Part shown: positions 1 to 64,000 of the stretch, in pieces
How the letters are laid out: the number at the start of each line of letters is the position of its first letter
Numbering within the stretch: the stretch's first letter is position 1
Source: Prevotella sp.
GTDB lineage: Bacteria; Bacteroidota; Bacteroidia; Bacteroidales; Bacteroidaceae
NCBI GenBank assembly: GCA_017474845.1
Contig: JAFVGS010000054.1
Location: 20,771-84,770 of the forward strand
DNA: 64,000 nt
Direction: 5' to 3'
Notes under the pieces: generated by a model
Database searches by the model: none
What the model was told of the DNA's origin: nothing
What the model saw: only the letters and a program-made list of their open reading frames with translations
Made by a program: the position numbers and the translations under genes

Positions 1-596
1 TTCTTGCGTCGAGCGAGATTGGTCTGAAGGGAGTAGAGGAGAGCCGTTATATTCTTGATACTTTGAAGAATACGGGATTGAAGAACGAAATCCAACTCGA
101 TCTCACCTTGGCTCGTGGCTTGAACTACTATACAGGTGCTATCTTTGAAGTGAAGGCCCTCGATGTTCAGATCGGTTCCATCACAGGAGGCGGACGTTAC
201 GACAACCTCACAGGCATCTTCGGTATGCCTGGTATCTCAGGGGTCGGCATCTCCTTCGGTGTAGATCGTATCTTTGATGTCCTCAACGCCCTCGACTGTT
301 ATCCGAAGGATGCCGTCGTCGGTACCCAACTGCTCTTTATCAACTTCGGTGAGAAGGAGACGGCCTATTGTCTACCCGCTGTGGCAAAGGCTCGTGAGGC
401 TGGCATCCGTACGGAGATTTTCCCAGACAGTACGAAGATGAAGAAACAGATGTCTTATGCCAATGCCAAGCAGATTCCGTTTGTCGCCCTTGCTGGTGAA
501 AACGAGATGGCAGAGGGTAAGTTTACCTTGAAGAATATGTTGACAGGCGAACAACAACTTGTTGCAATTGAGGAACTTATAGAAAAGATTAAATAG
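1..596 (+). CDS. hisS: Histidine--tRNA ligase, C-terminal part (5' end outside window)
   Basis: The frame is open from the first base, so this is the 3' part of a gene that starts upstream. It charges tRNA-His with histidine in the cytoplasm. The visible part carries the class II synthetase core end: the GLNYYTG stretch, GGGRYDNL and the motif 3 region [11 protein letters not shown] that binds ATP. The last ~90 residues form the alpha/beta anticodon-binding domain. An internal TTG at 63 is not the start. The next gene begins 8 bases after the stop codon. The identification is firm; only the N-terminal part is unseen. Confidence 0.95.
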
Positions 597-604
597 TAAA
601 AGAA

Positions 605-1435
605 ATGAAAAGGAGTTTCAAGGTCTTCATCTGTCTTATCTGTGTTATCTGTGGCTTCATTGCTGCCACACCTGACAAGCACACAACCATCTTCGTGATT
701 GGCGATTCTACCGCAGCCAATAAGGACACTACTGGTGGAAAGGTGGAACGTGGCTGGGGTATGATGCTCCAACAATGCTTCGATGCCGATTTCATCGTGG
801 TAGACAATCACGCCGTTAATGGCCGTTCGTCGAAGAGTTTCTTGGATGAGGGCCGTTGGGACAAGGTTTTGGAGAAGATTCAGCCAGGCGACTACGTCAT
901 TATCCAGTTTGGCCATAATGATGAAAAGGCGCAGCCAGCCCGGCATACTGATCCCGGCTCCACCTTCGACTATAATCTTGCCCGATATGTTCGTGAGACG
1001 AGAGAGAAGGGTGGTATCCCTGTGCTGATGAATCCTGTGGTTCGTCGCAATTTCTTCATTATGCCGCCTGAAGTGGCCGACGATGAGCAGCTGCGTAGCA
1101 CCATCTTCAGTGATATCGAACATCTTGTCGAAGGCGATACGCTCAACGACACTCACGGACTCTATCGAGTGGCTCCCCGTGATGTGGCCCATCGTATGAA
1201 CTGCCATTTCATAGATGCTAACCGTATCACCGAAAATCTTGAGAAGAGTCTTGGCCGTGAGGGCTCTAAGAAACTCCACATGTGGTTCCGTCCTGGTGAG
1301 GAGCCCAGCCTCCCCCAAGGCAAGCAGGACAATACACATTATAATATATATGGTGCCCGCGTCGTTGCCAACCTCCTCGCCGATGCCCTTTGTGAGGAGA
1401 TTCCTGTGCTTAAACCTTTCCGGCTCAAGAAATGA
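605..1435 (+). CDS. Secreted SGNH/GDSL hydrolase, rhamnogalacturonan acetylesterase type
   Basis: A 276-residue SGNH-fold esterase. The order of blocks fits the family: GDST (nucleophile Ser, block I), NHAVNGRSS (Gly/oxyanion, block II), QFGHND (block III) and a C-terminal DNTHYN supplying the catalytic Asp and His. This pattern matches rhamnogalacturonan acetylesterases (CE12-like), which remove acetyl groups from pectin backbones; the precise substrate is inferred. An N-terminal hydrophobic segment of ~22 residues predicts export. The DNA for that signal peptide (628-657) is a tandem of TCTGTnTTA-like words also seen between genes here, so the leader seems to derive from a repeat. It follows hisS by 8 bases. 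Confidence 0.85.
   Translation: MKRSFKVFICLICVICGFIAATPDKHTTIFVIGDSTAANKDTTGGKVERGWGMMLQQCFDADFIVVDNHAVNGRSSKSFLDEGRWDKVLEKIQPGDYVIIQFGHNDEKAQPARHTDPGSTFDYNLARYVRETREKGGIPVLMNPVVRRNFFIMPPEVADDEQLRSTIFSDIEHLVEGDTLNDTHGLYRVAPRDVAHRMNCHFIDANRITENLEKSLGREGSKKLHMWFRPGEEPSLPQGKQDNTHYNIYGARVVANLLADALCEEIPVLKPFRLKK
628..657 (+). repeat. Word-repeat array inside a signal-peptide coding region
   Basis: Three imperfect copies of an 8-10 base word (ATCTGTnTT, ending ATCTGTGGCTT) encode the hydrophobic core of the esterase signal peptide. Close variants of the same word lie between genes at 7755-7780, 16500-16520 and, inverted, at 33690-33720. Confidence 0.7.
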
Positions 1436-1490
1436 ATCATCCAGCCCGATAATCTTCTTTTCTGATTTTAAGATGAATTAAGGAAATAAG

Positions 1491-1522
1491 TTTGGGAGTA
1501 AAGCAGAAAAGTCGTATATTTG
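1491..1522 (+). promoter_or_regulatory. Bacteroidetes promoter for the rubrerythrin gene
   Basis: TTTG at 1491-1494, then exactly 20 bases, then TATATTTG at 1515-1522. This matches the sigma-ABfr consensus (TTTG, N19-21, TAnnTTTG). It leaves a 5' leader of about 60 bases before the ATG. Confidence 0.8.
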
Positions 1523-1588
1523 CAGACGAAAGTTGAATAACTGACAAGTTACACATTATTTATAATTAATAACTAAACAAGTACAATT

Positions 1589-2146
1589 ATGAAGAAAAAG
1601 TTCATTTGCGCCGTTTGTGGATATATCTACGAAGGCGATGCAGCACCTGAGAAGTGCCCAATCTGTAAGGCTCCCGCATCGAAATTCTCCGAGTTGAAGG
1701 ACGAAGGAGAGACCACGTATGCTACTGTTCACCGTATTGGCGACGGCAAGCCCGAGGGTGTGTCAGAGGAGATGATTGACGACTTGCGTAACCATTTCAA
1801 TGGTGAGTGCAGTGAGGTTGGTATGTATCTGGCAATGGCCCGTCAGGCTGATCGTGAGGGATATCCCGAAATCGCCGAGGCTTTCAAGCGATATGCCTTC
1901 GAGGAGGCTGACCATGCTTCCCGTTTCGCAGAACTGCTGGGTGAGTGCGTATGGGACACCAAGACGAACCTTGAGAAGCGCGCTGCTGCTGAGGCTGGTG
2001 CTTGCGAGGACAAGTTCCGTATCGCTAAGAACGCTAAGGCTGCCGGTTTCGACGCTATCCACGACACCGTTCATGAGATGGCAAAGGACGAGGCCCGTCA
2101 TGGTGCAGGCTTTGCTGGACTGCTGAAGCGCTATTTCGGTAAGTAA
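1589..2146 (+). CDS. Rubrerythrin (N-terminal rubredoxin type)
   Basis: A 185-residue peroxide-reducing iron protein of the anaerobic oxidative-stress response. The first ~35 residues are a rubredoxin-like domain with two CxxC pairs (CAVC and CPIC) that bind iron. The rest is a ferritin-like four-helix domain with metal ligands in [18 protein letters not shown] and EARH. The rubredoxin domain comes first, which is the order of 'reverse' rubrerythrins and the reverse of classical ones. It is a single-gene unit with its own consensus promoter. The role in peroxide detoxification comes from family knowledge. Confidence 0.93.
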
Positions 2147-2165
2147 CTGAGAGCTTATATAGATA

Positions 2166-2237
2166 ACGAATTACACGCATTTCACGAATTGAAGCTGCGC
2201 AATCAGTGGATTAATTCGTTTAATTCGTGTAATTCGT
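2166..2237. repeat. Inverted pair of ATTCGTG word arrays
   Basis: Two 25-base arms (2166-2190 and 2213-2237) built of AATTCGTG-type words are reverse complements at about 21 of 25 positions, with a 22-base spacer. They lie between the rubrerythrin gene and the beta-helix lipoprotein gene and would form a hairpin in RNA. Related words recur at 56395-56440. Confidence 0.75.
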
Positions 2238-2283
2238 GTTTTATAATACAATAATCAGCGTTATTGTCCGTTTTATCAGTACG

Positions 2284-3624
2284 ATGAAACGGATATTTAA
2301 TGTTCTTGCAATCGCTTTATGCTTTGTGGCTTGTCAAGATGACGATACATTCTCGGCAAGTACGGGCTTGCGTCTGACCTTTCTAGAGGACACGTTGAAG
2401 ATGGACACCGTCTTCAGTCGTACCCCTTCGTCGACCTATACTTTCTGGGTGTATAATCAGAATGATACGGGCATCCGTTTGGATCAAGTCCGTCTCAGGA
2501 GAGGCAACCAAACAGGCTATCGGGTGAATGTGGACGGCATCTATCTTGACAATGCCAACGGTTCGCAGACGTCCGACGTGGAGATACGTCGCAATGACAG
2601 TCTTCTCGTCTTTGTGGAACTGACGCCTGGTGAGACAGGACAGCAGAAACCTGTGCTCTTGGAAGACGACCTGCTGTTCATCCTCGAGAGTGGCGTTGAA
2701 CAGAAAGTGTGTCTGCGAGCCTGGGTGTGGGATGCACAGAAACTTTATTCTCCTGTGATCTCCAAAGACTCGCTCATCGAGTCCTCTATACCATTGGTTA
2801 TTTATGGTGATATGAAAGTGGAGGAGGGTGCTACGCTGACCATTAGGAATACGACGCTATACTTCCACGACAGTTCAGGCCTCGACGTCTATGGCTCCTT
2901 AAGGGCAGAAGACTGTGTGATGCGTGGCGATCGGCTTGACGATATGTTTGATTATCTGCCCTACGACCGAGTCAGCGGACAATGGAACGGTATCCATATT
3001 CGTGAGACTTCTAAGGACAATCACTTCCTTCGGACGGAGATTCGGAATCCTCTCTATGGCGTCGTCTGTGATTCGGCAGCGTTGGATACGGATCATTATC
3101 GGGTAGTGATGGAACAGTGTATCATCCATAACTGCGAGGGTGCAGGTCTGTCGGCAATCAATTCCTATGTCTATCTGGATCATTGCCAGTTAACGAACAC
3201 CGGCGGTGACTGCTTTGCTCTATACGGTGGAATCGCCGAAATCAGCCAATGTACGTTCGGTCAGTTCTATCCGTTCTCAGCTGATCGTGGTGCGGCCTTC
3301 CGGTTCACCAATTTCTACGGTGAAACCGATATACCGCTCTATGTCTACTGTGCCGGTTCCATTATGACAGGCTATGCTGATGATGTGGTGATGGGCGATG
3401 CTCGTAGCGAAGGTGTCAGTTCCTTCGATTATGAGTTTAACAGATGTCTGCTGCGTACCCCGAAGGTGGAAGATGATCCCGAGCATTTCATCGATATCCT
3501 TTGGGAAACACCCAAAGATTCCATCGAGGGAAAGAAGCACTTCGTGAAGATCGATGAAGAGAACCTCATCTACGACTTCCACCTTGACTCCTTGTCCACC
3601 GCCAAGGGCATGGGATGCTACTAA
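2284..3624 (+). CDS. Lipoprotein with predicted right-handed beta-helix
   Basis: A predicted lipoprotein of 446 residues. The ATG at 2284 is chosen because a signal peptide with lipobox FVAC follows, with the acylated Cys near residue 17; the frame is open further upstream. The middle has the look of parallel beta-helix proteins: short strands such as GSLRAEDCVMRGD, WNGIHIRETSKDN and GAGLSAINSYVYLDHC, repeated every ~20-25 residues. No catalytic motif is recognised. It is probably attached to the cell surface or the outer membrane; its function is unknown. It stands alone, 6 bases before the convergent cytidine deaminase stop. Confidence 0.75.
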   Translation: MKRIFNVLAIALCFVACQDDDTFSASTGLRLTFLEDTLKMDTVFSRTPSSTYTFWVYNQNDTGIRLDQVRLRRGNQTGYRVNVDGIYLDNANGSQTSDVEIRRNDSLLVFVELTPGETGQQKPVLLEDDLLFILESGVEQKVCLRAWVWDAQKLYSPVISKDSLIESSIPLVIYGDMKVEEGATLTIRNTTLYFHDSSGLDVYGSLRAEDCVMRGDRLDDMFDYLPYDRVSGQWNGIHIRETSKDNHFLRTEIRNPLYGVVCDSAALDTDHYRVVMEQCIIHNCEGAGLSAINSYVYLDHCQLTNTGGDCFALYGGIAEISQCTFGQFYPFSADRGAAFRFTNFYGETDIPLYVYCAGSIMTGYADDVVMGDARSEGVSSFDYEFNRCLLRTPKVEDDPEHFIDILWETPKDSIEGKKHFVKIDEENLIYDFHLDSLSTAKGMGCY

Positions 3625-3630
3625 GAGTTA

Positions 3631-4104
3631 TTAGAATTCAAAGAAGGTCAGGGGCATCAGATTCCTGATTCCATCGATGATGTAGACGCATCGCCGTCCG
3701 TAGAGTAGGATACGGATGGGGTGCTTGGCACGGGTTTCTGATTCAATGATCACCTGTCGGCAACTACCACAAGGACCCGTCGGCTCTTCCGTCAGTTTCC
3801 CGTCGGTGCCTCTGGCTGCGATAGCAAGCACTTTGACGGCACTGTCAGGATATTGTGCTCCGGCTGCAAACAGGGCTGTGCGCTCGGCACAAAGTCCAGA
3901 TGGATAGGCTGCGTTCTCCTGGTTACAGCCAATCACCACTTCGCCATTCTCCAACCATACGGCAGCGCCGACACAGAAGTGGGAATAAGGAGCATAACTG
4001 CGGCTGGTGGCTTCAATGGCCTGTTCTAACAACTCACGCTCTGAGGCAGTGAGTTCCTCCATCTGACATTCTTGAATGATCGATTTTAGTTCTACTTCCT
4101 TCAT
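3631..4104 (-). CDS. cdd: Cytidine deaminase
   Basis: Converts cytidine and deoxycytidine to uridine forms in pyrimidine salvage. The 157-residue product has both zinc-site motifs: CAERTALFAAG (ligand Cys plus catalytic Glu) and PCGSCRQV (two ligand Cys). The start at 4104 (MKEVELKS) is preferred to the ATG at 4125, because the TAnnTTTG box at 4123-4130 on this strand would put the upstream ATG inside the promoter. It is divergent from the glucosaminidase gene. Confidence 0.9.
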   Translation of the reverse strand: MKEVELKSIIQECQMEELTASERELLEQAIEATSRSYAPYSHFCVGAAVWLENGEVVIGCNQENAAYPSGLCAERTALFAAGAQYPDSAVKVLAIAARGTDGKLTEEPTGPCGSCRQVIIESETRAKHPIRILLYGRRCVYIIDGIRNLMPLTFFEF

Positions 4105-4122
4105 AGATCGAATATTTTTGTG

Positions 4123-4130
4123 CAAAAATA
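4123..4130 (-). promoter_or_regulatory. -7 box for cdd
   Basis: TATTTTTG read on the minus strand, about 19 bases before the chosen cdd start. Confidence 0.6.
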
Positions 4131-4173
4131 CGAATAATTTTCAATTCATCATTCACAATTCCCAATTATTTCG

Positions 4174-4181
4174 TAATTTTG
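4174..4181 (+). promoter_or_regulatory. -7 box for the glucosaminidase gene
   Basis: TAATTTTG, followed after about 20 bases by the ATG at 4202. It is preceded by an array of CAATTCnnCATT words at 4140-4170. Confidence 0.65.
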
Positions 4182-4201
4182 CAGCAAAAAGACAAGAATT
4201 C

Positions 4202-5113
4202 ATGAAGAAATATCTACTTATACTTTTCACTTTTCACTTTTCACTCTTCACTTCCAACGCCCAGATCAGCTGGAACCAGACTTATCAGCAGTATATCAAC
4301 CAATATAAGGATATCGCAATCGAACAGATGCAGCGTTACCATATTCCGGCGTCCATCACCCTGGCTCAAGGACTCTACGAGAGTGGGGCAGGCCGGAGCG
4401 AACTGGCACGTAAAGGGAATAATCACTTCGGTATCAAGTGCAACGGCTGGAGCGGTCGGAGGATCTATCATGATGATGATGAACTGAATGAGTGCTTCCG
4501 TTCTTATGACAATGCTTATGAGTCGTATGAGGACCATTCGAAGTTCCTCACAGGTAGCCAACGCTATCGTTCCTTGTTCCAGTTGAAGATAACAGACTAT
4601 AAGGGTTGGGCGAAGGGTCTGAAGGCTGCAGGCTATGCCACCAACCCTCAATATGCCCAGAAACTGATAGACCTCATCCAGTTGTACAAACTCTATCGCT
4701 TCGATTCTGCCAAGGATTACGACAAGTTCATGGCAGAACACACGAAGAGCTCTGTCGATGGTGCCTCTCAGCACGTCATTAAGTTCTTCAACAAGAACTA
4801 CTACGTTATTGTCCGTCGTGGTGATTCCTTTAAGTCGATAGCCGATGAAATCGACATCAGCTATCGGAAACTCGCCAAGTATAATGAACGCGACAAGCGT
4901 GATGCGCTGGAGGAGGGAGAGATTATCTGGCTGAAAAAGAAACAGACAAAGGCGCCGAAGGACTATAAGGGCCGCTTGCATTATGTCCGTAACGGGGAGT
5001 CGATGTACAGCATCGCACAGAAATATGGCATCCGCTTGAAGAACCTCTACAAGATGAACCATCTATCTCCCGACTATCAGATACGTGTCGGGGATGCTCT
5101 CAGATTAAGATAA
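4202..5113 (+). CDS. Secreted glucosaminidase with two LysM domains
   Basis: A 303-residue peptidoglycan hydrolase acting in the periplasm or envelope. After a signal peptide comes a Flg/AtlA-like glucosaminidase domain: ITLAQGLYESGAGRSELA carries the catalytic Glu, followed by NNHFGIKC and TDYKGWAKGLKAAGYAT. Two C-terminal LysM repeats follow (YYVIVRRGDSFKSIADE and LHYVRNGESMYSIAQKYG), which bind glycan chains. The signal peptide is encoded by a tandem CTTTTCA word array (4221-4252), so its sequence LFTFHFSLFTS is repetitive. The function is well supported; the exact bond cleaved is inferred from the family. Confidence 0.88.
   Translation: MKKYLLILFTFHFSLFTSNAQISWNQTYQQYINQYKDIAIEQMQRYHIPASITLAQGLYESGAGRSELARKGNNHFGIKCNGWSGRRIYHDDDELNECFRSYDNAYESYEDHSKFLTGSQRYRSLFQLKITDYKGWAKGLKAAGYATNPQYAQKLIDLIQLYKLYRFDSAKDYDKFMAEHTKSSVDGASQHVIKFFNKNYYVIVRRGDSFKSIADEIDISYRKLAKYNERDKRDALEEGEIIWLKKKQTKAPKDYKGRLHYVRNGESMYSIAQKYGIRLKNLYKMNHLSPDYQIRVGDALRLR
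4221..4252 (+). repeat. CTTTTCA word array encoding a signal peptide
   Basis: Four near-copies of the seven-base word CTTTTCA/CTCTTCA run in frame through the hydrophobic core of the glucosaminidase signal peptide. Confidence 0.75.
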
Positions 5114-5119
5114 GTGGAG

Positions 5120-5190
5120 AGCGGAATACGGGAATCGAACCCGCCTCCCAGGCTTGGGAAGCCCGTGCACTACCGATGTGCTAATTCCGC
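5120..5190 (-). tRNA. tRNA-Gly (anticodon CCC)
   Basis: A cloverleaf can be drawn with a 7-bp acceptor stem (GCGGAAT with ATTCCGC) and a T arm containing GTTCGATTC. The anticodon stem CGGGC/GCCTG encloses the loop TTCCCAA, giving anticodon CCC (reads GGG). No CCA is encoded. Confidence 0.9.
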
Positions 5191-5220
5191 AAAAACAATA
5201 AATTTCCTGATTTCTTCTTG

Positions 5221-5293
<73 letters not shown>

Positions 5294-5308
5294 AATCCCT
5301 TGTGCTTG

Positions 5309-5381
5309 TACACCCGCAGGGGCTCGAACCCTGGACACCCTGATTAAGAGTCAGGTGCTCTACCAACTGAGCTACGGGTGC
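5309..5381 (-). tRNA. tRNA-Lys (anticodon CTT), copy 1
   Basis: Acceptor stem GCACCCG/CGGGTGT with one G-U pair. The anticodon stem CCTGA/TCAGG encloses loop CTCTTAA, giving anticodon CTT (reads AAG). It is identical to the second copy 43 bases away. Confidence 0.93.
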
Positions 5382-5423
5382 ATCAAAATTTCAAAAAGAA
5401 AGGAGGGTCGCTTGCCTCCTTTG

Positions 5424-5496
5424 TACACCCGCAGGGGCTCGAACCCTGGACACCCTGATTAAGAGTCAGGTGCTCTACCAACTGAGCTACGGGTGC
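5424..5496 (-). tRNA. tRNA-Lys (anticodon CTT), copy 2
   Basis: Base-for-base the same as the copy at 5309-5381, so a recent tandem duplication. On the minus strand it is the first tRNA of the cluster Lys-Lys-Thr-Gly. Confidence 0.93.
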
Positions 5497-5576
5497 ATCT
5501 TTTTCGTTTTGCGGGTGCAAAGGTACACACTTTTTTCCATTCCACCAAACTTTTTGGTGATTTTCTTCCAAAAAAG

Positions 5577-7058
5577 TTATTGTCTGGTGGTGTGGAATCC
5601 GTCAATGTTCTCATAACGGCGCTGCATCATCCGTTTATAGATGTGCCGGATCCATATCGGATGAGTGACGATGAAGGCCAGTCCTATCAGTGACATGAAG
5701 ATGAAAGTATAGGTGGGTCCGACTAGCAGAAAACCGATGGTAGCGATGGCCCCAGGGGCGAACAGCGACAGCAGTTCGATCACCAGCTGCATACCATTTT
5801 CGAAGTTTCCTTTGGCGGTCACCTTCTGCTGCAGGGGCAGCGTCTGTTTGTTATACACCGCCAACTGGAAGATGACGAAGTGCAGCACACCTGCCGTCAG
5901 CAGCATATACGCCACGAGCATCAGCAACGTGAACTTTCCGGTGAACACCGCAGGCAGCATCACTAAGAAGGGGATTAGCAGCACGGCGCTGTAGAACCAG
6001 AACTTCGCCTTCAGCAGGGCGATGACATTCTCACGGTGCATCATCAACAGGTCGATGTAGTTGCCTTCTTGTCCCATGATCTTGATGAGTGCCGTCACGC
6101 TATAGATGGCAAAGCAGTAGAGACACCAGAAATTTTGCATGTACACATTATCATATATAGATGTGTATGCGATTAGCATCGAGAACATGACAATCAGCGA
6201 CAGGCTCATGATACAGCGTGTACGCATTGTCTTGTTGCGGAGGTTTGACTTTACCTCAATCTTCAGGTATTCACCGACAAGTCCGAAACGGTTCAGGAAT
6301 GCGAACTGTGACACATGTTTCAGCGCCCGCTCCTTCTTCTTCGAGATCTCCTCATATACATACTTGAACTGGAAGTGGCGGTTCACCATGAACAGCAACG
6401 CTATCACGATGACGATAGCCAATAGGAACCACCAGGCACGTCCGGCCTCGGCATAAGTGTCGAGCAGCCGTCCCGCCGTTTTCTTATTAGGGTTAAGGAT
6501 CCAGGGGAGGTACGGGATGGCATACACTACGACACTGGCCAGGAACCACAACACATTACGGTTGATGAGCGTACGGAAGAACAAATACACCTGACTGTTC
6601 AGCATGATGATAAGCAGACAGGCCACTAACTCTAACATGACGGGCCAGAAGCCAGCACCTGCAAAGAGCAGGATGATGGAGTAGGGCACGAACATACAGA
6701 GCCAGAGGAAGTTGTAGCCGCTCAGATGCGACGATAGCAGGAAGCACTCGATGGCCGTGTATCGGGAAATAGGCAACAGGATATAGGGCTTCACCATCAT
6801 ACCTGGCGTGGTCTGGACCACAAAGCGGAACAGGTAGTCGATGACGAGTATCAGCGGCATGAACGAGATCATCCGTCCTGCCTCACCTTCGGCCGTCATG
6901 GCGATGATACTACCATAAAGAATCATATAGAGTGCCAGCATGGCGGCACCGAAATAGGTCATCACCTTGGCCCATTTGTTCTGTTCGAAGATCGGACTGC
7001 GCTTATAACTCAGCATCGTGTTTTTCCGCAGCAGCCTATACAATTGAAGTCTATTCAT
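5577..7058 (-). CDS. DUF5687 multi-pass membrane protein
   Basis: A 493-residue inner-membrane protein with about ten to twelve hydrophobic segments, for example ALYMILYGSIIAM, LLIIMLNSQVYLFF and FIFMSLIGLAFIVTHPIW. The N-terminus, with MLSYKRSPIFEQNKWAK, resembles the Bacteroidetes DUF5687 family. Members look like ABC-2 type permeases and often sit next to an ABC ATPase gene; no ATPase gene is adjacent here. The substrate is unknown. It is 28 bases downstream of the LolA-like gene on the same strand, and that gap is filled by a GTAAAC word array. It may belong to the ftsK transcription unit. Confidence 0.7.
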   Translation of the reverse strand: MNRLQLYRLLRKNTMLSYKRSPIFEQNKWAKVMTYFGAAMLALYMILYGSIIAMTAEGEAGRMISFMPLILVIDYLFRFVVQTTPGMMVKPYILLPISRYTAIECFLLSSHLSGYNFLWLCMFVPYSIILLFAGAGFWPVMLELVACLLIIMLNSQVYLFFRTLINRNVLWFLASVVVYAIPYLPWILNPNKKTAGRLLDTYAEAGRAWWFLLAIVIVIALLFMVNRHFQFKYVYEEISKKKERALKHVSQFAFLNRFGLVGEYLKIEVKSNLRNKTMRTRCIMSLSLIVMFSMLIAYTSIYDNVYMQNFWCLYCFAIYSVTALIKIMGQEGNYIDLLMMHRENVIALLKAKFWFYSAVLLIPFLVMLPAVFTGKFTLLMLVAYMLLTAGVLHFVIFQLAVYNKQTLPLQQKVTAKGNFENGMQLVIELLSLFAPGAIATIGFLLVGPTYTFIFMSLIGLAFIVTHPIWIRHIYKRMMQRRYENIDGFHTTRQ

Positions 7059-7086
7059 CTGTAAACAGTAAACCGTAAATTGTAAA
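7059..7086. repeat. GTAAAC word array
   Basis: Four imperfect seven-base words (GTAAACA, GTAAACC, GTAAATT, GTAAACT) fill the whole spacer between the LolA-like gene and the DUF5687 gene. Confidence 0.7.
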
Positions 7087-7716
7087 CTATCTCAAATCTA
7101 TAATCTCAGCATGCGGGAAGTCCTTGGCATTGAAACGGAAATCAGCATCGCTGGCAGACTGCTTTTTCAGATTGGTGATGTCGAAAACTGTCCACTTCTT
7201 ACCCTGCAACAGTTTCACCTGAGTGGGATGGTTCGTTTTCTTGTCAATTGTGATAAAAAGTTCCTTGATCTTATTGCTGGCCTTCGAGGCAGTCAAATGC
7301 ACTACATGATTGTTGCCATTGCTGTTCAGCGTGGCGTCGTATCCCTTTTTGTACAGATGGAGGAAGTTATAGGGATTGATAGCCTGCAACTGTGCCTCTG
7401 TGGGGTTGACGATGTTCACCTCGTCATTGTCTTTCATATATGTCCACTGCGTCTTGCCGTCGAACCATATGCCGGCATGTGGAGTGGTGGCGTGGAATTT
7501 CTTGCCTTTGATAATGATGGTGCCGCTGGTTGAGCCCATGCTGCCCGTCATCTTGAAGTCTGCCTTCACCCCATCCTTCATCGTCACGGTGGCGGTAGCC
7601 TTGTCAAGCACGCTCTTGGCCGTTTGGGCCTGCAAAGGCGAAAGGAGCCACAGATTAAAAAGAAGTAATGCTCCTGTCATCATAGCCCTCACCCTTATGA
7701 TATTACTTATTCCCAT
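7087..7716 (-). CDS. LolA-like outer-membrane lipoprotein carrier
   Basis: A 209-residue exported protein. The ATG at 7716 is used because the longer frame begins with TTG. The signal peptide ends near LSPLQAQ. The body fits the LolA/LolB barrel family: KADFKMTGSMGSTSGTIIIKGKKFHATTP, GIWFDGKTQWTY, NEVNIVNPTEAQLQAINP and a C-terminal KKTNHPTQVKLLQGKKW. Such proteins move lipoproteins across the periplasm. It lies directly downstream of ftsK, an arrangement common in Bacteroidales. Low overall similarity to proteobacterial LolA is normal, so the name is by family, not proven function. Confidence 0.78.
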   Translation of the reverse strand: MGISNIIRVRAMMTGALLLFNLWLLSPLQAQTAKSVLDKATATVTMKDGVKADFKMTGSMGSTSGTIIIKGKKFHATTPHAGIWFDGKTQWTYMKDNDEVNIVNPTEAQLQAINPYNFLHLYKKGYDATLNSNGNNHVVHLTASKASNKIKELFITIDKKTNHPTQVKLLQGKKWTVFDITNLKKQSASDADFRFNAKDFPHAEIIDLR

Positions 7717-7735
7717 AATCAAGCTATTTGTTTTC

Positions 7736-7786
7736 TTGTTAATCTATTTTTACTTGTTAATCTGTGTTAATCTGTGGCTATTCCCT
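7736..7786. repeat. TTAATCTGTG word array
   Basis: Three tandem variants of the word (CTTGTTAATCT, GTGTTAATCTGTGGC) occupy the spacer between ftsK and the LolA-like gene. The same word family encodes the esterase signal peptide at 628-657. Confidence 0.7.
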
Positions 7787-10252
7787 TTACCTCAGGCTTG
7801 CCAGCAGATTATTGAGGCTGTTCTCATCCTGGATCATCACCTCACGGGGCTTGGAACCCATAGCGGCACCTACGACACCAGCTTTCTCCAACTGGTCCAT
7901 CAGACGGCCAGCACGGTTGTAACCGATAGCAAACTTACGCTGGATGAGCGACGTTGAACCACTCTGGTTGATGACAATCAGACGGGCGGCATCCTCAAAC
8001 AGCGGGTCTAAGTGCTGCATGTCCACATCCTTGTCGCCACCGTCGCCCATATCTGCCTCTGGCGTATCAGGTTCTGGCAGTTCGAAGGCCATATTATAAC
8101 TCTGCTGTTCAGCGATGTATTCGTTGATGCGCTCCACCTCAGGCGTGTCGACAAAGGCACATTGCACACGTATGGGTTCTGCACCACCCAGATAGAGCAT
8201 GTCACCCTTACCGATCAACTGCTGGGCACCCGTGCGGTCGAGGATGGTCTTCGAGTCGATGCCAGCACTCACTTTGAAGGCAATTCGGGCGGGGAAGTTT
8301 GCCTTGATGTTACCGGTGATGATGGTGGTCGTAGGACGCTGTGTAGCAATGACCATGTGGATACCCACGGCACGGGCCAGCTGGGCGATGCGGGCGATAG
8401 GCAGTTCAATCTCCTTGCCGGCGGTCATAATCAGATCTCCAAACTCATCGATGATTACCACAATATAAGGCATATAGCCGTGACCACCGCGAGGTGGAAT
8501 CTTGCGATCGATGAATTTACGGTTGTACTCCTTGATATTTCTGGCACCCACCTCTTTCAGCAGGTCGTAACGGGTATCCATCAGCTTGCAAAGTGAATTC
8601 AGCGTGCGTACTACCTTCGTCACGTCGGTGATGATGGGATCAGCATCGTCGTCGGGCACCTTCGCCAGGAAGTGGTTGATCAGCGGGTTGTAGATCGAGA
8701 ACTCTACCTTCTTCGGGTCCACGAGCACAATCTTCAGCTCTGCGGGGTGCTTCTTATATAATAAAGAGGTGATGATGGCGTTCAGACCGACGGACTTACC
8801 TTGTCCCGTAGCACCGGCTACGAGCAGGTGGGGCGCCTTGGCGAGGTCGAACATGAATACCTCGTTGGTGATCGTCTTACCGACGGCACAGGGCAGTTCC
8901 ATTGTTGATTCCTGGAATTTCTTTGAATTGAGGATTGATTCCATCGACACGATCGAGGGCTTTGCGTTAGGAACCTCGATACCGATGGTACCCTTGCCTG
9001 GGATAGGGGCGATGATACGTATGCCAAGGGCTGAGAGGCTCAGGGCTATATCATCCTCCAGCGAACGGACCTTCGAGATTCGGACACCGGGAGCCAGAGT
9101 GATTTCGTAGAGCGTGATGGTTGGACCCACCGTCGCCTTGATGCTTGAGATCTCTACGCCGAAGGTGCGCAACACTTCCACGATGCGGTTCTTGTTAGCC
9201 GTCTGCTCAGCCATGTCGATATACGGCTTACCGTCGTTATCGTATTTCTTCAGAAGATCGAGGGTGGGATAGTGGTAGTTCTCCAGATCACGTTTAGGAT
9301 CGTAGGGTTCCATGTCTTCCAAGGCTGTAGCTACCGTTTTCTTGTCAGCAGATTCCTCATTATGCATGGCCTCTACGTCAAAGTCTACGTCTTTGTCGAT
9401 TTCTCCGGTTTTACCGGATTCTCCGATGTCATAGACATTGTCAATAACCTCGGCAGAACCGTCATTTTTGAATTTAACCACCTGCTCAACAGGATTATCA
9501 AACACGGTGGGCCCATCGTCTTCATCATCGTCTTTCTCCATCAGGTTTTCGTAGGAGTCGGGCTTCTCGTCTGGATTGTTGTTTGCAACTACAAATTTAA
9601 CCTTATCCAGGAACTTGCTCGGATTCAGTAATTTTCGGACTATCAGGATGGTTTCTGCACTAAGGTATGTCAGGAAGGCGATGGCCGTCAGTCCGAGGAT
9701 GGCCGTCAGTCCTGGAGTACCCACGAGATTGCCGAGGAAGTGACAGACGTACAAGCCGTGGTCTCCTCCGGGACTGTAACAGGTCTCCGAGAACAATGGT
9801 GCCAGTAGCAGCGACATTGCCACCGAAGCCCACACCATGAGGATCATCAGCGAGAAGAACCACTTCCATAGGTTTACCTTGTAGGCTCTGGTCAGGTGCA
9901 CACCCACTAAAAGCAAGAACAGCGGGATGAGAAATGCCGGCAGACCGAAGCACCGCTTGATGAAATACCAGGAGCACCAGGCACCGAAACTGCCGCAGGT
10001 GTTCATGAACTCATGGTTCTGGTTCAGGATTTCACCTTCTCGCGAATCCTCGATCATGCTCTGGTCGGCGGCTCCCGTCGAGAGATACGACACGAACGCC
10101 AGCGACAGGAACACTGCAACAAGTACCACTGCGATGCCAAGGGTGAAATTGATTGTCTCGTTGTGGAATATTTTGTCAAAGCTCAGCACACTCGACAGAC
10201 TGCTGTTACTGCTGCTCTTTTGCGACTTTTTTTCTTTCTTTTTTGGGGCCAT
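7787..10252 (-). CDS. ftsK: DNA translocase FtsK
   Basis: An 821-residue septal DNA pump that clears and resolves chromosomes during division. The start at 10252 (MAPKKKEKK) is chosen over the 31-residue longer frame, which runs across the promoter box at 10280-10287. Four N-terminal membrane segments are followed by an acidic linker (MEKDDDEDDG). The motor follows, with Walker A GATGQGKSVGLN, Walker B VVIIDEFGDLI and the TQRPTT block. The C-terminal gamma winged helix (LIQRKFAIGYNRAGRLMDQLE) reads KOPS-type polar sites. The family and role are secure. Confidence 0.95.
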   Translation of the reverse strand: MAPKKKEKKSQKSSSNSSLSSVLSFDKIFHNETINFTLGIAVVLVAVFLSLAFVSYLSTGAADQSMIEDSREGEILNQNHEFMNTCGSFGAWCSWYFIKRCFGLPAFLIPLFLLLVGVHLTRAYKVNLWKWFFSLMILMVWASVAMSLLLAPLFSETCYSPGGDHGLYVCHFLGNLVGTPGLTAILGLTAIAFLTYLSAETILIVRKLLNPSKFLDKVKFVVANNNPDEKPDSYENLMEKDDDEDDGPTVFDNPVEQVVKFKNDGSAEVIDNVYDIGESGKTGEIDKDVDFDVEAMHNEESADKKTVATALEDMEPYDPKRDLENYHYPTLDLLKKYDNDGKPYIDMAEQTANKNRIVEVLRTFGVEISSIKATVGPTITLYEITLAPGVRISKVRSLEDDIALSLSALGIRIIAPIPGKGTIGIEVPNAKPSIVSMESILNSKKFQESTMELPCAVGKTITNEVFMFDLAKAPHLLVAGATGQGKSVGLNAIITSLLYKKHPAELKIVLVDPKKVEFSIYNPLINHFLAKVPDDDADPIITDVTKVVRTLNSLCKLMDTRYDLLKEVGARNIKEYNRKFIDRKIPPRGGHGYMPYIVVIIDEFGDLIMTAGKEIELPIARIAQLARAVGIHMVIATQRPTTTIITGNIKANFPARIAFKVSAGIDSKTILDRTGAQQLIGKGDMLYLGGAEPIRVQCAFVDTPEVERINEYIAEQQSYNMAFELPEPDTPEADMGDGGDKDVDMQHLDPLFEDAARLIVINQSGSTSLIQRKFAIGYNRAGRLMDQLEKAGVVGAAMGSKPREVMIQDENSLNNLLASLR

Positions 10253-10279
10253 ATCTTGTCTCTTTTCGATATTTTGATG

Positions 10280-10287
10280 CAAAAGTA
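10280..10287 (-). promoter_or_regulatory. -7 box for ftsK
   Basis: TACTTTTG on the minus strand, 27 bases before the ftsK start. It is divergent from the box at 10332-10339. Confidence 0.65.
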
Positions 10288-10331
10288 GTCGAAAAAACTT
10301 AGATTTCATCATAAAATGCTGTTTTTTTTTG

Positions 10332-10339
10332 TAATTTTG
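10332..10339 (+). promoter_or_regulatory. -7 box for the exonuclease-rlmI-tilS unit
   Basis: TAATTTTG, 9 bases before the ATG at 10349, so the leader would be very short. Confidence 0.6.
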
Positions 10340-10348
10340 CACCAAGAA

Positions 10349-11005
10349 ATGAAAAAGTTAATATATAACAAGGTCGATAAGGCCATGATTTCGCTTCTTA
10401 AGCGTGTGGAGTTCTACGGGAAAATCTATGTCGTGACATCTTCAGCCGAAGCGGAACATGTCGTTGACTATCTGTTGTCGCAGCCCATCCTCGGATTCGA
10501 TACAGAGACGCGTCCTGCCTTTGAAAAAGGTAAGCATTACTACTGTTCCTTGCTTCAGGTGTCTACACGCACCGACTGTTTCCTCTTCCGACTGAACTTC
10601 TTAGGTCTCTGTCCTGCCATTGTGCGGCTGTTGGCCGACAAGGAGGTGACTAAAGTGGGACTGGCATGGAACAATGATATGCTCTCCCTCCGACAGCTTG
10701 GCAGCTTCGAACCGGGCCGTTTCATCGATCTCCAGGACATGGTGCGCGAGTTGGGCATCGAGGACCAGAGCTTAGTGAAAATCTATGCCAACCTCTTCGG
10801 CGAGCGCATCAGCAAGGCCGAACGCCTATCCAACTGGGAGCGGCGCGAGTTGACAGAGAGACAGATGGAGTATGCAGCCATTGATGCCTGGGCTTGTGTA
10901 CGTATTTATAATGAAGTGAACCGGCTGCTGACCACCCGTGAGTTCGAGTTGGAGTTCAAGCAGGAAGAAAATAAGAGTCAAAGCAATGAGACAGGTATAT
11001 CTTAA
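10349..11005 (+). CDS. 3'-5' exonuclease domain protein (RNase D-like, DEDD family)
   Basis: A 218-residue DnaQ-fold exonuclease. Exo I is GFDTETRP (metal-binding Asp and Glu), Exo II lies in KVGLAWNNDML, and Exo III is EYAAIDAWACVRIY (Tyr...Asp, DEDDy type). It lacks the HRDC domains of full RNase D and matches the short Bacteroidetes form of unknown substrate (RNA or DNA 3' ends). The start at 10349 follows the promoter; the ATG at 10385 is an alternative. Its 3' end overlaps the methyltransferase start by 20 bases, so the two are translationally linked. Confidence 0.85.
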   Translation: MKKLIYNKVDKAMISLLKRVEFYGKIYVVTSSAEAEHVVDYLLSQPILGFDTETRPAFEKGKHYYCSLLQVSTRTDCFLFRLNFLGLCPAIVRLLADKEVTKVGLAWNNDMLSLRQLGSFEPGRFIDLQDMVRELGIEDQSLVKIYANLFGERISKAERLSNWERRELTERQMEYAAIDAWACVRIYNEVNRLLTTREFELEFKQEENKSQSNETGIS

Positions 11006-12188
11006 ACGAGGCAAGGAGGAGAGTCTGCTCCGCTTCCATCCCTGGGTGTTCTCCGGGGCTATCCAGCATGCCGATGATGGCATCGGTGAGGGCGATGTGG
11101 TGCGTGTGGTCAACAGTCAGGGCGATTTCATCGCCGTCGGACACTATCAGATGGGGTCCATCGCCGTGCGCGTGCTCTCCTTTAACGACGAATCCATCGA
11201 CGAAGTGTTCTGGAGCCGTCGGCTGACATCGGCTCTGCGTGTAAGACAGTCCATCGGGCTGGCAGACAATCCTCAGAACAACACCTATCGTCTCGTTCAT
11301 GGCGAGGGTGACTTGCTGCCGGGACTGGTCATAGACGTCTATGGTCAGACGGCGGTTATGCAGGCCCACAGCGTCGGCATGCACATCAGCCGCGACGCTA
11401 TCGCCCGCCAGCTGGTGAAGGTGATGGACAGCCGTATAGCCCATGTCTATTATAAGAGCGAGACAACCTTGCCGGGTAAGATGCGCACTGATGAAACCGA
11501 ACTTTCCGATGACGGCACGCTGAGCTACTTCATCTACGGCGGCTCTGAAGACAATACTGCGATGGAGAACGGGCTCCTGTTCTATGTCGATTGGCTTCGC
11601 GGACAGAAGACGGGCTTCTTCGTCGATCAGCGCGATAACCGCCTGCTGCTTGAGCGTTTTTCCAAAGGAAAGCGGGTACTAAACATGTTCTGTTACACCG
11701 GTGGATTCTCGTTTTATGCCATGCGGGGCGGGGCAGAGCTTGTCCATTCCGTCGATAGTAGCGCAAAGGCTATTGAACTCACCAACCGCAATGTAGAACT
11801 GAACTTCCCCGGCGACAAGCGTCATCAGGCCTTCTGTGAGGATGCTTTCCGATACCTCGAACAGGCTGGCAGCCAGTACGACCTGATTATTCTCGACCCG
11901 CCAGCCTTCGCTAAGCACCGCGGTGCGTTGCACAATGCCCTGAAAGGCTATACCCGCCTGAACCTCAAGGCATTCCAGAAAATCCAGCCCGGTGGAATCC
12001 TCTTCACGTTCAGCTGTTCACAGGTGGTCACGAAAGACCATTTCCGCAATGCGGTCTTCACGGCTGCGGCTCAGGCAGGCCGACAGGTTCGCATCCTCCA
12101 TCAGCTGCATCAGCCTGCTGATCATCCGATCAACATCTACCATCCCGAAGGCGAATACCTTAAAGGCCTGGTGCTCTATGTGGAATAG
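10986..12188 (+). CDS. Class I SAM-dependent rRNA methyltransferase (RlmI/RlmK-like)
   Basis: A 400-residue 23S rRNA cytosine-C5 methyltransferase type. The N-terminal PUA domain (HPWVFSGAI through GDFIAVGHY) is followed by an EEHEE-like linker and a Rossmann domain. SAM motif I is VLNMFCYTGGFSFYA, and the catalytic LDPPAFAKHR and TFSCSQ blocks are both seen. In E. coli RlmI modifies C1962; the exact site here is inferred. The start at 10986 matches the PUA domain edge. The gene overlaps both neighbours (20 bases upstream, 11 downstream), so it sits in a compact translation-related operon. Confidence 0.88.
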   Translation: MRQVYLKRGKEESLLRFHPWVFSGAIQHADDGIGEGDVVRVVNSQGDFIAVGHYQMGSIAVRVLSFNDESIDEVFWSRRLTSALRVRQSIGLADNPQNNTYRLVHGEGDLLPGLVIDVYGQTAVMQAHSVGMHISRDAIARQLVKVMDSRIAHVYYKSETTLPGKMRTDETELSDDGTLSYFIYGGSEDNTAMENGLLFYVDWLRGQKTGFFVDQRDNRLLLERFSKGKRVLNMFCYTGGFSFYAMRGGAELVHSVDSSAKAIELTNRNVELNFPGDKRHQAFCEDAFRYLEQAGSQYDLIILDPPAFAKHRGALHNALKGYTRLNLKAFQKIQPGGILFTFSCSQVVTKDHFRNAVFTAAAQAGRQVRILHQLHQPADHPINIYHPEGEYLKGLVLYVE

Positions 12189-13554
12189 GGTAGAGACGTA
12201 CATCAGAAAAGAGGGGTTGCTATCCCGCGAAGGCCTGCATCTCGTAGCCCTCAGCGGTGGTGCCGACAGCGTCGCCTTGCTGCGCATTCTGCTGGATATG
12301 GGCTATCGTGTTGAGGCTGCCCACTGCAACTTCCACCTGCGTGGCGAGGAGAGCAACCGAGATGAGCAATTTGTTAAAAATCTCTGCCTAAATCACGATA
12401 TTCCGATTCACTTAATCCACTTTGATACAACCGAATACGCCTCATTGCATCAAGTAAGCATTGAGATGGCGGCACGCGAACTCCGTTACCGCTATTTTGA
12501 CCAGTTACGCCAGGACATTGGAGCCGAGACCGTCTGTGTGGCCCATCATAGTGATGACGCTGTGGAGACCTTTCTGATGAATCTCCTCCGAGGCTCGGGC
12601 ATCCACGGCCTGACGGGCATCCGTCCACGCAACGGCTACATTATCCGTCCTCTGCTCTGTGTCAGCCGTCAGGACATCCTCCAATACCTTGATAGCATCG
12701 GACAAATCTACGTCACCGACTCTACCAACCTCGTCGATGACGTCCTCCGCAACAAGATCCGTCTCCGTCTGATCCCTATGCTTGATGAAATGAGTCCTGG
12801 GGCTTCCGATAATATCGCCCGCACCGCCACATACCTCTCCGAAGCCGAAAAGGTTTATAACGCCTTTTGTAGCACTTGGTGTCGCACACGGGGACTGTCC
12901 CCTCTGTGCGCAGTTCACGAAGCACAGGGGGACAGTCCCCTGCGTGCGACGGAAGGGAACGTATCGCCGCTTTCCTTGCCTATTTCAGATCTCAAAGACT
13001 TTCCTTCCCCTCTCTGCCTCCTTTATGAATGGCTGTTACCCTTGGGCTTCAACCGTACTCAGATTGAACAGCTGCTTGTAAGCCTCGATGGCAGTTCGGG
13101 CAGTAAGGAGTTCACTTCCCCCACGCATACCCTCGTCATCGACCGCGACCGCCTTGTCGTCGAGGCCGTTTCCGAACCCATGCACCCTGTATCCATTCCT
13201 GAGACCGGTAACTATCGTACGTCTGACGGATGTCTTCTAAAAGTAGAATCATCATCAGATGTAATCGTCTCAAAAACACCTGATTGTGCTACGGTAGATC
13301 TATCAAAGGTTCAATTCCCGTTAACCCTTCGTCCTGTCCGCGAAGGAGACGCGTTCTGTCCTTTCGGCATGACGGGGCATCGTCTTGTCAGCGATTACCT
13401 CACCGACCTTAAGCTATCCGTTCTTGAAAAGCGCCGACAACTCGTCATTACTGATGCTACAGGTACCATCCTTTGGCTCGTCGGGCACCGCACAGACAAC
13501 CGTTTTCGTGTCACCAACGACACCAATAACATTCTCCGTCTGACACTTATTTAA
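12178..13554 (+). CDS. tilS: tRNA(Ile)-lysidine synthase
   Basis: Converts C34 of tRNA-Ile(CAU) to lysidine so that it reads AUA; an essential enzyme. The PP-loop is LSGGADSVAL near residue 25, followed by AHCNFHLRG and AHHSDDAVETFLMNLLRGSG. The C-terminal TilS domain (LTLRPVREGDAFCPFGM) is present. ATG 12178 overlaps the end of the methyltransferase gene. Oddity: a 70-base palindromic repeat (12881-12950) lies inside the reading frame, in the linker after the N-terminal domain. It adds about 23 residues (WCRTRGLSPLCAVHEAQG and on) without a stop or frameshift. The enzyme is probably still active because both conserved domains are intact. Confidence 0.93.
   Translation: MWNRVETYIRKEGLLSREGLHLVALSGGADSVALLRILLDMGYRVEAAHCNFHLRGEESNRDEQFVKNLCLNHDIPIHLIHFDTTEYASLHQVSIEMAARELRYRYFDQLRQDIGAETVCVAHHSDDAVETFLMNLLRGSGIHGLTGIRPRNGYIIRPLLCVSRQDILQYLDSIGQIYVTDSTNLVDDVLRNKIRLRLIPMLDEMSPGASDNIARTATYLSEAEKVYNAFCSTWCRTRGLSPLCAVHEAQGDSPLRATEGNVSPLSLPISDLKDFPSPLCLLYEWLLPLGFNRTQIEQLLVSLDGSSGSKEFTSPTHTLVIDRDRLVVEAVSEPMHPVSIPETGNYRTSDGCLLKVESSSDVIVSKTPDCATVDLSKVQFPLTLRPVREGDAFCPFGMTGHRLVSDYLTDLKLSVLEKRRQLVITDATGTILWLVGHRTDNRFRVTNDTNNILRLTLI
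12881..12950. repeat. Palindromic mini-repeat (GGGGACTGTCCCC type) within tilS
   Basis: Two arms of about 29 bases (12881-12909 and 12922-12950) are near-perfect reverse complements around a 12-base loop. Each arm contains the self-complementary core GGGGACTGTCCCC or GGGGACAGTCCCC, and the outer ends are GTCGCAC and GTGCGAC. This looks like a REP or MITE-type unit inserted in a gene. Confidence 0.85.
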
Positions 13555-13570
13555 GTTGCTTTTGTGACAC

Positions 13571-14272
13571 TCAAGGAAAATACTTTATAGCCGTTTCTAT
13601 CAAGCGGCGGTCGGCCATGAAGGATGTATAGGCTGTCTTCACGAGATCCCAGTTCCTGGTAAGGAGTGCAACGCCGATGCATTTCTTGATAGTTGGCCAG
13701 AAGGCTTTACGGTTGGTTCGCAGATAGTCACTGACGATATCCTCGTCGCTGACGCCGTAAGACTTCAGCAGGGCCATGCTTACGATGCCAGTCCTATCCT
13801 TGCCCGCCGTACAATGGAAGAGCGTGCATTTGCCCATCTCCGCGTTCTTCCTCAGTATATCGACGGCTTTATTCAGCTGACTGCGACTGTATGCCTCCGT
13901 GACTGTATCCTTATAGAGCGCGTTGAAGTCGGGCACCATCTCCTTCAGTTTCTCGGGATTTTTGCGCAGGTTACGGATAATAGTCATCGCGTCAGATCCT
14001 ATCTCGTGGGTAATGCCGAGGGTAGCATCCTTGAGGATCGGGATCTGCAGGAATTCCACGCCTGGTGGGATAGGGTCGGGGTATTCGGCTGATTCGATAG
14101 GCGTACGAAGGTCTATTACGCAGGCGATGCGGTGCTTCCTGCATAGCCTCGCACACTCGTCTTTCGTGAGGATGCTGAGTTTACCGCTACGCAGATAGAG
14201 CCCTTTGGGGATGACACCTCCTGCAAAAGACTCTCCTCCAAGGTCGCGCAGGTTCAGTTCAAGTCGTTTCAT
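13571..14272 (-). CDS. Tyrosine-protein phosphatase (Tyr_phosphatase3-like)
   Basis: A 233-residue cytosolic phosphatase of the dual-specificity-like bacterial group. The active-site loop is HCTAGKDRTG (Cx5R), preceded by the conserved N-terminal NLRDLGG and an Asp-containing IDLRT block. The substrate could be phosphotyrosine or a phosphoinositide; the sequence does not decide. The ATG overlaps the clpA stop by four bases (ATGA), so it is cotranslated as the last gene of the aat-clpS-clpA unit. That position is suggestive but does not prove a link with proteolysis. Confidence 0.83.
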   Translation of the reverse strand: MKRLELNLRDLGGESFAGGVIPKGLYLRSGKLSILTKDECARLCRKHRIACVIDLRTPIESAEYPDPIPPGVEFLQIPILKDATLGITHEIGSDAMTIIRNLRKNPEKLKEMVPDFNALYKDTVTEAYSRSQLNKAVDILRKNAEMGKCTLFHCTAGKDRTGIVSMALLKSYGVSDEDIVSDYLRTNRKAFWPTIKKCIGVALLTRNWDLVKTAYTSFMADRRLIETAIKYFP

Positions 14273-16488
14273 GATCCAATGGTCAGTTTCTCACCGTCGA
14301 TTCCTACCTTGACCTCGCCGCCCTGTTTCAGACTGCCGAAAAGTATCTCCCGCATCAGCAGGGGTTTCAGCCGCTGGGCGATGACACGATCCATCTCGCG
14401 GGCGCCGTACTCACGAGTGAAGCCCTCCTTCAGCAGCTGTGCGAAGGCCTCGTCTGTGAGGTTCATCGTCACCTGCTTGGCGGTCAGCTTCTCCTGCAGT
14501 TCTCCGAGTTTCTTGCGCAGGATCAGCGTCGCCATCTGTTCGTCCATATCGTTGAACACTACCGTGCCGCTGAGGCGGTTGATGAATTCTGGCTTGAACG
14601 TCTTCTTCACCTGTTTCAGCATCGCTTCGCCACGCGACACCTTGCCCGTGAATCCGATGTTAGCCTGTGCTGCGAACTGCGCTCCGGCGTTGGAGGTCAT
14701 GATGAGGATCACGTTGCGGAAGTCGGCCTTGCGGCCCTTGTTGTCCGTCAGTCGTGCATAGTCCATCACCTGCAGAAGGATGTTGTAGATGTCCTGATGG
14801 GCCTTCTCTATCTCGTCGAGCAGTAGCACGCAATTGGGTGTCTTTCGGATAGCGTCCGTCAGCAGGCCACCGTCTTCATAGCCCACATAGCCCGCCGGCG
14901 AACCGATCAGCTTCGCTACTGTGTGCTTCTCGGTGTACTCGCTCATATCGAAGCGCTGCAGGGTGATGCCCAACTCCTTCGCCAGCACTCGTGCCACCTC
15001 CGTCTTGCCGACGCCAGTAGGCCCTACGAACAGCAGTGAGGCTAACGGTTTGTTGTCATCAAGCAGACCAGCCTTCGACAGCTGTACCGCCTCTACCACC
15101 TGTTGGATGGCATCTTCCTGACCGTAGATTTTCGCGAGCAGTCTCGGTGCCAGCGTTTCTAATTGGCTGTTGTCCTCGTCTTCCTTCATCGCCAGCGCAT
15201 CCACCTTGCACGTCTTTGCCAGAACCTCGGCGATTTCTGCTTTTGAAACTATATGTACATTATGCATTGTGCATTGTGCATTGGCTGCTGCTCCGGCCTC
15301 GTCGATGAGATCTATCGCCTTGTCTGGCAGGAAACGGTCGTTCACGAACTTATAGCTTGCATCCACCGCGTAGTCGAGGGCAGGCTCTTCGTAGGTCACC
15401 CCGTGGAACTGCTCATACTGCTCCCTCAGCTGTCTCACGATATGCTTCGTCTCCTCAGGCGTCGGCTCAGGGATGTCTATCTGTTGGAAACGCCTCACTA
15501 GTCCCTTAGAGCGCGAGAAATGACGGTTGTATTCCTCATAGGTGGTCGAGCCGATGAACCGGATGTTGCCCGACTCCAGGTACGGTTTCAGCATGTTCGA
15601 TGCGTCCATCGATCCCTCGCCCGTCGCTCCGGCACCCACCAGTGTGTGTATCTCGTCGATGTAGACGATGTTCTTATGGCTTTCCTCCTGTATGCCGTCC
15701 ATGATCTGCTTGATGCGGTTCTCGAAGTCGCCGCGATACTGCGTGCCAGCCAGCAGCGTGCCGATGTCGAGCTGGTAGATGCGGCTGCCCTTCAGGCGCT
15801 CGGGCACTTGTCCTTCCTGAATCATCCTCGCCAGTCCCCACACGAGGGCGGTCTTGCCCACGCCGGGCTCACCCACGTGCAGCGGATTGTTCTTGTCGCG
15901 TCGGCAGAGCACCTGGATAGTTCGTTCCAGTTCCTGTTCACGGCCTATCAGCGGGTTGTGCTGCTGGTAGAGGTCGTTCATGCAGGTCACCAGCCGTCGC
16001 CAGGCTGATTCGTGCTGTCCTTCGCCCGTGTCTTCTTCAAGATGGTCGTCAAACTCATAGAAGCCGATTAACTGACTCATAAAGTCACTTTCCCTATCGC
16101 CCAAAGCCTCTTTCAGCAGATAGCATGCCCATGACTCCTTCAGGCTTAGGATGCCCATCACGAGGTGAGGCAGGTCGAGTGCCTTTGCGCTGCTGTTCAC
16201 AACCTGCTGGCAAGCAAACTCGATGACTTGTCCCATCTGTACCGATGCCTCAGGTTCGTACTCTTTGTCTTCAGGTATCGTCTCGACGTCCTCCAGCTTC
16301 TCCTCGAGCCGCTCCACGAAATTATCTATCGGATAGAATATATTGAGCGCCCTGTTGAAGTTGAACTCGTCTGTCAGTACGAACAACAAGTGTTCGGGCA
16401 TCACGAACACGTGTCTGTACTCCTTACAGCACGCCATCGTTTCTTGCAGCGCCTTTGCCGCCCGGTCTGTCTGTTTTATCTCAGCCAT
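14269..16488 (-). CDS. clpA: ATP-dependent Clp protease ATPase ClpA
   Basis: A 739-residue AAA+ unfoldase that feeds substrates to ClpP. It has an N-domain (residues ~1-150). D1 has Walker [13 protein letters not shown] and Walker [14 protein letters not shown]2 has Walker [15 protein letters not shown], Walker [11 protein letters not shown] and sensor MTSNAGAQ. The start at 16488 (MAEIKQTDR) is preferred; the longer frame reads through a word array. A short in-frame insert ([15 protein letters not shown]) between D1 and D2 comes from an ATGCACA word array. It pairs with clpS 37 bases upstream. clpP is not in the window. Confidence 0.92.
15251..15283. repeat. ATGCACA word array inside clpA
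   Basis: Four variants of a seven-base word (TGTACAT, TATGCAT, TGTGCAT, TGTGCAT on the plus strand) fall in the linker between the two AAA+ modules and encode QCTMHNVH in frame. Confidence 0.75.
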
Positions 16489-16497
16489 TTCTTTTCT

Positions 16498-16522
16498 TTT
16501 AACTCTGTGTAATCTGTGGCTC
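16498..16522. repeat. TAATCTGTGGCT word copy between clpS and clpA
   Basis: CTCTGTGTAATCTGTGGCT, the same word family as at 628-657 and 7736-7786, fills most of the 37-base spacer. Confidence 0.65.
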
Positions 16523-16525
16523 TTT

Positions 16526-16834
16526 TCACTCTTTTTCCGGCTCAACGGTCAGTCTCAGCGGGAATCCTGCCTCGCGGGCCATACCCGTCGCCTTCCTCAC
16601 CTTTGATACTGCCACATCGTAACTGTAGATACCCACTACCGCCTTGTCCGAGTGGTGCACCTGCAGCATCAGCTTCTCAGCCTCTGCCTCGCTCTTCAGA
16701 AACACCTGTACCAGTATCTTCACCACGAACTCCATCGTCGTGAAGTCGTCGTTGTAGATGGTCACCTTATAGCGTCTCGGCTCCTTGAGGTCTGTCCATT
16801 GCCGTTCCCGCGTTGCTGATTGTTCCTTTGCCAT
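16526..16834 (-). CDS. clpS: ATP-dependent Clp protease adaptor ClpS
   Basis: A 102-residue adaptor that binds N-degron substrates and delivers them to ClpA. The core is clear: YNDDFTTMEFVVKIL (hydrophobic-pocket helix), then QVHHSDKAVVGIYSYDVAVSKV. The end of the protein carries the EAGFPLRLTVEPE strand typical of the family. It begins 3 bases after aat ends. Together with Aat, which makes N-degrons, and ClpA, which degrades them, the operon encodes a bacterial N-end rule pathway. Confidence 0.95.
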   Translation of the reverse strand: MAKEQSATRERQWTDLKEPRRYKVTIYNDDFTTMEFVVKILVQVFLKSEAEAEKLMLQVHHSDKAVVGIYSYDVAVSKVRKATGMAREAGFPLRLTVEPEKE

Positions 16835-16837
16835 AGT

Positions 16838-17488
16838 TCACCTTTTAATAATACTGATATACTCCTCGTAGGAGATGTGTCTGCCGCCCATCGTGCGCAG
16901 GTGGGGTGTTTCAAACTGACAGTCGATGAGCTTGCCGCCCAACGCTCCGAACATGCGTGCCAGATGGATCAGTGCCAGCTTCGACGCACTCGGCACAAGC
17001 GAGAACATGCTCTCGCCGAAGAAGCTCGCACCGAGGTTCACGCCGTAGAGGCCGCCCACCAGCCGGTCTTCCTGCCACACCTCCACGCTGGCGGCAAAGC
17101 CCTGCCTGTGCAGCTCGGTATATGCCTGGATGATGTCGGGTCCCAGCCAGGCGCCATCCTCCTCGATGCGGTCTTGGGCGGTGGAGCAACCATGTATCAC
17201 ACCTTCGAAATCCATATTGACTGTCGTTCTCAGCGAGTGCTTCTTGATCAGCTGACGCATCGAGTGGCTCACGTGGATCTCATCAGGGAAGATGACGAAC
17301 CGCTGCAGCGGACAATACCACCACGGCTCATTTTGGTCTCGGAACGAGAACCAGGGGAAGAATCCGTTGGAGTAGGCGAGTAACAGCCTGTCTACGCTGA
17401 GATCACCCCCCACCGCCACCAGTCCGTCTTCCTCACCCAGATGCGGGTCAGGAAACCACAGCCGATTGTCCAACTGAAACACTGACAT
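16838..17488 (-). CDS. aat: Leucyl/phenylalanyl-tRNA--protein transferase
   Basis: Adds Leu or Phe from aminoacyl-tRNA to N-terminal Arg or Lys, creating N-degrons. The 216-residue product begins at 17488 (MSVFQLDN); the longer frame runs through the promoter. Family blocks are WFPDPHLGEEDGLVAVGGDL, YSNGFFPWF, WWYCPLQRFVI, VEVWQEDRLVGGLYGV and GESMFS. It is the first gene of aat-clpS-clpA-phosphatase, with a TAnnTTTG box at 17506-17513 giving a short leader. Confidence 0.95.
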   Translation of the reverse strand: MSVFQLDNRLWFPDPHLGEEDGLVAVGGDLSVDRLLLAYSNGFFPWFSFRDQNEPWWYCPLQRFVIFPDEIHVSHSMRQLIKKHSLRTTVNMDFEGVIHGCSTAQDRIEEDGAWLGPDIIQAYTELHRQGFAASVEVWQEDRLVGGLYGVNLGASFFGESMFSLVPSASKLALIHLARMFGALGGKLIDCQFETPHLRTMGGRHISYEEYISIIKR

Positions 17489-17505
17489 ATTTACTTTTTC
17501 TGCTG

Positions 17506-17513
17506 CAAAGTTA
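17506..17513 (-). promoter_or_regulatory. -7 box for the aat-clpS-clpA operon
   Basis: TAACTTTG on the minus strand, 17 bases before the aat start. Confidence 0.7.
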
Positions 17514-17600
17514 CGATATTTTGCCGAAAGTGCCGCTGCGGGCAATCTTAAATTCATTTAAATCCGCCACAAAAATGGTAATTATTCTCGGAAAAGTCAT

Positions 17601-17608
17601 TAACTTTG
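17601..17608 (+). promoter_or_regulatory. -7 box for the histidine phosphatase gene
   Basis: TAACTTTG, 25 bases before the ATG at 17634. Confidence 0.65.
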
Positions 17609-17633
17609 TGGCGACTATTGAACATTATTTAAT

Positions 17634-18905
17634 ATGAAAAGGAACTTAACCATTGTGATGCTCCTCTTCGTGGCCCTGACTACCTGGGCGCAGGGAAGCA
17701 CCGCACTCGACCAACTGAAGGCCGACCCGAAGAAATCGTACGGAACAGACTATCCGTACTTGTTTGCCACCCCCAAGCTGACGAAGGCACCGAAGGGCTA
17801 TAAGCCGTTCTACATCAGCCACTACGGCCGTCACGGCTCGCGCTACTATTGGAATGCGCTGCTCTATCAGGAGATGGCCAACCTGCTGACGACGGCCCAC
17901 GACCGCCATCAGCTGACTCAGGAGGGCGAGGCCTTCTACGGACGCTTCATGGCAGCGAAGGATGAGTTGCAGACGGGTGTGAGCGAACTCTCCAACCTCG
18001 GTTGGGAACAGCACCAGCGCATTGCCCGGACGATGTACAACAACTTCCCCGAGGTGTATAAGAAGGGCGGCAACGTGTTGGCCATCGCCTCGCTGTCGGG
18101 TCGCTGCGTGCTGAGTATGTCGGCTTTCTGCCAGGAACTCGTACAGTGCAATCCGGCAATCGAGATCCGTGAGCAGTCATCGCGATTCACCCTCGACGGC
18201 GTTGTGCCTACAGACCGCCAGAACCCCGTGAAACACAATTTCCCCAAGTCTACGCCGAAGTTCGAGAAGAACAGGGATAAGTTCGTCTACAACGACAACC
18301 TGCGTGACAAGGCTATCGCCCGCGTGTTCACCAGCACCGACTCGCTGCCAGGCAAAATGCACCACATCAGCAGCAACCTCATCAACCTCTACACCTCGCT
18401 GCCCAGCATCGGACACGAAGGGATGATGGGCAATATCATCACCGACGAGGATATGGTAGACCAGTGGGAACTCTCCAACCTCGGCTCGTACTCCTGGGTG
18501 TTCGGCCCGCAGAACGACATGATTCCCATCCTGCAGGACATTATCAAGAAAGCCTCCGACGTGATTGAGGGCCGTACGGACCGCGTCTCAGACCTGCGTT
18601 TCGGTCACGATACCTGCATCGGTCCGCTCACCGTGCTGATGGGCATCAACGGCGCCGACAAGGATCCTGAAGACCCCTACGAGGTGAAGAACATCTACCA
18701 GAACTGGCAGACGTGTAAGGCGTCGAACCTTCAACTGGTGTTCTACCGCAGCAAGCGTGCATCGGACGACATCCTCTTGAAGGCTCTGCTCAATGGCTCT
18801 GAGGTCTCGCTACCCGTACCCACCGACAACTATCCTTATTACAAGTGGTCGGACTTCAAACAGTATTACCTGAATAAAATCGCTGCAATACCAACGGAGA
18901 AATGA
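17634..18905 (+). CDS. Secreted histidine-type phosphatase (MINPP/phytase-like)
   Basis: A 423-residue branch-2 histidine acid phosphatase. After the signal peptide (ends near TWAQG) comes the phosphate-pocket motif SHYGRHGSRYYW, where the His is phosphorylated. The proton-donor motif is FGHDTCIGPL (HD...) near residue 325. Gut Bacteroides homologues of this type hydrolyse inositol hexakisphosphate, so a phytase or inositol-polyphosphatase role is likely, though not provable from sequence alone. It is the first gene of a three-gene plus-strand unit; the next start overlaps its stop by four bases. Confidence 0.83.
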   Translation: MKRNLTIVMLLFVALTTWAQGSTALDQLKADPKKSYGTDYPYLFATPKLTKAPKGYKPFYISHYGRHGSRYYWNALLYQEMANLLTTAHDRHQLTQEGEAFYGRFMAAKDELQTGVSELSNLGWEQHQRIARTMYNNFPEVYKKGGNVLAIASLSGRCVLSMSAFCQELVQCNPAIEIREQSSRFTLDGVVPTDRQNPVKHNFPKSTPKFEKNRDKFVYNDNLRDKAIARVFTSTDSLPGKMHHISSNLINLYTSLPSIGHEGMMGNIITDEDMVDQWELSNLGSYSWVFGPQNDMIPILQDIIKKASDVIEGRTDRVSDLRFGHDTCIGPLTVLMGINGADKDPEDPYEVKNIYQNWQTCKASNLQLVFYRSKRASDDILLKALLNGSEVSLPVPTDNYPYYKWSDFKQYYLNKIAAIPTEK

Positions 18906-20182
18906 ACGACGAAGGAATTAAAATGTATGAGTTGGCAGGGAGGCTGTTCCCCATCTGCCGCAGCATCACCGGCGACGGGTTCCGGCAGTCGCTGGATATC
19001 GTCCGTGAACAGGTGCCAGAGATGGTGGTGCATGAGGTGCCGTCGGGTACAGAGGTGTTCGACTGGACGGTGCCCCGCGAGTGGAACATCCGAGGTGGCT
19101 GGATCAGGAACATGAAGGATGAGACGATCATCGACTTCCGCGACAGCAACCTCCATGTGCTTGGCTATTCCGTTCCCATCCACAAGACGGTGAGCCGCGA
19201 GGATCTGCTGGAACATGTCTACACGCAGCCAGATCAGCCCGACTGGATTCCCTACGTCACCTCTTATTATAAGGAGCGCTGGGGATTTTGTATGAGCGAG
19301 CGGCAGAAGGAGCGCCTCACCGACGACGAGTATGAGGTCTGTATCGACAGCACCCTCGAGGATGGTTCGCTCACCTACGGAGAATTGATTCTGCCTGGTG
19401 AGACCAAAGACGAGATATTCTTCTCCACCTACCTCTGCCATCCCTCGATGGCGAACAACGAACTCTCGGGACCCTGCCTCATGACCGCCATCATCCGCTA
19501 TGTCAAGAGCCTGCCACAGCGACGTTACACCTACCGCTTTATCATCATCCCTGAGACCATCGGATCCATCACTTATCTGAGCCGTAACCTCGCAGAGATG
19601 CAGGCACATGTGAAGGCCGGCTTCGTGCTGAGCTGCGTCGGCGACAACCGTACCTACTCGATGGTGTCGACGAAATACGAAGACACGCTGGCCGACCGCG
19701 TGCTACGCAATGTGCTCCACTACCACTATCCCGACTACATCTGCTACTCATTCATGAAGCGCGCCTCCGACGAACGCCAGTACGGCTCCGCAGGTGTCGG
19801 ACTGCCTGTCTGTGCCTTCTGCCGCAGCAAGTATCATGAGTTCCCGGAATACCACACCTCTGCCGACAACATGGACTTCATCAGTCCCGAGGGCCTGCTG
19901 GGCTCCTACGACGTGATGGTGCAGGTGATTGACGCCCTCGAGCACAACCGCCACTACGTGATGACCTGTCCTTGCGAACCCCAGTTGGGCAAGCGAGGAC
20001 TCTATCCCACCATCAGTCAGAAGGGTACCTACGACGCCGCCCGTGCAATGCAGCACTTCACCGCCTATGCCGACGGCCGTAACGACCTCATCGCCATCAG
20101 CGACATCATCGGTGTACCTGTTCAGAGGCTTATCCCCATCGTGCAGAAACTGTTGGAGCATCATCTCATCACCTTTGATTGA
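18902..20182 (+). CDS. DUF4910/M28-like zinc aminopeptidase
   Basis: A 426-residue cytosolic protein of the DUF2172/DUF4910 aminopeptidase-like family. The N-terminal part has CRSITGDGFRQSLDIV and DWTVPREWNI. The metallopeptidase core has YLCHPSMANNELSGP (probable metal His and Asn/Glu), IIPETIGSITYL and SADNMDFI. The C-terminal ~90 residues look like a winged helix. Homologues occur beside polysaccharide and glycopeptide genes; the substrate is unknown. ATGA overlap with the phosphatase gene shows translational coupling. No signal peptide is seen. Confidence 0.72.
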   Translation: MNDEGIKMYELAGRLFPICRSITGDGFRQSLDIVREQVPEMVVHEVPSGTEVFDWTVPREWNIRGGWIRNMKDETIIDFRDSNLHVLGYSVPIHKTVSREDLLEHVYTQPDQPDWIPYVTSYYKERWGFCMSERQKERLTDDEYEVCIDSTLEDGSLTYGELILPGETKDEIFFSTYLCHPSMANNELSGPCLMTAIIRYVKSLPQRRYTYRFIIIPETIGSITYLSRNLAEMQAHVKAGFVLSCVGDNRTYSMVSTKYEDTLADRVLRNVLHYHYPDYICYSFMKRASDERQYGSAGVGLPVCAFCRSKYHEFPEYHTSADNMDFISPEGLLGSYDVMVQVIDALEHNRHYVMTCPCEPQLGKRGLYPTISQKGTYDAARAMQHFTAYADGRNDLIAISDIIGVPVQRLIPIVQKLLEHHLITFD

Positions 20183-20193
20183 TCTCTCAGACG

Positions 20194-20928
20194 ATGAAAC
20201 GTGCGATAGTCATAGGTGCCTCTTCAGGCATCGGGCGTGAGGTGGCGCGACTGCTGATTGGTGAGGGTTGGGAGGTTGGTGTGGCTGCCCGAAGGGAGGC
20301 GATGCTTAGCGACCTTGGTGCCGCCGCCACAGCTTGTATCGACGTCACTGCCGATGATGCTACCCAGCGGCTGCAACAGCTCATCGCCGACCTTGGAGGT
20401 ATGGATCTTTTCTTCTATGCCTCCGGTATTGGTCATCAGAACCGCCAGCTGCGCGAGGAGATCGAACTATCCACCATGCAGACCAATGCCTTGGGTTTCA
20501 CTCGCATGATTGGTGAGTCCTATCGTTACTTTGCCGCTCGTCAGGAGCAGGGTGGGGAAGAGTCTGTCGACTGGGCTCACATCGCCGCCATCACCTCCAT
20601 CGCAGGCACTAAGGGTCTCGGTCCAGCACCCGCCTATTCCGCCACAAAGGCGATGCAGAACGTCTATCTGCAGGCCCTTGAGCAACAGGCCCGTCAGCGA
20701 GGTCTCCGCATACGCTTCACAGATATCCGCCCTGGATTTGTCGACACAGCCTTGCTTGCCGGTGATTTCCGTTATCCCATGATGCTCCGTCCGGAAAGTG
20801 TCGCCCGCGACATCGTCAACGCTATCAACTCCCACGCACATATCCGCGTTATCGACTGGCGTTATCGCATCCTTACCGCTTTTTGGCGCCGTATCCCCCG
20901 CTTCATCTGGCGTCGGCTCCGCCTGTAA
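20194..20928 (+). CDS. Short-chain dehydrogenase/reductase
   Basis: A 244-residue NAD(P)-dependent Rossmann enzyme. The nucleotide-binding GASSGIGREVA is at the N-terminus. The catalytic Ser lies in AAITSIAGTKG, and YSATKAMQN is the catalytic YxxxK. The start at 20194 lies about a dozen bases after the peptidase stop; the longer frame uses a TTG inside the upstream gene. Substrate specificity cannot be read from sequence. It is the last gene of its unit and faces fbp tail to tail, 4 bases away. Confidence 0.87.
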   Translation: MKRAIVIGASSGIGREVARLLIGEGWEVGVAARREAMLSDLGAAATACIDVTADDATQRLQQLIADLGGMDLFFYASGIGHQNRQLREEIELSTMQTNALGFTRMIGESYRYFAARQEQGGEESVDWAHIAAITSIAGTKGLGPAPAYSATKAMQNVYLQALEQQARQRGLRIRFTDIRPGFVDTALLAGDFRYPMMLRPESVARDIVNAINSHAHIRVIDWRYRILTAFWRRIPRFIWRRLRL

Positions 20929-20932
20929 TTTG

Positions 20933-22915
20933 TCAGCTTCGCTTCTCCTTCAGAATGCCGTGACGATAGGCGTAGAGGAGATTCTTGAGGTCTGCTACCT
21001 GGGTACGGAGCTCTTCACCTTTGTCGGTATCGGCGACGAGCATACGGTGGGCGGACATCTCTACGATCTGGGTAGTCGACTTGATGTCGGTCTCACGGAC
21101 GATGGCATCGCGGGCAGAGGTGAACGGCTCGTGCTGTACGAGCTGGAAGCCGCGTGAGTGGTATACAAGCGTATAGCCGGCGATACCTGTCTCGTTGTGA
21201 TAGGCTTCAGAGAAGCCGCCGTCGATAACCATCAGCCGTCCGCCGGCCTTGATGGGGTTCTCGCCCTTGGACGCATGTACGGGCACGTGGCCGTTGATGA
21301 TGTGTCGGTTCTCGCCCTTCACCTCGAAGGCGTCGAGGATGCGGTCACAGATTTCGGCAGAGTCGCGTAGTTTGAAATAATTGCCTTTCTCCTCCTTGTA
21401 GGTCTCCTTGTCTTTGAGGAAATAACGCTCAAAGGTAGCCATCTTCGACTTGTCGAACAGTGGGGAGTCCTTGCCGCACCAGAGGTAGAGGAAGTAGTCG
21501 CGGGCATAGTCGCGCGGGAACACCTGTAACTCTTTATCGGCACTCGACTCAAAGGCAGCGCGGATCATCATGCCGATATTGTGCATGAGGGCCTTACCGC
21601 TGTAACGGTGGCCGGGGAATATCTCGACTTCCTTGAGCGAACAGTCATCGTTGAGCGGGATGGAAGCGTGGAAGAGGAGATTGGAGTTGGTGACGGTGTA
21701 CATGCACCCGTGAGAGAGTAGCGTGCGGATGTGCTTGTGCAGCTTCTCGGAGATGCGGAAGGAGTGGTGTAGTTTGTCGATGAGATCCTTCTCCTCAGCG
21801 GTGAGGGTGTTGGGCGAAGCGGGATTGACGGTGGGGAAGTGGTAACTCTTCATCTCATAGTTCTTACCGTCGAGACGGCAAAGTCCATGCTCATAGTCGA
21901 TATGCTCCAGCAGACAGCGGTCGTCCATCTGCCATTCGGGATGCCGGCGGAAGATCTTTGCCTCCTCCTTGAACTGGATGACGGCGATGGCCTTGTGCAT
22001 ACGGGCTGTCAGCAGGAGTGTCTTCTCGTCGAGCTGCTGGTTGTCGTCGAGCACCTTGGGGATGAACTCCTCACAGGGGTCGTCGCCGTAGGTGTCGAGT
22101 GCGAAGGTGGCCAAGGGCACGAGGTTGATGCCGTACTCCTCGATGGTGGCGAGGTTGGCATAGCGCAGACAGAGTCGGAGCACGTTGCAGATACAGGCGT
22201 TGTTACCAGCGGAGGCTCCCATCCAGAGGATATCGTGATTGCCCCACTGGATGTCCCACGAGTGATACTGTCGCAACGTGTCCATGATCTTATGGGCACC
22301 CGGTCCTCGGTCGTAGATATCGCCCAGGATATGCAGCTGGTCGATGGCCAGGCGCTGGATAACGTTGCAGATGGCGACGATGAAGTCATCGGCGCGACCT
22401 GTGGAGATGATGGTATTGACGATGACACTGACGTAGGCGGCCTTGTCGTTATCACCCAGACTCTCGTGGAGCAGTTCCTCGATGATATAGGAGAAGTCGG
22501 GCGGGAGTGACTTGCGCACCTTCGAACGGGTGTACTTCGACGATACATCGCGACACACCTTCACCAGCTGGTGGATGGTGATGCGATACCAGTCGTCGAG
22601 GTCCTGCTCCTGCGCCTTGATGAGCTCAAGCTTCTGCTCAGGATAGTAGATGAGCGTGCAGAGTTCCTTCTTCTCCGACTCGCGGATGTCGTTGCCGAAG
22701 AGCTCGTTCACCTTACGCTTGATGTTGCCGGAGGCGTTTTTCAGCACATGCTGGAAAGCCTCGCTCTCACCATGGAGGTCGGCGAGGAAGTGCTCTGTTC
22801 CCTTGGGCAGGTTCATGATGGCCTCGAGGTTGATGATCTCAGTAGCGGCTTCTGCGATGTTGGGGAACGACTGCGAGAGCAGCTGCAGGTAGTGCATGTC
22901 AGTATTCATATCCAT
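20933..22915 (-). CDS. fbp: Fructose-1,6-bisphosphatase, class III
   Basis: A 660-residue gluconeogenic enzyme hydrolysing fructose-1,6-bisphosphate; this large form is typical of Bacteroidetes and Firmicutes. Its calcineurin-like phosphoesterase metal motifs are FLADLHGESEAF, HILGDIYDRGPGAH and QWGNHDILWMG, with a later INGHVPV. The ATG at 22915 (MDMNTDMHY) or 22909 is taken, because the longer frame begins with a TTG inside a word array. It is the last gene of the run aspartokinase-lysA-two glycosyltransferases-fbp. Confidence 0.95.
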   Translation of the reverse strand: MDMNTDMHYLQLLSQSFPNIAEAATEIINLEAIMNLPKGTEHFLADLHGESEAFQHVLKNASGNIKRKVNELFGNDIRESEKKELCTLIYYPEQKLELIKAQEQDLDDWYRITIHQLVKVCRDVSSKYTRSKVRKSLPPDFSYIIEELLHESLGDNDKAAYVSVIVNTIISTGRADDFIVAICNVIQRLAIDQLHILGDIYDRGPGAHKIMDTLRQYHSWDIQWGNHDILWMGASAGNNACICNVLRLCLRYANLATIEEYGINLVPLATFALDTYGDDPCEEFIPKVLDDNQQLDEKTLLLTARMHKAIAVIQFKEEAKIFRRHPEWQMDDRCLLEHIDYEHGLCRLDGKNYEMKSYHFPTVNPASPNTLTAEEKDLIDKLHHSFRISEKLHKHIRTLLSHGCMYTVTNSNLLFHASIPLNDDCSLKEVEIFPGHRYSGKALMHNIGMMIRAAFESSADKELQVFPRDYARDYFLYLWCGKDSPLFDKSKMATFERYFLKDKETYKEEKGNYFKLRDSAEICDRILDAFEVKGENRHIINGHVPVHASKGENPIKAGGRLMVIDGGFSEAYHNETGIAGYTLVYHSRGFQLVQHEPFTSARDAIVRETDIKSTTQIVEMSAHRMLVADTDKGEELRTQVADLKNLLYAYRHGILKEKRS

Positions 22916-22916
22916 A

Positions 22917-22955
22917 ATCTTCAATATTCAATGTTCAATCTTCAATGTTCAGATG
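22917..22955. repeat. TTCAATnTTCAAT word array at a gene junction
   Basis: Five variants of the seven-base word TTCAATA/TTCAATG/TTCAATC span the stop codon of the upstream glycosyltransferase (its last residues LNIED are encoded by the array) and reach the fbp start. Confidence 0.75.
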
Positions 22956-23999
22956 GTTGTCAAGTTGTCGGCGAATCTGCCTCGTCAGACGGTTGTCGGC
23001 CGGCGACAGCGGCATATAGCCTTCGTCGAGGGCCGTCTGTTCGTCAAGCACCTGCATCAGCGAACGGGTGAAAGCGGTGAGTTTCTTTTCTTCGAGACGC
23101 TCTGCCAGCTGGTCGTCGTCGACGGTATCGCGATAGAGCTCACGCGTCAGTTCGATGAGATGAAGCAACAGCGGCTGCTGGCGGATCTGATGGATGATAC
23201 GCATAAGGTAGTCGGTCTCCTTTCCCTTATATTCGCCCACCTTCTCACGGATAGGTCTGGGTGCCTCGTAATGGTCGGGGAAGTAGGCGGCGATACGTGA
23301 GGTATCGATGGCTGGTACGTTGAGTCCGAGGATGCTGATGCCGTAGTCGACGTAGTTGCGGATGTTCTCGTGCTCGGCGTAGAGTAAGAGATGTCGCCAG
23401 TTGACTTCCTCGGATGGCAGCACTACGGTCCAGCGTCGGTCGCCCATAATACCGATCTTGATGATGGCGCGGAGCATTCTGGCTGTTGGCTCGTCCATGA
23501 GCTCGAGGGTGTTGGAATCCATCACCTTCTGATAGACGGCAAAGGTGGCCGTACACATCTCCTGAAGACTGATGGTGTTGGTGGTGACAGCGTTGTGTAT
23601 CTCCTCCGTGCGACGGTTCCAGCCGAGCTTCTTGAAGTTGGTGAGTTCGAGCCGTCCTAAGAGGATAACAGCGTATGCTCTGGTGATAAGCTTCTTCTGC
23701 AAATAGACGGCGGGCATCTTGTTGTTCTTTTCCTTCGCCCAGGGCTCCATCTGTCCGTGAAGGGTGAGCACAAGCCGCACGCCTTTGTTGACAGCACTGA
23801 GGATAGCGCGGGAGACAGAGACGGAGGGACATCCGTGACAGTGGATAATATCGGGATCCTGTTCCTTCACCGCCCTGTGGATGGCACTCACACTATCGGC
23901 CATACCTATCGTCACACTCTGTCGCAGTCCGTCAGCCAGCATGCTGACATGACAGCTGATGAGCGCTTCGGATTTCGGATAGACAAACAGGACTTTCAT
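22935..23999 (-). CDS. Glycosyltransferase-like protein (GT-B N-domain, atypical C-half)
   Basis: 354 residues from ATG 23999 (MKVLFVYPKSE). The N-terminal ~150 residues look like the acceptor domain of GT4 enzymes: DPDIIHCHGCPSVSV, RLVLTLHGQMEPWAKE, and AVILLGRLELTNFKKLGWN followed by IHNAV. The C-terminal half does not show the usual nucleotide-sugar site (EGFG...E block). Instead it has a helical region around MDEPTARMLRAI and LLLYAEHENIRNYVDYGI. It may therefore be an unusual transferase or a partner protein. It follows the GT2 gene by 28 bases in the same unit; the pair probably acts on a surface glycan. Confidence 0.6.
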   Translation of the reverse strand: MKVLFVYPKSEALISCHVSMLADGLRQSVTIGMADSVSAIHRAVKEQDPDIIHCHGCPSVSVSRAILSAVNKGVRLVLTLHGQMEPWAKEKNNKMPAVYLQKKLITRAYAVILLGRLELTNFKKLGWNRRTEEIHNAVTTNTISLQEMCTATFAVYQKVMDSNTLELMDEPTARMLRAIIKIGIMGDRRWTVVLPSEEVNWRHLLLYAEHENIRNYVDYGISILGLNVPAIDTSRIAAYFPDHYEAPRPIREKVGEYKGKETDYLMRIIHQIRQQPLLLHLIELTRELYRDTVDDDQLAERLEEKKLTAFTRSLMQVLDEQTALDEGYMPLSPADNRLTRQIRRQLDNHLNIED

Positions 24000-24004
24000 A
24001 AGCA

Positions 24005-24045
24005 AATCGGTAGTCAGGAGACAGGAGTCAGGAGTCAGTTGGAGA
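24005..24045. repeat. GGAGTCA word array
   Basis: Tandem GGAGTCA/GGAGACA words. The 20-mer at 24017-24036 is the exact reverse complement of 52078-52097, which lies inside the DUF3256 coding sequence. This shows that one repeat family occupies both intergenic and coding DNA. Confidence 0.85.
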
Positions 24046-24705
24046 AGGGTAGAGCAGGGTGGTGGACGAACGTCGCAGGAGGTTCTTCCACAAGATGCCC
24101 AAGCGGATGCCGAAGAGATTGAGGCCAGAGATCTTCTGCTCGAAAAGTTTTAACAGTTCGAGGCTGCAGTCCTTCCTGACGATGATGAAGTCATATCGGC
24201 CCCAGACGTAATTTCCGAATTTACATTCATGCACCTTCCTCAGCTTGCGCTCCAACCTGCGGATATGTCCAGCTGCCTCAGCTATCGTGTCGAAGGGCTG
24301 CAGGCGGATGTGCTTCTTCGTCACATAGCCCAGGGTGAGCTCTGCCTGCTGGTCGAGCACTTCCCCAACAGCCTTGAAGACATCCGTATCGGCTGGTGCT
24401 TTATTGGCTTTTGCGATGATAATGAACTCATGATGAGAGGCTTTGATGCCGATGTTCAAGGCAATCTTCCGACGATACGTCTGGGCGCTGGCCTTCGGCA
24501 GGAAGGTGCTGTAGAGATGCTTGTATTCGTTTTTCAGCAGTTTCAGCACATCAGGGGTCTCGTCTGTCGACGACTCGTCGACGACGATGACCTCATAGCC
24601 CGGCTCATACTCCTGTTTGAGGAAGGCGGGCAACTGTTCTTCCAGATCATGAGCCTGGTCGTAGACAGTGATGATGACTGAAAAAGGATGCTGTCCTGTA
24701 CTCAT
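24028..24705 (-). CDS. Glycosyltransferase family 2
   Basis: A 225-residue GT-A fold transferase. The N-terminal FSVIITVYDQAHDLEEQLPA and YEVIVVDESSTDETPDVL are the nucleotide-sugar binding start of family 2. A NIGIKASHHEFIIIAKANKAP segment stands where the DxD metal motif is expected, but with a changed sequence. No membrane span is predicted, so it may act at the membrane face or in the cytosol. It is short for the family. It lies 12 bases after lysA. Its stop falls within the GGAGTCA word array. Confidence 0.78.
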   Translation of the reverse strand: MSTGQHPFSVIITVYDQAHDLEEQLPAFLKQEYEPGYEVIVVDESSTDETPDVLKLLKNEYKHLYSTFLPKASAQTYRRKIALNIGIKASHHEFIIIAKANKAPADTDVFKAVGEVLDQQAELTLGYVTKKHIRLQPFDTIAEAAGHIRRLERKLRKVHECKFGNYVWGRYDFIIVRKDCSLELLKLFEQKISGLNLFGIRLGILWKNLLRRSSTTLLYPSPTDS

Positions 24706-24717
24706 ATTATGAAAAAA

Positions 24718-25878
24718 TTACACTTCATCACTCATATAGCCCTTGGGCAGACGGCGCAGATTATACTGCGACGCCATAATCTCACCATAGGCTCCGGCCG
24801 AGCGGATGGCGAGCAGGTCGCCACGTTTGGCCCGGTTGAGGTCGATCTGCTTCGCGAACACGTCCGTTGACTCACAGATGGGGCCGACGACATCGTAGGC
24901 CTCCACAGGTTCATCGCTGCAGATGTTCTCGATCTTATGATAGGCCTGATAGAGGGCTGGACGGATGAGATCAGTGAAGCCGGCATCGACGATGGTGAAC
25001 TTCTTCACAGCGCCTTCTTTAATATATAAGGTACGCGTGATGAGTGAGCCGCACTGCGCCACAACCGCACGGCCGAGCTCGAAGTGTAGCGTCTGACCGG
25101 GACGAAGCTTCAGTTTACGGGCGTATGTGTCGAAGTAGGCCTTGAAGTCAGGAACAGGCACACGGTTGGGATGGGCGTAGTCCACACCCAGTCCGCCGCC
25201 AACGTTGATATGCTCCACACGGATGCGGTGACGGTCGAGTTCGTCCTGCAGTTCGTTCACACGGTTGCAGAGGGCTTCGAAGTCGCCCATGTCAAGAATC
25301 TGTGAACCGATATGGAAGTGCAGACCCACGAACTTCACGTTCGACAGTTTCTCAGCCTCACCGATCACACTGAGCATGTCGCGCATGGCGATGCCGAACT
25401 TGTTCTCAGCCAGTCCTGTGGTGATGTTCGCATGGGTATGGGCACCCACATTGGGATTCAGACGGAAGGCCACACGGGCTGTCTTGCCTTTTGCGGCTGC
25501 CAGTTCGTTGATGACCTCCAGTTCCGGGATGCTCTCCACGTTGAAGCAGAAGATATCGCTGTCGAGGCCGAGGTTGATCTCCCAGTCGGCCTTACCCACA
25601 CCTGCATAGACGATCTTCGTCGAGGGGAATCCCGCCTTGACGGAAGCCTCGATCTCTCCGCCGCTGACACAGTCGGCGCCCAGTCCTGCCTCACGGATGA
25701 TGCGGAGGACACGCGGGTTGGCGTTTGCCTTGACGGCGTAGTGCACCACGAAACCCTCGTGTTTCTGTGCCTCGGCGTTGATGCTGCGCAGCGTCTCGCG
25801 CAACAGTTCCGCATCGTAGTAGTAGAAGGGCGTCTCGATCTGCTGCAGCTTCTCTACAGGGAATTGTCCTTTAGCCAT
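24718..25878 (-). CDS. lysA: Diaminopimelate decarboxylase
   Basis: The last step of lysine synthesis: meso-diaminopimelate to lysine plus CO2, PLP-dependent. The 386-residue fold-type III enzyme has the PLP lysine in VHYAVKANANP. HFHIGSQI, EHINVGGGLGVDY and the C-terminal VGPICESTDVF (substrate-binding Cys) are also present. Its ATG shares one base with the aspartokinase stop (TAATG), so the first and last lysine-pathway steps are tightly coupled. Confidence 0.95.
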   Translation of the reverse strand: MAKGQFPVEKLQQIETPFYYYDAELLRETLRSINAEAQKHEGFVVHYAVKANANPRVLRIIREAGLGADCVSGGEIEASVKAGFPSTKIVYAGVGKADWEINLGLDSDIFCFNVESIPELEVINELAAAKGKTARVAFRLNPNVGAHTHANITTGLAENKFGIAMRDMLSVIGEAEKLSNVKFVGLHFHIGSQILDMGDFEALCNRVNELQDELDRHRIRVEHINVGGGLGVDYAHPNRVPVPDFKAYFDTYARKLKLRPGQTLHFELGRAVVAQCGSLITRTLYIKEGAVKKFTIVDAGFTDLIRPALYQAYHKIENICSDEPVEAYDVVGPICESTDVFAKQIDLNRAKRGDLLAIRSAGAYGEIMASQYNLRRLPKGYMSDEV

Positions 25879-27200
25879 TATTTCTTGTAAAATATCGTAT
25901 TACTGAGATTCTGCAGGGCACGCTTCTTGTCCTCCTCACGGATGAGGAAGGAGATATTGTAGTTCGAGCCGCCGTAGCTGACCATACGCACAGGGATATC
26001 CTTCAGCGCGTCGAGGGCGAGGGTCTCGAAACCGATGTTCGACCAGTCGAGGTCGCCGACGACACAGACGATACACATGTTCGTGTCGACGGTCACTGTG
26101 CCGTACTTCTTCAGTTCATCGACGATCTCACCCAGATGGGAGGAGTTGTCGATACTCATCGACACACCCACCTCAGAGGTACAGATCATGTCGATACTCG
26201 TCTGATAGCTCTCGAAGATCTCGAACACCTTGCGCAGGAAACCCGTTGCCAGGAGCATGCGTGATGACTTGATCTTGATGGCGGTGATGTTGTCCTTGGC
26301 GGCGATGGCCTTGATCTTGCCGTATTCGGTCTTGTTCGAGATGGTCGTACCCTCAGCATCAGGATCCATCGTGTTCAGCAGACGCACGGGGATGCCGGCA
26401 TACTTCGCAGGCTGGATGCAGGTGGGGTGGAGGATCTTCGCACCGAAGTAGGCCAGCTCGGCAGCCTCCTCGAAGTGCAGCTGATGCACGGGATCGGTCT
26501 TGTCCACCACACGCGGGTCGTTGTTGTGCATGCCGTCGATATCGGTCCATATCTGGATCTCCTCAGCGTTGATGGCTTCGCCGACGAGTGAGGCGGTGTA
26601 GTCGCTGCCGCCACGCTGCAGGTTGTCGATCTCGCCATAGGCATTGCGGCAGATGAATCCCTGGGTGAGATACACCTGTGCACCCTCGTTGTCTGCGAGG
26701 ATGGGCTTCAGCTTCTCACGGATATACATGAGATCGGGCTCGGCGTTCTTGTCGGTACGCATGAAGTCGAGGGCGTTGAGCAGCACGGCGTTGATACCCT
26801 GCTCCTTCATGTAGTTCACGACCATGTTCGTCGAGATGATCTCTCCCTGGGCGACGATGCTCTTCTCCTCGAAGCTGGTGAACAGCTCCTTGGTGAACGA
26901 ACGGAGGAAGTCGAACTCACTGCGCAGGAACTCACGTGTGGCAGCCTTTGTCTCCTCAGTGCTGTAGAGCTCCTCGACGTGCTTGTCGTACTTCTGTTCC
27001 AGACGGTTGATCACCTCGTTGGCGCCGTCGGGGTTCTTCTTGTACAGGTAGTCTGAGATCTCCACCAGTGAGTTGGTGGTGCCAGACATGGCTGAGAGGA
27101 CAACGAACACGGGTTCGCCAGACTTCGTGACCAGCTTGGTCACCTCTTTCATTCTCTGTGGGGTGCCGACGGACGTACCGCCGAATTTCATCACTTTCAT
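25878..27200 (-). CDS. Aspartokinase (monofunctional)
   Basis: A 440-residue enzyme phosphorylating aspartate at the entry to the lysine, threonine and methionine branch. The N-terminal KFGGTSVGTPQRM is the kinase signature. GFICRNAYGEIDNLQRGGSDYTA and the IWTDIDGMHNNDPR block form the catalytic core. Two C-terminal ACT domains (from ~310) include VFEIFESYQTSIDMICTSEVGVSMSID and suggest feedback control by an amino acid. No homoserine dehydrogenase domain follows. Coupling with lysA hints at lysine-specific supply. Confidence 0.93.
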   Translation of the reverse strand: MKVMKFGGTSVGTPQRMKEVTKLVTKSGEPVFVVLSAMSGTTNSLVEISDYLYKKNPDGANEVINRLEQKYDKHVEELYSTEETKAATREFLRSEFDFLRSFTKELFTSFEEKSIVAQGEIISTNMVVNYMKEQGINAVLLNALDFMRTDKNAEPDLMYIREKLKPILADNEGAQVYLTQGFICRNAYGEIDNLQRGGSDYTASLVGEAINAEEIQIWTDIDGMHNNDPRVVDKTDPVHQLHFEEAAELAYFGAKILHPTCIQPAKYAGIPVRLLNTMDPDAEGTTISNKTEYGKIKAIAAKDNITAIKIKSSRMLLATGFLRKVFEIFESYQTSIDMICTSEVGVSMSIDNSSHLGEIVDELKKYGTVTVDTNMCIVCVVGDLDWSNIGFETLALDALKDIPVRMVSYGGSNYNISFLIREEDKKRALQNLSNTIFYKK

Positions 27201-27224
27201 AATTATGCTGTTTTTATATTCTAT

Positions 27225-27268
27225 TTTTTCACTTTTTACTTATTCACCTATTCACCTTTTTACCTTTT
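27225..27268. repeat. TTCACCTTTTTACC word array
   Basis: Tandem TTTTTAC/TATTCACC words fill much of the 68-base spacer between ftsE and the aspartokinase gene. Related words occur at 56680-56710. Confidence 0.65.
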
Positions 27269-28021
27269 TCAGATTTCCATTCTCTGTGAATAGCGGACGG
27301 TGATCTCATCCGTATCCGGCGTATCGTCGAACATCACGAGGTTGTTGAAGTCGGAGGTGATCTCCTCCATCCGCTCGTCCTGACAGCGGTAGATGATGCT
27401 GGGGTTCTCCTTGATCATCGGCAGGTTGTGGGTCGACATCACGACAGCCGTTCCCTTGGCGGCGATGTCGAAGAGCAGCTTGATGATCGTGTCCGACGTC
27501 TCTGGGTCGAGGTTGCCTGTGGGCTCGTCGGCGAGGATGAGCTTCGGCTTGTTGAGGATGGCTCGTGCGATGGCCACACGCTGCTGCTCACCGCCGGAGA
27601 GCTCGAAGGGCATGCGGTCGCTCTTGTCAGCCATATCCACAGCCTCCAGCACCTCTGTGATGCGCTCGCTGATGCCGTCTTTCTTCTTCCAGCCTGTGGC
27701 CTTCAGCACGAACTCAAGGTTCTTGTACACCGTACGGTCGGCCAGCAGCTGGAAGTCCTGGAACACGACACCCATCTCCCTTCTCAGGGCGGGAATCTCC
27801 TTCTGACGGATGGTCAGCAGATCGTGACCGAGCACCATCGCCTCGTCGGCCTCGTCCATCTCCAGCTCACAGTAGAGCGTACGCATCAGCGTGGTCTTAC
27901 CAGAACCCACACGGCCGATGAGGTAGATGAACTGTCCCTCATCCACTTGGAAGTTCACGTTCTTCAGCACACAGATCCCGTGTCGCTGGTAGATGTTTGC
28001 GTTCTTATAACTGATCAGCAT
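27269..28021 (-). CDS. ftsE: Cell-division ABC ATPase FtsE
   Basis: A 250-residue ABC ATPase that, with membrane partner FtsX, controls septal peptidoglycan hydrolases. It shows Walker [12 protein letters not shown]-loop VFQDFQLL, signature [14 protein letters not shown], Walker [13 protein letters not shown] and the H-loop STHN. The variant GRVGSGKTT and the [12 protein letters not shown] stretch favour FtsE over LolD. FtsX is not adjacent here, so the name rests on sequence alone. It lies 12 bases after hisIE. Confidence 0.85.
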
Positions 28022-28033
28022 GGTCGTTGTCGT

Positions 28034-28726
28034 TTATTTCATTTGTCCCTTGGCTTTGGCCTCGCGGCGCTGTTTGTCCCAGTTGGGATCATGACGGCGG
28101 TGCAGTTCCTCCACGAGATCCTCGATGCGCAGGCCTTTGGCGGTCAGCAGCACGATGAGGTGATAGAGCATGTCCGATGCCTCGTAGGTCAGCTGTTCGC
28201 TGGTACCCGTACAGGCCTCGATGACGGTCTCAAGGGCTTCTTCTCCCACCTTCTGGGCGATGCGCTTCACACCATCCTTGAACAGCTTCGTCGTATAACT
28301 CCCCTCCGGCATCTCCTCATGCCGCTTGTCGATAAAATCCTGCAACTCCTTCAGGAACAGCAGACTATCTTTTTCCCCTCCTAAGTTAGGAGGGGTAGGG
28401 GTGGTCTGAACAATGCTCTTATTCTCCTCCCCCCAACACGTATCCGTACCTTTATGACACGTTGGCCCGTGAGGATTGGCCCTCACCAGCAGCGTATCAT
28501 TGTCGCAGTCCACCTTAATACTCACCAGGTCGAGGAAGTTCCCGCTGGTCTCGCCCTTCGTCCACAGACACTTACGACTTCGGCTCCAGAAAGTCACCTT
28601 CTTCGTGTCGAGGGTCTTCTGGTATGCCTCTTCGTTCATATAGCCAAGCATCAGCACGTTCTTCGTCTCAGCGTCCTGTACTATCGCAGGCACCAGCCCG
28701 CCGCACTTCTCAAAATCTATCTTCAT
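28034..28726 (-). CDS. hisIE: Bifunctional phosphoribosyl-AMP cyclohydrolase / phosphoribosyl-ATP pyrophosphatase
   Basis: Performs the second and third steps of histidine synthesis. The HisI part has MLGYMNEEAYQKTL, FWSRSRKCLWTKGETSGN and the metal site CDNDTLL...PHGPTCHKG. The HisE part begins near residue 125 and has the helices KRHEEMPEGSYTTKLF and EEALETVIEA. Oddity: between the two domains lies TTPTPPNLGGE, encoded by a palindromic CCCCTCC/GGAGGGG mini-repeat (28375-28405) inserted in frame. The linker should tolerate it, so activity is expected. Confidence 0.93.
   Translation of the reverse strand: MKIDFEKCGGLVPAIVQDAETKNVLMLGYMNEEAYQKTLDTKKVTFWSRSRKCLWTKGETSGNFLDLVSIKVDCDNDTLLVRANPHGPTCHKGTDTCWGEENKSIVQTTPTPPNLGGEKDSLLFLKELQDFIDKRHEEMPEGSYTTKLFKDGVKRIAQKVGEEALETVIEACTGTSEQLTYEASDMLYHLIVLLTAKGLRIEDLVEELHRRHDPNWDKQRREAKAKGQMK
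28375..28405. repeat. CCCCTCCT-AGGAGGGG mini-repeat inside hisIE
   Basis: The palindrome CCCCTCCT-AAGTT-AGGAGGGG followed by TAGGGGTGGT. This word type is known as a dispersed element in many bacterial genomes and encodes the tell-tale peptide TPPNLGGE when inserted in coding DNA. Confidence 0.85.
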
Positions 28727-28740
28727 TTTTTCTATTTATT

Positions 28741-28815
28741 TAAACAAGGATTTAAGGATTTATGGATTTTTCCCCATCCTTGATTCATCCTTCCAATTCT
28801 TTAATCCTTGTTTTT
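28741..28815. repeat. Inverted GGATTTA word arrays between hisF and hisIE
   Basis: An AAGGATTTAAGGATTTATGG arm near 28746-28766 and a TTCTTTAATCCTTG arm near 28797-28811 are imperfect reverse complements. The transcript from hisF to hisIE could fold here. Confidence 0.6.
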
Positions 28816-28826
28816 ATTATTATTTA

Positions 28827-29585
28827 CTAGATTCTCACGTTGATCCCTTCCCCGCGCAGGTACTGCTTCAGTTCCGGGATGGGAATCTCGCCGAAATGGA
28901 ACACGCTGGCGGCAAGAGCGGCATCGGCGTGACCTTCAGTGAAGGCGTCGCGGAAGTGCTCCTTACAACCAGCACCGCCGCTGGCGATGATGGGTATCGA
29001 CAGGGTATCTGCCAGTTCGCGCAGCGCCTCGTTGGCATAGCCCTCCTTCACGCCGTCGTGGTTCATCGACGTGAAGAGTATCTCTCCGGCTCCACGATCC
29101 TGAGCCTCACGCGCCCACTCGAAGAGTCCGCGCTCCGTGCGCTCACGACCGCCTTTCAGATAACAGTGCCAGCCGTCTTCGTCCAGTCGGGCGTCGATGG
29201 CACAGACACACACCTGGGAACCGAAGCGTGTGGTGATCTCATTGATCAGTTCCGGCCTGCGGATGGCGGCAGAGTTCACGCTCACCTTGTCGGCACCGGC
29301 ATAGAGCAGCCGCTCCACGTCAGCCAGTTCGTTGATGCCTCCGCCCACGGTGAAGGGGATGTTGATTTCCTTGGCCACGCGGGTGACCATCTCCGTAAAG
29401 GTCTTGCGGCCCTCGAAGCTCGCGGTGATGTCGAGGAAGCACAGTTCGTCGGCACCCTGCTCAGAGTAGGCCTTGCCCAGCTCCACCGGGTCGCCAGCAC
29501 TCCGCAGGTTCACGAAGTTCGTTCCCTTCACGGTCTCACCGTCCTTCACATCCAGACAGGGTATGATTCGTTTTGCTAATCCCAT
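28827..29585 (-). CDS. hisF: Imidazole glycerol phosphate synthase, cyclase subunit
   Basis: A 252-residue TIM barrel that, with HisH, closes the imidazole ring to give imidazole glycerol phosphate and AICAR. Markers are [16 protein letters not shown] (catalytic Asp), [47 protein letters not shown] (second catalytic Asp) and IIASGGAG. The spacing to hisA is 8 bases. Order on the minus strand is hisH-hisA-hisF-hisIE. Confidence 0.96.
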
Positions 29586-29593
29586 ACTCGGTT

Positions 29594-30367
29594 TTATTTT
29601 TGCATCGGATTGACACGGACAGACTCAGATTCCCGTGTTTTTCCGTGTTCATCTGTTGCTATTAATTCATGAAGGTCGATGCGGCCTTCGTAGATGGCTT
29701 TGCCGAAGACGACAGCCGGGATGCCCGCCGCATCGAGGGCCTCGATATCCTCTTTCGACGACACACCGCCCGAGGCGATGAGGTGCAGTTGCGGATAGGC
29801 GGCCATGATATCTTTGTAGAGTCCGATGGCGGGTCCTGCGAGGGTACCGTCCTTCGAGATCTCCGTACACAGCACGTTCCTTACACCGGCGTCGATATAT
29901 TTCTTCAGGAAGGGCAGCAGGTCTTCGCCCGAATCCTCCTTCCAGCCGTTGATGCTGATCTTCCCGTGGCGCACGTCGGCACCCAGGATGATCTTCTCTG
30001 CACCGTATTTCTCTAACCAACCCATAAATAGATCTGGTTGCGTGACGGCGATGCTGCCGATGGTCACCATCGAGGCACCTGCGGCGAAGGCCGTCTTGAT
30101 ATCCTCATCGGTCTTGATGCCGCCGCCGAAGTCGACCGTCAGCCGGGTTGCCGTCGTGATCTGACGGAGCACCTCACTGTTCACGATGTGCTTCGACTTA
30201 GCACCGTCGAGGTCTACGACGTGCAGCCGTCTGTAGCCTATGCGCTCGAACTCAAGAGCCATATCCAGAGGCTCGCCATACACCGTCTTATGGTCGTAGT
30301 CGCCCTTGGTCAGTCTCACGCACTGGCCTCCGATAATGTCTATGGCTGGAATCAGTTCTATCTTCAT
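29594..30367 (-). CDS. hisA: Phosphoribosylformimino-5-aminoimidazole carboxamide ribotide isomerase
   Basis: The fourth step of histidine synthesis, an Amadori rearrangement on a TIM barrel. The 257-residue product has [20 protein letters not shown] with catalytic Asp, [35 protein letters not shown] (second Asp) and [12 protein letters not shown] 30367 is used; the frame extends to a TTG in the flanking word array. It has a slightly long tail ([12 protein letters not shown]) encoded by another repeat-like stretch before hisF. Confidence 0.95.
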
Positions 30368-30398
30368 TGTCAATTATCCATTATCAATTGTCAATTGG
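30367..30398. repeat. CAATTATCC word array at the hisH/hisA junction
   Basis: Words CAATTATCCATTAT and CAATTGTCAATT span the hisH stop codon, encoding the HisH C-terminus QLTIDNG, and reach the hisA start. Confidence 0.7.
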
Positions 30399-31009
30399 AG
30401 AAAGTTCTCCAGAATTTTCTCGCCCACGCGTCCGCTCTTCTCCGGGTGGAACTGGCAGGCGTAGAAATTATCCTTGTGCATCGAGGCAGAGTAGGGCAGG
30501 ATATAGTCCGCCGTCGCGATGGTCTCCTCGCACACCGGCACATAATAGCTGTGCACGAAATACACATACGGCTTTTCACCCAGACCCTCCAACAATGGAT
30601 TCTTTCCATTATCCATCGTCCATTGTCCATTATCCATTATATTCAGCTCGTTCCACCCCATACACGGCACCTTGTCCTCGTGGCGCTGTGGCTGGAAGCG
30701 CTTCACCTCCGCATCAAACACGCCGATGCAGTCGGTGTCGCCCTCCTCGGAGTGACGGCACAACAGCTGCTGACCGATGCAGATGCCTAATACGGGCTGT
30801 CGCAGGTCGCGGATCAGTTCGTCCAGTCGGCGGGCCTTCAGATAGGCCATCGCCCCGCTGGCTTCGCCCTGTCCGGGGAAGAGCACCTTGTCCGCCTTCC
30901 TCAGCTGTTCGGCATCATCCGTCAGCGTCGGCTCGATACCCAGCCGCCTCAGTGCATTCACCACCGAATACACATTCCCTGCGTTATATTTCACGATTGC
31001 TACATTCAT
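30374..31009 (-). CDS. hisH: Imidazole glycerol phosphate synthase, glutaminase subunit
   Basis: A class I glutamine amidotransferase supplying ammonia to HisF. The triad is visible: nucleophile Cys in PVLGICIGQQLL, and His and Glu in YACQFHPEKSGRVG. The 211 residues are longer than the usual ~196-200. The excess is an internal MDNGQWTMDNG peptide (from word array 30606-30640) after CMGWNELN, and a repeat-encoded C-terminus (LQLTIDNG). Both additions are in frame and outside the catalytic motifs, though the first is close to the HisF-facing surface. Confidence 0.94.
   Translation of the reverse strand: MNVAIVKYNAGNVYSVVNALRRLGIEPTLTDDAEQLRKADKVLFPGQGEASGAMAYLKARRLDELIRDLRQPVLGICIGQQLLCRHSEEGDTDCIGVFDAEVKRFQPQRHEDKVPCMGWNELNIMDNGQWTMDNGKNPLLEGLGEKPYVYFVHSYYVPVCEETIATADYILPYSASMHKDNFYACQFHPEKSGRVGEKILENFLQLTIDNG
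30606..30640. repeat. CCATTAT/CCATTGT word array inside hisH
   Basis: Five seven-base words (CCATTAT, CCATCGT, CCATTGT, CCATTAT, CCATTAT) in tandem, in frame, encode an 11-residue insert. Confidence 0.8.
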
Positions 31010-31032
31010 TCTCTTTCATTTTAAGTAAACAG

Positions 31033-31136
31033 GGAGACAAGGAGTTCAAGGAGTTCAGGACAAATGTAGGATGCTCCAAAGATGATTTAAGAAACCCAAG
31101 ACGATATAAATGTATTGTCTTGAACTCCTTGTCTCC
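31033..31136. repeat. Perfect 18-bp inverted repeat of GGAGACAAGGAGTTCAAG words
   Basis: Arm 31033-31050 and arm 31119-31136 are exact reverse complements with a 68-base spacer, and further GTCTCC/CTCCTT words flank the right arm to 31160. The structure fills the purU-hisH spacer. Confidence 0.8.
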
Positions 31137-31160
31137 ATGTCTCCTTGTCTCCATATCTCC

Positions 31161-32045
<885 letters not shown>

Positions 32046-32062
32046 TTTCTTTTTTCAGGGTG

Positions 32063-32070
32063 CAAAGGTA
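32063..32070 (-). promoter_or_regulatory. -7 box for purU
   Basis: TACCTTTG on the minus strand just upstream of the purU ATG. Confidence 0.7.
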
Positions 32071-32268
32071 CTAAAAATTATTCTTTTCCCACACATATTA
32101 GCGCAAAATTATTAAATAGGTGGTAAAATAATGGCATGCGGAGGGAAAGTCGCTCCGCATGCCTGCCTGATTTCAGGTTCTTTGGACACTACGAAATGTC
32201 ATTACATTACAAATTACATTGTACTGATTTTATGTTTGTGGATTGGAATATGGTTACATGTATAATAT

Positions 32269-32302
32269 ATATATTAGTAATATTATAATATTACTAATAT
32301 AT
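32269..32302. repeat. 34-bp perfect AT-rich palindrome
   Basis: Arms 32269-32285 and 32286-32302 are exact reverse complements with no spacer. Inverted TAATG/CATTA word arrays lie 40-70 bases away on both sides, so the whole 32200-32364 stretch can fold back on itself. Confidence 0.8.
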
Positions 32303-32571
32303 TGTGATATAATAATGAGTACTATATTCAGTTTTTATATCATGTAATGTGTAATGCGTAATGAAGTTGTAGAAAATGTTTACAAAACGAATGATGATTA
32401 ATGTGTCGTAGGTAATGCAGAAAGGAAACAGGAATTTTAGCGCCTGTAAAGCAGTAGTTTCATTAGACTACAGCAACGGTTTACAGTAAGTAAAATTAAG
32501 GGCTGAAGCTGCCGGCCCTTACCTTATAATAATAAATAGGAGAAATGCTTGCATATATCAGGGAAATGTCG

Positions 32572-32579
32572 TAACTTTG
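32572..32579 (+). promoter_or_regulatory. -7 box for the small exported protein
   Basis: TAACTTTG, 52 bases before the ATG at 32632. Confidence 0.65.
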
Positions 32580-32631
32580 CAATCGCAAAATAGAATAACG
32601 TTCAGAAGTAAAACCAAAAACCATTGAAGTT

Positions 32632-33135
32632 ATGAAGAGAAATCTGAGAATCATGGTCGTATCGGCAGCCATGCTGCTGGGTATGACGACAGTACAGGCA
32701 CAGGTTGCGAAGAGCACGGGCAAGAGCACGAGCAAGAGTGCCGTCACTTCGAACAGCACGCAGAAGAAGGTGCGCGAGTACAAGATTGAGAAGGGCAGCG
32801 CCCGTGGGTTCGTCGATGCGAACGGCGTGGTGTATAACTGGTCTCACAAGAAGGTGGGGAAGTTGCCCAAGGGTAATGGCGACATCACCGACGGCACGGG
32901 CCGCAAGATCGGCAGCATCTGGTCGGGCGACATCAAGGACGGTTCCGGCAAACTGCTCTGCAGCGTCACTTCGGGCGGTTCCATCGCCGTGAAGGGCTCG
33001 AATGCTACGGTGGCCGAGGTGAAGTCTGCCGGTCGTGTCGACATGTCGAAGAACTCGAAGACACTCGGCTATTGCAATTGCAATAACCACGTATGGACGG
33101 CTGCAATCATTTTCTGCAACCTGTTCAAATTCTAA
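32632..33135 (+). CDS. Exported protein of unknown function
   Basis: I do not recognise this family. The 167-residue product has a clear signal peptide (VVSAAMLLGMTTVQAQ). After it comes a low-complexity Ser/Thr/Lys stretch (KSTGKSTSKSAVTSN), then a run of short beta-type repeats: GFVDANGVVYNW, GDITDGTGRKIGSI, GDIKDGSGKLLCSV and GSIAVKGSNATVAEV. The C-terminus is hydrophobic with a CNCNN cluster. The Gly-x-Ile/Val pattern suggests a small beta-rich secreted or surface protein. It is a single gene with its own promoter, convergent with the FHA gene. Confidence 0.7.
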   Translation: MKRNLRIMVVSAAMLLGMTTVQAQVAKSTGKSTSKSAVTSNSTQKKVREYKIEKGSARGFVDANGVVYNWSHKKVGKLPKGNGDITDGTGRKIGSIWSGDIKDGSGKLLCSVTSGGSIAVKGSNATVAEVKSAGRVDMSKNSKTLGYCNCNNHVWTAAIIFCNLFKF

Positions 33136-33154
33136 CTCCAAGAGAAAAGCTTGA

Positions 33155-33685
33155 TCACTCTTCGCTGTCGGAGGCCCTCAGGATAATGCTGGTGGCCCCG
33201 ATGGTGAAGAGTGTGCCATCGGTGATGACGCGACGCTCGCGGGGCGTGAGCTCGACGTTGTCGACGAAGGTGCCCGTGTTGCTGTTGTTGTCCTTCAGCG
33301 TATAGCGCAGGGCACCGTGCTTGTCGCGGCTGACGGTGACGGTGCAGTGGTTCAGGTCGACGCTGGGGTCGACGGTCTCGAAGGGCGTGTTGATGGGATT
33401 GCCCTTCTGATGGCGGCCGATGACGTTGTCGCCCATGCGGAGGGGGATGACCTGCTTGTAGTGGAACATGTTCTCGATGACGACGATGGAGCCGCAGCCC
33501 TGTTCGTCGGCCTGCTCGTCGGGGTTCTCGTCTTTCTGGCGGTCGCGCAGCTTGCTCACGCCGATGCGGATGGCGAACTGCTTGCCGCAGTCGGGACACT
33601 GGAACACGAGCGACTGGCCGTCGGCATAACGGGTCTCATCGAAGGTGATGAAGTTCTCACATTTGGGACAGCGGACACGCTTCAT
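33155..33685 (-). CDS. Zinc-ribbon plus FHA domain protein
   Basis: A 176-residue cytosolic protein. A zinc ribbon at the N-terminus has RCPKCEN and QCPDCGKQF (two CxxC pairs). A C-terminal FHA domain (from ~80) has the phosphothreonine-binding pattern: NVIGRHQKGNPINT, then the NH motif in VDLNHCTVTV and the final NNSNTGTFVDN. It presumably reads Thr-phosphorylated partners; no kinase gene is in the window. It lies 36 bases downstream of the HU-CCDC81/SPOR gene, across a CAGATTAC word array, and may be cotranscribed with it. Confidence 0.85.
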   Translation of the reverse strand: MKRVRCPKCENFITFDETRYADGQSLVFQCPDCGKQFAIRIGVSKLRDRQKDENPDEQADEQGCGSIVVIENMFHYKQVIPLRMGDNVIGRHQKGNPINTPFETVDPSVDLNHCTVTVSRDKHGALRYTLKDNNSNTGTFVDNVELTPRERRVITDGTLFTIGATSIILRASDSEE

Positions 33686-33687
33686 AG

Positions 33688-33721
33688 TTTAACCACAGAT
33701 TACGCAGAGATTACACAGATT
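33688..33721. repeat. ACAGATTACnCAGA word array
   Basis: Three words (CACAGATTACG, CAGAGATTACA, CAGATTCTA) that are reverse-complement relatives of the TAATCTGTG words found elsewhere in the window. Confidence 0.65.
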
Positions 33722-34825
33722 CTATAATGACATGACCCAGGCCTCAGAGGTCTCGGACTGGCCATGAAAGAGACGGAGATCGTCTTGGGCGGCTTCCTCA
33801 GAAGGATAATAGCCGTAGATGACGCGGCGGACGTTGTTGCGCTCGAAGATCTCCAAACGGTCGAAGCCTTTCTTCCCGAGGCGCTCGATGAAGTCGTTGG
33901 CGTTGCGCGCGGAGACGTGGCTGGCCAGAACGATGCAGTAGGTCTTGCGCACTTCACCGGCCGTCTCGACGGGTTCCGTCTCAGGGGTGGCGACGGTGTC
34001 GCGCTGGAGGGTGTCGCGCAGGGCGACAGAGTCTTTGACGACCACCTTCGCGAGGTCGGCCTTCTTGATCTCGATCTTGCTCGTGTTCGTATCTTCAGAC
34101 ATCATGCCGAAGAGGATGCCGTTGTTGAGGTTGCTGATGGTGCGCTGCATCATCTCGGTCTTGCCAGTGGGCAGGGCGAGGATGAAGATGGCGATGAGGA
34201 TGGCGGCGATGGCGACAGCGTTGCGGATCCACGTGTATTTGATACGGACGTAGTTGCCGTCGTCTTCCTCCTGATCTTCCTCGATGTCGGTATCGTTGGT
34301 CTCCGACTCGGCGGTCTCGGTGTCGATGCCGACGATCTTGGCCGTAGGCTCAGCGGCGGGTTCTGGCTCCTGGACGACGACGGGCTGGGGCTGCTCGGCC
34401 TTCGCCTTGATGGGGAAGATCTCGAACGAGCTGAGACCGTAGAGGGAAGGGGTGAGGATGCCGGCCTCGCAGGGGGTGAAGACGTAGTTGCCGTCTTCGT
34501 TGAGCGACAGCACACCGATGTCGTTCAGCTCGTAGCTGCCCTCGTTCTCCACATGCTGACGGAGCTCGTTCACCTCGTCGTCGATGCGCTGGAGGGCTTC
34601 GGGGTAGCTGATGTCGTAGGCCTCGATGTAGGACTGCACGAGCAGCGAGTCGTTGATGTTGAGCTGGGGATTGAACCCGAGGGTGCGCAGCGGGGGCAGG
34701 AACATGCTGTCCCGCTCGTCGTAGCGCGCCTCGACATGATGCGTCATGAAGCCTCCCAGACCCGGGACAATGACGCAGTCGTTGCTCAGCAAAAGTATCT
34801 CAATATGTCGTTCAAGTTCTATCAC
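33722..34825 (-). CDS. HU-CCDC81 and SPOR domain membrane protein
   Basis: About 367 residues. The N-terminal block (ERHIEILLLSNDCVIVPG, FNPQLNINDSLLVQSY) is the bacterial HU-CCDC81 domain. One membrane span follows (IRNAVAIAAILIAIFILALP), and the C-terminal ~70 residues are a SPOR domain that binds denuded septal glycan. It probably acts at the division site. A GTG at 34825 fits the domain start better than ATG 34861, which lies upstream of the TAATTTTG box at 34831-34838. The predicted transcript would then have almost no leader. Confidence 0.82.
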   Translation of the reverse strand: MIELERHIEILLLSNDCVIVPGLGGFMTHHVEARYDERDSMFLPPLRTLGFNPQLNINDSLLVQSYIEAYDISYPEALQRIDDEVNELRQHVENEGSYELNDIGVLSLNEDGNYVFTPCEAGILTPSLYGLSSFEIFPIKAKAEQPQPVVVQEPEPAAEPTAKIVGIDTETAESETNDTDIEEDQEEDDGNYVRIKYTWIRNAVAIAAILIAIFILALPTGKTEMMQRTISNLNNGILFGMMSEDTNTSKIEIKKADLAKVVVKDSVALRDTLQRDTVATPETEPVETAGEVRKTYCIVLASHVSARNANDFIERLGKKGFDRLEIFERNNVRRVIYGYYPSEEAAQDDLRLFHGQSETSEAWVMSL

Positions 34826-34830
34826 GTGTG

Positions 34831-34838
34831 CAAAATTA
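34831..34838 (-). promoter_or_regulatory. -7 box very close to the HU-CCDC81/SPOR start
   Basis: TAATTTTG on the minus strand ends only 5 bases before the GTG chosen as start. Confidence 0.55.
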
Positions 34839-34903
34839 CGGCAAATTTTGGAAATAAACAAATAAAAGAAACTTAAAATGAGTATTAAATGGAAATTTTA
34901 GTG

Positions 34904-34911
34904 TACCTTTG
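34904..34911 (+). promoter_or_regulatory. -7 box for the rfbC-ugd unit
   Basis: TACCTTTG, 17 bases before the ATG at 34929. Confidence 0.7.
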
Positions 34912-34928
34912 CACAAAATTTGATAAAC

Positions 34929-35477
34929 ATGGAGTATAAAGAGACCAAAATCAAGGGTGTATTCATTATCGAGCCGAAGGTGTTTCAAGATGCCCGCGGC
35001 TATTTCATGGAGGCCTGGAAGCAGGCAGAGTTCGACGAGCATGTCGGCCGGACGGTGTTCATCCAGGACAACGAGTCGAAGTCGTCGTTCGGTGTGCTGC
35101 GCGGCCTGCACTACCAGAAGGGCGATGCCTCGCAGGCCAAGCTCGTGCGTGTGATCAAGGGCAAGGTGCTCGATGTGGCGGTGGACATCCGCAAGTCGAG
35201 TCCGACGTTCGGCCAGCACGTGATGGTGGAGCTGAGCGAGGAGAACAAGCGCCAGTTCTTCATCCCGCGCGGGTTCGCTCACGGCTTCCTCGTGATGAGC
35301 GACGAGGCGATCTTCACCTATAAGGTGGACAACCCCTACGCGCCCCAGTGTGATGCCGGCATCCGCTGGAACGACCCCGAACTGGGCATCGAGTGGCCCA
35401 TCGACCCGGCGAAGGTGCTGACGAGTGAGAAGGACTTGAAGCAACCCTTGCTGAAAGATGCAGAAGTGTTTGAGTAA
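34929..35477 (+). CDS. rfbC: dTDP-4-dehydrorhamnose 3,5-epimerase
   Basis: A 182-residue cupin-fold epimerase in dTDP-L-rhamnose synthesis. It has EPKVFQDARGYFMEAW, the catalytic-His segment VLRGLHYQKGD, DVAVDIRKSSPTFG, the second conserved FIPRGFAHGFLV and YAPQCDAGIRWNDPELGIEWP. ATG 34929 (MEYKETKIKG) is used. ugd starts 45 bases downstream, across a GTTAAAGAA word array. Both enzymes make nucleotide sugars for cell-surface glycans. Confidence 0.93.
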   Translation: MEYKETKIKGVFIIEPKVFQDARGYFMEAWKQAEFDEHVGRTVFIQDNESKSSFGVLRGLHYQKGDASQAKLVRVIKGKVLDVAVDIRKSSPTFGQHVMVELSEENKRQFFIPRGFAHGFLVMSDEAIFTYKVDNPYAPQCDAGIRWNDPELGIEWPIDPAKVLTSEKDLKQPLLKDAEVFE

Positions 35478-35522
35478 GAGGTAGTTAAAGAAGTTAAGGA
35501 AGTTAAAGAAGTTAAAGGACAA
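35478..35522. repeat. GTTAAAGAA word array between rfbC and ugd
   Basis: Four tandem words AGTTAAAGA/AGTTAAGGA fill the spacer. Confidence 0.7.
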
Positions 35523-36842
35523 ATGAATATTGCAATTGTAGGAACTGGATATGTAGGATTGGTGTCGGGAACGTGTTTCGCTGACACAGGTGCTAATGTG
35601 ACGTGCGTCGATGTGGACGCAGCGAAGATTGAACGTCTGCAGAACGGCGAGATTCCCATCTATGAGCCGGGTCTCGACGAACTGGTGAAGAAGAATGTGG
35701 CTGCCGGCCGACTGAAGTTTACGACCGACCTCGCCTCTGTACTCGACGATGTGCAGATCGTGTTCTCGGCCGTAGGTACGCCTCCTGATGAGGATGGTTC
35801 GGCCGACCTGAAATATGTGCTCCAGGTGGCCCGTACCATCGGACAAAACCTGAACCACTATGTGGTGGTCGTCACCAAGTCGACGGTGCCTGTGGGTACG
35901 GCGAAGAAGGTGCGCAAGGCCATCGAGGAGGAACTGGAGAAGCGCGGTGTGGACATTGAGTTCGACGTCGCCTCGAACCCTGAGTTCCTCAAGGAGGGTA
36001 ACGCCATCAAGGACTTCATGTCGCCCGACCGTGTGGTGGTCGGTGTGGAGAGCGATCATGCGAAGAAGGTGCTCACGAAGCTCTACAAGCCCTTCCTGAT
36101 CAACAACTTCCGCGTGATCTTCATGGATATCCCCTCGGCCGAGATGACCAAATATGCCGCCAACTCGATGCTCGCCACGCGTATCTCATTCATGAACGAC
36201 ATCGCCAACCTTTGCGAGCGCGTGGGCGCGGATGTTAATATGGTACGCGCGGGAATAGGCTCCGACACCCGTATCGGCCGCAAGTTCCTCTATGCCGGCT
36301 GCGGCTATGGTGGCTCGTGCTTCCCCAAGGACGTGAAGGCACTCATCAAGACGGCCGACCAGAACGGCTACTCGATGGAGGTGTTGAAGGCGGTGGAGCG
36401 CGTGAACGAGCGCCAGAAGAGCGTGCTCTACGAGAAGCTCGTGAAGGCCTTCGGCTCTGAGGAAGCCCTGAAGGGCAAGACCTTCGCCATGTGGGGACTG
36501 TCGTTCAAGCCTGAGACCGACGATATGCGTGAGTCGACGGCCCTCGTGATGATCGACAAGCTGCTGAAGGCTGGCTGCACGCTGCGCGTGTATGACCCCA
36601 TCGCGATGGATGAGTGCAAGCGCAGGATCGGTGATACGGTGACCTACTGTCGTGATATGTACGACGCCGTGCTGGATGCCGACGCCCTGCTGCTGCTCAC
36701 GGAGTGGAAGGAGTTCCGTCTGCCCGGATGGGGCGTCATCAAGAAGGCGATGAAGCGGCCGTTAGTGATCGACGGACGAAACATCTTTGATATCGAGGAA
36801 CTTGAAGAGAACAACTTCGAGTATCACTGCATCGGAAAATGA
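35523..36842 (+). CDS. ugd: UDP-glucose 6-dehydrogenase
   Basis: Oxidises UDP-glucose to UDP-glucuronate with two NAD+. The 439-residue product has the NAD site IAIVGTGYVGLVSGTCFA and the central AEMTKYAANSMLATRISFMNDI. The catalytic Cys lies in GCGYGGSCFPKDVKAL, followed by GLSFKPETDDMRESTAL. The gene overlaps the next lipoprotein gene by four bases (ATGA). Confidence 0.95.
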   Translation: MNIAIVGTGYVGLVSGTCFADTGANVTCVDVDAAKIERLQNGEIPIYEPGLDELVKKNVAAGRLKFTTDLASVLDDVQIVFSAVGTPPDEDGSADLKYVLQVARTIGQNLNHYVVVVTKSTVPVGTAKKVRKAIEEELEKRGVDIEFDVASNPEFLKEGNAIKDFMSPDRVVVGVESDHAKKVLTKLYKPFLINNFRVIFMDIPSAEMTKYAANSMLATRISFMNDIANLCERVGADVNMVRAGIGSDTRIGRKFLYAGCGYGGSCFPKDVKALIKTADQNGYSMEVLKAVERVNERQKSVLYEKLVKAFGSEEALKGKTFAMWGLSFKPETDDMRESTALVMIDKLLKAGCTLRVYDPIAMDECKRRIGDTVTYCRDMYDAVLDADALLLLTEWKEFRLPGWGVIKKAMKRPLVIDGRNIFDIEELEENNFEYHCIGK

Positions 36843-37633
36843 GAAAATATGGCGGCATAGTGGTGGCAGTTCTGTTGCTGGCAGGATGTGGAGGACAGAA
36901 GTCCGAAGTCAGCCAGCAGGACGAAGACCGTGAGGCAAAGGCACTCATGCAGGGTGTCTGGGTCGATGCGGAGACGGAAGATATGTCGTTCCGCGTGGTG
37001 GGCGACACTATCTTCTATGCCGACTCCACCAGTATGCCGGCCTACTTCAAGATCGTCGGCGACTCGCTGACACTCTCCTCAGGCACAGCCTATGCCATCG
37101 AGAAGCAGACGGCCCACGTCTTCAGCTTCCGCAACCAGAACGGTGACTTGGTCACGTATCACAAGGCGGACGATGTGGAGGCCGACTCGCTCTTCGTGCA
37201 GGAAACGAAGCCTGCGACGGTGATGACCTACACGCATCAGGTGAAGACCGACTCTGTGGTCAGCTACAACGGCGCCCGCTACCACTGGTATATCGCCATC
37301 AATCCCACGCGCTATAAGGTGGTGCGACGGACGTTCAACGATGACGGTATGGAGGTGGAGAACGTGTACTACGACAATATCATGCACATCAGCGTGTATA
37401 ACGGAGCCCAGTGCATGTACTCGAGCGACTTCCGCAAACAGCAGTTTACGAATATGGTGCCGGCGTCGTTCCTCGACGAGGCCGTGCTGGCGAACATGGA
37501 GTACAGCAAGGCTGATGCGGCCGGCCTGCACTTCAACGCCACGCTCTGTATCCCCGACGGCGCCAGCTGTTACCTTGTAGAGGCGGTTATCTCGTACAAG
37601 GGAGAGATGACGATGAAGCTGCTGGAATATTAG
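36839..37633 (+). CDS. DUF4738-type lipoprotein
   Basis: A 264-residue lipoprotein with lipobox LLAGC (acylated Cys near residue 17). The body resembles the Bacteroidales DUF4738 family, including the Tyr/Asp-rich MEVENVYYDNIMHISVYNG and DFRKQQFTNMVPASFLDEAVLANMEY. No catalytic motif is seen, and its function is unknown. It is translationally coupled to ugd (ATGA) and lies just before the truncated sigma gene. Confidence 0.65.
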   Translation: MRKYGGIVVAVLLLAGCGGQKSEVSQQDEDREAKALMQGVWVDAETEDMSFRVVGDTIFYADSTSMPAYFKIVGDSLTLSSGTAYAIEKQTAHVFSFRNQNGDLVTYHKADDVEADSLFVQETKPATVMTYTHQVKTDSVVSYNGARYHWYIAINPTRYKVVRRTFNDDGMEVENVYYDNIMHISVYNGAQCMYSSDFRKQQFTNMVPASFLDEAVLANMEYSKADAAGLHFNATLCIPDGASCYLVEAVISYKGEMTMKLLEY

Positions 37634-37642
37634 TCCAGGAGG

Positions 37643-37846
37643 ATGGATAAAGAACTGGAGAAAGACTTCCTTGACATGATTGACGCCCATGAGCGCGTGA
37701 TCTACAAGGTGTGCTACTTCTCTGCCAAGAATCATGACGAGCTCGAGGACATGAGTTATCAGACGATGGCCGACATACTCGGAACGACGACTAACAACAT
37801 AGGGGTGAAACTCAACCATATCAGGCATAAACTGAGGAAGATGTAA
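37643..37846 (+). pseudogene. ECF sigma factor remnant with internal deletion
   Basis: Only 67 residues. The first ~37 (DKELEKDFLDMIDAHERVIYKVCYF) match the start of sigma-70 region 2. The rest (MSYQTMADILGTTTNNIGVKLNHIRHKL) is the helix-turn-helix of region 4. About 100 residues that should lie between, including most of region 2 and the linker, are missing, yet the frame is intact. The join falls in DELED/MSYQ; LED occurs at both edges in related sigma factors, so recombination between short repeats is plausible (inference). It cannot bind core polymerase normally. A short peptide might still be made. Confidence 0.75.
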
Positions 37847-37869
37847 ACTCACCCAGACACAACACAAAC

Positions 37870-38064
37870 ATGAAATTAGAAGACTTAAAGAACAAATGGA
37901 AGACTCTCGACAAACAGCTGCCTGAAGGCAAGATCGTGAACCGTCAGGCGCTGATGGACCTCATCAGAAAGACTGCTGAAGAGGACGCAGACAGTCTGTC
38001 ACTCCCCGAGCCAGGCGTCGAGGAGCATACGGGCGATGGAGAGCTTCTCGGGGATGGTGGGTAG
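37870..38064 (+). pseudogene. Truncated sigma-linked (anti-sigma-like) protein
   Basis: Starts MKLEDLKNKWKTLDKQLPEG and continues IVNRQALMDLIRK, the typical N-terminus of the small protein encoded after ECF sigma genes in Prevotella-like genomes. The family-like part ends at about residue 40. The remaining codons are just the antisense of the nudC 3' end. So the gene has lost its membrane and C-terminal part, with the break point near the nudC stop (37999). With the deleted sigma gene, it marks a dead operon. Confidence 0.65.
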
Positions 38065-38772
38065 GTTGTCCTTACGGAACCAGCCACCCTTGGCGATCTC
38101 TGAGCGCTGGAGGTGGATGTCGCCGCTGACGTAGTCGGCATTGAAGCCCACCATCAGTCCGCAGGGGTAGGGCCAAGGCTGCGAGGCGAAGTAACGGATG
38201 TTGGTAATCCTGACGCCCGTCTCCTCGAAAGCCTCACGGGCGACGGCTTCCTCAAGCGTCTCACCTGTCTCGACAAAACCGGCCACGAGACCGTAGAAGT
38301 CCGTACGGAAGTTCTTTGCACGGACGAGCAGCACCTCGTCGCCCTTATGGATGAGTACGATGACGGCTGTCGCTAACTGCGGCCAGATCTCCTTGCCGCA
38401 AGAAGTACACTTCTTCGAGATGTCGGTATCCATCCGCATCGGGGCACCACAGACACCACAGTATTTCGTGTTCTGGTCCCAGTAGAGCAGTTCCTGACAC
38501 TTGCCGGCCTTCAGATAGAGCGGCTTCTCCAAATGATAGAAACTCTTGCGCAGGCCGATCATCTCATAGCGTGCGTCGTCAGTGATGGGGGCGTCGATGC
38601 GATAGGTGATGACGGGTGTGCCGTCGGCCATCGGGGTGATGGTCATCTGGTGCGTCCAGGGCTTCACCTCCGTAGGCGGCTCCTCGCACAGAGGGATCGT
38701 ATAACTGCCGTCAGACTTCTTCTCCAACAGCAGTTCTTCCTTGCAAAATACGAAATAATAGGTCATCTTCAT
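37999..38772 (-). CDS. nudC: NAD(H) pyrophosphatase / RNA deNADding Nudix hydrolase
   Basis: 257 residues. A zinc ribbon (CGVCG and CTSCG pairs) precedes the Nudix box GFVETGETLEEAVAREAFEETGV, and the family signature SQPWPYP follows (its next residues CGLM differ slightly from the usual SxLM). It cleaves NADH or NAD+ to mononucleotides and removes NAD caps from RNA in related species. The C-terminus is intact, so the deletion that damaged the facing anti-sigma gene stopped at or just before its stop codon. Confidence 0.92.
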   Translation of the reverse strand: MKMTYYFVFCKEELLLEKKSDGSYTIPLCEEPPTEVKPWTHQMTITPMADGTPVITYRIDAPITDDARYEMIGLRKSFYHLEKPLYLKAGKCQELLYWDQNTKYCGVCGAPMRMDTDISKKCTSCGKEIWPQLATAVIVLIHKGDEVLLVRAKNFRTDFYGLVAGFVETGETLEEAVAREAFEETGVRITNIRYFASQPWPYPCGLMVGFNADYVSGDIHLQRSEIAKGGWFRKDNLPTIPEKLSIARMLLDAWLGE

Positions 38773-38778
38773 TTCTTT

Positions 38779-40536
38779 TTATTTCCCAAACAGTAGCTTC
38801 CTGTCGCGCTCGATGGCGGGCTTTACCCATTCCTCAGGAACGAACTTCCAGTTGGCGTTCGGCTGGGGGTTGATGGAGCCCAGGCGCTTGATCTCCTCCG
38901 TCAGATAATGGCGCTGGTCGAGTTCGCTGCAGTAGATCACGCGGCTGGCAAGCGAGTCCTTGGGGATGCCGGCACCGTGAGTGAGCAGCTCGCCGCCACC
39001 GTTGGCGCGATAGCTGTTCATCGCTACCTTGTACCATTTCTTCTCATTGAAAGGCTGACCGTTTGACATACGGAGGATATGCACCTTCTCACCGTCGGGC
39101 TTGGTGACGTCCACCTCGTAGTCGATACCGGCGGCAGAGTCGAAGTTGAAGGTGTAGTACTTGAAGCCCGCGCGCTGCTGGTCGTCCTTCATCTCGTCGT
39201 TGAGCAGCAGGATATGGTCATCGGGCGACTTCATCTGGTTCGTCCAGATGTCGTAGCTCATCTCCAGATGCTTGCGGATCTCCTCGCCCGTCATGCGGAG
39301 CACGAGCAGCAGGTTCTCGAAGCGGTAGAGCTTGAACATATCAGCCTGGGTCACGTCGCCCGCATCGATCTTGGCGTTGAACGAGAGGGGAGCGGTGATG
39401 GACACGTCAGCGCCTGTGATCTCCATTTGCAGGTTGTGGATCAGGTCGGCGAAGGCGGAGTTGCCGAAGAAGCAGTCGCGTGTGTAGATTGTGTTCTCGA
39501 AGGTGCCGATCTTACGGTCTACGTATGCTTTCACGGCGTCGATGCGAGGCTGGAAGTGGGTGACCATCTCTTCGTCGACCTGCTCGTCGAGCACGCTGAC
39601 GATCTCGCCCTTGATGTCCTTCTTCACCAGACGGCCGTTCTCAATGGTCAGCTCAATCTCTGCCTCTGCCACATTCCTGACATAGCAGGATGGGTCGATG
39701 ATGAGCACCTGCTGACCCTCTTTGTTCGTGACCCACTCGTTGTGTACCTGATGGTCGTGTCCGAAGAAGATGACGTCGAAGCCGGGCACCTCACGGGCGA
39801 CGGCCTCTGTGGCGTTCTCCTCGTAGGTGTCTGTGATGATGCCGCCGTCCTTGCCTGAATGGAAGAGTCCGAAGATCAGGTCGGGCTTCTCCACCTCCTT
39901 GATGTATTTCACCCATTTCTTCGCGCAGGCAGTCATCTCCTCGAACTCCATTCCCTTCCACACGTTCTCTGTCAGCCAGTTGGGGATGGCGGGCGTAAGC
40001 ATGCCGATGATGCAGATCTTCACACCGTCGATAACGTGGACGGAGTAGGGGTGCAGGCCGTCGTAGATGTTCTTCGGATGGGCTGTGCCGTCGGAGCCGG
40101 CCTTCACGATGTTTGCACCCAGCAACGGACAGCGCACCTCGCGGATCCACTTGTCGTATACCTTATGGCCGGGCTCGATGTCGTGATTGCCGACGGTCTC
40201 AGCGTCGTAGCCCATATAGTTGATGACAGAGGCAGCGAGGTTCTCGTCCTCAGGCATCACGTAGTTGGACCAGTAGACGCAGGGCTGGCCTTGCAGGATG
40301 TCACCGTTGTCGATGAGCAGCAGGTGGTCGCCGTACTTCGCGCGTTCCTTTTTAATATAGGTGTTCGCACGGGTGAGCGTTCCCTTGAGGGGCTTGCGCT
40401 CCATGAAGTCGTAGGGGAAGAAGTGACCGTGCACGTCGCTGGTCTCGATGACTTTCATCCGGATGGTCTTCGTCTGTTGTCCTGACATCGGTAGCATGCT
40501 CATGAGCAGGAGGGCTAAAATGATGACTTTCTTCAT
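38779..40536 (-). CDS. Secreted 5'-nucleotidase / 2',3'-cyclic phosphodiesterase family protein
   Basis: A 585-residue periplasmic or exported metallophosphatase. The signal peptide MKKVIILALLLMSMLPMSG is followed by the calcineurin-like domain (ETSDVHGHFFPYDF, LLIDNGDILQGQP, TVGNHDIEPG, FFGHDHQVH). The C-terminal 5'-nucleotidase domain (ITAPLSFNAKI, VALNSYRANGGGEL-like VAMNSYRANGGGE) binds the nucleotide base. This is the UshA/CpdB arrangement; whether cyclic or linear nucleotides are preferred is not clear. It is 6 bases upstream of nudC, so both are likely one nucleotide-salvage unit. Confidence 0.88.
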   Translation of the reverse strand: MKKVIILALLLMSMLPMSGQQTKTIRMKVIETSDVHGHFFPYDFMERKPLKGTLTRANTYIKKERAKYGDHLLLIDNGDILQGQPCVYWSNYVMPEDENLAASVINYMGYDAETVGNHDIEPGHKVYDKWIREVRCPLLGANIVKAGSDGTAHPKNIYDGLHPYSVHVIDGVKICIIGMLTPAIPNWLTENVWKGMEFEEMTACAKKWVKYIKEVEKPDLIFGLFHSGKDGGIITDTYEENATEAVAREVPGFDVIFFGHDHQVHNEWVTNKEGQQVLIIDPSCYVRNVAEAEIELTIENGRLVKKDIKGEIVSVLDEQVDEEMVTHFQPRIDAVKAYVDRKIGTFENTIYTRDCFFGNSAFADLIHNLQMEITGADVSITAPLSFNAKIDAGDVTQADMFKLYRFENLLLVLRMTGEEIRKHLEMSYDIWTNQMKSPDDHILLLNDEMKDDQQRAGFKYYTFNFDSAAGIDYEVDVTKPDGEKVHILRMSNGQPFNEKKWYKVAMNSYRANGGGELLTHGAGIPKDSLASRVIYCSELDQRHYLTEEIKRLGSINPQPNANWKFVPEEWVKPAIERDRKLLFGK

Positions 40537-40554
40537 AATTGATTAATTTTTCGG

Positions 40555-40562
40555 CAAAATTA
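40555..40562 (-). promoter_or_regulatory. -7 box for the nucleotidase-nudC unit
   Basis: TAATTTTG on the minus strand, 18 bases before the ATG. Confidence 0.65.
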
Positions 40563-40645
40563 CGAAGAAAAAATCAAACCGCCAAGAGTTTATGGTGTTT
40601 TAGGCACACTTTTTGCAGTTTTTTTGTAGAAAACAAATAAAAGAT

Positions 40646-40652
40646 AAGGAGG
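40646..40652 (+). promoter_or_regulatory. Strong Shine-Dalgarno site (AAGGAGG)
   Basis: A full AAGGAGG stands 8 bases before the ATG at 40661. Most genes in this window lack any such site, as is normal for Bacteroidetes, so this one is unusual and decides the start. Confidence 0.75.
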
Positions 40653-40660
40653 AAACGATT

Positions 40661-41365
40661 ATGGCATTTATTGACTATTACAAGATTTTAGGCGTCGACA
40701 AGACGATTCCGCAGAAGGATGTGAAGAAAGCATACCTGAAGCGGGCGAAGCAGTTCCATCCCGACCTGCATCCCGACGATCCCAAGGCCCAGGCGAAGTT
40801 CCAGGCCCTGCAGGAGGCGTATGATGTGATCGGCGATCCTGAAAAGCGACGTAAGTACGACCAATATGGTGAACAGTGGAAGCAGGCTGAGCAGTTCCAA
40901 GGCTTTGGCGGAGGTGCTGGCGGGGGCAACCCCTTTGGCGGCTTCGACTTCTCGCAGTTCACGTCGGGCTCAGGCGGCGGATTCAGTGATTTCTTCGAGA
41001 GTCTCTTTGGCCGCAAAGGCCGGGAGGGTGGGGGCTTTGGCGGTTTCCAGGGCTTCTCGTCCGGTGGCGCAGGCTATGGCCGTCAGGCGCGTACGAACTC
41101 TGGTGAGATGAACGCCAATGTGACCATCGATCTCTATACGGCCCTGCTTGGCGGTGAGGTGATGCTCTCGCTGAGCAACGGTCAGAAGGTGAAGATGAAG
41201 ATCAAGCCGGAGACGCAGCCTGGTACAAAAGTACGTCTCCGCGGCAAGGGATATGACCGCGGAGACGGAACCTTCGGTGATCTGATCATCACTTATCAGG
41301 TGAAACTGCCTACGAACCTGACAGAGCGGCAGAAGGCGCTGCTCCAGCAGATGCGTGAAGGCTGA
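40661..41365 (+). CDS. J-domain co-chaperone (short CbpA/DnaJ-like)
   Basis: A 234-residue DnaJ relative. The J domain (1-70) has the HPD motif in QFHPDLHPDDP. A Gly/Phe-rich linker (FGGGAGGGNPFGGFDFSQF and on) follows. The C-terminal part keeps one substrate-binding beta domain (VTIDLYTALLGGEVML, KVRLRGKGYDRGDGTFGDL). It has no zinc-finger cysteines and is shorter than E. coli CbpA (306). It would stimulate DnaK ATP hydrolysis. No DnaK or CbpM gene lies nearby. The start is fixed by a strong AAGGAGG site. Confidence 0.88.
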   Translation: MAFIDYYKILGVDKTIPQKDVKKAYLKRAKQFHPDLHPDDPKAQAKFQALQEAYDVIGDPEKRRKYDQYGEQWKQAEQFQGFGGGAGGGNPFGGFDFSQFTSGSGGGFSDFFESLFGRKGREGGGFGGFQGFSSGGAGYGRQARTNSGEMNANVTIDLYTALLGGEVMLSLSNGQKVKMKIKPETQPGTKVRLRGKGYDRGDGTFGDLIITYQVKLPTNLTERQKALLQQMREG

Positions 41366-41366
41366 T

Positions 41367-42812
41367 TTAATAGAATATCATCGTGATGAGGTAAGCGACG
41401 ATCGTTGAGGTGAACACGCAGATCAGACCTGGCATCATGAACGAGTGGTTCAGCAGGTATTTTCCGATGACGGTCGTTCCTGAACGGTCGAAGTTCACGG
41501 TGGCGATATCAGAGGGATAGTTGGGGATGAAGAAGTAACCGTAGACGGAAGGCAGCACACCCAGCAGCACAGGACCAGGGATGCCTAACTTGTAGGCCAG
41601 CGGCAACATGGCCACCACCACAGCACCCTGAGAGTTGATGAGCACAGAGACCAGGAAGAACACCAGAGCGATGCTCCAGGGGTACTGGGCTACGATGTCC
41701 TCGAGGCCAGCCTGCATCTCAGACATGTAATTAGAGAAATAGGTGTCGGCCAGCCAGGCGATACCGTAGATGGCGACAACGGCCACCATACCTGACTGCC
41801 AGACGGGTCCTGCGACGGCCTTCTTCGGAGCAGCCTTACAGAAGATGATCATCAGCGCTGCGGCAGAGATCATCACAATCTGGATGACGAGGTTCATCTT
41901 CAGACCAACCATACTCTTCTGCGTCATTCCTTCGGCAACAATACCTGCTTTTGCAAGTGCATCTGCAGAGATCGTTGTATTACCATCGATGATGGGGAGT
42001 GGAGCAGCACCCTTGATGGCCTTGATGGTCTCGTATGAGGGCAGCAGTTCGGGTAAGGCAGCGAACATCACGATGACAGCGAGGGCACCGAGGAAGATGA
42101 ACACAGCGTTCTTGGCCGACTGCGGGATCTCCTTGTCGAGGGTGGTGGCACCAGAACCGTAGATGTAATCACGCTGAACGGGATCGGCAATCTTCTTCTG
42201 GAACTCAGGATCCTTGTCGAGGTCGAGACCACGACGGTAGGAAGCGGCAGCAGCAGCCATCAGACCACACACACAAGCCGGGATGGAGACCATCAGCACA
42301 CGGGGAATGGTGATGTCGAAATGGTTGGCATTGGAGATGGTGACGAAGGCCACAACGGCGGCGGCGATGGGTGAACAGGTGATACCCACCTGAGAGGCGA
42401 TAGAGGCCACACCACAAGGACGCTCAGGACGGATGCCTTTCTTTAACGCAATGTCGCAAATGATTGGCATCAAGGTGTATACGACGTGACCTGTACCAAC
42501 TAAAACCGTCAGGAAGAACGTACACAGCGGGGCGAGGAAGGTGATGCGATCCGGATGTTTGCGGAGCATCTTCTCAGCAATCTGGATCAACCAGTCCATA
42601 CCACCTGATGCCTGCATGATACCCGCACAGGTGACGGCTGCGATGATGATGTAGATCACATCCGTCGGAGGCGTACCGGGCTTCAAGCCAAAACCGAACA
42701 CGAGAAGGGCCAGTCCGATACCGGAAATGGCACCAAGGGCGAGAGAACCATAGCGTGAACCCACCCACAAAGCTCCTAAAACGATGCAGAGCTGAAGAAT
42801 CATTAATACCAT
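41367..42812 (-). CDS. Anaerobic C4-dicarboxylate transporter, DcuA/DcuB family
   Basis: A 481-residue inner-membrane carrier with about twelve spans. The N-terminal LQLCIVLGALWVGSRYGSLALG and SGIGLALLVFGFGLKPGTPPTDV match Dcu proteins, as do FFLTVLVGTGHVVYTLMPII and VGITCSPIAAAVVAF. Dcu carriers exchange fumarate, malate or aspartate for succinate in anaerobes that respire with fumarate, which fits this group. It has its own TATCTTTG box (42850-42857) and is convergent with the J-domain gene. Confidence 0.92.
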   Translation of the reverse strand: MVLMILQLCIVLGALWVGSRYGSLALGAISGIGLALLVFGFGLKPGTPPTDVIYIIIAAVTCAGIMQASGGMDWLIQIAEKMLRKHPDRITFLAPLCTFFLTVLVGTGHVVYTLMPIICDIALKKGIRPERPCGVASIASQVGITCSPIAAAVVAFVTISNANHFDITIPRVLMVSIPACVCGLMAAAAASYRRGLDLDKDPEFQKKIADPVQRDYIYGSGATTLDKEIPQSAKNAVFIFLGALAVIVMFAALPELLPSYETIKAIKGAAPLPIIDGNTTISADALAKAGIVAEGMTQKSMVGLKMNLVIQIVMISAAALMIIFCKAAPKKAVAGPVWQSGMVAVVAIYGIAWLADTYFSNYMSEMQAGLEDIVAQYPWSIALVFFLVSVLINSQGAVVVAMLPLAYKLGIPGPVLLGVLPSVYGYFFIPNYPSDIATVNFDRSGTTVIGKYLLNHSFMMPGLICVFTSTIVAYLITMIFY

Positions 42813-42849
42813 AGTGTCGTTTTTTAATTAGTTATTGCATATTTGTGTG

Positions 42850-42857
42850 CAAAGATA
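42850..42857 (-). promoter_or_regulatory. -7 box for the Dcu transporter gene
   Basis: TATCTTTG on the minus strand, 37 bases before the ATG. Confidence 0.65.
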
Positions 42858-42916
42858 AGAAAAAAATCTGAAAGAAAAAACTTTTTATGAGAAAAATCTA
42901 AAAATTATTTATTTCT

Positions 42917-42947
42917 TTTGTCAGGTCGGATAATTTATGTACCTTTG
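42917..42947 (+). promoter_or_regulatory. Consensus Bacteroidetes promoter for ileS
   Basis: TTTG at 42917-42920, a 19-base spacer, then TACCTTTG at 42940-42947. It sits 36 bases before the ileS ATG. Confidence 0.8.
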
Positions 42948-42983
42948 CACGCCAAAAGAGAAAAGTATAAAAAACGACATAAG

Positions 42984-45900
42984 ATGGCTAAAAGATTTGC
43001 CGAACATAACGGCCTGAACCTGACAAAGGTGAATGACGACATCCTTGAGATGTGGAGAGAGAAGAACGTGTTCTGGCGCTCTGTTGACGAGCGTGAGGGC
43101 TGTCCGCAGTTTGTATTCTTTGAGGGTCCTCCCTCTGCCAACGGACATCCTGGTATCCATCATGTGCTGGCGCGTACCATTAAGGACACCTTCAACCGCT
43201 ACAAGACGATGAAGGGTTTCCAGGTGAAGCGTAAGGCGGGCTGGGATACGCACGGACTGCCTGTGGAACTGGGTGTGGAGAAAGAACTCGGCATCACGAA
43301 GGCAGATATCGACAACAAGGAGAGCGACAAGTACATCTCGACGGAGGACTACAACAAGAAGTGTCGCGAGAACGTGATGATGTACACGCAGGAGTGGCGC
43401 GACCTGACGGAGAAGATGGGATACTTCGTGGATCTCGACAATCCCTATATCACTTATGACAACAAGTATATCGAGACGCTGTGGTGGCTGTTGCAGCAGT
43501 TCTACAAGAAGGGACTGCTCTATAAGGGCTATACCATCCAGCCGTATTCTCCTGCTGCAGGAACAGGTCTTTCAAGTCATGAGCTGAACCAGCCCGGCTG
43601 CTATCGTGATGTGAAGGATACGACGGTAACGGCTCTCTTCAAGGCCGTGAATCCTAAGGATGAGTGGACGAACTGGGGTACGCCTTACTTCGTTGCCTGG
43701 ACAACCACACCTTGGACGCTCCCCTCAAACACAGCCCTCTGCGTAGGTCCGAAGATCGACTATGTGGCTGTGGAGACCTACAATGCCTATAACGGTGAGA
43801 AGATCACCATCATCCTGGCTGAGAGTCGTCTGAATGCCTATCTCGCTCCCGAGGGTGCGATTACCGACGGCGGCGAGATGCCTGATTACAACAAGGGCGA
43901 GAAGTTTGTGCCTTATCGCATCGTGGGCCGTTATACGGGTGAAGAGCTCGTGGGTCTGAAGTATCAGCAGCTGATGCCTTGGGTGAAACCTTCGGCCAAG
44001 CTGGATCAGAATGCTGCCGACTATGTGAAGGCTTATGCTGCCGCTCATCCGGAGAAAGTGTTTATGGGTGAGAACGGCAAGGATCAGTTCGTGGAGATGG
44101 AGAGTGAGGCTTTCCGTGTGATCCCTGGTGACTATGTGACCACAGAGGATGGTGCCGGTATCGTGCATATCGCACCTACCTTCGGTGCCGACGACGCCAA
44201 GGTGGCCAAGGATGCCCACATCCCCAGTCTCTTCCTTATAAGTAAGAAAGGTGAAACCCGTCCGATGGTTGACCTGCAGGGTAAGTACTATGTGTTGGAG
44301 GAACTCGATGACAACTTCATCGCCAAGTGCGTGAACAAGGAAGCTTACAGTCATCACGCAGGCGACTTTGTGAAGAACGCCTACGCCCCAGAATATAATA
44401 AGGACGGCAAGTATGACGAACAGGCAGCCTCGAAGGCAGAGGACCTGAACATCGTCATCTGTATGGAGATGAAGCAGGAGGGTACGGCGCTGAAGATTGA
44501 GAAGCACGTACACAACTATCCACACTGCTGGCGTACGGACAAGCCCGTGCTCTATTATCCGCTCGACTCGTGGTTCATCAGAAGCACGGCGAAGAAAGAC
44601 CGTATGGTGGAACTGAACAAGACCATCAACTGGCAGCCTGAGTCCACGGGTACAGGCCGCTTCGGCAACTGGCTGGAGAACCTGAACGACTGGAACCTCT
44701 CGCGTAGCCGTTTCTGGGGAACACCGCTGCCCATCTGGCGCGATGAGGACGGCAAGGAGATCTGCATCGGCTCCGTTGAGGAACTCTACAATGAGATCGA
44801 GAAGGCTGTGAAGGCTGGCTTCATGAAGAGCAATCCGCTGAAGGACAACGGTTTTGTGCCTGGTGACATGTCGAAGGAGAACTACGATAAGATTGACCTC
44901 CATCGTCCGTATGTGGACAACATTGTGCTCGTCAGTGAGAGCGGCAAGCCCATGAAACGCGAGAGCGACTTGATCGACGTGTGGTTCGACTCTGGTTCTA
45001 TGCCTTACGCACAGGTTCACTATCCGTTTGAGAATAAGGAACTCATCGACAAGGGCATCGCCTTCCCCTGTGACTTCATCAACGAGGGTGTGGACCAGAC
45101 GCGTGGTTGGTTCTTCACCCTGCACGCCATCGCCACGATGATCTTCGACTCTGTGGCCTTCAAGAATGTGATCTCTTCTGGTCTGGTGCTCGACGCCAAG
45201 GGCAACAAGATGTCGAAGCACGTGGGTAACGTGGTGAATCCCTTCGATATGATCGGTAAGTTCGGCTCTGATGCCGTCCGTCTGTATATGATGACGAACT
45301 CTGAGCCTTGGGATAACCTGAAGTTCGACCCGGAGGGTGTGGATGAGGTGCGCCGTAAGTTCTTCGGTACCTTATATAATACATATAGCTTCTTTGCGCT
45401 GTATGCCAATGTCGACGGCTTTGATCCTCAGATGGCTCAGGTGGCATTCGACAAGCGTCCGGAGATCGACCGTTGGATTCTCTCTTGCCTGAATACCCTT
45501 ATCAAGGGTGTGGAGGCAGAGCTCGACGGCTATGATCCCACCCGTGCCGGCCGACTGATTGATGCCTTTGTGAACGACGACCTCTCCAACTGGTATGTCC
45601 GCCTGAACCGTAAGCGTTTCTGGGGCAAGGAGATGAGCGATGACAAGCTGAGTGCCTACCAGACGCTCTACACCTGTCTGATGACCGTCGCCAAGCTGTT
45701 GGCTCCGTTTGCTCCGTTCTATGCAGACCAGCTGTATAAGGACCTGGGCGGTGAACTCGACTCTGTGCATCTCGACAAGTTCCCTGTGGCTGATGAGTCT
45801 CAGATCAACAAAGACCTTGAAGCCCGTATGGAGATGGCCCAGAAGATTACCTCTATGGCACTCGCCCTGCGTAAGAAGGTGAACATCAAGGTGCGCCAGC

Positions 45901-46583
45901 CGCTGCAGGCCATCATGATTCCTGCCGTCGATGCTGAGCAGAAGAAGCACATCGAGGCGGTGAAGGATCTGATCATGAACGAGGTGAATGTGAAGGAACT
46001 TCGTTTCGTGGAGGGCGCCGGTGTGCTTGTCAAGAAGGTGAAGTGCAACTTCCGTACGATGGGTAAGAAGTTCGGCAAGCTCATGAAGGGTGTGGCCGCA
46101 GCGATGGATGCCCTGAGTCAGGAGCAGATCGCAGAACTGGAGCAGCAGGGAACCATCGGCATCGAGGTGGAGGGTCAGCAGCTGACCGTCGAGGCCGTCG
46201 ATGTGGAGATTATCTCTGAGGATATCCCGGGCTGGCTGGTGGCCAACGAAGGCAACCTGACCGTAGCCCTTGATATTGTTATCACGAGGGAACTGCGACT
46301 TGAGGGCATTGCCCGCGAACTCATCAACCGCATCCAGAACATCCGTAAGGAGAGCGGACTTGAGATTACCGACCGCATCAAGGTGGAAATGACTCACACA
46401 GACAAGACTGAAGAAGCTCTACAGATGTGGGGTGACTACATTAAGACGCAGGTTCTGGCCGATGCTATCGACAGCGTTGAAGGCTTTGCCGACGGCACGA
46501 TTGTTGAGATAGACGAGTACCAGGAGGGTGCCGAGGTGAAGGTCAATGACATCGAATTGAACATTAAAGTGACAAAACAATAA
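42984..46583 (+). CDS. ileS: Isoleucine--tRNA ligase
   Basis: A 1199-residue class I synthetase. The HIGH-type signature is GPPSANGHPGIHHVLART. Tryptophan-rich and editing-domain blocks follow (WTTTPWTLPSNTALCVG, GAGIVHIAPTFGADD). The KMSKS loop is GNKMSKHVGNVV. The anticodon domain has the long C-terminal form typical of type 2 (eukaryote-like) IleRS; such enzymes often give mupirocin tolerance (family knowledge). ATG 42984 is placed after a consensus promoter; the longer frame runs across the promoter. It is the first gene of a unit reaching lspA and beyond. Confidence 0.95.
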   Translation: MAKRFAEHNGLNLTKVNDDILEMWREKNVFWRSVDEREGCPQFVFFEGPPSANGHPGIHHVLARTIKDTFNRYKTMKGFQVKRKAGWDTHGLPVELGVEKELGITKADIDNKESDKYISTEDYNKKCRENVMMYTQEWRDLTEKMGYFVDLDNPYITYDNKYIETLWWLLQQFYKKGLLYKGYTIQPYSPAAGTGLSSHELNQPGCYRDVKDTTVTALFKAVNPKDEWTNWGTPYFVAWTTTPWTLPSNTALCVGPKIDYVAVETYNAYNGEKITIILAESRLNAYLAPEGAITDGGEMPDYNKGEKFVPYRIVGRYTGEELVGLKYQQLMPWVKPSAKLDQNAADYVKAYAAAHPEKVFMGENGKDQFVEMESEAFRVIPGDYVTTEDGAGIVHIAPTFGADDAKVAKDAHIPSLFLISKKGETRPMVDLQGKYYVLEELDDNFIAKCVNKEAYSHHAGDFVKNAYAPEYNKDGKYDEQAASKAEDLNIVICMEMKQEGTALKIEKHVHNYPHCWRTDKPVLYYPLDSWFIRSTAKKDRMVELNKTINWQPESTGTGRFGNWLENLNDWNLSRSRFWGTPLPIWRDEDGKEICIGSVEELYNEIEKAVKAGFMKSNPLKDNGFVPGDMSKENYDKIDLHRPYVDNIVLVSESGKPMKRESDLIDVWFDSGSMPYAQVHYPFENKELIDKGIAFPCDFINEGVDQTRGWFFTLHAIATMIFDSVAFKNVISSGLVLDAKGNKMSKHVGNVVNPFDMIGKFGSDAVRLYMMTNSEPWDNLKFDPEGVDEVRRKFFGTLYNTYSFFALYANVDGFDPQMAQVAFDKRPEIDRWILSCLNTLIKGVEAELDGYDPTRAGRLIDAFVNDDLSNWYVRLNRKRFWGKEMSDDKLSAYQTLYTCLMTVAKLLAPFAPFYADQLYKDLGGELDSVHLDKFPVADESQINKDLEARMEMAQKITSMALALRKKVNIKVRQPLQAIMIPAVDAEQKKHIEAVKDLIMNEVNVKELRFVEGAGVLVKKVKCNFRTMGKKFGKLMKGVAAAMDALSQEQIAELEQQGTIGIEVEGQQLTVEAVDVEIISEDIPGWLVANEGNLTVALDIVITRELRLEGIARELINRIQNIRKESGLEITDRIKVEMTHTDKTEEALQMWGDYIKTQVLADAIDSVEGFADGTIVEIDEYQEGAEVKVNDIELNIKVTKQ

Positions 46584-46620
46584 ACAACAATAATTAAATA
46601 ACTTAACATCTCACATTATT

Positions 46621-47007
46621 ATGGCAGAGAAGACCCGCTACACTGATGAAGAACTCGAGGAGTTCCGTCAGATTATCAATGAGAAGTTGGCATTGGCCAA
46701 GCGCGACTATGATCAGATGATGCGCGTACTGACCAATCAGGACTCTAACGATGTGGACGACACATCACCCACCTACAAGGCTTTGGAGGAGGGTAGTGCC
46801 ACGCAGTCGAAGGAGGAACTGATCTCTATGGCAGCCCGTCAACAGAAGTTCATTCAGGGCTTGAAGGCCGCACTGGTGCGCATAGAGAACAAGACCTACG
46901 GCATCGACCGCATCACAGGTAAGCTGATTCCCAAGGAGCGCCTGCGTGCTGTTCCGCATGCTACGCTGAGTGTGGAGTCAAAGATGATGCAGCAGAACAA
47001 GAAGTGA
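46621..47007 (+). CDS. TraR/DksA-like protein without zinc cysteines
   Basis: A 128-residue protein of the Bacteroidetes DksA-like group. The coiled N-terminal part (TDEELEEFRQIINEKLALAKRDYDQM) is followed by DVDDTSPTYKALEEGSATQSKEELIS. The C-terminal YGIDRITGKLIPKERLRAVPHATLSVE is the zinc-finger region, but its cysteines are absent; the position that is often Cys (GIC) is Asp. It may still bind RNA polymerase's secondary channel and help stringent control (inference). It overlaps lspA by four bases (GTGA). Confidence 0.85.
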   Translation: MAEKTRYTDEELEEFRQIINEKLALAKRDYDQMMRVLTNQDSNDVDDTSPTYKALEEGSATQSKEELISMAARQQKFIQGLKAALVRIENKTYGIDRITGKLIPKERLRAVPHATLSVESKMMQQNKK

Positions 47008-47672
47008 GCCAGACGAAGCCAATACTGACAAAGGGTAGGATGGCGGTACTGATCGTACTCGCCGTCCTCTTGATAGACCAGGTGATCAAGATCTGGGTGA
47101 AGACATCGATGACCCTGCATGAGAGCATCCATGTGACCGACTGGTTCTACATCACCTTCATCGAGAACAACGGAATGGCTTTCGGCATGCAGTTAGGCAG
47201 CAAGATCATCCTGTCGCTGTTCAGGCTTATCGCCATCTCTGCCTTAGGATATTACATCTGGCTGGAGGTAAGACGACAGGCGAAGACCGGCTATATCGTC
47301 TGCCTGTCGATGGTGCTGGCCGGAGCAGCAGGCAACCTTATCGACTGTATGTTCTATGGCCTCATATTCAATGCCTCCTCACCTTATTATCTGTCTTATT
47401 TCGTTTCCTTCGGCACAGGCTATGCACCCTTCCTGATGGGTAAGGTGGTGGATATGTTCTACTTCCCGCTGATAGAGACGGAATGGCCCACGTGGATGCC
47501 ATTCGTGGGGGGAGACCATTTTGTGTTCTTCAGTCCGGTATTCAACTTCGCCGATTCCTGCATCAGTGTGAGTGTCGTATGGCTCCTGCTGTTCTATCGG
47601 CAGGAGATCGGGAAGATGTCCCTCAGAAAAGTCGTTGAACAACCAAAAGAACAAGCAGAACAGGAGGAATGA
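47004..47672 (+). CDS. lspA: Lipoprotein signal peptidase (signal peptidase II)
   Basis: A 222-residue inner-membrane aspartyl protease that removes lipoprotein leaders. Four spans are seen, with IDQVIKIWVK, the conserved NNGMAFGM, AGAAGNLIDCMFYG (first catalytic Asp region) and FNFADSCISVSVV (second catalytic Asp). It is longer than the E. coli form through a periplasmic loop typical of Bacteroidetes. The start is GTG at 47004, overlapping the DksA-like gene; ATG 47040 is the alternative. The next gene is a lipoprotein, overlapping by four bases. Confidence 0.93.
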   Translation: MSQTKPILTKGRMAVLIVLAVLLIDQVIKIWVKTSMTLHESIHVTDWFYITFIENNGMAFGMQLGSKIILSLFRLIAISALGYYIWLEVRRQAKTGYIVCLSMVLAGAAGNLIDCMFYGLIFNASSPYYLSYFVSFGTGYAPFLMGKVVDMFYFPLIETEWPTWMPFVGGDHFVFFSPVFNFADSCISVSVVWLLLFYRQEIGKMSLRKVVEQPKEQAEQEE

Positions 47673-48616
47673 GACGTCGGGGCGTACATCTGTTCATCGT
47701 AGGGGCAACCGTTATGGTGCTTTTGTCTGCCTGTAAGCCGCAGGTACCGTCAAAGTATCTTCAGCCCGACGAGATGGAAGACCTGATGTACGACTACTAC
47801 CTCTCTCAGGGCATCACCAACAGCAAGTCTTTCACCAACGACTATGACCGCCGCTACAACATGCAGGCGGTGCTCAAGAAACATGGTCTGACCAATGCTG
47901 AGTTCGACACCATGCTGGTCTACTATTACAACCACATGGAGCTGATGGACGAGATTTATTCCCATATCCAGAAACGCCTGGGCAGCGAAGCCTTGGAGCT
48001 GGGTGCCTCAGAGGGTGAGGTGGAACGCTTCACCATCCAGTCTGTTTCCGGCGACACCACCGATGTGTGGGAAGGGAAGCGTCAGCTCATGCTCCTGCCC
48101 ATACCGCCTTATCACATCGTGCAGTTCACACAGAAGGCCGACACCTCTTTCCATAAGGGTGATAGCTTCCTGCTTACGTTTGGTTCCCATTTCCTCGTCC
48201 AGAGTGGTTCCAGGAATGCCACAGCCTATCTGGCTGTGACCTATGAGAACGACAGCGTGGTCTCCACCACGTCATCCGTCAACGTCTCGGGTGGCTCTAC
48301 GGTTCGCATCAGCCCTTGCAGCCTGAAGGTCAAGCGGTTTGACGGCTACTTCTATATGCCCCGTCGTAGTCAGACCGACAATGAGAGCGAGTCCTCAGTC
48401 TTGTTGCTCAACCATATCCAGCTGATGCGCTTCCATCACAGGGAGCAGTCTGACGAGAAGAAGGACGGCTCAACACCTCCTTTGGCTGCGCCTGCTGAGA
48501 AGAATGACACGACCGACTCCCTTAAGCCTCGTGTGCGCCGTCTGGGTGAGCGTCCTGGTCAGAACCGTCCTGTAGAGAATAGACCTATAATGAATCAACC
48601 AACAATTAGTAGATAA
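47669..48616 (+). CDS. DUF4296 lipoprotein
   Basis: A 315-residue lipoprotein with lipobox LLSAC. The N-terminal ~100 residues are the Bacteroidetes DUF4296 domain (PDEMEDLMYDYYLSQGI, LKKHGLTNAEFDTML). The C-terminal part is charged and rich in Pro/Arg (GERPGQNRPVENRPIMNQ). DUF4296 genes regularly follow lspA in Bacteroidales, so a role in lipoprotein handling is possible, but the function is not known. Confidence 0.82.
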   Translation: MRRRGVHLFIVGATVMVLLSACKPQVPSKYLQPDEMEDLMYDYYLSQGITNSKSFTNDYDRRYNMQAVLKKHGLTNAEFDTMLVYYYNHMELMDEIYSHIQKRLGSEALELGASEGEVERFTIQSVSGDTTDVWEGKRQLMLLPIPPYHIVQFTQKADTSFHKGDSFLLTFGSHFLVQSGSRNATAYLAVTYENDSVVSTTSSVNVSGGSTVRISPCSLKVKRFDGYFYMPRRSQTDNESESSVLLLNHIQLMRFHHREQSDEKKDGSTPPLAAPAEKNDTTDSLKPRVRRLGERPGQNRPVENRPIMNQPTISR

Positions 48617-49932
48617 TGAAACATTTGAAATTCCGTTTGTCACTGATGAACTTCCTGGAGTTTGCCGTCTGGGGAGCCTATCTGACGTGTATGGGTAATT
48701 ATCTGGGCGTAGCCGGTCTGGGTGACAAGATCGCCTGGTTCTACGCCATTCAGGGTATCGTGAGTATCTTCATGCCCACATTGATGGGTATCGTGGCCGA
48801 CAAGTACATGCAGCCGCAGCGGGTGCTGGGACTGTGTCATCTGGTGGCCGGCGGCTTTATGCTTGGTTGCTGGTGGATGGGTATGCAGGCTGGCTTCGGA
48901 CAGGAACTGACAGACAAGTCGCTCTTCATCGCCCTGTATACCCTGAGTGTCGCCTTCTATATGCCCACCATTGCGCTGTCCAACACCACCGCGTTCTCTA
49001 TCCTGAAGAAAAACGGCCTTGACACCGTGAAGGACTTCCCGCCCATCCGTGTGCTGGGAACCGTCGGATTCATCATGACCATGTGGTTTGTCAACTGTGC
49101 GGTACTCGACGATGGAGGCTTCTCCTTCACGTTCGCAGAGAGTGCCCGCAAGTTCCAGTACACCTATATGCAGTTCTTCGTCTCTGGTTTCCTGAGCATC
49201 GTGCTTTTCCTCTATTGCTTCACCCTGCCTGAGTGTAAGCTGGAGAAGAAAGACACCAAGGTGTCGCTTGCAGAGAGTCTGGGACTGAATGCCTTCAAGC
49301 TGTTCAAGACGAAGAAGATGGCTTTGTTCTTCATCTTCTCTGCCTTGTTGGGTATGTGCCTGCAGGTCACTAATGGCTATGCCGGTCCGTTCATCACTAG
49401 CTTCAAGGGCAGCGCCGATGCGGCTGTGGCTACCTCGTTTGCAGCCAACAATGCCACGCTGCTGACGAGTATCTCCCAGATCAGCGAGGCCCTCTGCATC
49501 CTGATGATCCCGTTCTTCCTGAAGCGCTATGGCATCAAGATAGTGATGCTGATGTCGATGTTCGCCTGGGTGTTCCGCTTTGGCTTCTTCGGCATCGGCA
49601 ATCCGGCTATGCCTGGTGTGATCATGTTCATCCTCTCCTGCGTCGTCTATGGTGTGGCCTTCGACTTCTTCAATGTCTCTGGCGGTATCTTTGTCGATCA
49701 GGAGTGTGAGCCGTCTGTCAAGGCTTCAGCACAGGGACTGTTCATGATGATGACCAACGGCATTGGTGCCACTGTGGGTACGCTGGCTGCCGGAGAGATC
49801 GTGAACTACTACTGCCACTGGGAGAATGGATTCCTGATGGGCGACTGGACCACCTGTTGGTTTATCTTCGCCACCTTCGCCCTGATTGTTGGTGTGTCGT
49901 TTGCCCTCGTTTTCCATCCGGAGAAGAAATGA
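48616..49932 (+). CDS. Nucleoside:H+ symporter family transporter (NupG-like MFS)
   Basis: A 438-residue MFS protein with twelve spans. The N-terminal RLSLMNFLEFAVWGAYLTCMGNYL and IMPTLMGIVAD-type FMPTLMGIVADKY are typical of the NupG/XapB group. Also fitting is VYGVAFDFFNVSGGIFVDQE in the C-half. It probably imports nucleosides, which suits the salvage genes elsewhere in the window (cdd, nucleotidase). It starts on the last base of the DUF4296 gene and overlaps rsmE by four bases. Confidence 0.88.
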   Translation: MKHLKFRLSLMNFLEFAVWGAYLTCMGNYLGVAGLGDKIAWFYAIQGIVSIFMPTLMGIVADKYMQPQRVLGLCHLVAGGFMLGCWWMGMQAGFGQELTDKSLFIALYTLSVAFYMPTIALSNTTAFSILKKNGLDTVKDFPPIRVLGTVGFIMTMWFVNCAVLDDGGFSFTFAESARKFQYTYMQFFVSGFLSIVLFLYCFTLPECKLEKKDTKVSLAESLGLNAFKLFKTKKMALFFIFSALLGMCLQVTNGYAGPFITSFKGSADAAVATSFAANNATLLTSISQISEALCILMIPFFLKRYGIKIVMLMSMFAWVFRFGFFGIGNPAMPGVIMFILSCVVYGVAFDFFNVSGGIFVDQECEPSVKASAQGLFMMMTNGIGATVGTLAAGEIVNYYCHWENGFLMGDWTTCWFIFATFALIVGVSFALVFHPEKK

Positions 49933-50651
49933 AAGAGGCCAGATACTTCTACGTTCCTGATGCAGCACAGCAGAGAGAGTTGCCTGCCGATGAGTGCCAG
50001 CATGCCATCCGCGTGCTGCGGCTGAAGGTGGGCGACGAGCTGTTCCTGATGGATGGGGTAGGGAACTACTACCGTGCTCAGGTGACCGACGCCAGCTCTC
50101 ACCATTGCTGCTATGAGATCGTGGAGACCTTGCCTCAGGAGCGCCAGTGGACAGGCTGTGTGCATCTGGCCATCGCTCCGACGAAGATGATGGACCGCAT
50201 GGAGTGGATGACGGAGAAGGTGACGGAGATAGGTATCGACGAGCTGACGTTCCTCGACTGCCAGTTCTCTGAGCGCCAGGTGGTCAAGCTGCCCCGCATA
50301 GAGAAGATTGTCGTCTCTGCCGTCAAGCAGAGCCACAAGGCCTGGATGCCCGTCGTTCATGAGATGACGGCCTTCAAGACCTTCATCAGCCAGCCCCGCG
50401 AGGGCCGCAAATACATTGCCCACTGCTATGAGGAAATCCCCCGCGCCTATCTCTTCGATGCGCTCGGCCAAAAGCCCTCAGACTCTGAAGATGCTACAGT
50501 CTTGATCGGTCCTGAGGGAGACTTCTCCATCGATGAGGTGCGCTTAGCCGTTTCAGCTGGCTGGCAGTCTGTCCATCTTGGCAAGAGCCGCCTCCGTACA
50601 GAGACTGCCGGTCTCTCTGCCGTGATGATGATGCAACTGAGTAAATTATAA
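49929..50651 (+). CDS. rsmE: 16S rRNA (uracil(1498)-N(3))-methyltransferase
   Basis: A 240-residue SPOUT-class methyltransferase acting on U1498 of 16S rRNA. The N-terminal PUA-like part has CQHAIRVLRLKVGDELFLMDG. The knotted SAM site is LIGPEGDFSIDEV and HLGKSRLRTETAGLSAVM, with QSHKAWMPVV before it. ATG 49929 overlaps the transporter stop (ATGA). The frame is open upstream, but those residues do not match the family. Confidence 0.94.
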   Translation: MKEARYFYVPDAAQQRELPADECQHAIRVLRLKVGDELFLMDGVGNYYRAQVTDASSHHCCYEIVETLPQERQWTGCVHLAIAPTKMMDRMEWMTEKVTEIGIDELTFLDCQFSERQVVKLPRIEKIVVSAVKQSHKAWMPVVHEMTAFKTFISQPREGRKYIAHCYEEIPRAYLFDALGQKPSDSEDATVLIGPEGDFSIDEVRLAVSAGWQSVHLGKSRLRTETAGLSAVMMMQLSKL

Positions 50652-50669
50652 ATCTTAAATAATAACAAT

Positions 50670-52010
50670 ATGACTGACGAGAAAATCATGGCTACTATCA
50701 AGCCTGACGGTGAATGTTGGCAGCCGGAAATCGAGAAAATGCCAAGAGAGCAGCTGGAAGCGCTGCAGGTGAAGAAACTCAAGGAGAGCATCAAGGTTGC
50801 CCTGAACTCTCCCTTCTACAAGAAGCGTCTGGGAGATCTCGGCATCACGCCCGACTCCATCAACTCGCTGGCAGACCTCCGCAAGATTCCCTTCACCACG
50901 AAGCAGGACCTGCGCGACAACTATCCCTACGGCCTCGTAGGCAGAAGTCTGGACGACGCTGTCCGTATCCACTCCACCAGCGGCACGACGGGTAATCCCT
51001 GCGTGGTGGTCTATTCTGAGCACGACATCTGCTCATGGGCTAACATGATTGCCCGTAACCTCTATATGGTGGGCTGCCGCAAGAGCGACATCTTCCAGAA
51101 CTCCTCAGGCTACGGTATGTTCACTGGCGGTCTGGGCTTCCAGTATGGTGCTGAGTGGCTGGGTACTATGACCGTTCCTGCTGCTGCCGGTAACACCAAG
51201 CGCCAGATCAAGTTCATCAAGGACTTCGGTACCACCGTTCTGCACGCTATTCCTTCATACGCCATCTATTTGGCAGAGGCCATTAAGGAAGAAGGTATTG
51301 ATCCAAAAGACCTGAAACTCCACACGCTCTGTATCGGAGCAGAGCCACATACCGAGGAGCAGCGCCGTCGTATTGAGCGCGTGCTCAACGTCAAGGCCTA
51401 CAACTCGTTTGGTATGACAGAGATGAACGGTCCCGGTGTGGCCTTTGAGTGTAAGTATCAGGAGGGTATGCACCTCTGGGAGGACAACTACATCGTGGAG
51501 ATTGTCGATCCTGACACTTTGGAGCCTGTGCCCGACGGTCAGATGGGCGAGATGGTGCTGACCACCCTCGACCGCGATATGATGCCTGTGCTAAGGTATC
51601 GCACCCGCGACCTCACCCGCATCATCCCCGGTGAGTGTAAGTGCGGACGTACCCACCGCCGTATCGACCGCATCAAGGGTCGTACAGACGATATGTTCAT
51701 CATCAAGGGCGTCAACGTCTTCCCGATGCAGGTGGAGAAGGTTCTGGTGCAGTATCCTGGCTTGGGCAGCAACTATCTGATCACACTCGATACCGTTAAT
51801 GACAGCGATGTGATGACGGTTGAGGTAGAGCTTGAAGGACTGGAGTCGGATATCTTCCCCGATATTCAGAATATGACGAAGGACATCCAGGCAGCCCTGA
51901 AGAGCGAGATCCTGCTGAAGCCCCAGGTGAAGCTGGTGAAGAAGGGCTCGCTGCCCATGAGCGAGGGCAAGGCCGTCCGTGTGAAGGACTTAAGAGAGGG
52001 CAGGGGATGA
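50670..52010 (+). CDS. paaK: Phenylacetate--CoA ligase family enzyme
   Basis: A 446-residue adenylate-forming enzyme. The P-loop is STSGTTGNPCVVVYS, followed by YGMFTGGLGFQYGAEWLG, the NSFGMTEMNGPG block and a C-terminal subdomain with RTDDMFIIKGVNVFPMQVEK. In gut anaerobes such ligases activate aryl or branched acids (phenylacetate, indoleacetate) for reductive synthesis of aromatic amino acids; that role is inferred and no IorAB partner genes are in view. It overlaps the DUF3256 gene by four bases. Confidence 0.87.
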   Translation: MTDEKIMATIKPDGECWQPEIEKMPREQLEALQVKKLKESIKVALNSPFYKKRLGDLGITPDSINSLADLRKIPFTTKQDLRDNYPYGLVGRSLDDAVRIHSTSGTTGNPCVVVYSEHDICSWANMIARNLYMVGCRKSDIFQNSSGYGMFTGGLGFQYGAEWLGTMTVPAAAGNTKRQIKFIKDFGTTVLHAIPSYAIYLAEAIKEEGIDPKDLKLHTLCIGAEPHTEEQRRRIERVLNVKAYNSFGMTEMNGPGVAFECKYQEGMHLWEDNYIVEIVDPDTLEPVPDGQMGEMVLTTLDRDMMPVLRYRTRDLTRIIPGECKCGRTHRRIDRIKGRTDDMFIIKGVNVFPMQVEKVLVQYPGLGSNYLITLDTVNDSDVMTVEVELEGLESDIFPDIQNMTKDIQAALKSEILLKPQVKLVKKGSLPMSEGKAVRVKDLREGRG

Positions 52011-52537
52011 AAACCAGGCTATTGGCTTTAGGCTTATGGCTGTTGGCATTCACCGGTCAGGCGTCTGCACAGCAAGAGACTCCTGACTCCTGTCTCCAGA
52101 CTCCTTCCCTCAAGGACGTCTTCAAGCAGATGCCAGACTCCCTGATGCCTTATCTCACGCTGAACAACCGCCTGGACTTCATCGACTTCATGGATTCACA
52201 CATGAAGGCCTCGGTGTCGAACATGACAGGCGGCACAAGTGAGATGACGGCCCTCACAGACGACAGCCTCTCCATCCGCATGAGCGATGCCCTGCGGGTG
52301 GACATGCTGCTGTTGACGCTTGACGAGCCTGTGGACTCCATCAGCCAGGTGGTTGTGTTTGTCGAGACCTTCCTGGCCGACTCCATCTATGGTGAGAGTG
52401 TCTGTAAGACCTTTACCGTCGACTGGAAGCCGGTAACAAGGGATATGCCGTTTAACGCTGCCCAGCAGAAACGGCTTGAAGGCCTAAACTTGCAAAATAT
52501 CCTTAAATGGAGTACCGACAAGCTTAACAAACATTAA
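52007..52537 (+). CDS. DUF3256 exported protein
   Basis: A 176-residue secreted protein of the Bacteroidales DUF3256 family (LKDVFKQMPDSLMPYLTLNNRLDFIDFMD, DDSLSIRM, DSIYGESVCKTFTVDW); its function is unknown. Both ends of its leader region come from repeats. The signal peptide RLLALGLWLLAF is encoded by a GGCTTTA/GGCTTAT word array (52017-52047). The start of the mature part (QETPDSCLQTPS) comes from a GACTCCT array that contains a 20-mer identical to the intergenic array at 24017-24036. It is coupled to paaK by ATGA overlap. Confidence 0.78.
   Translation: MKTRLLALGLWLLAFTGQASAQQETPDSCLQTPSLKDVFKQMPDSLMPYLTLNNRLDFIDFMDSHMKASVSNMTGGTSEMTALTDDSLSIRMSDALRVDMLLLTLDEPVDSISQVVVFVETFLADSIYGESVCKTFTVDWKPVTRDMPFNAAQQKRLEGLNLQNILKWSTDKLNKH
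52017..52104 (+). repeat. Two word arrays within the DUF3256 gene
   Basis: 52017-52047 is a tandem GGCTATT/GGCTTTA/GGCTTAT/GGCTGTT array. 52076-52104 is a tandem GACTCCT/GTCTCCA array, of which 52078-52097 is the exact reverse complement of 24017-24036. Confidence 0.85.
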
Positions 52538-52576
52538 ATAACGGTGTATAATTGCTAAAGAAACAAGAAATATATT

Positions 52577-52740
52577 TATATTTGCATCGTGTTTTTCATG
52601 GTATTAGATTATTAAGGTTAATTGTGAATACTATTTATCGCGAGATAGGTTTTATTCGAACTCCAATAACAGTACAAGTCATTTATTTGTAGTGTTTTTG
52701 GTTAAAAAAAAGGGAACCTGAGAAGGTTCCCTTTTTCTTT
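52577..52740 (+). ncRNA. Candidate small RNA between an orphan promoter and a terminator
   Basis: TATATTTG at 52577-52584 is a -7 box with no gene behind it. About 150 nt later comes a strong hairpin-T terminator (52704-52740). Between them no open frame of useful length is seen. A small hairpin TATC-GCGA-GATA (52636-52647) has a GNRA-type loop. Not matched to any known RNA. Confidence 0.4.
52704..52740. terminator. Bidirectional Rho-independent terminator
   Basis: AAAAAAAGGGAACC, a TGAGAA loop, then GGTTCCCTTTTTC. It has a T-run on each strand, so it can end both the plus-strand RNA and proS on the minus strand, whose stop lies at 52739. Confidence 0.88.
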
Positions 52741-54220
52741 AATAGCTCCTCGCTATTATGACCCTTGCCTTACTTGGCTTGCCGCTCACCATATCCACCC
52801 CCGGCGTCTGCTCCACGCCAAAAGGCACGCAGCGTATCGTGGCCTGTGTCTCTTCCTTGATCTGAGCCTCTGTCTCGGCTGTGCCGTCCCAGTGGCAGAG
52901 GAAGAATCCGCCGTCCTTCACACGCTCCTTGAACTCCTCATAGTTGTCACACTCAAAGATATGGGCATCGCGGAAGGTCTTGGCCTTCACGAAGATGTTC
53001 TGCTGGATGTCCTCCAGCAACTGCTCCACATACTGGGCAATGCCCTCAATGCTGCGCGTCTCCTTCTCTAAGGTGTCACGGCGCATCACCTCGATGGTAC
53101 CGTTCTCCAGGTCGCGGGCACCAAGCACCAGACGCACAGGCACACCCTTCAGCTCATAGTCGGCAAACTTGAAGCCGGGACGCTTGTTGTCTGCATCGTC
53201 AAACTTCACGGTGATGCCCTTTGAGCGCAGTTCCTCGATGATGGGCTGCACCTCCTTGTTCACCTGCTCCATCTGCTCAGGCTTAGTGGCGATGGGGATG
53301 ATGACCACCTGGATGGGAGCCAGACGCGGCGGCAGCACCAGTCCGTTATCATCAGAGTGCGTCATGATGAGGGCACCGATCAGACGGGTACTCACGCCCC
53401 ATGAGGTAGCCCACACATACTCAGGCTTGTTCTCCTTGTTCAGATACTGCACCTCGAAAGCCTTGGCAAAGTTCTGGCCTAAGAAGTGCGAGGTACCACT
53501 CTGCAGGGCCTTGCCGTCCTGCATCATCGCCTCGATGGTATAGGTGTCGAGAGCTCCGGCAAAGCGCTCCGTCTCACTCTTCACACCCTGCACCACAGGC
53601 ACGGCCATCCACTCCTCGGCAAACTTGGCATACACCTTCAACATCTTCTGTGCTTCCTCCTCGGCCTCCTCACGGGTGGCATGAGCCGTATGGCCCTCCT
53701 GCCACAGGAACTCTGAGGTACGGAGGAAGGGGCGTGTGCGCATCTCCCAGCGCATCACGTTACACCACTGGTTGCACATCAGGGGCAGGTCGCGCCACGA
53801 GTGGATCCAGTTCTTATACGTGTTCCAGATGATGGTCTCAGAGGTGGGGCGCACTATCAGCTCCTCTTCCAGCTTGGCAGCAGGGTCAACCTCCACGCCG
53901 CTCTTGTCGTCTTTGGCACGCAGGCGGTAGTGGGTCACCACGGCACACTCCTTGGCGAAGCCCTCCACATGCTCTGCCTCACGGCTGAGGAACGACTTGG
54001 GAATCAACAGGGGGAAATAGGCGTTCTGCGCACCTGTCTCCTTGAACATCTTATCCAGTTGCTGCTGCATCTTCTCCCAGATGGCATAGCCGTAGGGCTT
54101 GATGACCATACATCCGCGCACGGCACTCTGTTCAGCAAGGTCTGCCTTCACTACCAGGTCGTTGAACCACTGCGAGTAGTTGTCGGCCCTTTTCGTTAAA
54201 TCTTTTAATTCTTTTGCCAT
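52739..54220 (-). CDS. proS: Proline--tRNA ligase
   Basis: A 493-residue class II synthetase of the eukaryote/archaeon-like ProS type without the bacterial editing insert. Motif 2 lies in [29 protein letters not shown]. The motif 3 area is [19 protein letters not shown], followed by the anticodon domain ([10 protein letters not shown]) and the zinc-domain-like C-terminus ending in RSY. It is a single gene with a TAATTTTG box (54252-54259) and shares the terminator at its 3' end. Confidence 0.95.
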
Positions 54221-54251
54221 TGTTATACTGTATATTTTACGAATTTGCGTG

Positions 54252-54259
54252 CAAAATTA
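54252..54259 (-). promoter_or_regulatory. -7 box for proS
   Basis: TAATTTTG on the minus strand, 31 bases before the ATG. Confidence 0.7.
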
Positions 54260-54335
54260 CATAAATTTTCAGACATAAGTACATAAGAACATATAATTTT
54301 TTGTTTCTTTTGTTCTTTTGTCTGAAAATAATTAT

Positions 54336-54343
54336 TATCTTTG
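54336..54343 (+). promoter_or_regulatory. -7 box for the OmpA-like lipoprotein
   Basis: TATCTTTG, 40 bases before the ATG at 54384. Confidence 0.65.
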
Positions 54344-54383
54344 CAGCAGAAATCAACGTTTAACAACTAAATTAATAGTAATT

Positions 54384-55085
54384 ATGAAAAGTTTAAAGTC
54401 AATTGCCGTCGCACTTTGCGCAGCGCTGGTGCTGGCAGGATGTAACGTGAGTAACACGGGTAAGGGTGCTATGATTGGTGCCGGTGGTGGTGCTGGTCTT
54501 GGAGCTATTATCGGAGCCATTGCAGGCAATACAGCCGTTGGTGCTGTCATCGGTGGTGCAGTAGGTGCAGGTGCAGGTGCCCTCATCGGCAAGAAGATGG
54601 ACAAGGCCAAGAAGGAGGCCGAGGCCGTGCAGAACGCCCAGGTGGAGGCCGTGACCGACGCCAATGGCCTGGAGGCCGTGAAGGTGACCTTCGACTCTGG
54701 TATCCTCTTCGCTTCTGGTAAGTCAAATCTGAGCAGCACAGCCATGACGTCACTCTTCCAGTTCGCCAACGTGCTGAAGAGCAATGCCGACTGTGACGTG
54801 GCTGTACAGGGCTATACCGACAATGCCGGCTGGAAGAACTGCAACGCAGCCCAGAGCCAGCAGAAGAACCTCGAGCTCTCTCAGGAGCGTGCCCAGAGCG
54901 TGACCACCTATCTGCTCTCTCAGGGCGTCAGCTCCACACAGATCCGCAGCACGCAGGGCTTCGGCGAGTCTAACCCCGTAGCCGACAACTCTACCGCTGC
55001 CGGCAAGGCCCAGAACCGCCGTGTGGAGGTCTACATGTACGCCTCTCAGAAGATGATCCAGGAGGCTCAGCAGCAGGCTCAATGA
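54384..55085 (+). CDS. OmpA-family lipoprotein with glycine-zipper segment
   Basis: A 233-residue outer-membrane lipoprotein (lipobox LVLAGC). Residues ~30-75 are a glycine zipper (GAGGGAGLGAIIGAIAG and on), as in YiaD-like proteins. The C-terminal OmpA domain has VTFDSGILFASGKSNLS, VQGYTDNAGWKNCN, LSQERAQSVTTYL and GFGESNPVADN, the residues that hold diaminopimelate in peptidoglycan. ATG 54384 is chosen because the lipoprotein signal starts there. It overlaps mtgA by four bases. Confidence 0.88.
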   Translation: MKSLKSIAVALCAALVLAGCNVSNTGKGAMIGAGGGAGLGAIIGAIAGNTAVGAVIGGAVGAGAGALIGKKMDKAKKEAEAVQNAQVEAVTDANGLEAVKVTFDSGILFASGKSNLSSTAMTSLFQFANVLKSNADCDVAVQGYTDNAGWKNCNAAQSQQKNLELSQERAQSVTTYLLSQGVSSTQIRSTQGFGESNPVADNSTAAGKAQNRRVEVYMYASQKMIQEAQQQAQ

Positions 55086-55777
55086 TCCTCTTCCGACTTA
55101 TTAAGAAAACATTGAAATGGATAGTGGTGGCATTCTTTGCTTCCACTATTCTTTCTGTGGTGATATACCGCTTTCTGCCAGTATGGGTGACACCGTTGAT
55201 GGTCATCCGCTGCTATGAGCAGCTGACGGAGGGCCGCGACCTGAAGCTCTCCCACGACTGGGAGCCGCTCAGCGAGATGTCTCCCTCCCTGCCTGTAGCT
55301 GTCATAGCCAGTGAGGACGCACGTTTCATGGAGCATCACGGTTTCGACTACGAGGCCATTGAGCATGCCGCCAAGCGCAACCGTGAGCATCCTGAGAAGC
55401 GAAAGCTGGGCGCCTCGACCATCTCCCAGCAGACGGCCAAGAACGTCTTCCTCTGGCCGGGCCGCAGCTGGGTGCGCAAAGGCTTTGAGGCCTATTTCAC
55501 CACCCTCATCGAACTCCTCTGGTCCAAGCAGCGCATCATGGAGGTCTATCTCAACTCCATCGAGATGGGCGAAGGCATCTATGGTGCCCAGGCCGTTGCC
55601 GAGGAGCACTTCCATAAGGATGCCAATGACCTCACCCGCAGCGAGTGTGCCCTCATTGCCGCCACGCTGCCCAATCCCCGGAAGTACTCCAGCAAGTCAC
55701 CCTCCGCCTACATGCTCAAGCGCCAGTCCCGCATCTTGAAGGAGATGAAGTACGTTGGTAAGTTCCCTACGGAATAA
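55082..55777 (+). CDS. mtgA: Monofunctional peptidoglycan glycosyltransferase
   Basis: A 231-residue GT51 enzyme polymerising lipid II. One N-terminal membrane anchor (WIVVAFFASTILSVVIYRFLPVWV) comes first. The catalytic domain has VIASEDARFMEHHGFDYEAIEHA (catalytic Glu), the GASTISQQTAKNVFLWPGRSWVRKG block, and IMEVYLNSIEMGEGIYGAQAVAEEHF. There is no transpeptidase domain. It is coupled to the OmpA-like lipoprotein gene, which also binds the wall. Confidence 0.95.
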   Translation: MILFRLIKKTLKWIVVAFFASTILSVVIYRFLPVWVTPLMVIRCYEQLTEGRDLKLSHDWEPLSEMSPSLPVAVIASEDARFMEHHGFDYEAIEHAAKRNREHPEKRKLGASTISQQTAKNVFLWPGRSWVRKGFEAYFTTLIELLWSKQRIMEVYLNSIEMGEGIYGAQAVAEEHFHKDANDLTRSECALIAATLPNPRKYSSKSPSAYMLKRQSRILKEMKYVGKFPTE

Positions 55778-55794
55778 GTCTTTCCTGATTTATT

Positions 55795-55983
55795 ATGAAA
55801 GTAACGTTAGACTCTATAAAGACAGAATTCATCCAGAAAATACAATCTGAGAATAGTCTGGATACCCTCCAAACATGGTTCTCAATGTATGAGGAAGCTC
55901 GCTATGCTGCTTCTACATATAGCAATGAACCAGAATTGATAAAATTCAAGAAGGAGTATGAAGAATCCATATTTGGAGTATAA
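55795..55983 (+). CDS. Small protein of unknown function (62 aa)
   Basis: No family is recognised. It starts 17 bases after the mtgA stop and reads to 2 bases before the convergent M15 gene stop. The sequence is charged and helical in look (IKTEFIQKIQSENSLDTLQTWF, then EEARYAASTY and LIKFKKEYEES). It is clearly more AT-rich than mtgA, so it may be a later arrival, for example an orphan antitoxin-like or phage-related protein. The codon pattern looks coding, but no other support exists. Confidence 0.4.
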   Translation: MKVTLDSIKTEFIQKIQSENSLDTLQTWFSMYEEARYAASTYSNEPELIKFKKEYEESIFGV

Positions 55984-55985
55984 AT

Positions 55986-56393
55986 TCAATAATAACCTAC
56001 TCTGATATAGTGGCGGGGTGGGGTAAAGGGGTTCCATGAGATGTGGAGCCAGCCATTGCCCGTGAGCAGTTGGTCGGTATATTCCCATGACTTGAAGAAT
56101 TCAATCAATCGCTGGAACTCATCAGGATCTTTCGGACGGATGTCAGCGGCCTGGCCGAGAAGGTGCTGGGAGTTCTTGACGCCTCCCACCTTGCGATTCA
56201 CCTCGGCATTCCGATAGCCGGAGTTGATGATGATGGGCCCGACGATCATCCTCGCCGGTTCCAGCAGCTGATGACAGCCGTAGGTCAGATTGACGACATC
56301 CTGCATCGACGGGATGTTCTCTGGATATTTCTCCAGGTTGAGAAACTCGCTCAGTTTAAAGTGAGGCGATAAGCGCACATCGCTATAATTCAT
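55986..56393 (-). CDS. M15-family D,D-peptidase-like protein (phage endolysin type)
   Basis: About 135 residues of the Peptidase_M15_3 kind. It has FKLSEFLNLEKYPENIPS, the zinc-site segments NSGYRNAEVNRKVGG and SQHLLGQAADIRP (His...Asp), and the final GWLHISWN with the third ligand His. It cuts peptide cross-links in the cell wall. The start is placed at ATG 56393; ATG 56399 and 56414 are possible because this junction is made of CACGAAT/ATGAAT words. It is the last gene of a mini-operon with a two-span membrane protein and a smalltalk protein. Confidence 0.82.
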   Translation of the reverse strand: MNYSDVRLSPHFKLSEFLNLEKYPENIPSMQDVVNLTYGCHQLLEPARMIVGPIIINSGYRNAEVNRKVGGVKNSQHLLGQAADIRPKDPDEFQRLIEFFKSWEYTDQLLTGNGWLHISWNPFTPPRHYIRVGYY

Positions 56394-56442
56394 GTTCATT
56401 CGTGTTTCATTCATGGCAATTCGTGTTAAGAATATTTTCGTG

Positions 56443-56661
56443 TTAAGACTGCTTTTCGTGATAATGCTTATTAATGATTCTGATGTACTGATCGAGTCCG
56501 AAGATTGATCCTGCGAGCAAGAACGACTGCGCCACATAATACAGCAGCCCGCCCGCTACATCGTCGATCTCGATCACCTGATACGCCACGAGCGCGATAC
56601 TGCTCACGATGAGCAATACCGCACAGGCGTACTGAGAGATTTTGAAGCCTTTGTGTTCCAT
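56443..56661 (-). CDS. Small two-span membrane protein (holin-like position)
   Basis: A 72-residue protein with two hydrophobic stretches (YACAVLLIVSSIALVAYQVI and LLYYVAQSFLLAGSIFGL) separated by a short acidic turn, and charged ends. The family is not recognised by name. Its place beside an M15 peptidase suggests a holin-like helper, but this is only position-based. It lies 44 bases after the smalltalk gene. Confidence 0.6.
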   Translation of the reverse strand: MEHKGFKISQYACAVLLIVSSIALVAYQVIEIDDVAGGLLYYVAQSFLLAGSIFGLDQYIRIINKHYHEKQS

Positions 56662-56705
56662 GGCCTTGATGTTTTACATCGTCTTACTTTTTTACCTTTT
56701 TACTT

Positions 56706-56792
56706 TTACATTGCGCTTCCAGCAGCACCTCCCAGAAGCAGGGTGATGATGTAACTGATCACTTGAAGGATCTTCTTTACCGTCTTGCTCAT
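56706..56792 (-). CDS. Smalltalk protein (28 aa)
   Basis: A micro-ORF, MSKTVKKILQVISYIITLLL then GGAAGSAM. It has a basic N-terminus and one hydrophobic helix ending in a Gly/Ala stretch, the usual form of Bacteroidetes smalltalk proteins, which are encoded next to wall-amidase or M15 genes. Its stop codon falls in a GTAAAAAG word array. A TAACTTTG box (56863-56870) and a GTGGT-ACCAC hairpin (56835-56848) lie in front. The function is unknown. Confidence 0.65.
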   Translation of the reverse strand: MSKTVKKILQVISYIITLLLGGAAGSAM

Positions 56793-56862
56793 AATTGTAA
56801 TGTTTTAAATGGTGAATAATTAGGGTTATTTTCGTGGTCGAAACCACCTCTCTTTCTGATTG

Positions 56863-56870
56863 CAAAGTTA
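56863..56870 (-). promoter_or_regulatory. -7 box for the smalltalk/M15 cassette
   Basis: TAACTTTG on the minus strand. The leader of ~65 bases carries a GTGGT/ACCAC hairpin. Confidence 0.65.
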
Positions 56871-56925
56871 CAAAAAATAATCGAGATTACCAAAGAGTTT
56901 ACCCGTTATTTTCATTCTTTCATGA

Positions 56926-57066
56926 AGAAAAAAGAGCTCCGCTTTAATGGCCTTGCTTGCCGGACCAACCGGGGCTATCCATCTGAAGCGGAGCTTAAAA
57001 GTGCTTCTATTTACATAAGTCGCTTGCCGGACCAACCGGGGCTCTTATCCTAATAGGTTCCTTTCA
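56926..57066 (-). ncRNA. Candidate small RNA with two copies of one hairpin motif
   Basis: Read on the minus strand: a TAACTTTG box (57072-57079), then about 140 nt ending in a 13-bp hairpin (56984-56996 with 56934-56946) and a TCTTTTTTC run. A 22-base motif occurs twice, at 57022-57043 and 56955-56976. Each copy folds as CCGG-TTGGT-CCGG inside a lower stem, but the lower stems differ in sequence (ATAAG/CTTAT for the first; ATGG/CCAT plus the terminator stem for the second). The same loop on different stems points to a functional RNA. No open frame fits. No known RNA family is recognised. Confidence 0.6.
56934..56996 (-). terminator. Terminator hairpin of the twin-hairpin RNA
   Basis: A 13-bp stem with two G-U pairs, followed on the minus strand by TCTTTTTTC. 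The loop region holds the second copy of the repeated hairpin. Confidence 0.75.
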
Positions 57067-57071
57067 CGCTG

Positions 57072-57079
57072 CAAAGTTA
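57072..57079 (-). promoter_or_regulatory. -7 box of the twin-hairpin RNA
   Basis: TAACTTTG on the minus strand. A TTG-type upstream element lies about 19 bases further upstream. Confidence 0.6.
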
Positions 57080-57142
57080 CGACTTTTTTCTGAACAAACA
57101 ATCTGTTTCCATACTTTTTTTAATAAAAAAGCGATAAATCCT

Positions 57143-57172
57143 TTTGGTTATCGAAATCTTTTTGTACTTTTG
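57143..57172 (+). promoter_or_regulatory. Promoter of the structured leader/ncRNA and defence operon
   Basis: TTTG at 57143-57146, an 18-base spacer and TACTTTTG at 57165-57172. Transcription would begin near 57178, about 380 nt before the first helicase codon. Confidence 0.75.
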
Positions 57173-57177
57173 CAATC

Positions 57178-57555
57178 AAGTATTGGCTAATCGTCGTGAC
57201 ACGTTTGAATCCTCTTTACGCAAGAGGGCGACGTAAGCGGGAGTTGCGGCTGTCTAAACGGTCACAATTCAGCGAGCCTCAGAGGAGGTGCCGATGCGAT
57301 TTTTGTTGGAATAATCATAGCGTTAGTGCTATTCGGTGATGTCCCTGAACCTAGCAAATTCAATAGACACACTTGATTCGAATAAGTGCCAACGTCTACG
57401 CGATAGCGTGGACTGGACTTATCATCAAGATGTGGGTTTTGCTAGGACCTTGGGACATCGATAGGGGCGGTTCGCGCTTTTATTGTGTCCTGAGGTTCTA
57501 TGCCGAGAACCCATTATCATCCGAGATAGTCCTTTCGCTCCTAAGACTATAGCGT
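57178..57555 (+). ncRNA. Long structured RNA (leader or ncRNA) before the helicase-methylase operon
   Basis: About 380 nt with no coding frame on the plus strand and many helices. CGTCG 57192-57196 pairs with 57229-57233, enclosing CCTCTT/AAGAGG (57211-57227). ATAGC/GCTAT spans 57317-57332. A long-range two-part stem joins 57338-57345 to 57452-57459 (8 bp) and 57350-57358 to 57438-57446 (9 bp). It encloses CACTT/AAGTG (57370-57388) and an 8-bp GTCTACGC-GATA-GCGTGGAC hairpin (57394-57413). After it come GGTTCT/AGAACC (57494-57511) and ATAGTC/GACTAT (57526-57550), ending 9 bases before the ATG. It does not fit tmRNA, RNase P RNA or SRP RNA. Confidence 0.6.
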
Positions 57556-57559
57556 AGAT

Positions 57560-60500
57560 ATGGCAAACATACCTATTTCTTCCCATTTCTTTACTAACAG
57601 GGATGGGAACACGTTGATGAAGGAGTTTGAGGGTATCCTTGCTAACAACCCTCAAGTGAAGAACCTTGATGCTGTCGTGGGCTTTCTCCGGGCATCGGGC
57701 TATTTTTCCTTGCGGCCTTTCCTCGATGGTATCAATAAGGTTCGCATTCTGATTGGCATCGATGTTGATAAATACATTGCCAAAGCCAACCAGAAAGGCG
57801 AATTGTTCTTTGGTGCAGAGGAAGAAGTAAAAGAAGAATGCCTCAGGCTGTTAAAAGAAGACATAGAACAGTCACACTACACCAAAAAGGTGGAGGACGG
57901 TATGCTCCAGATGGTTCAAGATCTGGTTGATGGAAAACTGGAGTTGCGTGCCCATCCTTCGAAAAAGATTCATGCCAAGCTCTATATTCTCTATCCGGAT
58001 AATTACAACCGGCATTGCTTTGGTGCTGCCATTACTGGTAGTAGCAATCTGAGTGGCAACGGATTGGGTATCAGCGAAGATAAGCAATACGAGTTCAATG
58101 TCAAACTGGAGCGTTACGATGATGTGCAGTTTGCCAAAGACGAGTTTGAATTGCTTTGGGAAGAAGCCAAAAATGTGCCGATCAATGCAGAAGACTATCA
58201 AACCACTCTTGATAAGACCTACCTGAAAGGTGATGTCACACCTTACGAGCTCTACATTAAGATGCTCATGGAATATTTCAGCGACCGCGTGTTGGCTATC
58301 GACCAAGAAGATCCTTTCGACATGCCTACGGGTTATACCAAATACGACTATCAAGCAGATGCTGTCGTAGAGGGTTATCAGAAATTGCTTCGCTATGACG
58401 GTTTCTTCCTGGCAGATGTGGTCGGTCTTGGTAAGACTGTAATTGCCACGATGATAGCTAAGAAATTCCTGATTGAGAATGGCCCTGAACATACAAAGAT
58501 ATTGGTGGTCTATCCGCCAGCAGTCGAGCAGAACTGGAAGACCACCTTCAAGGATTTCGGCCTCGAAAAGTATGCTTGTTTCGTAAGTAATGGCAGTCTC
58601 TCCAAAGTGCTTGATGAAAGTAACTATGATGTATGGAATGCTGACGAATACGATTTGGTATTGGTAGATGAGGCCCACAAATTCCGTAATCATACAACTG
58701 GAACTTTCAACCAGTTGCAGGAAATCTGTAAGATGCCTCGTTTGGAAACGGGCTATATTCCTGGCTATAAGAAAAAGGTGATGCTGATTTCTGCAACGCC
58801 CATGAACAATACGCCTGCAGATATTTATAATCAGATACTGATGTTCCAAGACCCTCGCCATTGCACCATTGACGGAGTCCCCAATCTGACAGCCTTCTTC
58901 TCTCCTTTAGTCGTGGAATTCCGTAAGTTCCGCAAGCAGGAGAATTTCGATTTGAAACAATTCAAGAAATTGGCAGAGAGGGTTCGAGACAGAGTGATCA
59001 AGCCGCTTACTGTCCGCAGAACGAGAACAGATATCGAGGGTATCGCGCGATATAATAAAGATGTGAACGGATTCCCGAAGGTAGATAAGCCCGTCAAAAA
59101 GGACTATGAGCTGAACGACCATTTGGCAAATCTGTTTGAAGAGGCTATGAACATACTCGACAAGAGACTGACCTATGCCCGCTATCAAGCTATTGCCTAC
59201 CTGAAGCCTGATGCTGCTCCAGGCTTGTATGATAATGCAGAAGTTATCAGCCGCAGTTTGGCAGGCATTCGTAAAAACGGTCTGGTAAAGCGTCTGGAAA
59301 GTAGTTTCTATGCTTTCAGTAAATCGCTCAAAGCATTCCGTCAGGCTAATGAGAATATGATAGACATGTGGGAGAATGATAAGATATACATTGCCCCAGA
59401 TTTGGATATTAATGCTCTTATAGAGGCAGGCTACAGCGAGGAAGAGATTGAACAGAAGATGAACGAGAAGGCGGAGGTGAATCCCAAGAACGCCTCCTTC
59501 AAACGAGAACACTTCAATGAAGAATACATAGACAAGTTGAGAGCTGATCAAGAGCTTCTGGATAATATGTGGTTGGAGTGGGAATACATCAGCGATGATG
59601 ACGATTCGAAGTTTGCCAAGTTTGCAGACCTCCTAAAGCATGAGTTGTTTAAGAAAGACAAGAATCCGGAAGGGAAACTCGTCGTGTTCTCAGAATCTGT
59701 CGATACGGTAGAGTATCTGGAACGCCGCATCAATCGTAAGGATGTGCTTGTGATTTCTTCTAAGAACAGGAGTCAGCTTTTCAAGACCATTCGTGAGAAC
59801 TTTGATGCTAACTGGAAAGAGAGGAAAGATGACTATAACATCATCCTGACAACAGATGTGTTGGCAGAGGGTGTCAACCTGCATCGCTCGAACATCATTA
59901 TCAACTACGACACGCCTTGGAATGCTACCCGTCTGATGCAGCGAATAGGGCGTGTGAATCGTATTGGTTCGAAGGCTGGCATTATCTACAACTACGTGTT
60001 CTACCCATCTCGTCAGGGTAATAAGGAAATCAAACTCAATCAGATAGCGCTGAGTAAGATTCAGACCTTCCATACCACGTTTGGCGAGGATAATCAAATC
60101 TATTCGACGGAAGAGATTATTGACCGCGACCTTGACAAACTTTTCAAGGAAAGCATCAAGCGCGAACAGGAAGACCGCAACCTGGAACTGCCGTTCTATG
60201 AAGAATTGCGAGCACTCTATCAGCAGAACCGTAAGGAATATAAACGCATAGAAAGACTGTCATTACGTAGTCGAACTGGCCGTGAGCCTCGTGAATTGGA
60301 AGGAGTAACTTTGTCAGGCGACTCATTGGTTTTACTCAAAACCAACTTCCGCAAACTGTTCTATCTGGTGAACGACCAGCAGACACGTGAGTTGTCTGTG
60401 CTTGATGCGCTCAATTATTTCAAGGCCAAGCCAGAAGAAAAGGCTGTACCTCGTATTCCTCAGCATCATGAGCATGTAGAGAAAGCCCTGAAGGAATTCA

Positions 60501-60880
60501 ATAAAACCAAGGAACAGGAACTGCACGATGAAGAATCGAACCAGAACCAGCGCAGCAATCTTGGCGCTCAGGTCACAACGGCTGTCAGCCTGTTAAACAG
60601 CATGTTGCCCCATATTGAGGATGGTGACACCCGTCTGAAGATTGTTCAGTTGAAGGAGCTAACCGAGCGAGGCACCATTACTTATATCGCCAAACGTCTG
60701 CAACGCATTCAGAAGGACTTGCAGCGCCAGGGTGGCAGCAAAGCAAAGTTGACCTTTGAGGATGCACTAAAACAAGTGCTTGAAATGGCCAACAAATACA
60801 ATACTTATTACCGCGAAACCCAGCATGCAGAAGAGGAATCTGCAGCTGTCATCATATTATCGGAATCTTTTAAAAACTAA
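57560..60880 (+). CDS. PLD-nuclease / SF2 (SNF2-like) helicase fusion, defence type
   Basis: 1106 residues. The N-terminal ~200 residues are a phospholipase D-like nuclease domain with the half-site KIHAKLYIL (His138, Lys140) and GSSN at ~160. One HxK per chain means dimers would form the active site. An SF2 helicase follows: Walker A VGLGKTVIA (~289), DEAH at 370-373, SATPMNN, and the C-lobe motif QRIGRVNRIGSK (~795). A long charged C-terminal tail ends the protein. It starts at the first ATG after the structured RNA; a methylase gene follows by 6 bases. Such pairs are found in phage-defence and restriction loci; I cannot assign a named system. Its base use is more AT-rich than the core genes. 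Confidence 0.87.
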   Translation: MANIPISSHFFTNRDGNTLMKEFEGILANNPQVKNLDAVVGFLRASGYFSLRPFLDGINKVRILIGIDVDKYIAKANQKGELFFGAEEEVKEECLRLLKEDIEQSHYTKKVEDGMLQMVQDLVDGKLELRAHPSKKIHAKLYILYPDNYNRHCFGAAITGSSNLSGNGLGISEDKQYEFNVKLERYDDVQFAKDEFELLWEEAKNVPINAEDYQTTLDKTYLKGDVTPYELYIKMLMEYFSDRVLAIDQEDPFDMPTGYTKYDYQADAVVEGYQKLLRYDGFFLADVVGLGKTVIATMIAKKFLIENGPEHTKILVVYPPAVEQNWKTTFKDFGLEKYACFVSNGSLSKVLDESNYDVWNADEYDLVLVDEAHKFRNHTTGTFNQLQEICKMPRLETGYIPGYKKKVMLISATPMNNTPADIYNQILMFQDPRHCTIDGVPNLTAFFSPLVVEFRKFRKQENFDLKQFKKLAERVRDRVIKPLTVRRTRTDIEGIARYNKDVNGFPKVDKPVKKDYELNDHLANLFEEAMNILDKRLTYARYQAIAYLKPDAAPGLYDNAEVISRSLAGIRKNGLVKRLESSFYAFSKSLKAFRQANENMIDMWENDKIYIAPDLDINALIEAGYSEEEIEQKMNEKAEVNPKNASFKREHFNEEYIDKLRADQELLDNMWLEWEYISDDDDSKFAKFADLLKHELFKKDKNPEGKLVVFSESVDTVEYLERRINRKDVLVISSKNRSQLFKTIRENFDANWKERKDDYNIILTTDVLAEGVNLHRSNIIINYDTPWNATRLMQRIGRVNRIGSKAGIIYNYVFYPSRQGNKEIKLNQIALSKIQTFHTTFGEDNQIYSTEEIIDRDLDKLFKESIKREQEDRNLELPFYEELRALYQQNRKEYKRIERLSLRSRTGREPRELEGVTLSGDSLVLLKTNFRKLFYLVNDQQTRELSVLDALNYFKAKPEEKAVPRIPQHHEHVEKALKEFNKTKEQELHDEESNQNQRSNLGAQVTTAVSLLNSMLPHIEDGDTRLKIVQLKELTERGTITYIAKRLQRIQKDLQRQGGSKAKLTFEDALKQVLEMANKYNTYYRETQHAEEESAAVIILSESFKN

Positions 60881-60886
60881 TGCCTT

Positions 60887-63874
60887 ATGAACTATAAAGA
60901 AGTCATTGAATCGAGATATAATCGCCAGAACTGGCTGTTGCTAATCCGCGACATCTTCAGGAACAAGGTCAAGTTCTGGAGCACGCCATCTGTTGTTCCT
61001 ACCAGTAGTCAGTTTGCCAAGCAGGCATTGTGGCTGGGTACTATCACATTGAGCGACAACCAGACTATCAGCATCTACGAAGTTGAACTCTCTGATAGCG
61101 TTAATATAGAACGTAACCGCAGAGGCATCCGCGATATGCTATTGACCGATTGGCGAAGCAATGGCAATGCTGGAGCCTTTATGTTCTGCTATCGCAAGAA
61201 CGAGAGTGTGCTCCGTTTCTCATACGTTAGCGAGGCCTGGACGTTTGCAGCGGATGGTAGTTATCAGAAAGAATCAACTGATGCCAAACGCTTTACCTAT
61301 CTGCTGGGTGAAGGTCATCGCAGTCGCACCGCCATTCAGCAATTTGAGAAACTGCGCGACAGTAGTCTTACGTTGAAGGATCTGACTAAAGCGTTCTCTG
61401 TGGATGCTGTCAGCGATATGTTCTTCGATGGCTACAAGAAACAATACGAGGACATCATCCAGTACATCACAGGCAAGCGGATGGTGAAGGTGGCCAACAA
61501 GTGGGAAGAGCAAATCAAGAACGACCCCTGCGAGGAAATCATGCAGGAGTTTGCCCACTTCCCCAACCCTGAGAAAGCCGTCCGTGACTATGTGAAGAAA
61601 CTGATGGGCCGTTTGGTTTTCCTCCAGTTCCTACAGAAGAAAGGTTGGCTCGGTGTAAAGAGTGGAGCAGAGTGGGGTAGTGGAGACTCGGAATTCATTC
61701 AGAACCTCTTTGCCCAAACAGCAGATAAAGACCACTTCATAGACAATGTATTGGAAGCACTCTTCAACGATCTCAATAGTGAGAATGAGAAGAAACTACC
61801 TCAATATCGTACACCTTATTTAAATGGTGGATTGTTCGAGCGTGATGCCACAGACGAAACGGAGTTTCCTCTGCCAGCCAGATATATGCAGAGCCTGCTT
61901 GACTTCTTCGCTTCTTATAACTTCACCATCGACGAGAACGATCCTGACGATGCAGAGGTAGGTGTTGACCCTGAGATGTTAGGGCGTATCTTCGAGAACC
62001 TGCTTGAAGACAATAAGGACAAAGGTGCATTCTATACGCCAAAGGAAATCGTTAGCTATATGTGTCGCGAAAGCCTTATTGCCTATCTCCAGACAGACAT
62101 TGAGGACGAAGCCACCAAGGAAGCCATTCGCCAGTTTGTAACCACTCATGACGTCAACGCTCTTGGACAAAACCAAAAGTTCCGTCAGCAAGTAGATGAG
62201 GCTCTGAAGAACGTCAAGATATGCGACCCTGCTATTGGTTCTGGCGCATTCCCAATGGGCTTGCTGAAAGAACTCTTCCAATGCCGCACAGCCCTTGAAG
62301 GCATAGACCAAAGCAAAGCTGCTGAAATCAAAAAGCACATCATCCAGCAGAATATCTATGGTGTCGATATTGAGCGTGGTGCTGTTGATATTGCCCGCCT
62401 CCGTTTCTGGCTATCTCTGATTGTTGACGAAGAAACACCACAGGCTCTGCCAAACCTTGACTTTAAGATTATGCAAGGTAACTCGCTGTTGGAGCAGTAC
62501 AAGGGTGTTGACCTCTCAACGATAACGGAATTAAAGACGGAAAAACATGGAACATACCAAACAACGATGTTTGATGACATGATAGATGTATTACGTCTCG
62601 ACTTGCGAAAGAAACTTGACGAATACTACAGCTGCACAGACCACAAGCGCAAAGCATTCCTGAAGCAAGACATTATAAATAATGTAAAGCAGCAGCTCAA
62701 AGAACAAAGCATCAATGTTGACTTTGGTGACCTCGACCTTTCAGGTAACAACCAATTCATGCTTTGGCATACTTGGTTCTATGATGTATTCTCCCAAGGA
62801 GGCTTTGATATTGTGATTGCAAATCCGCCGTATGTAGATGCAAAAAAACTCAAAGGTATAGCACCAAATCTAAAACAGTTCAAGGTGTTTAATGGAACGG
62901 CTGATTTATATACTTATTTCTATGAACTGGCCATATATATGCTAACTCCCAATGGTATTATGACGTTTATAACGTCAAATAAATGGATTAGAAGTGAATA
63001 TGGTCGAAATTTGAGGAAGATGTTCCTTGAGAATAAAATACTTCAACTTATTGATTTTGGTCGAAATCGTCTATTTGGAGCAACTGTAGATTCCAATATT
63101 TTTAGTGTGAAGAAAAAGTCTAAGGGGGGACAACCTTCATTGTATTATTTTGATGAGAACACCGAAGGAGGCTCACTCTTGGAAATGATAAAACATGGTA
63201 AAGTAAAGAATGTAGACTTATCAGAAGATGCATGGTTGTTAAAAGCCGGTGAAAACGATAAGATGAAATCAAAGATTGAGTCGCACGGAATTCCTTTGAA
63301 GGATCTTGGAGTAACTATATTTAGGGGAATTCTTACAGGCTATAATAAAGCTTTTCACATAGATAAAGCAACGAAAGAAGAACTTATAAGGTTAGACTCA
63401 AGAAGTGCAGAAATTATAAAACCTCTTATTTGTGGCGGGGATACAAACAAATTTTATTGTAGCCCTACAGAATCATATTTGATTGCTACATTTCCATCTC
63501 GCAACTACAAAATTGATGACTTCCCCGCTATTAAGAAACATCTTTTGTCCTATGGTGTTGAACGGTTAGAGCAGACGGGGAAGAAGCACGTTGTCAATGG
63601 TGAAATTGTTAAATCAAGAAAGAAAACTCATAACAAGTGGTATGAAACACAAGATAGTATAAGTTATTGGAATGATTTTACAAAGGCCAAGATTATATGG
63701 CAGGCCATTTCAAAAAGAATTGCATTTGCATATGATTCAGAAGGCGTTTACAATTGTGATGTTACAACATTCTTCATGACAGGAAACAATCTAAAGTACA
63801 TACTTGCAATTCTCAACTCTAAACTATTTGAATATGCTTTGTTAAAGATTTATTTGGAAGTAAGCCATCAGTGA
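60887..63874 (+). CDS. Eco57I-class N6 adenine DNA methylase/R-M protein, 3' end disrupted
   Basis: About 991 native residues are visible. The N-terminal region (to ~350) is helical and unassigned. Then come GAFYTPKEIVSYM, the SAM motif I DPAIGSGAFPMG (~446) and the catalytic NPPY in IANPPYVDAKK (~646), the gamma-class N6-adenine arrangement of Eco57I-type enzymes. The C-terminal part, more AT-rich, is the target-recognition region (NKWIRSEYGRNLRKMF, LGVTIFRGILTGYNKAF). The frame ends in KIYLEVSHQ; the last four residues come from an IS66-like terminus that begins at 63860. The normal end of the recognition domain is lost, so activity is doubtful. Confidence 0.85.
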   Translation: MNYKEVIESRYNRQNWLLLIRDIFRNKVKFWSTPSVVPTSSQFAKQALWLGTITLSDNQTISIYEVELSDSVNIERNRRGIRDMLLTDWRSNGNAGAFMFCYRKNESVLRFSYVSEAWTFAADGSYQKESTDAKRFTYLLGEGHRSRTAIQQFEKLRDSSLTLKDLTKAFSVDAVSDMFFDGYKKQYEDIIQYITGKRMVKVANKWEEQIKNDPCEEIMQEFAHFPNPEKAVRDYVKKLMGRLVFLQFLQKKGWLGVKSGAEWGSGDSEFIQNLFAQTADKDHFIDNVLEALFNDLNSENEKKLPQYRTPYLNGGLFERDATDETEFPLPARYMQSLLDFFASYNFTIDENDPDDAEVGVDPEMLGRIFENLLEDNKDKGAFYTPKEIVSYMCRESLIAYLQTDIEDEATKEAIRQFVTTHDVNALGQNQKFRQQVDEALKNVKICDPAIGSGAFPMGLLKELFQCRTALEGIDQSKAAEIKKHIIQQNIYGVDIERGAVDIARLRFWLSLIVDEETPQALPNLDFKIMQGNSLLEQYKGVDLSTITELKTEKHGTYQTTMFDDMIDVLRLDLRKKLDEYYSCTDHKRKAFLKQDIINNVKQQLKEQSINVDFGDLDLSGNNQFMLWHTWFYDVFSQGGFDIVIANPPYVDAKKLKGIAPNLKQFKVFNGTADLYTYFYELAIYMLTPNGIMTFITSNKWIRSEYGRNLRKMFLENKILQLIDFGRNRLFGATVDSNIFSVKKKSKGGQPSLYYFDENTEGGSLLEMIKHGKVKNVDLSEDAWLLKAGENDKMKSKIESHGIPLKDLGVTIFRGILTGYNKAFHIDKATKEELIRLDSRSAEIIKPLICGGDTNKFYCSPTESYLIATFPSRNYKIDDFPAIKKHLLSYGVERLEQTGKKHVVNGEIVKSRKKTHNKWYETQDSISYWNDFTKAKIIWQAISKRIAFAYDSEGVYNCDVTTFFMTGNNLKYILAILNSKLFEYALLKIYLEVSHQ

Positions 63875-64000
63875 ACCCCGTATTTCCAGACTGAGATTTT
63901 GTCCGTACCTTTGCGCGGTATTTTAATCTATCGCGTATGACATACATGACAATTGAACAGTTCCGCCAGATCCATGAGGACTGGAAACAGAGTGGACTCA
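63860..64000 (+). mobile_element. Left end of a probable IS66-family insertion element
   Basis: The methylase frame breaks at GTAAGCC. IS66-family elements characteristically begin GTAAGC. A promoter box TACCTTTG follows at 63906-63913, then an ORF from 63937 whose start resembles the small TnpA-like accessory protein of IS66 elements. The right end and the target duplication are outside the window. Confidence 0.65.
63937..64000 (+). CDS. IS66-type accessory protein, N-terminal fragment
   Basis: The open frame MTYMTIEQFRQIHEDWKQSG runs off the window. The pattern (QFR..H.DW..SGL) is that of the helix-turn-helix accessory protein encoded first in Bacteroidetes IS66 elements. Only 21 codons are seen, so the assignment relies on the context of the GTAAGC end and the promoter. 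Confidence 0.55.
   Translation, partial: MTYMTIEQFRQIHEDWKQSGL

Follow-up and report, generated by a model that had tools for sequence, protein, structure and literature searches.

What does a long structured RNA do directly in front of an operon for a helicase and a methylase? Defence systems, restriction among them, impose a cost on the host and put it in danger, and to our knowledge little is established about their post-transcriptional control in Bacteroidota. The window analysed here, a stretch of 64,000 nucleotides from Prevotella sp., raises this question, because an earlier note on it described a promoter, a leader of ~380 nt rich in helices, and the ATG of the helicase gene, and proposed that the RNA could be a cis-regulator, an RNA cofactor of the helicase-nuclease, or a separate RNA gene. 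Promoter, leader and start codon are all present in the sequence, and the observation was both right and part of something larger than the note supposed. We consider it fairly probable that the RNA would act as a riboswitch-like cis leader of the helicase-methylase mRNA and control its translation, and the family to which it belongs seems to serve accessory genes across Bacteroidota as a shared switch.

Fold of the leader

The box TACTTTTG lies at 57165-57172, with a TTG 18 nt upstream, and the predicted transcript would carry a leader spanning 57178-57556, directly before the ATG at 57560 (Table 1). A sigma-70 scan gave no promoter, which is what a promoter of the Bacteroidota type would lead one to expect. 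No intrinsic terminator was found in the window's leader. Folding the 385 nt gives a minimum free energy (MFE) of -145.5 kcal/mol; for 100 shuffles the value is -112.9 +/- 5.5, and none was as low (z -5.9). Across members of the family, the distance from the promoter box to hairpin H1 differs, the core is conserved, and the 3' part is variable. This core adopts a large pseudoknotted structure whose unpaired bases are nearly invariant. The 8-bp hairpin with a GATA loop seen in the earlier note corresponds to helix E, and its two-part long-range stem of 8 and 9 bp holds for the 8-bp half (helix A), the second half (helix B) having, by our count, 7 bp rather than 9.

Table 1. Features of the helicase-methylase locus, in window coordinates.
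Feature	Position	Strand	Basis
Promoter, TTG ... TACTTTTG, Bacteroidota type	57144..57172	+	sequence
Variable 5' domain (closing helix P1, 57180-57187/57290-57297)	57180..57297	+	MFE fold
Hairpin H1	57317..57332	+	covaries with segment next to start codon
Closing helix P2 (57334-57336/57521-57523)	57334..57523	+	covariation
Long-range helix A (57338-57345/57452-57459; 8 bp)	57338..57459	+	covariation
Long-range helix B (57350-57356/57440-57446; 7 bp by our count)	57350..57446	+	covariation
Arm: C (57372-57377/57424-57429), D (57382-57387/57417-57422), E (57394-57401/57406-57413)	57372..57429	+	covariation
Pseudoknot (57433-57438/57508-57513)	57433..57513	+	covariation; own pairing above swapped
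Alternative helix (57447-57457/57486-57496), excludes helix A	57447..57496	+	fold; own and swapped pairing
Hairpin F (57460-57469/57475-57484)	57460..57484	+	covariation
SNF2-type helicase, PADLOC HKD+Snf2 (C3a139)	57560..60880	+	
Eco57I-type DNA methylase (PADLOC type IIG)	60887..63874	+	

Covariation and mutually exclusive pairing

The helices are maintained by compensatory changes, the check that the earlier note had proposed. In the homologue alignment, 36 of 59 pairs show two-sided change, a value reached by none of 500 shuffles, and in the wider sets the counts rise to 46/53 and 50/53. All pairs of helix A (8/8) and of P2 (3/3, with 89.1% of cells paired) changed on both sides, as did 4 of the 6 pairs of the pseudoknot, for which 92.3% of cells are paired in the homologue alignment. 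Helix B is paired in 98.0% of cells in that alignment (59-pair set), and in 100% in both the 89 and the 60 sequences aligned to the covariance model. The inner part of hairpin F is paired in just 52-69% of cells. Finally, covariation links H1 to the segment that precedes the start codon (permutation p 0.0005, with relatives thinned by an 80% identity cut alone). A conserved structured core that covaries within a predicted 5' leader is one mark of a riboswitch, and this RNA bears it.

One strand of the core has two partners that exclude each other, the 5' strand of the long-range helix A or the segment 57486-57496, and the single-sequence MFE fold takes the latter instead of the long-range stem. 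The two nested folds of the window's leader are 5.5 kcal/mol apart. The alternative pairing is stronger between a leader's own strands than between swapped ones (-18.5 vs -12.2 kcal/mol), and reaches z below -2 in 41 of 52 members of the window's family. It does so in just 11 of 57 distant members, which counts against a switch. Under the mechanism that we propose, the pseudoknotted core (A, B, the arm C-D-E, hairpin F and P2) would do the sensing. The B3'/A3' strand, in the lineage of the window, would leave its 5' strand to pair with the 3' strand near the start codon, so that the translation start, ~35 nt past the core, would be open in one fold and masked in the other. Two other devices found less favour. 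The tails give no general support for a hairpin abutting the ATG (z below -1.5 in just 14 of 48), which also counts against the proposed mechanism. For a short upstream ORF acting as attenuator, inspection by eye showed that not every member has the AUG in 'GGUAUGAUU', and the idea was set aside.

Placement of the RNA and the genes behind it

The covariance model matched 261 of 399 genomes in the window's family, 100 of 295 in the order and 28 of 296 in the phylum. In 48 of 51 members a TAnnTTTG box lies no more than 220 nt 5' of the RNA (6.4 expected), and a promoter box is also found 5' of the RNA in 40 of 56 distant members (7.2 expected). On the other side, among the 150 loci examined, a start codon lies 0-49 nt past the RNA in 108 of the 137 with a first ORF. 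Promoter box, short and rather constant spacing to the ATG, and the negative terminator search in the window's leader all argue for the cis-regulator among the three original options. Two observations count against a switch: 13 of the 150 loci lack a first ORF by our rule, and in the phylum sample the ATG spacing is loose (<50 nt in 7 of 15). Copies L004, L006 and L009 have no close gene. Searches of mobile elements gave nothing: blastn with the window's RNA found no match among phages and plasmids, and of the 0 and 63 stretches retrieved from viral_contigs with two DNA patterns, the covariance model matched 0/63.

The close spacing would also suit a static leader, a compact RNA that recruits or positions the ribosome at the start codon and enhances translation with no switching. 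Shine-Dalgarno sites play little part in Bacteroidota, and the conservation of the core across the phylum sample, together with the weakness of the alternative pairing in distant members, agrees with such a role. However, the mutually exclusive pairing is conserved in the window's family, and we regard a static leader as unlikely.

The RNA precedes 50 of 80 helicase homologues. Close homologues have it, 49 of 52 at >=78% helicase identity, but 27 of 28 at <=74% show none (four with <200 nt of upstream sequence). Altogether 30 of the 80 helicase loci show no RNA, five of these having <200 nt of upstream sequence. Elsewhere the RNA also precedes genes for type I, MmeI/IIG, type III and EcoRI-type methylases, DrmD-like proteins, Zorya, DprA and surface proteins, and in 60 loci fetched from the family's genomes, the first ORF is restriction- or defence-like in 47 of 59 cases (raw count), so that the remark that defence operons rarely have such leaders fails in this family. 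An RNA cofactor specific to the helicase was rejected, because the one-to-one association that it implies is missing and many unrelated genes carry the RNA. More broadly, an RNA acting in trans, or as partner of defence proteins, might be read from the copies that lack a close gene, but the genes behind the RNA have no common protein and the helicase loci lacking it weigh the same way; we judge it most improbable. A separate RNA gene may still account for those few copies.

The downstream genes are accessory and often long, which, with the promoter box just upstream, would fit processive antitermination of the EAR or put kind, in which RNA polymerase, once modified by the emerging transcript, would read through long operons gained by horizontal transfer. 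Yet antitermination needs no constant distance to the start codon, and short genes carry the RNA too, making this explanation distinctly unlikely. For a cis-acting switch of translation, the difficulty is that these genes share no evident common pathway, which is unusual for a metabolite riboswitch and counts against it. Since so many accessory genes carry one and the same element, its signal is probably a general one, such as a metabolite, a second messenger or a common RNA-binding protein, and not the helicase itself.

Apparent exchange of the core and comparison with known systems

The core appears to have been exchanged between unrelated operons. Between the window and L011 it is 84% identical while the gene is 98.8% identical; between L035 and L033 the core is 99% identical and the gene 95%. 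Steady fast mutation of the core is not favoured because in the second pair the core is more alike than the gene, the reverse of the first, and, as far as these identities can tell, exchange fits them better. Six genomes with close relatives hold 3 to 12 matches to the RNA each. No in-genome donor was found, the next best copies scoring 123 bits (G992, L011) and 71 (G993, L012), far below the 185 and 188 of the window type. Diversifying selection on the core may also have acted. We tentatively suggest, as a possibility well short of probable, that the RNA is a phylum-wide riboswitch-like class serving as the post-transcriptional switch shared by a "conflict" regulon of Bacteroidota, in which several unrelated restriction, defence and surface loci per genome would come under one signal, perhaps infection or envelope stress, the core being swapped as a cassette. 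One RNA class before type I, II, III, MmeI, DISARM-like and Zorya genes, in several copies per genome, would give a single handle on their control. Rfam would then lack a large riboswitch-like class, one whose orphan signal is open to a direct search, and the core would be an example of regulatory RNA recombining without regard to the gene under its control.

No Rfam 15 family covers the RNA (gathering scan of the window, an 801-base slice to E 5, and 18 distant loci to E 0.05), and no housekeeping RNA matched the leader. Among the distant loci, L195 alone gave matches, to the DUF805 and DUF805b motifs (RF03081, RF02914), likewise of Cis-reg type and both beside the RNA there. They were rejected as its identity, since they match at its 3' edge and beyond, DUF805b overlapping just the last 18 nt; these are short motifs of other sequence with no match in the window. 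The EAR and put RNAs share a structured RNA near the operon's 5' end and differ in that ours has no Rfam match and sits at a short and rather constant distance from the start codon.

The core's topology, which we take to resemble P3/P7/P8 of group I introns, combines a long-range helix with a pseudoknot, a hairpin lying between their 3' strands. This resemblance, the size of the pseudoknotted fold and its near-invariant unpaired bases could indicate a ribozyme or self-processing leader, with self-cleavage or self-splicing close to the start codon. Against it, there is no Rfam hit to a ribozyme or intron (window slice to E 5, 18 distant loci to E 0.05), no P6-like arm and no identified scissile or splice site, and we find it very unlikely; a group I intron was rejected, the single arm C-D-E leaving the combination of P3-P7-P8, P4-P6 and splice sites incomplete. 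Compared with riboswitches, the RNA stands apart in having no known ligand, no evident common downstream pathway, several copies per genome and no matching Rfam 15 class; it shares with them a promoter-adjacent 5' leader, a pseudoknotted core that is conserved, helices that in one lineage exclude each other, a variable 3' part and a start codon nearby.

The leader RNA and its operon

The leader belongs to a real, widely conserved class of structured RNA not represented in Rfam 15. The stems that an earlier note had described between promoter and helicase gene are present in its sequence, and 57178-57562, folded as RNA, reaches a minimum free energy of -145.5 kcal/mol (z -5.9), with none of 100 shuffles folding equally well. 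At gathering scores no Rfam 15 family matches the leader, and when an 801-base slice was searched with the cut-off relaxed to E 5, the three weak matches obtained all lay outside it. No intrinsic terminator was found within 57000-57700. Upstream lie repeats and a peptidase gene (table).

Leader features and surroundings, in window coordinates
Feature	Position	Strand	Remark
Peptidase M15 gene	55986-56537	-	small ORFs adjoining; upstream of defence operon
Inverted repeat, 20 nt (90%)	56857-56876/57159-57178		leader's promoter box and mirrored box on opposite strand
Imperfect direct repeat, 47 nt (77%)	56930-56976 and 56997-57043		upstream of leader promoter; ends in exact CTTGCCGGACCAACCGGGGCT
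Bacteroidota-type promoter	57165-57172		TACTTTTG; then leader
Leader	57178-57556
Hairpin H1	57317-57332
Helix A	57338-57345/57452-57459
Helix B	57350-57356/57440-57446
Pseudoknot	57433-57438/57508-57513
Near-invariant unpaired bases include	A57348, A57349, C57448, C57449
SNF2-type helicase gene	57560-60880	+	operon gene 1; ATG at 57560

Covariation supports the fold, whose core comprises helices A and B, the arm C-D-E, hairpin F, closing helix P2 and the pseudoknot. In the 29-member alignment from which covariance model R1 was built, 87.2% of cells pair and 36 of 59 pairs show two-sided changes; none of 500 shuffles reaches any of five measures, and sliding partners by 1-3 columns lowers pairing to 33-46%. 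Two-sided changes occur in 46 of 53 pairs among 90 members aligned by R1 and in 50 of 53 among 60 members that the order-wide and phylum-wide searches had yielded, both alignments being fitted to models and hence biased towards them. The segment before the start codon covaries with H1 (permutation p 0.0005, an 80% identity cut being the sole control for relatedness), at -7.1 (5' half) and -11.0 kcal/mol (whole) with its own partner versus -6.2 and -9.1 when swapped.

PADLOC relates the helicase to HKD+Snf2 proteins and assigns the second gene, an Eco57I-type methylase, to type IIG. Against DrmD, DpdE and the NCBI phospholipase-D anti-phage protein the helicase scored far below curated cut-offs. 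Pfam PLDc_2 was not found among its hits at E 0.001 and lies below its gathering score in a truncated relative; the PLD assignment therefore rests on the PADLOC model.

Distribution and downstream genes

R1 matches 261 of 399 family genomes (E ≤1e-3). The second model, R2, matches 100 of 295 order genomes and 28 of 296 phylum-sample genomes at E ≤1e-6, the window's genome being in both sets and two of the 28 lying outside its class; these searches scored 5 or 8 candidates per genome, so that per-genome counts are lower bounds and E-values rough. With 150 candidates scored, eight of nine named-locus genomes had matches at E ≤1e-3, including 11 in Bacteroides xylanisolvens XB1A and 16 in Bacteroides sp. 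GM023, many of them weak. The genome of Parasutterella muris, a proteobacterium, gave no match at this threshold among 150 candidates. In each of six genomes where the window's locus or RNA has a close relative there are 3 to 12 matches; the window's own incomplete genome holds the leader and one weak match (E 4.7e-7). Several copies (loci L239, L240, L249; genomes G476, G414, G570, G544) sit just 170-500 nt short of a contig end, where repeats that break assemblies might be expected.

Queried with the 383-nt leader, blastn recovered it from 10 of 301 family genomes. It precedes helicase homologues and, by eye, HsdM-like genes (L002, L010) as well as a further gene of DNA-modification-like type (L007); at L004, L006 and L009 no gene is close. 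Among the best 80 of 104 helicase loci from a genome scan, R2 finds the RNA at E ≤0.05 in 50, weakly at L030 and L044, and each match stops no more than about 105 nt from where the helicase gene begins. Sorted by helicase identity (that of the best segment), 49 of 52 loci at ≥78% have it and 1 of 28 at ≤74%. Of the 30 loci with no R2 match, five offer less than 200 nt of sequence upstream; L042 and L043, also among the 30, resemble the divergent L030 type by eye. Divergent sub-types precede close helicase homologues at L024, L026-L028, L034, L030 and L042-L044, and the L030 sub-type is barely reached by either model.

We hand-picked 150 loci from the match lists (60 family, 43 order or own genome, 17 phylum, plus all 30 obtained from named genomes), and in 137 a first ORF of ≥80 aa had its ATG within 400 nt. 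This ATG lies 0-49 nt past the model end in 108 (family 51/59, order 32/41, phylum 7/15, named genomes 18/22). Among 51 family-level members, 48 have the motif TAnnTTTG in the 220 nt 5' of the RNA, where shuffles predict 6.4 and the opposite strand gives 8. Among 56 distant members, 40 have it in the adjoining 200 nt, against an expected 7.2 and a count of 18 for the opposite strand.

Restriction or other defence genes are resembled by 62 of the 137 first ORFs, in blastp against representatives hand-chosen from genes already found downstream of the RNA: 47/59 in the family sample, which was drawn largely from the highest-scoring matches and leans to the window's type, 12/41 in the order, 0/15 in the phylum and 3/22 in named genomes. 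On these raw counts, the defence link thus characterises the window's family and, in part, its order rather than the class as a whole. Defence-type genes identified by Pfam or PADLOC include SNF2/PLD helicases, HsdM, EcoRI methylase, MmeI, Eco57I, type III methylase, a DUF4011 helicase (PADLOC PDC-S37), DrmD-like, ZorA and ShosA-like DprA genes; other genes following the RNA encode BspA-type LRR proteins, acyltransferases, PAP2, WG repeats and response regulators. A weak match in Hallella multisaccharivorax (L305, E 7.5e-7) precedes an ORF resembling, by eye, a NusG/UpxY-type protein, and at L195 the Rfam motifs DUF805b (1605-1641) and DUF805 (1733-1797) stand beside a copy of the RNA.

Probable exchange of the core between operons

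The window and locus L011 show zero differences over 57080-57344 and 96-100% identity in 250-base steps over 57500-59749. Their arms (about 57345-57520; about 4787-4961 in L011) are about 81% identical, with changes largely paired by eye; the arms at 57345-57520 differ by about 19-20% from both L011 and L012 although the flanks are nearly identical, a pattern that points to the core having been exchanged or diversified. In 25 of 26 helicase-locus pairs with gene identity ≥90% (40 loci given), the RNA middle is less conserved than the gene (means 82.2 versus 93.6%), and the 28 nt after it are 98.9% identical. The 100 nt upstream average 81.7% identity, yet reach 100% in window, L011 and L012; such average variability, equal to that of the RNA middle, argues against the core having a rate of its own. 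In 11 of 12 hand-picked pairs with different downstream genes the RNAs are 86-97% identical and the sequences past the start codon align at chance level only; in the twelfth (L134/L179) the RNAs are 72% identical. On a quick tree of 90 cores, with many weakly supported forks and gene groups labelled by us, 12 gene groups need 36 changes, between the minimum of 11 and the mean of 46.0 for shuffled labels, which indicates partial linkage of leader and gene with frequent exchange. Ectopic gene conversion or cassette exchange best explains the pattern; diversifying selection is a less likely possibility.

Alternative pairing and probable role

The 3' strands of helices B and A (B3'/A3') pair with their 5' strand at -21.9 kcal/mol (-7.7 when swapped) and with a 3' strand at -18.5 (-12.2 when swapped), the latter reaching z < -2 relative to shuffled 3' strands in 41 of the 52 members of a non-redundant set. 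Enforced nested folds of the window come to -91.3 and -96.8 kcal/mol. Among 57 distant members the 5' pairing keeps its strength (-20.1 versus -6.2 swapped) but the 3' pairing is much weaker (-8.2 versus -6.5; z < -2 in 11 of 57); hence the core is phylum-wide, and the putative switch partner belongs to the window's lineage and a number of others.

Judged by titles and abstract openings, in a search that most subscription papers fall outside, no paper on such a leader was found; one paper, PMC12373285, reportedly concerns RNA regulation of AbiF. The word 'restriction' is absent from the main texts of PMC8040213 and PMC7366714. The role that we consider most likely, with moderate confidence, is that of a riboswitch-like leader that would control the translation of accessory genes in response to a putative signal. 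Riboswitches keep the aptamer while the expression platform varies; likewise, this leader RNA keeps its core while the 3' partner varies.
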